Assembly: GCA_013694685.1 (NCBI GenBank)
Contig: JACDBY010000222.1
Span: 1-22,778 of the forward strand
Direction of reading: 5' to 3'
Length of the DNA: 22,778 bases
Source of the DNA: Actinomycetota bacterium
GTDB taxonomy: Bacteria > Actinomycetota > Thermoleophilia > Gaiellales > Gaiellaceae
Shown: piece after piece, positions 1 through 22,778 of the stretch
How positions within the stretch are numbered: position 1 is the first letter of the stretch
Layout: every line of letters starts with the position of its first letter
The notes under the pieces: generated by a model
Told to the model about the DNA's origin: nothing
The model's input: only the letters and a program-made list of their open reading frames with translations
Databases searched by the model: none
Position numbers and translations under genes: made by a program

Positions 1-2
1 CG

Positions 3-104
3 ACGGGTACCGAGCCGAAGTTCTCTTTCGACGGCTGGGCTAGGACCGAGCGCTCGGGCGCTGGTCGCGACGTCAACGGCGTGAGTTTCACATCAAGCCT
101 CTAG
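3..104 (+). CDS. Possible 3' end of a gene cut by the left edge
   Basis: An open frame enters from the left edge and stops at TAG 102-104, giving 33 residues that start TGTEPKFSFDGW. The composition (FSFDGW, few arginines) looks more like a protein than the shadow frames nearby, but the piece is too short to assign to a family. It could equally be chance. Nothing else on either strand explains these bases. Confidence 0.25.
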   Translation, partial: TGTEPKFSFDGWARTERSGAGRDVNGVSFTSSL

Positions 105-343
105 TTGCTTGACCAGACCACTCAGCCTCAACGCCTGGCGAGAGCAGGCTGGCACGGGGCTTCCCGGCCGCTGCAAACATCGTTGCTAACGCACGCACCC
201 GGACGGGGCATCACGAGCAGGGGTAGAGGCTGGGCCTCGAGCCCGCCGAATGCCTGTCAGCGTCCCAATTCGGGCAGGGGAACGGGACAGGCCCGGACGA
301 GCCGTCACGGCTCGGGTGCAACACCGATTATCGTGCGCCAGCC
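105..343. other. Non-coding stretch
   Basis: No convincing gene is seen between the possible gene end at 104 and the stop of the four-CxxC gene at 344. The open frames here are rich in Arg, Pro and Ser and lack a ribosome site. I looked for a tRNA T-arm and found none. The only clear structure is the hairpin at 298-314. Confidence 0.4.
298..314 (-). terminator. Hairpin downstream of the four-CxxC gene
   Basis: CGAGCCG and CGGCTCG form a perfect 7-bp stem with a 3-nt loop, 30 nt past the stop codon of the minus-strand gene at 344-655. There is no T-run, which is common for GC-rich actinobacterial terminators. The role is inferred from position only. Confidence 0.4.
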
Positions 344-655
344 TCAGGGACGGTTGAGCACGCAGAGAGCGCAGTGCGCCTGGAGTTGGCCGAGCTCGTC
401 CGGGTAGAAGCGCCAACCGCTCCCCTCGGCCGCTGCCTCGTCCTCGACCGTCACGCCGCACTCGATGCAGCGGACGAACCACTCGAGCATCTGGAGCGCC
501 GACGCGCACCGCAGGCAGTACGTGCCGGGAACGGCGGCGGTGACCGGGCTCACGGCCCAGCCCTGCTCGGTCATCCCGGACGCGTCGGCTCCTCGGCCGC
601 AGCCGTCGCATCGCGTCGGACCCTGCCGACGCTCGAGATGTGCCTCGTCTCGCAA
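344..655 (-). CDS. Small zinc-ribbon-like protein with four CxxC motifs
   Basis: A 103-residue protein of unknown function. It carries four CxxC pairs at Cys16/19, Cys47/50, Cys63/66 and Cys95/98, spaced like two zinc ribbons, so it probably binds two metal ions. It has no signal peptide or membrane segment. The start is TTG at 655: an in-frame TAG lies at 682-680 with no ATG or GTG after it, and a GGGGAG stretch sits just before the TTG. An internal ATG at 574 would lose the first CxxC pair, so I prefer the TTG. A -10-like TAGGGT lies at 682-677. It is divergent from the sigma factor that starts at 799. I do not recognise the family; a cytosolic metal-binding or nucleic-acid-binding role would be a guess. 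The regular cysteine spacing makes a real gene likely. Confidence 0.7.
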
Positions 656-685
656 GCTCCCCGCCCCCCTGGACTCACCCTATTC

Positions 686-790
686 GCCTGGCCCGGATGC
701 GCCAGGTCCCGCCCCCGGAGGGGTTGCCAAGAACCCCCGGAGTGTGGAAACCTCGTCGAGCAGGCCGAAGCAGTAGCCCATCGGCCCGAC
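686..790 (+). promoter_or_regulatory. Structured leader before the first sigma factor
   Basis: Three hairpins follow one another before the GTG at 799. One pairs 687-692 with 701-706 (CCTGGC/GCCAGG). The second pairs 715-717 and 720-725 with 732-740 (GGGGTT/AACCCC core, one GA bulge). The third pairs 755-758 and 763-768 with 781-790 (GTCG and GGCCGA with TCGGCC and CGAC, four-nt bulge, 12-nt loop). No Shine-Dalgarno is seen near 799. It does not match any riboswitch class I can recall. It may be a leader RNA or simply GC-rich folding. Confidence 0.35.
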
Positions 791-798
791 ATCACACC

Positions 799-1851
799 GT
801 GACGACCGTCGACATCGAGACCCTGCTCGCCCAACACGACCTTCGGTCGCTGCTCGAGACCTGCGAGCAGACGGGCTCGATCCAGGCGCCCGATGTCACG
901 GAGATCGTCGAGACGCACGACCTGACGGGGATCGAGCACGAGGCACTCGTCCGCGAGCTCGACAAACGCGGGATCGAGATCGTCGAGACGTCGCCCGTCC
1001 AGCGCGCCCCGGTCTCGCCGGCGCCTGTCGAGACGACGACGGACGCGCTGCAGCTCTTCCTCCGCGACGCCGGGCGCCATCGGCTTCTGACCGCTGCCCA
1101 GGAGGTAAGCCTCGCCAAGCGCATCGAGGGCGGCGACCAGTCGGCGAAGGCGGAGATGATCCAGTCGAATCTGCGGCTCGTCGTCTCGATCGCGAAGAAC
1201 TATCGCAACCAGGGTCTGCCGTTCCTCGATCTCATTCAGGAGGGCACGCTGGGTCTCATCCGCGCGGTCGAGAAGTTCGACTGGCGACGCGGGTTCAAGT
1301 TCTCCACCTATGCGACGTGGTGGATCCGCCAGGCGATCGCCCGGGCGCTCGCGGACAAGGCGAGGACGATCCGGATGCCGGTGCATATCGTCGAGCGGCT
1401 CCGGAAGATCAACCGTGCCGAGCGCTCACTCTGGACACAGCTCGGTCGTGAGCCCACGACCGAGGAGATCGCCGAAGAGGCCTCCGTGACGCCCGAGCAG
1501 ATTCACGAAGTGCGTGCCGCCGCCCGCGCGTCCGCGAGCCTCGACGCGCCGATCGGCGAGGAAGACGATGCAGTGCTCGGCGATTTCGTGGCCGGCGACG
1601 ATGCCCTGCCCGAGGATGACGTGGACGTCCAGCTCCGCCGCGCCACGCTCAGGCAGGCGCTTCTCTCGCTGCCCGAGCGCGAGCGCGAGGTCGTCAGGCT
1701 CCGCTACGGGATCGAGGGCGGCGAGCCGCAGACTCTCGAGGAGATCGGTCGACGGCTCAGTCTCACGCGCGAGCGTGTCCGCCAGATCGAGCTCGACTCG
1801 CTGCGCCGCCTCGCACTCCTCCGCGAGATGCAGTCGGTTCGGAGTATGTAG
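799..1851 (+). CDS. RNA polymerase sigma-70 factor, RpoD/SigA type with a region 1.1-like head
   Basis: A 350-residue primary-type sigma factor that directs RNA polymerase to promoters. Residues 1-65 resemble region 1.1. Region 1.2 begins near 82. Region 2 covers about 118-187, with [17 protein letters not shown], the core-binding DLIQEG and the -10-melting stretch ending [12 protein letters not shown]. Region 3 is about 195-260. Region 4 is about 285-345 with the helix-turn-helix [12 protein letters not shown] that reads the -35 box. The open frame goes back to ATG 640, but those extra 53 residues look non-coding (Pro/Arg/Ser-rich), so GTG 799 is chosen. No clear ribosome site precedes it and a structured leader lies upstream. 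It converges on a second sigma gene. Whether it is the principal housekeeping factor cannot be told from this window, so no gene symbol is given. Confidence 0.93.
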
Positions 1852-1852
1852 C

Positions 1853-1870
1853 GGCCGGACCTGTCCGGCC
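1853..1870. terminator. Bidirectional hairpin between convergent sigma genes
   Basis: GGCCGGA and TCCGGCC form a perfect 7-bp stem with a CCTG loop. It starts 2 nt after the stop of the plus-strand sigma gene and ends 4 nt before the stop of the minus-strand one. It can serve both transcripts. The CCGGA/TCCGG core recurs in the hairpin at 11985-12008. Confidence 0.65.
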
Positions 1871-1873
1871 CGC

Positions 1874-2767
1874 CTACGACCTCAGATACAGCTCGAGGGC
1901 CGGCGCCACGTGGCGGAGTTCGCGCAAGGCGCGTGTCTCGAGCTGACGGACACGCTCGCGGGTGATCCCGAGCTCGCGCCCCACCTGCTCGAGCGTCCGC
2001 CCGTTCGTCCCGTCGAGGCCGTAGCGCAGCACGATGACGCGCTGGAGCCGCGGCTTCAGCTGCGCGAGGGCGCTCGCCAGCTCGCGAGCGCGGAGCCGCA
2101 GCGTGGTCTCGGCCTCGGGGCCTGCGGCGTTCGTGTCCTCGATGAGGTCGCTCATGACGCTCTCGCCGTCACCGACCGGCGTCTCGAGGCTCACGTGATC
2201 CTGGATGAGCTCGAGCAGGTCGTGCACGCGACGCGGCGTCAGCTCGGTCTCGTGGGCGATCTCGTCCAGCGTCGGGTCACGCGAGAGCTCCTGACCGAGG
2301 GCGCGGCGTGCACGCTGCACGCGACGAACCTGGTCGGCGATGTGAACCGGCAGGCGAATCGTCCGACCCTGCTCGGCCAGCGCACGCTGGACTGACTGGC
2401 GGATCCACCAGGTCGCGTAGGTGGAGAGCTTGAAGCCCATCGTCCAGTCGAACTTGTCGACCGCGCGCATCAACCCGAGGTTTCCCTCCTGAATCAGATC
2501 GAGGAGCGCGACGTCGGCGCGCGTGTAGTTCCGCGTGATCGACATCACGAGCCGGAGATTCGACTCGATCAGCTTTCTGCGGGCCTCCTCGTCGCCTTCG
2601 TCCTTGCGTTGTGCGAGCTCCCGCTCCTCGCCCGCGGTCAGCAGACGGCCGTCTCCGATCGCCCGGACATAGAGCTTGAGCGGATCCTGGATCGGCTCGG
2701 CGCCCTCGAACTCGTCGGTAGTCTCGCTCGCCGTGTCGAAGAGCGGCTCCGCAGCATTCGTCTCCAC
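1874..2767 (-). CDS. RNA polymerase sigma-70 factor, RpoD-like without region 1.1
   Basis: A 297-residue sigma factor of group 1/2. There is only a short acidic head before region 1.2, which starts at about residue 28 ([11 protein letters not shown]). Region 2 is about 66-135, with [25 protein letters not shown] and [13 protein letters not shown]. Region 3 is about 140-205. Region 4 is about 228-290 with the helix-turn-helix [19 protein letters not shown]. Start is GTG 2767. It is clearly a paralogue of its convergent neighbour, yet the region between 2.4 and 4 differs in sequence and it lacks region 1.1, so it is more likely an alternative RpoD-like factor (HrdB/SigB group 2 style). It diverges from the amidotransferase gene at 2939. 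No upstream promoter could be defined with confidence. Confidence 0.93.
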
Positions 2768-2891
2768 GGGAGAGCTATCGGCGGCTCGCGTCCCCCACTT
2801 GAGGCATTTTCAGCGGGCCTGATCCTGGCCATTGGTCGAGGATTCTCTGGCCCGAATCCGAACAGATTGCTCACGGTCCCCCGACTAGGGT

Positions 2892-2931
2892 GAGGAGGAC
2901 AGGGCGGCGCGGCGTCGCGTCGCTGGAGAGG
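2892..2931 (+). promoter_or_regulatory. -10 candidate and ribosome site before the amidotransferase gene
   Basis: The divergent gap 2768-2938 is otherwise featureless. GGAGAGG at 2925-2931 lies 7 nt before ATG 2939 and is a good Shine-Dalgarno. A TAGGGT at 2886-2891 fits a -10 box. A second purine run, GAGGAGG, lies at 2892-2898. No matching -35 box at normal spacing was seen. Confidence 0.4.
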
Positions 2932-2938
2932 ACTCGAG

Positions 2939-3727
2939 ATGTGCGGCATTGCGGGCTACAGCGTCGGAAGCGGCTCACACATGAGCCGGACGCTCGCCGC
3001 GCAGGCACTCCTCGCCGGGATCGCCGAGCGCGGCGCGGACGCGGTCGGGTACGCGTTCGGTGACGCCAAGTCGCTCGAGGTTCACAAGCAGCAGACCGGC
3101 GCGAGCGCCCTCCTCGAGAGCATCGCCGTCTCCCCCACTGCGACGCGCGCGCTCGTGCACGTCCGGGACTACACCAAAGGGCATCCGACAATTCCCGCGA
3201 ACAACCACCCGGTCCGTCACGGCCGCGTGACCGGGATCCACAACGGGATCGTCGTCAACGACGACGAGCTCTTCGCCCGGCACGGATTCGCGCGCGAGGA
3301 GCCCGACATGTCCGTGGACTCGGAGGCGATCTTCGCGCTCGTCGACGCTTACGGCACCCGAGCGAGCGTGCTCGAGGAGCTCTTCGGCTCGCTCGCGGCC
3401 GCCTGGGTCGACGAACGGGATCCCGCGACCGTCCATCTGGCCCGCGGGATTGGGCGGCCGCTCTGGATCGCTCGCGGCCGCAACGAGGTGCTCTTCGCCT
3501 CGACCCGCGCGGCGCTGGAGGTCGCCGAGCGCTCGCTCGGGACGACGCTACGCAAGACCGAGGTCGCCGAGGGCAGGCTGCTCTCGCTTGTCGACGGGAG
3601 GCTCGCGTCCGAGCGCCGCTGGAACCCGGACCGGAGCTTTCGCGAGGAACGGCAGCTGCCGGCTGTCCGTGCGCCGCAGGAGGGCTCCTTCTGTCTCGAG
3701 CGCATCGCAGCCATCGCTGCGGCGTAA
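2939..3727 (+). CDS. Stand-alone class-II glutamine amidotransferase domain protein
   Basis: A 262-residue Ntn-hydrolase of the GATase II type. The protein starts MCGIAGY, so Cys2 becomes the nucleophile after Met removal. Other family marks are Arg76 in VHVRDYTKG, the NNHPVRHG block at 88-95, the oxyanion pair Asn102-Gly103 in GIHNGIVVN, and Asp127 in the VDSEA block. These are the positions that bind glutamine in PurF, GlmS and AsnB. The synthase half (PRTase, SIS or ATP-pyrophosphatase) is absent: after about residue 190 there is only a tail. The ammonia acceptor is therefore unknown; it could act with a separate partner or as a simple glutaminase. The ATG has a good ribosome site. The neighbours (sigma factor, repeat protein) give no clue to the partner. 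Confidence 0.88.
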   Translation: MCGIAGYSVGSGSHMSRTLAAQALLAGIAERGADAVGYAFGDAKSLEVHKQQTGASALLESIAVSPTATRALVHVRDYTKGHPTIPANNHPVRHGRVTGIHNGIVVNDDELFARHGFAREEPDMSVDSEAIFALVDAYGTRASVLEELFGSLAAAWVDERDPATVHLARGIGRPLWIARGRNEVLFASTRAALEVAERSLGTTLRKTEVAEGRLLSLVDGRLASERRWNPDRSFREERQLPAVRAPQEGSFCLERIAAIAAA

Positions 3728-3754
3728 TGCTCTTGCGCGCGGATGCGCGATCTT

Positions 3755-3776
3755 GTCTTCGACTTCAGTCGGATAC
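3755..3776. repeat. Diverged copy of a 22-nt palindrome, possible terminator
   Basis: This stretch matches the minus-strand reading of the palindrome at 22339-22360 at 19 of 22 positions, including an unbroken 14-nt block, CGACTTCAGTCGGA. It lies between the convergent amidotransferase and repeat-protein genes. Here only CGAC/GTCG still pairs around TTCA. A second small hairpin, CGCGC/GCGCG, is at 3736-3749. Together they may end both transcripts. Confidence 0.5.
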
Positions 3777-3782
3777 GTGCTC

Positions 3783-4472
3783 TCATGGGCCGAGCGTGCC
3801 GTCAGGCGCCACGCGGACGCCTTCCTCGCGCAGCCGCTCGCGTACGAGGAACTGGAACGCGGACCACGTACCCGGCTGCACGTCGACCATGCGGTAGACC
3901 TGCCACTCGGAGAGGAGCGTCGCCTCGCGTTCACGCGCCGCGCGCCAGTCGGCCATCTTCGGCAGCCGTCCGAGACCACGCGCGAGGACGGCCCCGTCGG
4001 CGATCGCCCGCTCGAGGCGCTCCTCGCCGATCGGCACGTCGAAGCCTGCCTCCTTCAGCGCGACGGCGAGCGAGCCGAACGTGTGCCAGATGAGCGATTT
4101 CGAGGCCATGCGGCCTCGCCGCGCCTCGATGTCGCGGACGGTGGGCGTGCGGCCAAGCCCCGCACCCAGCTCACGCAGCTGCGCGAGCAGCTCGTCGCGG
4201 CTGATGTACCGCCGCGGGCTCAGGCCCGCCGCCCGCTTGGCCGCGTTCCACGTGCCGAAGTGCTCGATCACCGTCTGCGGATGGACGCTCGCATCCGGGT
4301 CTGCCGCGAACTCCCGCATCGTCGGCGACCGGCCCAGCCGTTCGGCCGAGGCGCGCAGCTCGGCCAGGATCTCGTCGTCGGTGTAGCGACGGCGCATGCC
4401 GGCGCGGAACGCGGCGAGCGCCTGCTCGTCGAGGCCTTGCAGGGCCGGATGACGGTGGCGCGGACGGCTCAT
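3783..4472 (-). CDS. Homing-endonuclease-associated-repeat (HEAR) protein, putative DNA-binding
   Basis: A 229-residue protein made of three tandem units of about 55-60 residues, at about 30-84, 89-144 and 150-212. Each runs: a helix with hydrophobic i/i+3 spacing (DEILAELR, DELLAQLR), the turn LGRSPT / LGRTPT / LGRLPK, a second helix, and an FGTW / FGSL / PGTW-type end with a final amphipathic helix (NAAKRAAGL). This is the pattern of the repeat often attached to HNH homing endonucleases and thought to bind DNA. No nuclease motif (HNH, LAGLIDADG, GIY-YIG) is present. Start is ATG 4472 with no Shine-Dalgarno but a -10 box 6 nt upstream, overlapped by a perfect palindrome. It converges on the amidotransferase gene and diverges from murT. 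A self-regulating DNA-binding protein is my inference. Confidence 0.82.
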   Translation of the reverse strand: MSRPRHRHPALQGLDEQALAAFRAGMRRRYTDDEILAELRASAERLGRSPTMREFAADPDASVHPQTVIEHFGTWNAAKRAAGLSPRRYISRDELLAQLRELGAGLGRTPTVRDIEARRGRMASKSLIWHTFGSLAVALKEAGFDVPIGEERLERAIADGAVLARGLGRLPKMADWRAAREREATLLSEWQVYRMVDVQPGTWSAFQFLVRERLREEGVRVAPDGTLGP

Positions 4473-4477
4473 GCAAT

Positions 4478-4491
4478 AATGCTAGAGCATT
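4478..4491 (-). promoter_or_regulatory. Palindromic operator candidate over a leaderless -10 box
   Basis: AATGCT-AG-AGCATT is a perfect 14-bp inverted repeat, AT-rich against a GC-rich background. On the minus strand it contains TAGCAT (4484-4479), a TANNNT -10 box lying exactly 6 nt before ATG 4472. A protein bound here would block transcription of the repeat-protein gene and could also influence murT 45 bp away. Confidence 0.5.
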
Positions 4492-4523
4492 TTCGACATT
4501 CTGCAAGAACGCCAGAACACGGG

Positions 4524-4529
4524 TAGCCT
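4524..4529 (+). promoter_or_regulatory. -10 box of a leaderless murT promoter
   Basis: TAGCCT ends 6 nt before GTG 4536, so transcription would start at or next to the start codon. No Shine-Dalgarno is present between the -10 box and the start. Confidence 0.45.
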
Positions 4530-4535
4530 GCCGCC

Positions 4536-5912
4536 GTGAGCGTGCGTCTCGCAGCGGAGACCGCGGCCGCGACGGCCGTGGCGCGCCTCTCGCGCTTCGC
4601 CGGCCGCGGTGGTGGCACGACGCTGCCCGGCAAGCTCGTCTGGATGCTCGATCCCGGTGCCGTCGACGCGCTCGCCCGGCGCCTGCCCGGGGGCGGCGTG
4701 CTCGTCTCCGCGACGAACGGCAAGACGACGACGACCGCGATGGCGAGCGCGATCCTCTCCCCCACGCGTCGGCTTGCGTGGAACAACTCGGGCGCGAATC
4801 TGGCCTCGGGGGTCGCCTCGACGCTCCTTCTCGCACGGGATGCAGAGCTCGGCCTGCTCGAGGTGGACGAGTTCGCGGTGCCCGAGGTGATCCGTCGAAC
4901 CCGACCGCGGATCGTCTGCCTCGGAAACCTCTTTCGTGACCAGCTCGACCGGTACGGCGAGCTCGAGCACATCGCCGAGCGCTGGCGCGCGGCCGTCGAG
5001 CACCTCGCGGACACGACCATGACCGTCGTCAACGCCGACGATCCGCTCGTCGCCGTGCTCGCCGAAGGCCGCGAGGCTGTACTTCGGTTCGGGGTCGACG
5101 ATCCGACCCAGGGGCGCGATGGGCTCCAGCACGCCTCCGATTCGAAGTACTGCGTCCGGTGCGGGCATCCGTATCGCTACGACGCCGTGTATGTCGGTCA
5201 CCTCGGCGCCTACCGCTGCCCATCCTGTGGTCACGCTCGGCCGTCACTCGACATCGCTGCACGGGAGATCGAGTCCCAGGGCCTCGAGGGGGTCGCGTTC
5301 ACCCTGACGGCACCCGGGGCGAGCGCGCGTGTGCGTCTCGCCTTGCCGGGGCTCTACAACGTCTACAACGCACTCGCCGCCGCCTCCCTCTGCCTCGCGC
5401 TTGGCGTCTCGCTCGATCGGATCGTCAGTGGCCTCGAGCGGTTCCGGGCCGCCTTCGGTCGCTTCGAGCGCTTCGCGGCGGGTGACCGCACCGTGCTCCT
5501 GCTCCTCATCAAGAATCCAGCCGGCGCAAACGAGGCTCTCCGAACCCTCCAGGAGGGCGACGTGCCGCCCGTCGTCGTCGTGGCGCTCAACGACCGCATC
5601 GCGGACGGCCGCGACGTCTCCTGGATCTGGGACGTCGACTTCGAACCACTCCTCGCCCGGGCCACGAGGATCGTCGCGACCGGCGAGCGCGCGGCGGAGC
5701 TTGCGCTGCGGTTCACGTACGGGGGCCTCGCGCGGGAACGACTCGAGATCCTGCCCCGGCTCGAGTCGGCGCTCGACCGCGGGCTCGCACTGACTCCGCC
5801 TGGTGCCGAGCTCGTCGTGCTCCCGACCTACACGGCGATGCTCGAGCTGCGTGCGACTGCGACCGCGCGCGGCTTCACCCGCCCGTATTGGGAGCAGGCG
5901 CGCGCCTCGTGA
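4536..5912 (+). CDS. murT: Lipid II isoglutaminyl synthase, ATP-ligase subunit MurT
   Basis: A 458-residue Mur-ligase-like protein. With GatD it amidates the alpha-carboxyl of D-Glu in the lipid II stem peptide to D-isoglutamine, at the cytoplasmic face. The ATP loop ATNGKTTTT is at 59-67, followed by the NNSGANLASG block at 83-92. Four cysteines (206, 209, 228, 231) form the zinc ribbon that interrupts the central domain in MurT but not in MurE or MurF. The DUF1727 C-terminal domain carries IKNPAGANE (325-333) and NDRIADGRDVSWIWDVDFE (352-370), which holds the aspartate proposed to act in catalysis. Length fits the family. Start is GTG, apparently leaderless. It overlaps gatD by 4 nt (GTGA), as expected for subunits of one complex. 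Confidence 0.96.
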   Translation: MSVRLAAETAAATAVARLSRFAGRGGGTTLPGKLVWMLDPGAVDALARRLPGGGVLVSATNGKTTTTAMASAILSPTRRLAWNNSGANLASGVASTLLLARDAELGLLEVDEFAVPEVIRRTRPRIVCLGNLFRDQLDRYGELEHIAERWRAAVEHLADTTMTVVNADDPLVAVLAEGREAVLRFGVDDPTQGRDGLQHASDSKYCVRCGHPYRYDAVYVGHLGAYRCPSCGHARPSLDIAAREIESQGLEGVAFTLTAPGASARVRLALPGLYNVYNALAAASLCLALGVSLDRIVSGLERFRAAFGRFERFAAGDRTVLLLLIKNPAGANEALRTLQEGDVPPVVVVALNDRIADGRDVSWIWDVDFEPLLARATRIVATGERAAELALRFTYGGLARERLEILPRLESALDRGLALTPPGAELVVLPTYTAMLELRATATARGFTRPYWEQARAS

Positions 5913-6670
5913 TCATCCGCGTCGGCCATCTCTATCCGGAGTACCTCAACATCTACGCCGATCGCGGGAACATCGCGGTGTTCCTTCACCGGGCGGCCTC
6001 TCGTGGCCACGAGTTGCGTGTCGAGCCGATCACGCTCGGGACGCGGCTCGAGCCGGGCGCACACGACCTGCTCTACGTGGGCGGCGGACAGGACCGCGAG
6101 CAGACGATGATTGCCCCGGATCTCGCCGCGCGTGCGGGCGCGCTCCGCGAGGCCGTGGAGGCAGGCGCCGCGCTCCTCGCCGTGTGCGGCGGCTACCAGC
6201 TCCTCGGGCGTGGCTACCGGGGGCGTGACGGATCCTGGCTCGAGGGCGCCGGCGTCTTTCCACTCGAGACCCTCGCCGGCGAGACGCGGATGATCGGTGA
6301 CGTCCTGCTCGAGAGCACGCTCGAGGAGGCGCCGGGACGGTCGATCGCCGGCTTCGAGAACCACGCCGGCCGCACCGTGCTCGACCCCGGCTGCGAGACG
6401 CTCGGACGAGTCGTCGCGGGATTCGGGAACGACGGAGGATCGGGCTACGAGGGCTGCAGGGTCGGCCGCGCGCTTGGGACCTATCTCCACGGCCCGCTGC
6501 TCCCGCGCAATCCGTGGCTCGCCGACCTCGTGCTCTCCTGGGCGCTCGCCCACGCGACGGGAGCCGGGCCTCAGCCGCTTACGCCACTCTCGGACGAGCT
6601 CGAGCAGGAGGCGCATGCAGTCTCGTCAGCGCGTGCGCGCGAGCGCGGTGGCCGTCCCGTGCGCTCGTGA
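5909..6670 (+). CDS. gatD: Lipid II isoglutaminyl synthase, glutamine amidotransferase subunit GatD
   Basis: A 253-residue class-I (CobB/CobQ-like) glutaminase that feeds ammonia to MurT. The nucleophile elbow is AVCGGYQLLG with Cys93, and the catalytic histidine is His194 in GTYLHGPLLPRNP. The N-terminus VGHLYPEYLNIYADRGN is typical of GatD. The frame is open from TTG 5888, but GTG 5909 is preferred because it overlaps the murT stop as GTGA and begins exactly where the family begins. The last 30 or so residues are Arg/Ala-rich and low in information. The stop is only 19 bp from the stop of the convergent Nudix gene, with no clear terminator between. Confidence 0.95.
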   Translation: MIIRVGHLYPEYLNIYADRGNIAVFLHRAASRGHELRVEPITLGTRLEPGAHDLLYVGGGQDREQTMIAPDLAARAGALREAVEAGAALLAVCGGYQLLGRGYRGRDGSWLEGAGVFPLETLAGETRMIGDVLLESTLEEAPGRSIAGFENHAGRTVLDPGCETLGRVVAGFGNDGGSGYEGCRVGRALGTYLHGPLLPRNPWLADLVLSWALAHATGAGPQPLTPLSDELEQEAHAVSSARARERGGRPVRS

Positions 6671-6689
6671 GTCGTCTTGCGAGCGGCCG

Positions 6690-7157
6690 CTACTCCGCCC
6701 AGCGGGCGCCGAGGTAGATACACGGATCACCGGGCTGCCAGCGGCGAAGGAAGTGCGCGATCGGAGGATGGATCATCACGCCGTCGAGCTCGTCGGGCGG
6801 AAAGAGGCGATGACCACGAACTGCCTCGTCGCTCGAGGCGACGTTCTCGAGCGACCCGTCCAGCTCACCCGCGAAGACGACGTGCACGACGTGCTTCGAC
6901 CAGAGGCTGCGTTCGGGCGAGATCGACTCGACGACGGCGATCGGTCCCTCGACCGGGAGCTCGTCGCCGCCGCCGACCAGCCCAGTTTCCTCGGCGAGCT
7001 CACGGTGTAGCGCGTCGACCAGCGTCTCGCCGCTCCGGACACCCCCACCGGGAAGGAGCCAGTGCTCGTGGCCTCGCTTCTCGTGACGGCAGAGGAGGAT
7101 CGCGCCGTGCCAGTGGAGAAGCGCTGAGACGCGGATTCTCGGCTCGGGGCGCATCAC
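6690..7157 (-). CDS. Nudix hydrolase
   Basis: A 155-residue protein with a complete Nudix box at 38-60: Gly38, Glu44, then Arg52-Glu53-Leu-Ala-Glu56-Glu57-x-Gly59-Leu60, matching GX5EX7REUXEEXGU. Such enzymes cleave nucleoside diphosphates linked to another group, using Mg2+ held by the glutamates. The family does not fix the substrate. The C-terminus (HPPIAHFLRRW) is common in small actinobacterial Nudix proteins. GTG 7157 and ATG 7154 are both possible starts; the dut stop TGA (7156-7154) overlaps both (GTGATG). Being the last gene of hflX-dut-nudix suggests housecleaning of nucleotide pools together with Dut, which is an inference. Confidence 0.92.
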   Translation of the reverse strand: MMRPEPRIRVSALLHWHGAILLCRHEKRGHEHWLLPGGGVRSGETLVDALHRELAEETGLVGGGDELPVEGPIAVVESISPERSLWSKHVVHVVFAGELDGSLENVASSDEAVRGHRLFPPDELDGVMIHPPIAHFLRRWQPGDPCIYLGARWAE

Positions 7158-7597
7158 GCGCTCAAGCGGCCGGACGAGCCGAGCCCGGCCACGCCGCGCG
7201 TCCCGCTCGGGAGCTCGTCGACCTCGACGACGTCGAGCTCGGGAAGCTCGACCACGACGAGCTGCGCGATGCGCATCCCCGGCTCGACCACGAAGGACGA
7301 GGTCGCGTCCGTGTTCAGCAGGATCACCATGATCTCACCGCGGTAGCCGGCGTCGATCAGACCGGGAGCATTGACCTTGCCGATGCCGCTGCGGGCTGCG
7401 AGACCGGAGCGCGGAACGATGAGTCCCGCGTGACCCGGCGGGATCGCGACCGCGATGCCCGTCCCGACCACGGCACGACCGCCCGGGGGGATCTCCACAC
7501 GGTCGCAAGCGGCGAGATCGAGGCCCGCGTCACCCGCGTAGGCGCGTACGGGGACGCGCGCGTCGGCACGCAGCCGCTTGATCGCGAGCTCTGTCAC
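7154..7597 (-). CDS. dut: Deoxyuridine 5'-triphosphate nucleotidohydrolase (dUTPase)
   Basis: A 147-residue trimeric-type dUTPase that splits dUTP to dUMP and PPi, keeping uracil out of DNA and supplying dUMP for dTMP. All five motifs are present: AGDAGLDLAA, PRSGLAARSGI, the uracil-binding GLIDAGYRGEI, GMRIAQLVV, and a C-terminal RGVAGLGSSG. In motif 5 the usual stacking Phe of RGxxGFGSTG is Leu, a small oddity. Start GTG 7597 overlaps the hflX stop by 4 nt (GTGA), and its stop overlaps the Nudix start, so the three genes are translationally coupled. Confidence 0.95.
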   Translation of the reverse strand: MTELAIKRLRADARVPVRAYAGDAGLDLAACDRVEIPPGGRAVVGTGIAVAIPPGHAGLIVPRSGLAARSGIGKVNAPGLIDAGYRGEIMVILLNTDATSSFVVEPGMRIAQLVVVELPELDVVEVDELPSGTRGVAGLGSSGRLSA

Positions 7598-8922
7598 GGC
7601 TTTGCCGCCCTGCTCGTGCTCGCCCCGGCGACGACGTAGCGGGCAAACCGGCGGGCGTCGCGTAGAGGAAGCCGGGCGCGGATCGAGACGCCGTCCTCGG
7701 TGTCGAGGCGCTCGTCGATCGGGGCTCCGAGCGCGTAGAGCGCCGACAGGGCGGCACCATCCTCGTACGGGACGAGAAGACGTACCTCCTCGTAGCGGTT
7801 CTTGAAGAGCTGCGCAACGTGTGCCTTCAGCTCTTCGATCCCCTCTCCCGTCGCGGCCGAGATCCGGAGCGCGCCGGGAAAGCGATTCGCGAGCCGCCGT
7901 CGAGCGAGCGAGTCGAGTCGATCGACCTTGTTGAGGACGAGCTCGCGCGGAAGCTCGTCGGCGCCGATCTCCGCGAGCACGTCGTCGACCGCCGCGACCT
8001 GCTCCTGCAGACGATCCTCGGTGAGCGACGCGTCGAGCACGTGCAGGACGACATCGGCCACGAGCGTCTCCTCGAGCGTCGAGGCGAAGCCCTCCACGAG
8101 CTGGGTCGGCAGGCGGCGGATGAATCCGACGGTATCCGTCACGAGGTAGCGCTTCCCGTCGTGCTCGAAGCCGCGCGTCGTCGGATCGAGCGTCTCGAAG
8201 AGACGGTTCTCGACGGAGACGTCGGCACCCGTCAGTGCGTTCAGGAGCGTAGACTTGCCGGCGTTCGTGTAGCCGGCGAGGGCGACCGCCGGCACCCCGG
8301 CGCGCGCCCGCTCCTTGCGTCGCGTCTGCCGGTGCGCCGCCACGTCGCGCAGCCGGCGGCGCAGCAGGGTGATGCGCCTACCAGCCATGCGCCGGTCGCT
8401 CTCGAGCTGCGACTCGCCCGGGCCGCGGGTGCCCACACCGGCGCCGAGACCACCGGTGCCGCCACCGAGGCGCTCCAGGTGCTTCCACATCCCCCGCATG
8501 CGCGGGAGGTTGTACTCGAGCTGGGCGAGCTCGACCTGGAGCTTTCCCTCGGCCGAGACGGCGTGCTGCGCGAAGATGTCGAGGATCAGCTGCGTGCGGT
8601 CGACGACACGAGTCGAGAGGGCGTCCTCGAGCGTTCGCTGCTGGGTCGGCTGGAGCTCGTCGTCGACGAGGAGCACCTCCGCCCCGGCGTCGCCGTAGGC
8701 CTGCTTGACCTCCTCGAGCTTGCCCCGACCGACATAGCTGCGCGGGTCGGCGCGTTCCCGGTGCTGGACGACGTGAGCGATCGGCGCGACACCGGCGGTG
8801 CGGGCGAGTTCGCGCAGCTCCTCCAGCTCGTCGTCGCCGTCTGCGCCCTTCGGCAGCACGGCGATGAGGAGCCCGCGCTCGGGCTCCGGTTCCGCCCGAG
8901 GCTTCGAGTCGCCGACTGCCAT
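7594..8922 (-). CDS. hflX: Ribosome-associated GTPase HflX
   Basis: A 442-residue TRAFAC GTPase that binds the 50S subunit and splits stalled ribosomes. The N-terminal HflX domain (about 17-205) includes YVGRGKLEEVK (63-73), DDELQPTQQR, the RTQLILDIFAQHA block and the glycine-rich LGGGTGGLGAGVGTRGPGE (152-170). The G domain has G1 GYTNAGKS (217-224), G3 DTVGF (263-267) and G4 NKVD (331-334). The frame stays open to 9351, but that upstream part is antisense to dapE; ATG 8922 starts where the family starts. A CATACT -10 box 8 nt upstream suggests a near-leaderless mRNA. It is first in hflX-dut-nudix and diverges from dapE across only 30 bp. Confidence 0.95.
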   Translation of the reverse strand: MAVGDSKPRAEPEPERGLLIAVLPKGADGDDELEELRELARTAGVAPIAHVVQHRERADPRSYVGRGKLEEVKQAYGDAGAEVLLVDDELQPTQQRTLEDALSTRVVDRTQLILDIFAQHAVSAEGKLQVELAQLEYNLPRMRGMWKHLERLGGGTGGLGAGVGTRGPGESQLESDRRMAGRRITLLRRRLRDVAAHRQTRRKERARAGVPAVALAGYTNAGKSTLLNALTGADVSVENRLFETLDPTTRGFEHDGKRYLVTDTVGFIRRLPTQLVEGFASTLEETLVADVVLHVLDASLTEDRLQEQVAAVDDVLAEIGADELPRELVLNKVDRLDSLARRRLANRFPGALRISAATGEGIEELKAHVAQLFKNRYEEVRLLVPYEDGAALSALYALGAPIDERLDTEDGVSIRARLPLRDARRFARYVVAGASTSRAAKP

Positions 8923-8952
8923 CAGCGGGAAGTATGGCGGTAGTCTCGCGCG
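8923..8952. promoter_or_regulatory. Divergent hflX / dapE promoter gap with two leaderless -10 boxes
   Basis: The 30-bp gap holds TAGTCT (8941-8946, plus) 6 nt before the dapE ATG, and CATACT (8936-8931, minus) 8 nt before the hflX ATG. Neither gene has a Shine-Dalgarno. The -35 regions must lie inside the opposite gene's first codons. Confidence 0.45.
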
Positions 8953-10023
8953 ATGGGCACTCTCGGCGACCGTCTCGCCGCACGCACGCTCGAGCTCGTC
9001 GACATCGCCTCCGAGAGCCTTCACGAGGCGGCGATCCGCGAGCGGGTCTGCGCGCTCGTGCCGGCGCCGTTCGCGCCGGTCTTCGCGGGTGACGAGGCGT
9101 TCTGCTGGGCGCGCGAGAGGCGCCCCGGGACACCGCTCCTCGTGCTCGCGGGTCACTACGACACCGTCCCCGCACAAGGCAACGTACCCGGCCGCATCGA
9201 AGACGGAGCGGTGCACGGCTGCGGGGCAAGCGACATGAAGGGCGGCGTGGCGGTGGCGCTCGAGCTCGTGCGGGAGCTCGCGGAGACCGAGCCCGGTCCC
9301 GTCGACGTCGCACTTCTGCTCTTCGGGCGGGAAGAGCTGCCGCCGAAGCACAATCCGCTGCCTGCGCTTTTCGCCGGCTGCCCGCTCGTCGGCGAGGCAG
9401 AGCTCGCGATCCTGCTCGAGCCGACCGATCTCACCGTCCAGGCCGGGTGCGTCGGCACAATCTCAGCGCGCGTCACCTTTCACGGCGTCAGCGGCCACTC
9501 GGCACGGCCGTGGCTCGCAACGAACGCGCTCCACCGCGCGATCGAGGGCCTCCTGCCACTGACCCGCCACGAGCGCCGCGAGGCGGTCATCGACGGGCTC
9601 TCCTTCTTCGAGGTGGTGTCCGTGACGCGGCTCGAGGCAGGGACGGCCGACAATGTCATTCCGGCGAGTGCGATCGCGACGCTGAACTTCCGCTATCCGC
9701 CCGATCGCGCCCCCGCCGAGGCCGAGGAGCTCCTGCGCTCGCTGCTGCCGGGCGACGCCACCTTCGAGCTGCTCGGCAACGCGCCACCTGCTGACGTCGT
9801 CGTCGACACGCCGCTCGTCACGGCGCTGCGGGCCGCCGGCGACTTCCCCGTCGAGCCCAAGCAGGCATGGACGAACGTCGCCGATTTCACCTCGCGGGGC
9901 ATCCCGGCGGTCAACTTCGGCCCCGGGGCCACGCGGTACGCGCACGCAGCCGACGAACGCGTCGAGGTGGGCGCGCTCGAAATGGCGTATCGCGCGCTTC
10001 ATCGGGTCGCGGCCGGCTCGTGA
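8953..10023 (+). CDS. dapE: Succinyl-diaminopimelate desuccinylase (M20 family)
   Basis: A 356-residue M20 metallohydrolase. It hydrolyses N-succinyl-LL-2,6-diaminopimelate to LL-DAP and succinate in the cytoplasm. Metal-site residues are visible: His68 and Asp70 in AGHYDTVP, bridging Asp94 in GASDMKGG, the Glu127/128 pair in FGREELP (catalytic base), Glu156 in LLEPTDL, and a late His in TRYAHAADE. The dimerisation or lid domain spans about 165-285, with His182 in VSGHSARPW. Sequence alone could also fit other M20 amidohydrolases, but its place before dapC and dapD supports DapE. It appears to be leaderless. It overlaps dapC by 4 nt (GTGA). Confidence 0.9.
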   Translation: MGTLGDRLAARTLELVDIASESLHEAAIRERVCALVPAPFAPVFAGDEAFCWARERRPGTPLLVLAGHYDTVPAQGNVPGRIEDGAVHGCGASDMKGGVAVALELVRELAETEPGPVDVALLLFGREELPPKHNPLPALFAGCPLVGEAELAILLEPTDLTVQAGCVGTISARVTFHGVSGHSARPWLATNALHRAIEGLLPLTRHERREAVIDGLSFFEVVSVTRLEAGTADNVIPASAIATLNFRYPPDRAPAEAEELLRSLLPGDATFELLGNAPPADVVVDTPLVTALRAAGDFPVEPKQAWTNVADFTSRGIPAVNFGPGATRYAHAADERVEVGALEMAYRALHRVAAGS

Positions 10024-11189
10024 GCAGAAACGGCCGCGGAGTGCCCCTCTCACCGATCCTGCGGGCGCAGACGACGTACCCGTTCGTCCGTCTTGCGGCG
10101 GCAGTTGCGGAGCGGCGCGAGCGAGGACAGGTGGTGATCGACCTCGGCATGGGCGACCCAAGGGAGCCGACGGATCCCGCGATCATCGAGGCGCTCCGTG
10201 ACGGTGTCCGGGCGCAGATGGGATATCCCGCGGCTGTCGGTCTCCCGGCGCTTCGCGAGGCGGTCGCCCGCTGGGCGGAGCGGCGGTTCGGCGCGCGCCT
10301 CGATCCCGACCAGCACGTGATCCCGACGCTCGGCTCCAAGGAGGCGATCTTCTCGTTCGCACAGGTCGTGCTCGACGTGGCCGGTGGCCGTGACACCGTC
10401 GTCGTCACCGAGCCCGGCTATCCCGTACCCGGCCGGGGCGCCGCATTCGCCGGCGCACGCGTCGTCGAGCTGCCGCTGCGGGAGCAGAACGGCTTTCTCC
10501 CCGATCTCGACACGGTCGACGACGACGTCTGGCAGCGGACGGCGCTCGTCTGGCTGAACACGCCCAACAACCCCACAGGTTCGATCGCGCCACGCCGCCT
10601 CGTCGAGAGGCTCGCCGAGCTGGCCCGTTATCACGGGTTCGTGCTTGCGTCGGACGAGGCGTACTCGGAGCTCTGGTTCGAGAAGCCGCCTCCCTCCGCG
10701 CTCGAGCTCGACGATTGGACGAACGTCGTCGTCTTCAACACGCTCTCGAAGCGATCCTCGATGACGGGTTTCCGAAGCGGCTTCGTGGCCGGCGACCCGG
10801 TGTTGATCGACGCGCTCCGGGCGTTCCGGCCGAACATCGGTACGGCCCCCCAAGAGTTCGTCCAGCGCGCCTCGATCGTCGCGTGGGACGGCGAGGAACA
10901 CGTCCGGCTCGCGCGCGAGAGCTATCGGCGGAAGCGCGACCTCCTGCTCGACGTCCTCGTTCGCAAGGGACTCCGAGACGCCGGCGGTCCCGCGACTATG
11001 TACCTCTGGATCGGCGTCCCGGAGGGCGAGAGCGCCGAAGCTCATGCCTCGCGGCTTCTTGCGAACGGCGTGCTCGTCACCCCCGGCTCGTACCTCGGAG
11101 CCTCTGGCGAGGGGTACGTCAGGTATGCGCTCGTCCCGACGTTGGACGAATGCGCCCGGGCCGCGGAGATCCTGGAGGATGTCCTCTGA
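10020..11189 (+). CDS. dapC: Succinyldiaminopimelate aminotransferase DapC (class I PLP enzyme)
   Basis: A 389-residue fold-type I aminotransferase. It converts N-succinyl-2-amino-6-ketopimelate plus glutamate into N-succinyl-LL-DAP and 2-oxoglutarate. PLP-site marks are GYPAAVGLPALREAVA (68-83), the Asn/Pro block LNTPNNPTG (179-187), Asp212 and Tyr215 in SDEAYSELWF, and Lys244 in NTLSKRSSMTGFRSGF as the Schiff-base lysine. The frame is open from 9867, but GTG 10020, overlapping the dapE stop as GTGA, is the natural start; GTG 10041 is an alternative. It joins dapD through TGATG. The function is assigned by operon context; class I aminotransferases are hard to separate by sequence alone. Confidence 0.9.
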   Translation: MSRNGRGVPLSPILRAQTTYPFVRLAAAVAERRERGQVVIDLGMGDPREPTDPAIIEALRDGVRAQMGYPAAVGLPALREAVARWAERRFGARLDPDQHVIPTLGSKEAIFSFAQVVLDVAGGRDTVVVTEPGYPVPGRGAAFAGARVVELPLREQNGFLPDLDTVDDDVWQRTALVWLNTPNNPTGSIAPRRLVERLAELARYHGFVLASDEAYSELWFEKPPPSALELDDWTNVVVFNTLSKRSSMTGFRSGFVAGDPVLIDALRAFRPNIGTAPQEFVQRASIVAWDGEEHVRLARESYRRKRDLLLDVLVRKGLRDAGGPATMYLWIGVPEGESAEAHASRLLANGVLVTPGSYLGASGEGYVRYALVPTLDECARAAEILEDVL

Positions 11190-11986
11190 TGAGCCTGCGG
11201 GAACGAATCGAGCGCATGTGGAAGAGCGGCGACCTCGAGGACGCGCCGATCGAAGAGGCTATCGAACTCCTCGATCGCGGCGAGCTTCGGGTTGCCGAGC
11301 CGCGTGACGACGGGTGGGTCGTGAACGAGTGGGCGAAGATGGCGATCCTCCTGTATTTCCGGTCTCGCAAGGTGCAGCCGATGGAGATCGGCGGCCTCCG
11401 CTATCTCGACAAGATTCCCGTGAAGCACGTCGACCCGAGCGCCGGCGTGCGCGTGGTGCCACCGGGCGTGGCGCGCTATGGAGCGTTCCTCGCAGAAGGC
11501 GTCGTGCTCATGCCCGGCTACGTGAACATCGGCGCCTGGGTGGGACCGCGCACGATGGTCGACACGTGGGCAACCGTCGGGTCGTGCGCCCAGATCGGAG
11601 CCGACGTCCACCTCGCGGGCGGCGTCGGGATCGGCGGGGTACTCGAGCCCCCCCAAGCAGCGCCCGTGATCGTCGAGGACGGAGCGTTTCTCGGCTCGCG
11701 GTGCGTCGTCACGGAAGGCGTCAGGGTCGGTGCGGGCGCGGTGCTCTCTGCGAACGTCTCGCTCACGGCGAGCGTCCCCATCATCGACGTCACCGGCTCC
11801 GAGCCCCTCGAGCATCGAGGTGTCGTGCCGGCGCGGGCCGTGGTCGTGCCCGGCACCCGACCGCGCGCGTTCCCGGCTGGGACGTATCAGCTCGACTGCG
11901 CCCTCATCATCGGCTGGCGCCGCGAGTCGCACGACGAGCGTCTGAGCCTCAACGAGGTGCTGCGCGAGTTCGAGCTCGCCGTGTAG
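11189..11986 (+). CDS. dapD: Tetrahydrodipicolinate N-succinyltransferase
   Basis: A 265-residue transferase close to the E. coli length (274). It transfers succinyl from succinyl-CoA to tetrahydrodipicolinate, the first step of the succinylase branch. The N-terminal helical part (1-95) contains FRSRKVQPMEIG. From about 96 to 225 hexapeptide repeats build a left-handed beta helix (YVNIGAWVGPRTMVDTWATV, AQIGADVHLAGGVGIGGVLEP, VIVEDGAFLGSRCVVTEGVRVGAG). ATG 11189 overlaps the dapC stop (TGATG). A longer in-frame opening back to 10715 is antisense noise inside dapC. A strong hairpin follows the stop directly. Gene order is the reverse of the reaction order (DapD, DapC, DapE). Confidence 0.96.
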   Translation: MSLRERIERMWKSGDLEDAPIEEAIELLDRGELRVAEPRDDGWVVNEWAKMAILLYFRSRKVQPMEIGGLRYLDKIPVKHVDPSAGVRVVPPGVARYGAFLAEGVVLMPGYVNIGAWVGPRTMVDTWATVGSCAQIGADVHLAGGVGIGGVLEPPQAAPVIVEDGAFLGSRCVVTEGVRVGAGAVLSANVSLTASVPIIDVTGSEPLEHRGVVPARAVVVPGTRPRAFPAGTYQLDCALIIGWRRESHDERLSLNEVLREFELAV

Positions 11987-12008
11987 GTGCCGGACCCGTC
12001 CGGCACCT
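11985..12008. terminator. Perfect 10-bp hairpin between convergent dapD and dapF
   Basis: AGGTGCCGGA pairs fully with TCCGGCACCT around a CCCG tetraloop, overlapping the last two bases of the dapD stop codon. There is no T-run. A weaker hairpin, CCACC/GGTGG, lies at 12025-12039, nearer the dapF stop. The CCGGA/TCCGG core is shared with the hairpin at 1853-1870. Confidence 0.65.
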
Positions 12009-12058
12009 CGCGCCGCCGGAGATCCCACCGAGCCGGTGGAACGGTGCGAGACGCGGCA

Positions 12059-12826
12059 CTACAGGTCGGTCTCTCCGACGTAGATGCGCTCCGCAGGCCC
12101 TTCGAGCGTCACCTCGCGTCCCCTGACCGAGACCGTGAGCGCCCCTCCCGGCATTGCGATCCGCACCGGGCTGTCGCACCACCCGCGGGTGACCGCGGCC
12201 GCGGCGACCGCGGCCGCCGACGACCCAGACGCGCTCGTCTCTCCCGCGCCGCGCTCCCACACGAGGACTGAGACCGTGTCACGCGGCTCGGGCCGGGCGA
12301 GCTGGACGTTCGTACGGTGAGGGAACGTCGGGTGGGACTCGAGAGCTGGGCCGAGCCGAAAGAGGTCGTCCCTCGAGAGCGCGTCGCGGAGGACGACGGC
12401 GTGCGGGTTGCCGACGTCGACCGGCGTCACCGCGATCCGTTCGCCCGCAACGTCGAGCACGAGGTCGTCGGCGACGATCGCCTCACCCAGTGACTGACGC
12501 ACCTGGCAGTCCCGGGCCGCAGTGGCGCGGACGCGGCGACCAGCGACGGTGATCTCGACCTCGGTCGCGGCGGTCGCTCGCAGCAGCCACGCGGCGGCGA
12601 TTCTCGTTCCGTTCCCGGACATCTCAGCCTGAGAGCCGTCGGGATTCCAGATGCGGATCTCCGCTTGCCGGTCGTCGTGTCCGACGACCTCCAGGACGCC
12701 GTCGCTTCCGATGCCGGTGTTCGCGTCACAGAGTCGCCTGATGCGCTCCGGGTGCAGGGGAACCGCCTCGTCCGCCATGACGAGAAGATAGGCGTTCCCC
12801 AGCGCGTGCCACTTCTCGAACCTCAC
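12059..12826 (-). CDS. dapF: DapF-family diaminopimelate epimerase with both catalytic cysteines replaced by serine
   Basis: A 255-residue DapF-fold protein. DapF converts LL-DAP to meso-DAP without a cofactor, using two cysteines as acid and base (Cys73 in the CGNG motif and Cys217 in the ACGTG motif of the Haemophilus and E. coli enzymes). Here the first reads EMSGNGTRI with Ser70 (codon TCC) and the second reads ERGAGETSASGSSA with Ser200 (codon TCT). Other family marks remain: ALGNAY with Asn11, GIGSDGVLEV, IWNPDGSQAEM, VDVGNPHAVV and PGGALTV. The frame is intact, so this looks like a maintained variant, not decay. It may be a serine-based epimerase or a relative with a different reaction. 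Start GTG 12826 overlaps the miaA stop by 4 nt. It converges on dapE-dapC-dapD, which supports a link to DAP. Confidence 0.85.
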   Translation of the reverse strand: MRFEKWHALGNAYLLVMADEAVPLHPERIRRLCDANTGIGSDGVLEVVGHDDRQAEIRIWNPDGSQAEMSGNGTRIAAAWLLRATAATEVEITVAGRRVRATAARDCQVRQSLGEAIVADDLVLDVAGERIAVTPVDVGNPHAVVLRDALSRDDLFRLGPALESHPTFPHRTNVQLARPEPRDTVSVLVWERGAGETSASGSSAAAVAAAAVTRGWCDSPVRIAMPGGALTVSVRGREVTLEGPAERIYVGETDL

Positions 12827-13740
12827 ATGGTGACGTTACCCCGCTCCGGACCCAAGCCGGCGAGCCGTCCGCGACGAGCGTCCTCGACGAGTGCGAGGAT
12901 CACGTCCGCGCTCTCGCGGCTCGGCCGATTCGCATCGATCGGAACGAGGCCGGGGATGCGTCGCATCCATTTGCGCTGGTAAGCGGCGTACCGGCGCGTA
13001 CGGGCGACGATCCGCTCGACCGCCTCGGCCTCGTCGAGCTCGGCGATCTCGCGCAGGCCGAGCGTCTTGGCGGCGGTCCGCGAGATCGGCCCCGCGAGTG
13101 CCGCTCGCACCTCGTCGACGGCACCGCGCGCGAGCATCTCATGTGTGCGCTCCCGGATCCTTCGTTCGAGCTCGGCCGCCGGGACCTCGAGACCGACGAC
13201 GAGCGTCGGTCGTCGATGGTCGTCACCCCACAGGCGATCCTGCCCCCGAACGAGCGATCGACCGAGCTCTGCAAGCTCGAGCGCCCGGCTCAGACGTTGA
13301 CGATCGTTCGGATGCACCCGCGCTGCTGCCTCCGAGTCGAGCTGGACGAGGCGGGCGTGGGCGGCGGCGGCGTTCCGGCCGACCTCGGCCGCGATCCTGG
13401 CCCGGATCGCTGCGGGTGCGCGCGGCGGAACGGCGAGCTCGGCGAGCGCAGCTCGCAAATAGAGCCCCGTGCCGCCCGCAACGACGGCGGCGCCGTACGT
13501 TTCCACCACCGTGTCGATCTCGTGGTGAGCGAGCGGCGCGAACTCCCCCACGCTCATCTCTCGATCGAGGCCGCGGAAGCCGACGAGTCGTGTCGGACCT
13601 GTCGGCTGGTTCGTGAGAATCGGGAGCCCTCGATAGACCTGCATCGCGTCGACCGAGACGACCTCGGTGCCGAGCCGCACCGCCACGTCCTCCGCGATCA
13701 GGGTCTTGCCCGTGGCCGTCGGTCCGAAGATCGCGATCAC
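12823..13740 (-). CDS. miaA: tRNA dimethylallyltransferase MiaA
   Basis: MiaA transfers dimethylallyl from DMAPP to N6 of A37 in tRNAs that read UNN codons; MiaB, encoded just upstream, then adds the methylthio group. The P-loop FGPTATGKT lies at the very start, followed by SVDAMQVYRGL with the conserved Asp, AGGTGLYLRAAL, the NDRQRLSRALE block and the late QRKWMRRI. I place the start at GTG 13740, giving 305 residues, close to the usual 300-316. The frame stays open to GTG 13866, but those 42 residues look non-coding and overlap a short ORF with a better ribosome site. No Shine-Dalgarno fits 13740 well, so the start is uncertain. The stop overlaps dapF (GTGA). Confidence 0.93.
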   Translation of the reverse strand: MIAIFGPTATGKTLIAEDVAVRLGTEVVSVDAMQVYRGLPILTNQPTGPTRLVGFRGLDREMSVGEFAPLAHHEIDTVVETYGAAVVAGGTGLYLRAALAELAVPPRAPAAIRARIAAEVGRNAAAAHARLVQLDSEAAARVHPNDRQRLSRALELAELGRSLVRGQDRLWGDDHRRPTLVVGLEVPAAELERRIRERTHEMLARGAVDEVRAALAGPISRTAAKTLGLREIAELDEAEAVERIVARTRRYAAYQRKWMRRIPGLVPIDANRPSRESADVILALVEDARRGRLAGLGPERGNVTM

Positions 13741-13759
13741 CTCGACCGGGGTCAGCGCG

Positions 13760-13912
13760 TCACCTCTGCGAGCCTCGAGTCGGAGCCAGGGCTCCCCGTC
13801 GTGTCGCGGACGACCGACCTGCGGGCTCGACACCCCCGCATGGGGTTCCCGGCAGACGTCCGTCACTCATGTCCCGGGCGGACGTGTCCGATGCGGCCAC
13901 CACCCGGGCCAC
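13760..13912 (-). CDS. Possible 50-residue leader ORF before miaA
   Basis: On the minus strand a strong Shine-Dalgarno (GGGGAGGAGG, 13925-13916) precedes GTG 13912. The frame runs 50 residues (VARVVAASDTS...) to TGA 13762-13760, ending 19 nt before the likely miaA start in another frame. The sequence is Arg/Gly/Ser-rich and matches no family I know, so it may not encode a working protein. Its place suits a translated leader that delivers ribosomes to miaA. Confidence 0.35.
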   Translation of the reverse strand: MARVVAASDTSARDMSDGRLPGTPCGGVEPAGRSSATRRGALAPTRGSQR

Positions 13913-13939
13913 CGACCTCCTCCCCACACTTTGAGCCTA

Positions 13940-13968
13940 ACGTCGAAAGCGTGCCGCGTCAGCGTCGA
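13940..13968 (-). promoter_or_regulatory. Promoter candidate for miaA-dapF
   Basis: Reading the minus strand between miaB and miaA, CTGACG (a fair -35) is followed after 17 nt by TAGGCT (a TANNNT -10). The GGGGAGGAGG ribosome site comes shortly after. The whole 13867-14009 gap holds no gene other than the short ORF. Confidence 0.4.
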
Positions 13969-14009
13969 CTTTGTGCCGGATTTGTGTCGCGCACGTCGCG
14001 CATTGCCCG

Positions 14010-15332
14010 TCAGACGAGCGCCATGACCTGTTCGCGGCCGCGCAACGTCGTTGAGGTCGCTCCCTCGATCACGACGTGTACGAGCTGGCCCGGCGCGGAC
14101 GAGCCGCGGAAGTTCACGGTCGTGTTGCGCCGCGTTCGTCCCCGGAGGAGCGCAGGATCGGTGCGGCTCGGCCCCTCGACCAGCACCTCCTCGGTCGATC
14201 CGACTCGACCCCGGTTCCGTGCGCCGGCGCCCTTCTGCACCGTTTCGACCAGCCGCTCCATGCGCTCGCGCTTCACGTCCTCGGCGATCTGGTCGGGCAT
14301 CGCCGCCGCCTCGGTTCCGGCACGCGGCGAGTACACGAAGGTGAACGCGCTCTCGAAGCCGACGGCGTCCACGACCTCGAGCGTCGCGCGGAAGTCATCC
14401 TCCGTCTCGCCCGGGAACCCCACGATCACGTCCGTCCCGAGCGCAACGTCGGGGATGGCCGTCCTGAGCCGGTCGGCGAGCGCGAGATATCGCTCCTGCG
14501 AGTAGGTGCACCGCATCGCCTTGAGGATCCGCGTCGAGCCCGACTGGAGAGGCAGGTGGACGTGCTCGCAGACCGCGTCGCACTCCGCGATCGCCGCGAT
14601 CACGGGCGCCCGGAAGTCCTTGGGATGGGGGCTCGTGAATCGAATCCGCTCGATCCCGTCGACGGCGTCGCAGGCGCGGAGCAGCTCGCCGAACTCGGTC
14701 ACGAGCCCCGGAGCGAGGTCGCGACCCCACGAGTTGACGTTCTGCCCTAGCAGCGTCACCTCCTTGACGCCGTCCCGCGCCAGAGCCTCGACCTCCTCCA
14801 CGATCTCGTCCGGCGCGCGGCTCTGCTCGCGGCCTCGAACCGCAGGGACGATGCAGTAGGCGCATTTCGAGTTGCAGCCCATCGAAACCTGCACCCAGCC
14901 GCTGAATCGTCGCTCGCGGTGCATCGGCAGCGTCGCCGCGAAGGTCTCGTGAGTGCCGAACTTTCCACGGGGGACGGCGTAGCCCCCGGCGCGGATCCAG
15001 TCACCGAGGTGCGGAATCGAGCCCGGTCCGAACGCGACGTCGACGAACGGATAGCGCTCGAAGATCCGGTCGCGCTGCGCTTCCGCGTAACAGCCGCCCA
15101 CCGCGACCACGAGCTCGGGATCTTGCCGCTTCCGCGCCGCGGCGTCCCCGAGGTACGCGGCAAGTCTCGTGTCCGGCTTCTCGCGGATGGTGCACGTGTT
15201 GAAGACGAGAACGTCGGCGTCCGCCTGCACGTGTGCCTCCCCCAGGCCCAGCGACTCCAGCATGCCCTTGATCCGCTCCGAATCGTGGGTATTCATCTGG
15301 CAGCCGAACGTCGTGACGTGATAGCGCCGCAC
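14010..15332 (-). CDS. miaB: tRNA-2-methylthio-N6-dimethylallyladenosine synthase MiaB
   Basis: A 440-residue radical-SAM methylthiotransferase that turns i6A37 into ms2i6A37. The N-terminal UPF0004 domain holds the auxiliary 4Fe-4S ligands Cys11, Cys47 and Cys81 (TFGCQMN, FNTCTIRE, GGCYAE). The radical-SAM cluster ligands are Cys153, Cys157 and Cys160 in MGCNSKCAYC. LLGQNVNSWG and HLPLQSGSTRIL are family blocks, and a TRAM RNA-binding domain closes the protein (about 375-440). The frame is open to 15629, but that part is antisense to the VOC gene; GTG 15332 begins the family's RRYHVTTFGCQMN. It has no Shine-Dalgarno. It precedes miaA, which makes its substrate. Confidence 0.95.
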   Translation of the reverse strand: MRRYHVTTFGCQMNTHDSERIKGMLESLGLGEAHVQADADVLVFNTCTIREKPDTRLAAYLGDAAARKRQDPELVVAVGGCYAEAQRDRIFERYPFVDVAFGPGSIPHLGDWIRAGGYAVPRGKFGTHETFAATLPMHRERRFSGWVQVSMGCNSKCAYCIVPAVRGREQSRAPDEIVEEVEALARDGVKEVTLLGQNVNSWGRDLAPGLVTEFGELLRACDAVDGIERIRFTSPHPKDFRAPVIAAIAECDAVCEHVHLPLQSGSTRILKAMRCTYSQERYLALADRLRTAIPDVALGTDVIVGFPGETEDDFRATLEVVDAVGFESAFTFVYSPRAGTEAAAMPDQIAEDVKRERMERLVETVQKGAGARNRGRVGSTEEVLVEGPSRTDPALLRGRTRRNTTVNFRGSSAPGQLVHVVIEGATSTTLRGREQVMALV

Positions 15333-15341
15333 TGCCGAGCC

Positions 15342-15347
15342 AGTGTA
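15342..15347 (-). promoter_or_regulatory. -10 box of a near-leaderless miaB promoter
   Basis: TACACT on the minus strand lies 9 nt before GTG 15332, with no ribosome site in between. The same hexamer and the same 9-nt spacing precede the RodZ-like gene at 22285. Confidence 0.45.
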
Positions 15348-15387
15348 GCCCTGCGCTATCTGCGGAACCGGATCGCGGACGCAGCTC

Positions 15388-16122
15388 TCAGATCGATCGG
15401 TCGTGGAAGACCGCCTCGATGTTGTGACCGTCCGGATCGGCCAGATAGGCGCCGAAGTAGCCGGCGTGGTACTCCGGTCGCTCGCCCGGCTCGCCGAGCG
15501 AGCTGGCACCGGCACGGCGGCCCGCGGTGTGGAATGCCCGGACGCTGACGGCATCGGGCGCCGAGAAGGCGAGGTGGACGTTCTCGGTGGGGACGCCTTC
15601 GATGAGGGAGAAGCTGGCGCCGTCTCCATGGACCCGACTCCGGTCCGGCAGCCTCGTCACGGAGTAGCCAACGGACGGAGCAACGGCCTCGTAGAACCGG
15701 GTCGCAGCGTCGAGCTCGCGGACGCGGAGCCAGAGATGGTCGAGCACGGTGCCGTCGCCGCGAGGCTCACCGTTGTGCACCGCCTCGACGCTCGAGCCGT
15801 CGGGATCGAGCACGAACGCGCCGTAGTAGTGCGGGCCGTACTCGGGCCGCGGGCCTGGACCGCCGTCGCTGCCATACCCGAGCGCCGTCAGTTCCGTCCA
15901 CCATCGATCGACCACGCTTCGGGAGGCGGCCTGGAAGGCGACGTGCAGCCGCCGCGTGACGGCACGTTGATCCCCTGCCTGAGCGACCGAGAAATCGTTC
16001 CACTCGACGAAGCCGGCGTCCTCGTAGGAGGCCGCGATCCCCCTCAGCGATGCAAGCGCGCGCTCGTAGAATTCTTTGCTCGCAGCGAGGTCGGTCACCC
16101 GGAGCGTGAGGTGATCGATCAT
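15388..16122 (-). CDS. Tandem VOC (glyoxalase/extradiol dioxygenase fold) protein
   Basis: A 244-residue protein of two vicinal-oxygen-chelate domains, at about 1-116 and 125-244. Each has the metal triad pattern: His4, His60 and Glu113 in the first (IDHLTLRV, RLHVAF, SSVEAVHN), and His129, His183 and Glu236 in the second (LDHLWLRV, NVHLAF, HNIEAVFHD). Both also end in YFGAYLADPDG-like strands (HYYGAFVLDPDG / GYFGAYLADPDG). This suggests duplication with two working metal sites. The family covers glyoxalases, dioxygenases and resistance proteins, so the substrate cannot be named. ATG 16122 has CCGGAGA upstream. It follows a truncated SnoaL-like ORF and precedes miaB. Confidence 0.88.
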   Translation of the reverse strand: MIDHLTLRVTDLAASKEFYERALASLRGIAASYEDAGFVEWNDFSVAQAGDQRAVTRRLHVAFQAASRSVVDRWWTELTALGYGSDGGPGPRPEYGPHYYGAFVLDPDGSSVEAVHNGEPRGDGTVLDHLWLRVRELDAATRFYEAVAPSVGYSVTRLPDRSRVHGDGASFSLIEGVPTENVHLAFSAPDAVSVRAFHTAGRRAGASSLGEPGERPEYHAGYFGAYLADPDGHNIEAVFHDRSI

Positions 16123-16139
16123 CGTGGTCTCCGGCGATC

Positions 16140-16310
16140 CTACGACCGCGCACGAGCGACCGTCTGTTCGAGCCTCGGGTGCGCGTGGAGGTGTCCGTGG
16201 GGCGCGTAGAGGGCGGCGATCGCATCGATGTCACCCTTCCGCCAAGACCTCGTCCAGACGTCGACCGAGCGGCGTGCCGCGGCCTCCCACGCGATCAGGC
16301 CAGCGCTCAC
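16140..16310 (-). CDS. Truncated SnoaL/NTF2-like ORF coupled to rny
   Basis: A 56-residue ORF. GTG 16310 overlaps the rny stop (TGA 16309-16307) as GTGA, and it ends at TAG 16142-16140. Residues 8-45 (WEAAARRSVDVWTRSWRKGD, then IDAIAALYAPHGHLHAHP) resemble the first helices and strand of SnoaL-like, NTF2-fold proteins, which are normally about 110-140 residues. The rest of the fold is missing and the VOC gene begins 17 nt later. It is therefore either a decayed fragment or a short protein kept for another reason. The overlap with rny is of the same type used by intact genes here. The SnoaL assignment rests on a short stretch. Confidence 0.55.
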   Translation of the reverse strand: MSAGLIAWEAAARRSVDVWTRSWRKGDIDAIAALYAPHGHLHAHPRLEQTVARARS

Positions 16311-17866
16311 TTGGCCACCTCCACCGATCGTGACTCACGGATCACGATCACCTTGACCTGACCCGGGTACTCGAGCTGATCCTCGATCTGTCGTGCGATC
16401 TCGTACGAGAGGAGGGCGGTACCGTCGTCGTCGACCTCGGTCGGCTCCACGATCACGCGGATCTCGCGTCCTGCCTGGAGGGCGTACGCCTTCGAGACGC
16501 CGGTCTTCGACATGGCGATCTCCTCGAGCTTGGCGAGCCGCTTGATGTAGTGCTCGAGCCCCTCGCCGCGCGCGCCGGGGCGTGAGGCCGACACGGCGTC
16601 TGCCGCGATCAGGAGCACCGCTTCGACCGTCTGTGGCTGCACCTCGTAGTGATGGGCCTCGATCGCGTGAACCACACCGTCGGACTCGCCGGCTCGCCGC
16701 GCCAGCTGCGCCGAGACGACGGCATGCGACCCGTCGACCTCGTGCGTCATCGCCTTGCCGAGGTCGTGCAGCAGCGCCGCGCGCTTTGCGGTCTTGACAC
16801 CGGCGCCGAGCTCGGCCGCCATGATCCCGGCAAGGTGAACGACCTCGAGTGTGTGCTTGAGGACGTTTTGCCCGTAGCTCGTCCGAAAGCGCAGCCGCCC
16901 CAGCACCGCGACGAGCTCCTCGCTGAACTCGCCGCAATTGGCCTCGTACACGGCCTGCGCGCCGGCCTGCTGGATCTGCTCCTCGAGCTCGGTCTTGGAC
17001 AGGTAGTACATCTCCTCGATCCGGGCCGGATGGATGCGACCGTCCTCGATGAGCTTCTCGAGCGTCAGCTTGGCGATCTCCCGCCGGATCCCGTCGAACG
17101 AGGAGAGGACGACGGCGTGTGGCGTGTCGTCGACGATCACGTCGACGCCCGTCAGGTGCTCGAGCGCCCTGATGTTTCGACCTTCCCGTCCGATGATCCG
17201 CCCCTTCATGTCGTCGCTCGCGAGCTCGACGACCGTCACCGTGGTCTCGGCCGTGTGGCTCGCGGCGACCCGCTGCAGGGCATCGGCGACAAGGGCGCGC
17301 GCGCGACGACGAGACTCCATGCGCGCCTCCTCTTCCATCTGGCGGACGGAACGCGCCAGCTCGTGCCGAACGAGATCCTGCGATCGCTCGAGGACGGTCG
17401 CCTTCGCCTCACCGAGGGTCATCGAGGAGATTCGCTCGAGCTCCTTGAGCGCCTCGTCTCGCGACGCCTTCAGCTCGTCCTGGAGCTGTTTGAGATGCAC
17501 CTCGCGGTCTCCGACACCCTGTTCTCGCCGAGCCATGTCCTCGAGCTTGTGATCGACCTCCGCGTCGCGCTGGACGATCCGCTCCTCCACCTTTGCGACC
17601 TCGACCCGGCGATCCTGGAGCTCCCGCTCGCTGTCGGCACGAAGCCGCACGGCGAGCTCGCGCGCCTCGACCTGTGCCTCGCGACGCACGGTCTCCGCCT
17701 CCCGCTCGGCATCCGCGAGGATGCGACGGCGCTCCTCGTCGCTCCGTCGCACCGACGAGGTGCTCGCCTGCCGCAGCCAGACCGCGGTGGCCGCGCCTCC
17801 GACTCCGAGCCCCACCAGCAACGCGATCACCGTGAGCAAGTCCGCTCCTCCAGGAGGGTTGGCCAT
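16307..17866 (-). CDS. rny: Ribonuclease Y
   Basis: A 519-residue membrane-anchored endoribonuclease that starts mRNA decay. The layout is complete: a transmembrane helix at about 9-30, a long charged coiled coil at about 40-190, a KH domain with GRIIGREGRN (222-231), and an HD domain with His367-Asp368 in ALLHDLGKAM and later ADAVSASRPGARGE and HYIKRLAKLEEIA. Length is typical (about 510-520). ATG 17866 follows an 8-bp hairpin, not a Shine-Dalgarno; the nearest strong ribosome site serves an ATG-TGA pair upstream. It lies downstream of recA-recX after a gap of nearly 200 bp, so it may have its own promoter. Confidence 0.96.
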   Translation of the reverse strand: MANPPGGADLLTVIALLVGLGVGGAATAVWLRQASTSSVRRSDEERRRILADAEREAETVRREAQVEARELAVRLRADSERELQDRRVEVAKVEERIVQRDAEVDHKLEDMARREQGVGDREVHLKQLQDELKASRDEALKELERISSMTLGEAKATVLERSQDLVRHELARSVRQMEEEARMESRRRARALVADALQRVAASHTAETTVTVVELASDDMKGRIIGREGRNIRALEHLTGVDVIVDDTPHAVVLSSFDGIRREIAKLTLEKLIEDGRIHPARIEEMYYLSKTELEEQIQQAGAQAVYEANCGEFSEELVAVLGRLRFRTSYGQNVLKHTLEVVHLAGIMAAELGAGVKTAKRAALLHDLGKAMTHEVDGSHAVVSAQLARRAGESDGVVHAIEAHHYEVQPQTVEAVLLIAADAVSASRPGARGEGLEHYIKRLAKLEEIAMSKTGVSKAYALQAGREIRVIVEPTEVDDDGTALLSYEIARQIEDQLEYPGQVKVIVIRESRSVEVAK

Positions 17867-17909
17867 CCCCGCGGCGTCCGCCGCGGTCGCTCACATCCGA
17901 TACCTCCCC
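17867..17909 (-). promoter_or_regulatory. rny leader: start-stop codon pair plus hairpin
   Basis: On the minus strand a strong ribosome site GGGGAGG (17909-17903) sits 6 nt before ATG TGA (17896-17891), a one-codon ORF in frame with rny. Next comes CCGCGGCG/CGCCGCGG (17886-17869), which pairs perfectly and ends 2 nt before the rny ATG. No other Shine-Dalgarno serves rny. The arrangement suggests that translation depends on reinitiation or on opening the hairpin. The rest of the gap, up to 18064, shows no gene. Confidence 0.4.
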
Positions 17910-18064
17910 GCCTGCGCGCGAGGCCGCGTGGCTCTGGGCCGGTGGATCCTCCTACGGGCGCGCCGCGGACGCGGAGGACGACGATCGGTCGATGGTTGAC
18001 GAAAGATTCATGGCGCTCTTCGTTCGGAACTACGCGAGTGCAGGGAAATACGGATGAAGCCCAC

Positions 18065-18652
18065 TCATCCTAGCGCCCGCGTCTCGACCGCCGCAATCAG
18101 CGCCTCCAGACTCTCCTCGGTGAACCCCCGAGCCGCGAGGAACCTGAGCGTCTTTGCCGTCGCTCCGCGAGCGGCGACGCAGCCCTCGATCCGCCGTCGC
18201 TCCGGCTCGAGTGCGGCGACGGCGGCTCGCGCCTGCTGCTCGTCGATCCCCTGCCGACGCAGGTCATCGAGCACGTAGAGATCGCCGAAGCCTCGCTCGG
18301 CGAGCGTTCTTGCACGCAACGAGGCGTAGCGCTCGTCGTCCACCAGACCGGCGCTCTCGGCGCGTTCGAGCACCTCCCCGCGTGTCGCCGGCGCGACCCC
18401 CGCGCGCGCGAGTCGAGCGGACAGCGTGAAGCGCGACTCCTCGCGCCGGGAGAGCGAACGAAGTGCGACTCCCTCGGCGCGTCGGCGACGCAGTGCCCCG
18501 GCAAGCGCCCCCGCTCGGTGCCGATCGAGCTCGTCACCGACGTGCAGGGACGCCTCCGCGGCGACGGCGACGGGAACGCTGCGCCACGGTGCGCCGTCGA
18601 GCTCGACCGCGATGCTCGAGCCGGCCCGGCGAAGCGCGGTGATCGTCGGCAT
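18065..18652 (-). CDS. recX: Regulatory protein RecX
   Basis: A 195-residue RecX-family protein that binds RecA filaments and limits their activity. The family's repeated three-helix units are visible: ALRSLSRREESRFTLSARL, GVAPATRGEVLERAESAGLVDDERYASLRA, then FGDLYVLDDLRRQGIDEQQARAAV and a final helix set with FLAARGFTEESLEALI. The first 50 residues (PTITALRRAGSSIAVELDG) form a beta-rich head seen in many actinobacterial RecX. ATG 18652 lies 22 nt after the recA stop. A longer frame reaching into recA is not needed. Its place next to recA is the usual one. Confidence 0.93.
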   Translation of the reverse strand: MPTITALRRAGSSIAVELDGAPWRSVPVAVAAEASLHVGDELDRHRAGALAGALRRRRAEGVALRSLSRREESRFTLSARLARAGVAPATRGEVLERAESAGLVDDERYASLRARTLAERGFGDLYVLDDLRRQGIDEQQARAAVAALEPERRRIEGCVAARGATAKTLRFLAARGFTEESLEALIAAVETRALG

Positions 18653-18674
18653 GGCTTCCGTCGGTCCCGCGAGC

Positions 18675-19748
18675 TCACGCGCTCGCCGCGACCTCCTCCT
18701 CGTCCGGCACGACGACCGGGCCAGCACTCTCGACGGCAATCGGTAGGAGGCGCGCCGAGACGATCTGATCCGGGCCTGCATCCGCCTGGATCCGTTGCAG
18801 AATGGTCTGCACGAGATCGGGGTTCTCGGTGAGGAACGCCGTCGCGTTCTGACGGCCCTGACCGAGGCGCTCGTCACCGACCGAGAAGTACGACCCCGAC
18901 TTCGTCACGATCTTGCGTTCGAGACCGACGTCGAGCACCGTGCCTTCCCAGGAGATCCCCTGGCCGTAGATCACGTCGAACTCCGCCTGCTTGAAGGGCG
19001 GCGAGACCTTGTTCTTCACGACCTTGACGCGGACGCGGTTCCCGAAGGCCTCGGTGCCGTCCTTGAGCGTCTCGATCCGACGGATGTCGAGCCTGATCGA
19101 CGCATAGAACTTCAGGGCGCGACCACCCGATGTCGTCTCCGGCGAGCCGAACATGACCCCGATCTTCTCGCGGAGCTGGTTCGTGAAGATGCAGATGGTG
19201 TCGGTGCGGTTGAGCGTCCCCGCGAGCTTCCGCAGAGCCTGGCTCATGAGACGGGCCTGGAGCCCGACGTGGCTGTCCCCCATCTCGCCCTCGATCTCCG
19301 CCTTGGGCGTCAGCGCCGCGACCGAGTCGATTGCGACGATGTCGACGGCGCCGGAGCGCACGAGGAGCTCGGCGATCTCGAGCGCCTGCTCGCCGTTGTC
19401 CGGCTGCGAGACGAGCAGCTGGTCGATGTCGACGCCGATCCGACGCGCATAGGTCGGGTCCATGGCGTGCTCGGCGTCGATGAAGGCGCAGATACCGCCG
19501 CGGCGCTGCGCCTCGGCGATCGCGTGGTAGACGAGGGTCGTCTTGCCCGACGACTCCGGGCCGAAGATCTCGACGACGCGGCCGCGCGGGAGACCGCCGA
19601 TGCCGAGCGCGAGATCGAGGGAGAGCGAGCCTGTCGACACCGCTCCGATCGAGACCTGGGCCGCGTCGCTCATGCGCATCACCGACCCCTTGCCGAACTG
19701 CCGCTCGATGTGGCCGAGCGCGACGTCGAGAGCTTCCTCCCGGTTCAT
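18675..19748 (-). CDS. recA: Recombinase RecA
   Basis: A 357-residue DNA-dependent ATPase for homologous recombination and LexA cleavage. Family marks: [10 protein letters not shown] near the start, Walker A GPESSGKT (63-70), DAEHAMDP, Walker [13 protein letters not shown] (135-146), and the L2 region [19 protein letters not shown] (188-206) followed by [10 protein letters not shown]. The acidic tail ends [19 protein letters not shown] at 19763-19758 is 9 nt before ATG 19748, so that start is preferred; ATG 19757 (three residues longer) abuts the ribosome site but forms an ATGA overlap with the restored thpR frame. An SOS box lies about 100 bp upstream. No intein is present. Confidence 0.97.
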
Positions 19749-19753
19749 CTGAT

Positions 19754-20310
19754 TCATCCTCCTGCGGTCAGCGAGACGCGATCGAGCACCTCGTACCGAA
19801 CGCCGGACGGGTGCAGACGGGAAAGGTAAGCAGCAGCACCGGACGGAACGAACGTTCCCGTCTCGGGCAGCGGCGGCGCGAGCTGCGGCCGCTCGCGGAA
19901 GCGAAGGACGGTGTGTGCGGCAGCCACCGACGCCGCTCGGGCCGATAGACGCCGAGAGCCTCGAGCCGCTCGTGGAGTGAACGCGCGAGCGCTTCCGCCG
20001 TTCCCTGTCGATCATCGAGGACGAGCATCCCGACGCTCCTCGTCTCGTGCCAGCGACTCGGCTCGAGTGACGGCTCCGTGACGCCCGCGGCACAGGCGCG
20101 AAGGGCTGCGACGATCTCGTCCACCTCAAACGCGGGCCTGCTCCCGAGAAAGGCGAGCGTGACGTGCAGATGGTCTCGTGGCACCTTCCGGCCGCCGGAC
20201 AGGTGCCGGTTCTGCCAACGCTCGATCGTCTCGAGGACGCCTGGTGGGAGCTCGAGCGCAAGGAAGAGCCGAAGGCGTTCATCGCCTACGACGCTACCCG
20301 CGGAAGTCAC
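19754..20310 (-). pseudogene. thpR: RNA 2',3'-cyclic phosphodiesterase ThpR (LigT/2H family), frameshifted
   Basis: The 2H phosphoesterase family opens cyclic phosphates on RNA with two H-x-T/S motifs. The first is intact (HVTLAFLG). The frame from GTG 20310 then reads [10 protein letters not shown] and runs out of family, ending at 19768 with a basic tail. The next frame carries [10 protein letters not shown], then [20 protein letters not shown], then EVLDRVSL, a normal ThpR ending, stopping at TGA 19756-19754. One missing base in the GTGTGTGC stretch (19911-19918) explains this and would restore HxTVLRF. It is either a real frameshift or a sequencing error. Its start overlaps the cinA stop (GTGA), and the restored stop overlaps the first recA ATG. 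Confidence 0.75.
19823..19858 (-). promoter_or_regulatory. LexA (SOS) box and -10 of the recA promoter
   Basis: GGAACGAACGTTCC at 19845-19858 contains GAAC-N4-GTTC and fits the Gram-positive/actinobacterial LexA consensus GAACRNRYGTTC at every position. On the minus strand TACCTT (19828-19823) is a TANNNT -10 box 16 nt past the operator, so the operator covers the -35 region. The recA start is about 75 nt further on. The site lies inside the 3' part of thpR. No other GAAC-N4-GTTC was noticed in the window. Confidence 0.7.
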
Positions 20311-21578
20311 GCGACTTCGTGCCGACTTCGTGTCAGAACTCGACGAGCGAGATGGAGAGCCGCCACCGTCGTCCGTGTCCGGATCCCGTCACGGTCCCCG
20401 GGAAACGAGAACTCGGTGCGACGTTCGAGCCCGGGCGCCGACACGTGCAGGTGCACGAGACCGACGGGTTTCGCTTCGGTGCCGCCGCCCGGCCCGGCGA
20501 TGCCGGTCGTCGCGAGGCCGACGTCGACGCCAAGTCGAGTGCGCGCGCCCACCGCCATCGCTGCTGCCACCTCGGCCGAGACGGCGCCGTGCTCGGCGAT
20601 CACGGCGGCCGGGACACCGAGCTCGTCGCGCTTCACATCGTCGGCGTACGCGACCACTCCGCCCGCGAAGACGTCGCTCGCGCCGGGCACGTCCGTGAGC
20701 CGGGCGGCCACGAGGCCACCGGTGCACGATTCGGCCGTCCCGATCCGGAGCCCTCGAGAGCGGCAGAGCTCGAGCACGAGCTCTGCGACCGACCGTTCGT
20801 CCTCGCTGAAGAGGTACCGCTCGAGCGGCTCCCGGAGCCCGGCGACGAGCACGTCGGCGCGCGCGTCCGCGCCCGGCTCCACCACGAGGTCGACATGGAT
20901 CTCGAAGTCACGTGCGCAGATCGTCGCCTCCACCCCGTTCCCATCACCTCCCGCCTCGGCGAGCGCGCGGGCGACGGCCGACTCGCTCGCGCCGAAGAAC
21001 CGCAGGACGCGACGTGCAGGAGGCGTCGTGCGGGCGAGTACCGCTTGCACCCGCTCGCTCGCTAGAGCGGCGGGCCAGAGGCGCTGGAGCTCGCCCGGTG
21101 GGCCCGGGAGAACGACGAAGACGCATGCGTCGCCGGGAACGACGAGACCGGGCGCGGTGCCGGCGATGCCGATCACCTCGGCGCCCGCGGGAATCGTCGC
21201 CTGCTTCGTCACGCCTGCCGCGAAGTCGGCGTACGGCCGGCCCAACCGCTCGGCGATCGAGCGCGAGACGCCGTCGATGTGCGTCTCGAGTGCGCGATCG
21301 ACCTCGAGCGGCGCGCCGAGCACCCGCGCGACGAGCTCGACCGTCCGATCGTCGTGGGTGGGGCCGAGCCCACCGGAGACGAGGATCAGATCCGCCTCGG
21401 CTGCGGCGCGGAGAGCCGACTCGAGGTCGGCGGGGTCGTCCCCGACGATCGTGATCCGCTCGGGCACGAGTCCGAGCGCCAGCGCCTCCCGCGCGTAGAA
21501 CGGGCCGTTGCGGTCCGTCCGATCGCCCCGGACGAGCTCGCTGCCGGTGACGACGATCGCCGCCCTGGGGCGGCTCAC
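20307..21578 (-). CDS. cinA: CinA-like protein: molybdopterin-binding fold domain plus nicotinamide-nucleotide amidase domain
   Basis: A 423-residue two-domain protein. The N-terminal MoaB/CinA domain (1-170) shows VTGSELVRGDR, the ILVSGGLGPTHDDRT block and LPGPPGEL; in the family it has ADP-ribose pyrophosphatase activity. The C-terminal PncC domain (about 262-423) shows the TAESCTGGLVAARLTDVPGA block with likely nucleophile Ser284, VAYADDVKRDELGV with Lys316, and TGIAGPGGGTEAKPVG; it deamidates NMN to recycle NAD. Length is typical for full CinA (about 415-430). Start GTG 21578 overlaps the RodZ-like stop (GTGA). The order cinA-(thpR)-recA is common in bacteria and can tie its expression to DNA uptake or repair. 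Confidence 0.95.
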   Translation of the reverse strand: MSRPRAAIVVTGSELVRGDRTDRNGPFYAREALALGLVPERITIVGDDPADLESALRAAAEADLILVSGGLGPTHDDRTVELVARVLGAPLEVDRALETHIDGVSRSIAERLGRPYADFAAGVTKQATIPAGAEVIGIAGTAPGLVVPGDACVFVVLPGPPGELQRLWPAALASERVQAVLARTTPPARRVLRFFGASESAVARALAEAGGDGNGVEATICARDFEIHVDLVVEPGADARADVLVAGLREPLERYLFSEDERSVAELVLELCRSRGLRIGTAESCTGGLVAARLTDVPGASDVFAGGVVAYADDVKRDELGVPAAVIAEHGAVSAEVAAAMAVGARTRLGVDVGLATTGIAGPGGGTEAKPVGLVHLHVSAPGLERRTEFSFPGDRDGIRTRTTVAALHLARRVLTRSRHEVA

Positions 21579-22285
21579 ACGCAGCTGGCCGACCGGCCCG
21601 TGACCTTCAGCTTGCAGCCGCGCGGGAGGATGATCCGCTTGCCGTCGAGCGTGACGACCACGTTCGCCGGCCGCGCGACGGCGAGATAGAGAGCCTTCTT
21701 CGTGAAGCGCTGCATCTGCCCGCTCTCGAGCGTGCCGGTATAGAGCGGCCTGCCGAAGGCCGTCCCGGCTCGCACCTCCATGAACGAGGGGCCGCCGACC
21801 GCGCGGATCGTGAGCGTCACCTGCTGCGCGGACTGCTTCGTCGTTGCGGCGACGCGAGGCGTCGGGGCGTTGATCCCCTCGACCTGGGGATCGTCCGGGC
21901 CGCCGAAGCGCCAGGCTGCGATCACGAGGGCGGTGACGACGAGGATCGCTGCGAGGGCGACACCGACCGTGCCGGACTCCCGCCTGTCGTGCCGCCGTCT
22001 CCGCGGCCCGCTCGGCGGCCGTTGCGCGCGCGGAGCTGCGCCTTCGTCACCGGCGATGTACCGGGAGTTGTACTCCTCGACGTAGAGCCGACCGTCCAGC
22101 CCGAGCGCGTCCGCGTAGACCCGGAGGAAGCCCTTCGTGTACGCGTGCCCCGGAAGCTCCGTGAACCGCTCGTCCTCGAGGTGGCGCAGGTACTTGGCGC
22201 GAACCTTGGTGCGCGTCTCCAGCTCCTCGAAGTTGAGGCCTTGGCGCGTGCGCGCCTCGCGCAGGCTCGAGCCGATCTCGAACAT
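21575..22285 (-). CDS. RodZ-like protein: N-terminal helix-turn-helix, one membrane helix, DUF4115-type tail
   Basis: A 236-residue bitopic membrane protein. Residues 3-70 form an HTH_25-type helix-turn-helix (IGSSLREARTRQGLNFEELE, then TKVRAKYLRHLEDERF, then GFLRVYADALGLD), the RodZ N-domain that contacts MreB in rod-shaped bacteria. A basic linker (RRRRHDRRES) leads to a transmembrane helix at about 107-126. The outside part (140-236) looks like DUF4115, with VTLTIRAVGGPSFMEVRAG and a late Cys pair (224, 235). The MreB link is family knowledge; here it could also be a more general HTH membrane protein. ATG 22285 has no Shine-Dalgarno but a TACACT -10 box 9 nt before it. It heads the cinA-thpR-recA run. 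Confidence 0.88.
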   Translation of the reverse strand: MFEIGSSLREARTRQGLNFEELETRTKVRAKYLRHLEDERFTELPGHAYTKGFLRVYADALGLDGRLYVEEYNSRYIAGDEGAAPRAQRPPSGPRRRRHDRRESGTVGVALAAILVVTALVIAAWRFGGPDDPQVEGINAPTPRVAATTKQSAQQVTLTIRAVGGPSFMEVRAGTAFGRPLYTGTLESGQMQRFTKKALYLAVARPANVVVTLDGKRIILPRGCKLKVTGRSASCV

Positions 22286-22294
22286 GAGCGGAGC

Positions 22295-22300
22295 AGTGTA
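22295..22300 (-). promoter_or_regulatory. -10 box of a near-leaderless RodZ-like gene promoter
   Basis: TACACT on the minus strand is 9 nt before ATG 22285 with no ribosome site between. The hexamer and spacing are identical to those before miaB. Confidence 0.5.
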
Positions 22301-22337
22301 GACGCAGATCGCCGCTTTGCGACACAGACGCAGAGCA

Positions 22338-22361
22338 CGTGTCCGACTGAAGTCGGACACG
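22338..22361. repeat. Perfect 24-nt palindrome of the intergenic repeat family
   Basis: CGTGTCCGACT and AGTCGGACACG pair at all 11 positions around a GA centre. It lies about 40 bp upstream of the RodZ-like gene's -10 box. A copy matching 19 of 22 positions is at 3755-3776. It could be a terminator, a protein site or a small mobile repeat. Confidence 0.6.
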
Positions 22362-22385
22362 CTGCGGCAGTTGCGACCGCGAACG

Positions 22386-22473
22386 CTGACGCCGAAGGCG
22401 GCAGCTTTCAGGGGTCTGCCCGCGCCGCAGGCGGGGGATCAAGCGGCAGGAATCCGCTTCTACGGATTCCTGC
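22386..22473 (-). terminator. Hairpin cluster after the right-edge gene
   Basis: The gap 22361-22487 holds no gene but several hairpins. 22446-22473 pairs GCAGGAATCCG with CGGATTCCTGC (perfect 11 bp, 6-nt loop), 15 nt past the stop of the minus-strand membrane-protein gene, and is the best terminator. Weaker ones are a CCCGC/GCGGG stem near 22415-22433 and GCTG-CGCC/GGCG-CAGC at 22386-22406. Confidence 0.5.
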
Positions 22474-22487
22474 TTCGCGAAACAAAC

Positions 22488-22778
22488 TCAGCGCTCGCCC
22501 AGGTACGTGAGGATCCCGTAGACCGCGACTGCGACGAGTGCGGTCGACGCGAGCGCCGCGCCCGCAACACCGAGGGCACGCGCGGAGCGTGCGGTGCCGC
22601 GTCCACCCGCCCGGCCGAGGCGGAGATCGTCGTGGCGCAGCGCCGCTCGCCCGAGGCCGAGCGCGCAGCCCGCGAGCATGATGCCGACCGGAATCGCGAA
22701 GCCCGCGTGCAGCAGCTCGTACGAGCCCGAGTACCGGGTCGCGAGGATCGCCAGCGGCATCGTCGCGACCGAGAGCAG
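22488..22778 (-). CDS. Small membrane protein, 5' end beyond the window
   Basis: At least 90 residues from ATG 22760, but the frame stays open to the edge (LLSVAT before the Met), so the true start probably lies outside. Two hydrophobic helices are visible: the AGFAIPVGIMLAGCALGLG stretch and AGAALASTALVAVAVYGILTYL, joined by a basic loop (RHDDLRLGRAGGRGTARSAR). The first residues, MPLAILATRY, look like the end of an earlier helix. It resembles small multi-helix actinobacterial proteins of the DUF4190 kind, though I cannot confirm that. A strong hairpin follows the gene. Confidence 0.7.
   Translation of the reverse strand: MLSVATMPLAILATRYSGSYELLHAGFAIPVGIMLAGCALGLGRAALRHDDLRLGRAGGRGTARSARALGVAGAALASTALVAVAVYGILTYLGER

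What the first reader, a model, noticed from the sequence alone, without database searches (positions are those of the whole stretch)
12059..12826. DapF homologue with both catalytic cysteines changed to serine
Known DapF enzymes need one cysteine on each side of the substrate (CGNG and ACGTG motifs). Here both are serine: Ser70 (TCC) in MSGNGTR and Ser200 (TCT) in SASGSSA. The frame, the substrate-binding motifs and the linkage to miaA and the facing dapE-dapC-dapD operon are intact, which argues against decay. In the related proline racemase superfamily, Cys-to-Ser/Thr swaps turn racemases into dehydratases or alter their substrate. This protein could be a serine-based epimerase, make a different product, or leave LL-DAP in the wall.
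Basis: partly seen in the sequence, partly recalled or inferred. Interest (0 to 1): 0.75.

Follow-up and report, generated by a model that had tools for sequence, protein, structure and literature searches.

The report
DapF epimerases with serine, not cysteine
Many bacteria from several groups carry a cell-wall amino-acid flipping enzyme in which both supposedly indispensable cysteines are serine, and at least one of them is reported to contain the enzyme's product, so the textbook mechanism may not be the only one.

Summary
The window's DapF (12059-12826, minus strand) has Ser70 (TCC) and Ser200 (TCT) in place of both catalytic cysteines. Among 349 non-identical DapFs that I read, 184 are Ser/Ser, 157 Cys/Cys, 6 Ser/Cys, 2 unreadable at one site; no other residue occurs. 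In six families of the window's class 69 of 70 read are Ser/Ser, the other truncated; likewise 50 of 50 from class Blastocatellia, and some from Gemmatimonadetes and 'Deltaproteobacteria' groups. All 184 keep the residues that bind both ends of DAP. No genome of those six families shows a second dapF, and DAP dehydrogenase passes its cut-off in 2 of 260 class genomes. A genome with exactly the published length of Conexibacter woesei (6,359,369 bp), whose peptidoglycan has meso-DAP, has only a Ser/Ser DapF. Decay, a hidden normal copy and an LL-DAP wall are therefore unlikely. Best reading: a working, cysteine-independent DAP epimerase using two serines. The puzzle is real: a single Cys-to-Ser swap leaves under 0.1% activity in a studied relative. 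I saw no assay of any Ser/Ser enzyme; the mechanism is inferred.

The parts
12059..12826 (-). dapF, Ser/Ser-type diaminopimelate epimerase homologue, 255 aa
   Evidence: TIGR00652 over its equivalog cut-off; AlphaFold2 model mean pLDDT 96.9
12617..12619 (-). Ser70 codon TCC, the place of the first catalytic cysteine (Cys75 of Anabaena DapF)
   Evidence: sequence; alignment; invariant Ser in 184 of 184 Ser/Ser proteins
12227..12229 (-). Ser200 codon TCT, the place of the second catalytic cysteine (Cys224 of Anabaena DapF)
   Evidence: sequence; alignment
12823..13866 (-). miaA (ORF as listed; the true start may lie further in); its stop overlaps the dapF start (GTGA)
   Evidence: Pfam IPPT, 167 bits; NCBIfam miaA 143.2 bits, just under its cut-off of 148.65; nearest window-gene neighbour of dapF in 25 of 25 same-family loci fetched with flanks
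11189..11986 (+). dapD, tetrahydrodipicolinate N-succinyltransferase, facing dapF; ATG at 11189
   Evidence: scanned from 11252, i.e. without its first 21 residues: NF008808 312.9 bits, cut-off 204; faces dapF in 22 of 25 same-family loci
10020..11189 (+). dapC, succinyl-DAP aminotransferase; GTG at 10020 overlaps the dapE stop (GTGA); the listed ORF starts at 9867
   Evidence: scanned from 9867: TIGR03537 387.8 bits, its best family, but below the cut-off of 453.6
8953..10023 (+). dapE, succinyl-DAP desuccinylase, which makes LL-DAP, the substrate of DapF
   Evidence: TIGR01900 324.1 bits, cut-off 304.2

Best explanation
The gene encodes the only diaminopimelate epimerase found in this genome. 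It converts LL-DAP, made through the facing dapE-dapC-dapD genes, into meso-DAP for lysine synthesis (LysA) and peptidoglycan (MurE), but with two serines instead of the thiol/thiolate pair. Shown: in the model both serines sit directly before the two helices at whose N-termini the cysteines sit in known members; the DAP-binding residues are kept; the pair is conserved in several phyla; no second dapF was found in the Ser/Ser families of the class and DAP dehydrogenase is almost absent; one organism identified by exact genome length has meso-DAP peptidoglycan. Inferred: the serines themselves take the proton from, and give it back to, the alpha-carbon from opposite faces, helped by the helix N-termini and a closed, water-poor site. 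How serine reaches the needed basicity is not known; I found no new invariant acid or base that would explain it.
For: Fixed pair: 184 Ser/Ser, 157 Cys/Cys, 6 Ser/Cys, 2 unreadable at one site, nothing else, of 349 non-identical DapFs. Serine is kept through both codon families at each site. N11, N61, D63, G64, G71, N72, G73, R75, N140, P141, N173, E191, R192, T197 and G201 are invariant in 184 of 184; among them are the counterparts of Anabaena N13, N66, N164, N197, E215 and R216 that hold DAP (PMC12039745, passages; mapping counted on the alignment). One dapF in the own genome; 0 or 1 in every listed genome of f1, f2, f8, f10, f11 and f12. DAP dehydrogenase over its cut-off in 2 of 260 class genomes: G086, whose DapF is Cys/Cys, and G258 of f8, whose DapF I did not read; 0 of 78 in the Blastocatellia class. 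lysA match in 115 of 120, 112 over cut-off. MurE with DNPR in 17 of 18 Ser/Ser genomes, DNSR in the other. G212 has one contig of 6,359,369 bp, the published length of C. woesei, whose peptidoglycan is A1gamma with meso-DAP (PMC3035278, passages); its one DapF is Ser/Ser. Model pLDDT 96.9, Ser70 and Ser200 directly before helices 71-85 and 201-213; the top 26 Foldseek matches are DapFs apart from two chains of O-ureidoserine racemase. 8 of 184 Ser/Ser proteins have no cysteine in the aligned region.
Against: I saw no assay of a Ser/Ser protein. In studied relatives a single Cys-to-Ser change leaves less than 0.1% activity (PddB; that paper says the same was reported for M. tuberculosis DapF; PMC8225329, passages) or greatly reduced activity (HisR, PMC11602996, passages). 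Serine is a far weaker base than cysteine. H142 is kept in 157 of 157 Cys/Cys but only 139 of 184 Ser/Ser proteins, and Gly203 in 157 of 157 versus 59 of 184, so the site has changed a little. G258, in a family where all 6 DapFs read are Ser/Ser, does have a DAP dehydrogenase.
Confidence: 0.82

Rival explanations
1. Another enzyme makes meso-DAP in these bacteria (an unrecognised racemase or transaminase), and Ser/Ser DapF only binds DAP or has a minor or regulatory role.
For: Cys-to-Ser nearly abolishes activity in studied relatives. E. coli dapF null mutants still grow (recalled). E. coli DapF has a second role binding RppH (paper title in the listing; PDB titles).
Against: It would need a replacement in Thermoleophilia, Blastocatellia and other groups, all keeping the whole DAP site and exactly serine at both places. 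DAP dehydrogenase is almost absent.
Confidence: 0.1
2. Ser/Ser DapF acts on a different or additional substrate, or does an elimination rather than an epimerisation, as some racemase relatives with a changed cysteine do.
For: Cys-to-Thr in EcL-DER makes the conversion one-way (PMC8142540, passages). 7 of the 13 genomes without a MurI match (of 120) belong to Ser/Ser families f10, f11 and f12, so a broader substrate range is possible there.
Against: The residues that grip the distal amino and carboxyl groups of DAP are invariant. It faces dapD in 22 of 25 same-family loci. LL-DAP carries no beta leaving group for elimination (chemistry, recalled).
Confidence: 0.05
3. The organism keeps LL-DAP in its peptidoglycan and DapF is a relic.
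For: Some Actinomycetota have LL-DAP walls (recalled). I found no report of the Gaiella wall type.
Against: Exact serine and full site conservation in 184 of 184 is not decay. Solirubrobacterales including C. woesei have meso-DAP (PMC3035278; Solirubrobacter, PMC10722151). lysA, whose enzyme uses meso-DAP (recalled), has a match in 115 of 120 class genomes.
Confidence: 0.02
4. Sequencing or assembly error, or a reassigned codon.
For: The window is from a draft genome of 493 contigs.
Against: Found in many independent genomes, including single-contig ones (G212) and the named strain Pyrinomonas methylaliphatogenes K22, with both TCN and AGY codons.
Confidence: 0.005

Closest known systems
Cys/Cys diaminopimelate epimerase (DapF; TIGR00652; structures 9mro, 1gqz, 8qzy, 5m47)
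   Same: Fold, DAP-binding residues, position of the two catalytic residues, pathway neighbours.
   Different: Both cysteines are serine; H142 and Gly203 are relaxed; no thiol at these places for the known thiol/thiolate mechanism or for the disulfide switch described for C. glutamicum DapF (PMC5296763, passages).
Laboratory mutants C73S (2q9h) and C217S (2q9j) of H. influenzae DapF (titles)
   Same: Serine at one of the two places.
   Different: Single, artificial changes; mutating one cysteine to serine hinders catalysis and is used to aid crystallisation (PMC12039745, passages). Here both are serine, natural and conserved.
Cofactor-independent racemases with one Cys replaced by Thr (EcL-DER, MMP0739, human trans-3-hydroxyproline enzyme; PMC8142540, passages)
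   Same: A natural hydroxyl residue in place of a catalytic cysteine.
   Different: Only one of the pair is replaced; EcL-DER works one way, MMP0739 is predicted to, and the human enzyme is a dehydratase (the last recalled; the passage was cut off).

Membership tests
DapF by homology (TIGR00652 equivalog) | Score over the curated cut-off of 114.65 bits | tested here: met
   Window 188.2 bits; G212 188.7, Pyrinomonas 248.7, Gemmatimonadetes L077 210.2
DapF by homology (TIGR00652 equivalog) | DapF-like two-domain fold | tested here: met
   Model pLDDT 96.9; best solved matches are DapFs, 9mro TM-score (query) 0.93
DapF by homology (TIGR00652 equivalog) | Residues that bind proximal and distal ends of DAP | tested here: met
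   N11, N61, N140, N173, E191, R192 in 184 of 184 Ser/Ser proteins, mapped to Anabaena residues
Cysteine-pair (thiol/thiolate) DAP epimerases | Two catalytic cysteines facing each other across the substrate | tested here: not met
   Ser70 and Ser200. Not filed in this mechanistic class.
DAP epimerase by activity | LL-DAP to meso-DAP interconversion | not testable with these tools
   Only indirect: single dapF, DAP dehydrogenase almost absent, meso-DAP in C. woesei
Bifunctional DapF/glutamate racemase (NF038284) | Score over the cut-off of 350 bits | tested here: not met
   61.3 bits; MurI is present in the own genome

The most novel reading that the evidence does not exclude
Ser/Ser DapFs are true serine-pair epimerases: two serine hydroxyls, with no thiol and no cofactor, do the 1,1-proton transfer at the alpha-carbon. 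The double swap was made or transferred more than once and makes meso-DAP synthesis insensitive to oxidants and to thiol-directed DapF inhibitors.
Probability: 0.55. Interest if true: 0.88.

Novelty: new variant of a known kind. Interest (0 to 1): 0.78.

Why it matters
DapF is a standard example of cofactor-free stereoinversion by a cysteine pair; [quoted passage not shown] A conserved serine-pair version in organisms that contain meso-DAP would mean that the thiolate is not required, and would let the question of how these enzymes deprotonate a carbon of pKa about 29 be attacked by comparison. It would also predict resistance to thiol-directed DapF inhibitors (aziridines, iodoacetamide) and to the H2O2 inactivation seen in C. 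glutamicum DapF (PMC5296763, passages). The NCBIfam DapF equivalog model accepts these proteins without any flag.

Tried and rejected
Dead copy beside a normal dapF: rejected for the class; 0 or 1 dapF in every listed genome of the Ser/Ser families. One exception elsewhere: G276 ('Deltaproteobacteria' NP36) has one Ser/Ser and one Cys/Cys copy.

New catalytic base replacing the thiols: I looked for columns that separate Ser/Ser from Cys/Cys. Only the two catalytic columns separate fully; E17 (131 of 184) and Ser203 (105 of 184) are enriched but not universal, and the window has Met17. No candidate general base found.

Oxidation-proofing by general loss of cysteine: not supported. Ser/Ser proteins average 4.2 other cysteines in the aligned region, Cys/Cys 3.6.

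Single origin of the Ser/Ser type: the tree of 140 representatives needs 4 changes for the label, at least 2 forced by starred branches, but an AU test does not reject one clade (p 0.109; one search was its unfinished first part). Number of origins left open; direction cannot be told.

Literature: the 10 searches listed no paper whose title or shown abstract reports natural Ser/Ser DapFs; most subscription papers are not held, and long hit lists were seen only in part. Of papers I saw listings or passages, never a whole text. Koo and Blanchard's studies of H. influenzae C73S/C217S are recalled only and were not seen. Gaiella peptidoglycan type: not found in the passages seen. Blastocatellia peptidoglycan: one listing, not read.

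Samples and dropped rows: 361 DapF loci were aligned; 12 duplicates removed, 349 counted, including 1 masked at site 70 and 1 truncated before site 200. Read: 127 DapFs from the class and relatives, out of 57 matching genomes and 244, which overlap; 50 of 76 in the Blastocatellia class; 50 of 79 in the phylum of G275; 50 of 62 in the class of G277; 80, of which 64 Cys/Cys, 14 Ser/Ser, 1 Ser/Cys, 1 truncated. Loci were the best-scoring ones plus ones I picked, not random samples. MurE: the regex missed 3 of 25 loci; reading them showed DNSR in G037 (Ser/Ser) and DDCY in G065 and G070, both of f9. One search read 20 of 57 loci on the wrong strand and was replaced. In one search the MiaB query was in a wrong frame and was not used. 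A TAG that one search reports inside the G015 match is its terminal stop.

Changed on checking: dapD start moved from 11252 to 11189; lysA and MurE counts split; G258 told as a count against.

Full report
What is in the sequence. The ORF at 12059-12826 on the minus strand encodes 255 residues, starts with GTG, overlaps the miaA stop as GTGA, and has no internal stop. It matches the NCBIfam DapF equivalog at 188.2 bits (cut-off 114.65). Codon 70 is TCC and codon 200 TCT, both serine, in the motifs EMSGNGTR and ETSASGSSA. They align with the catalytic cysteines of solved DapFs. dapE, dapC and dapD face it; DapC scores below its own curated cut-off, and MiaA just below its NCBIfam cut-off but far over its Pfam one.

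It is not a one-off. The window lies in a draft genome of 2.56 Mb, 86.7% complete, with a single DapF match. Of 61 genomes searched (own plus 60 relatives), 57 have DapF. In their alignment every one of f1 (one truncated) and f2 is Ser/Ser and every one of f3 and f4 Cys/Cys. By family of the class, of the sequences I read: f1 42 Ser/Ser plus 1 truncated after Ser70, of 43; f2 5 of 5, f8 6 of 6, f10 10 of 10, f11 4 of 4 and f12 2 of 2 Ser/Ser; f3 13 of 13, f4 4 of 4, f5 8 of 8 and f6 7 of 7 Cys/Cys; f7 9 of 10 Cys/Cys with 1 masked; f9 10 Cys/Cys and 5 Ser/Cys of 15. Outside the class, Pyrinomonas methylaliphatogenes K22 (Acidobacteriota, Blastocatellia) is Ser/Ser, as are all 50 DapFs read from its class, itself included; 14 of 50 from the phylum of a Gemmatimonadetes record and 45 of 50 from the class of a 'Deltaproteobacteria' record are Ser/Ser. 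Of the 80 best loci of a plain relative search, 64 are Cys/Cys, 14 Ser/Ser, 1 Ser/Cys and 1 truncated.

Pattern of conservation. Among 349 non-identical DapFs the two sites hold only serine or cysteine: 184 Ser/Ser, 157 Cys/Cys, 6 Ser/Cys, no Cys/Ser, and 2 unreadable at one site. A decaying site would drift to other residues. Serine is kept through both TCN and AGY codons at both sites. The residues that in Anabaena DapF hold the proximal amine (N13) and the distal amine and carboxylate (N66, N164, N197, E215, R216; PMC12039745, passages) correspond to N11, N61, N140, N173, E191 and R192, invariant in 184 of 184 Ser/Ser proteins. Differences besides the pair: His142, invariant in 157 Cys/Cys proteins, is kept in 139 of 184; Gly203, invariant in Cys/Cys, is Ser in 105, Gly in 59, Cys in 19 and Ala in 1. 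No new invariant acid or base appears.

Structure. The AlphaFold2 model, on an alignment of the window protein with 38 relatives from named records, has mean pLDDT 96.9 and pTM 0.93; Ser70 and Ser200 directly precede helices 71-85 and 201-213, the place of the catalytic residues in this fold (described for HisR in PMC11602996, passages). The best solved matches are DapFs; the inhibitor-bound Anabaena enzyme 9mro gives the highest query TM-score among the 50 listed, 0.93. Going by names, none of the 17 sequence matches in the PDB is a natural Ser/Ser DapF, but I saw only two alignments.

Is meso-DAP made? One genome of family f10 (G212) has a contig of 6,359,369 bp and is listed with one contig, exactly the published length of the Conexibacter woesei chromosome, whose peptidoglycan is A1gamma with meso-DAP; the paper gives meso-DAP for all Solirubrobacterales (PMC3035278, passages). 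A Solirubrobacter strain also holds meso-DAP (PMC10722151, passages). G212 has one DapF match, of the Ser/Ser type, its MurE carries DNPR, and it has no DAP dehydrogenase over the cut-off (three weak partial hits at about 22 bits). In the class, DAP dehydrogenase passes in 2 of 260 genomes, one of them (G258) in the Ser/Ser family f8 though its DapF was not read; in the Blastocatellia class 0 of 78. lysA has a match in 115 of 120 class genomes, 112 over cut-off; in the window's own genome only its C-terminal part is seen, at a contig end. G212 itself was not among the 120.

History. In a tree of 140 representatives, built without the two catalytic columns, the Ser/Ser label needs 4 changes and starred branches force at least 2. 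A single Ser/Ser clade costs 51.7 log-likelihood units but is not rejected by the AU test (p 0.109). So two or more switches or transfers are suggested but not proven. That both sites mostly change together, with few Ser/Cys and no Cys/Ser forms, suggests that the two residues depend on each other.

Mechanism. Known members use a thiolate as base and a thiol as acid, and a single Cys-to-Ser change leaves under 0.1% activity in PddB, as reported there also for M. tuberculosis DapF (PMC8225329, passages). The reading that fits the data best is that Ser/Ser DapF epimerises DAP with the two serines as acid and base at helix N-termini in a closed site. That it makes meso-DAP is inferred from pathway and chemotype; that the serines are the bases is inferred from their position and exact conservation. 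What raises their basicity is unknown.

Genus.

Noticed in passing
L151, L153, L154, L156, L159 (family f9); L053/L277 (Chloroflexi): Natural mixed Ser/Cys DapFs: Ser at the first site, Cys at the second; the reverse (Cys/Ser) was not seen among 349. Possible intermediates.
   Followed up: partly
L266 (G065) and L269 (G070), both family f9: MurE with DDCY where 22 of 25 MurEs have DNPR, so the third residue of the peptidoglycan stem may differ in f9; G070 also has a mixed Ser/Cys DapF.
   Followed up: no
L276 and L282 (genome G276, 'Deltaproteobacteria' NP36): One genome record holds both a Cys/Cys and a Ser/Ser DapF.
   Followed up: no
G148, G159 (f11), G167, G169 (f12), G106, G134, G145 (f10): No MurI (glutamate racemase) match in these genomes of Ser/Ser families; 13 of 120 genomes lack one in all. 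Their DapF could also make D-glutamate, as in Chlamydia, or a D-amino acid transaminase could.
   Followed up: no
L345-L348, L350-L355, L357-L360, L390 and others (phylum of G275): Cys/Cys DapF-like proteins with CGNA and ERGVEGET-type motifs and Leu after the motif; in the Cys/Cys set 29 have Leu at position 75 and 30 lack Asn140. They may not be DAP epimerases although they pass the DapF cut-off.
   Followed up: no
G007, G009, G013, G014, G017, G018, G020, G021, G024, G025, G027, G033, G035 (f1): A subgroup with short Ser/Ser DapFs (matched stretch 220-233 aa).
   Followed up: partly
window 4536-6670: A MurT-like ligase followed by an overlapping GATase_3 protein, the kind of pair that amidates D-glutamate of lipid II (recalled).
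   Followed up: partly
G004:C1:879886-881101: lysA matched in two pieces in one same-genus genome, perhaps a frameshift or an assembly indel.
   Followed up: no
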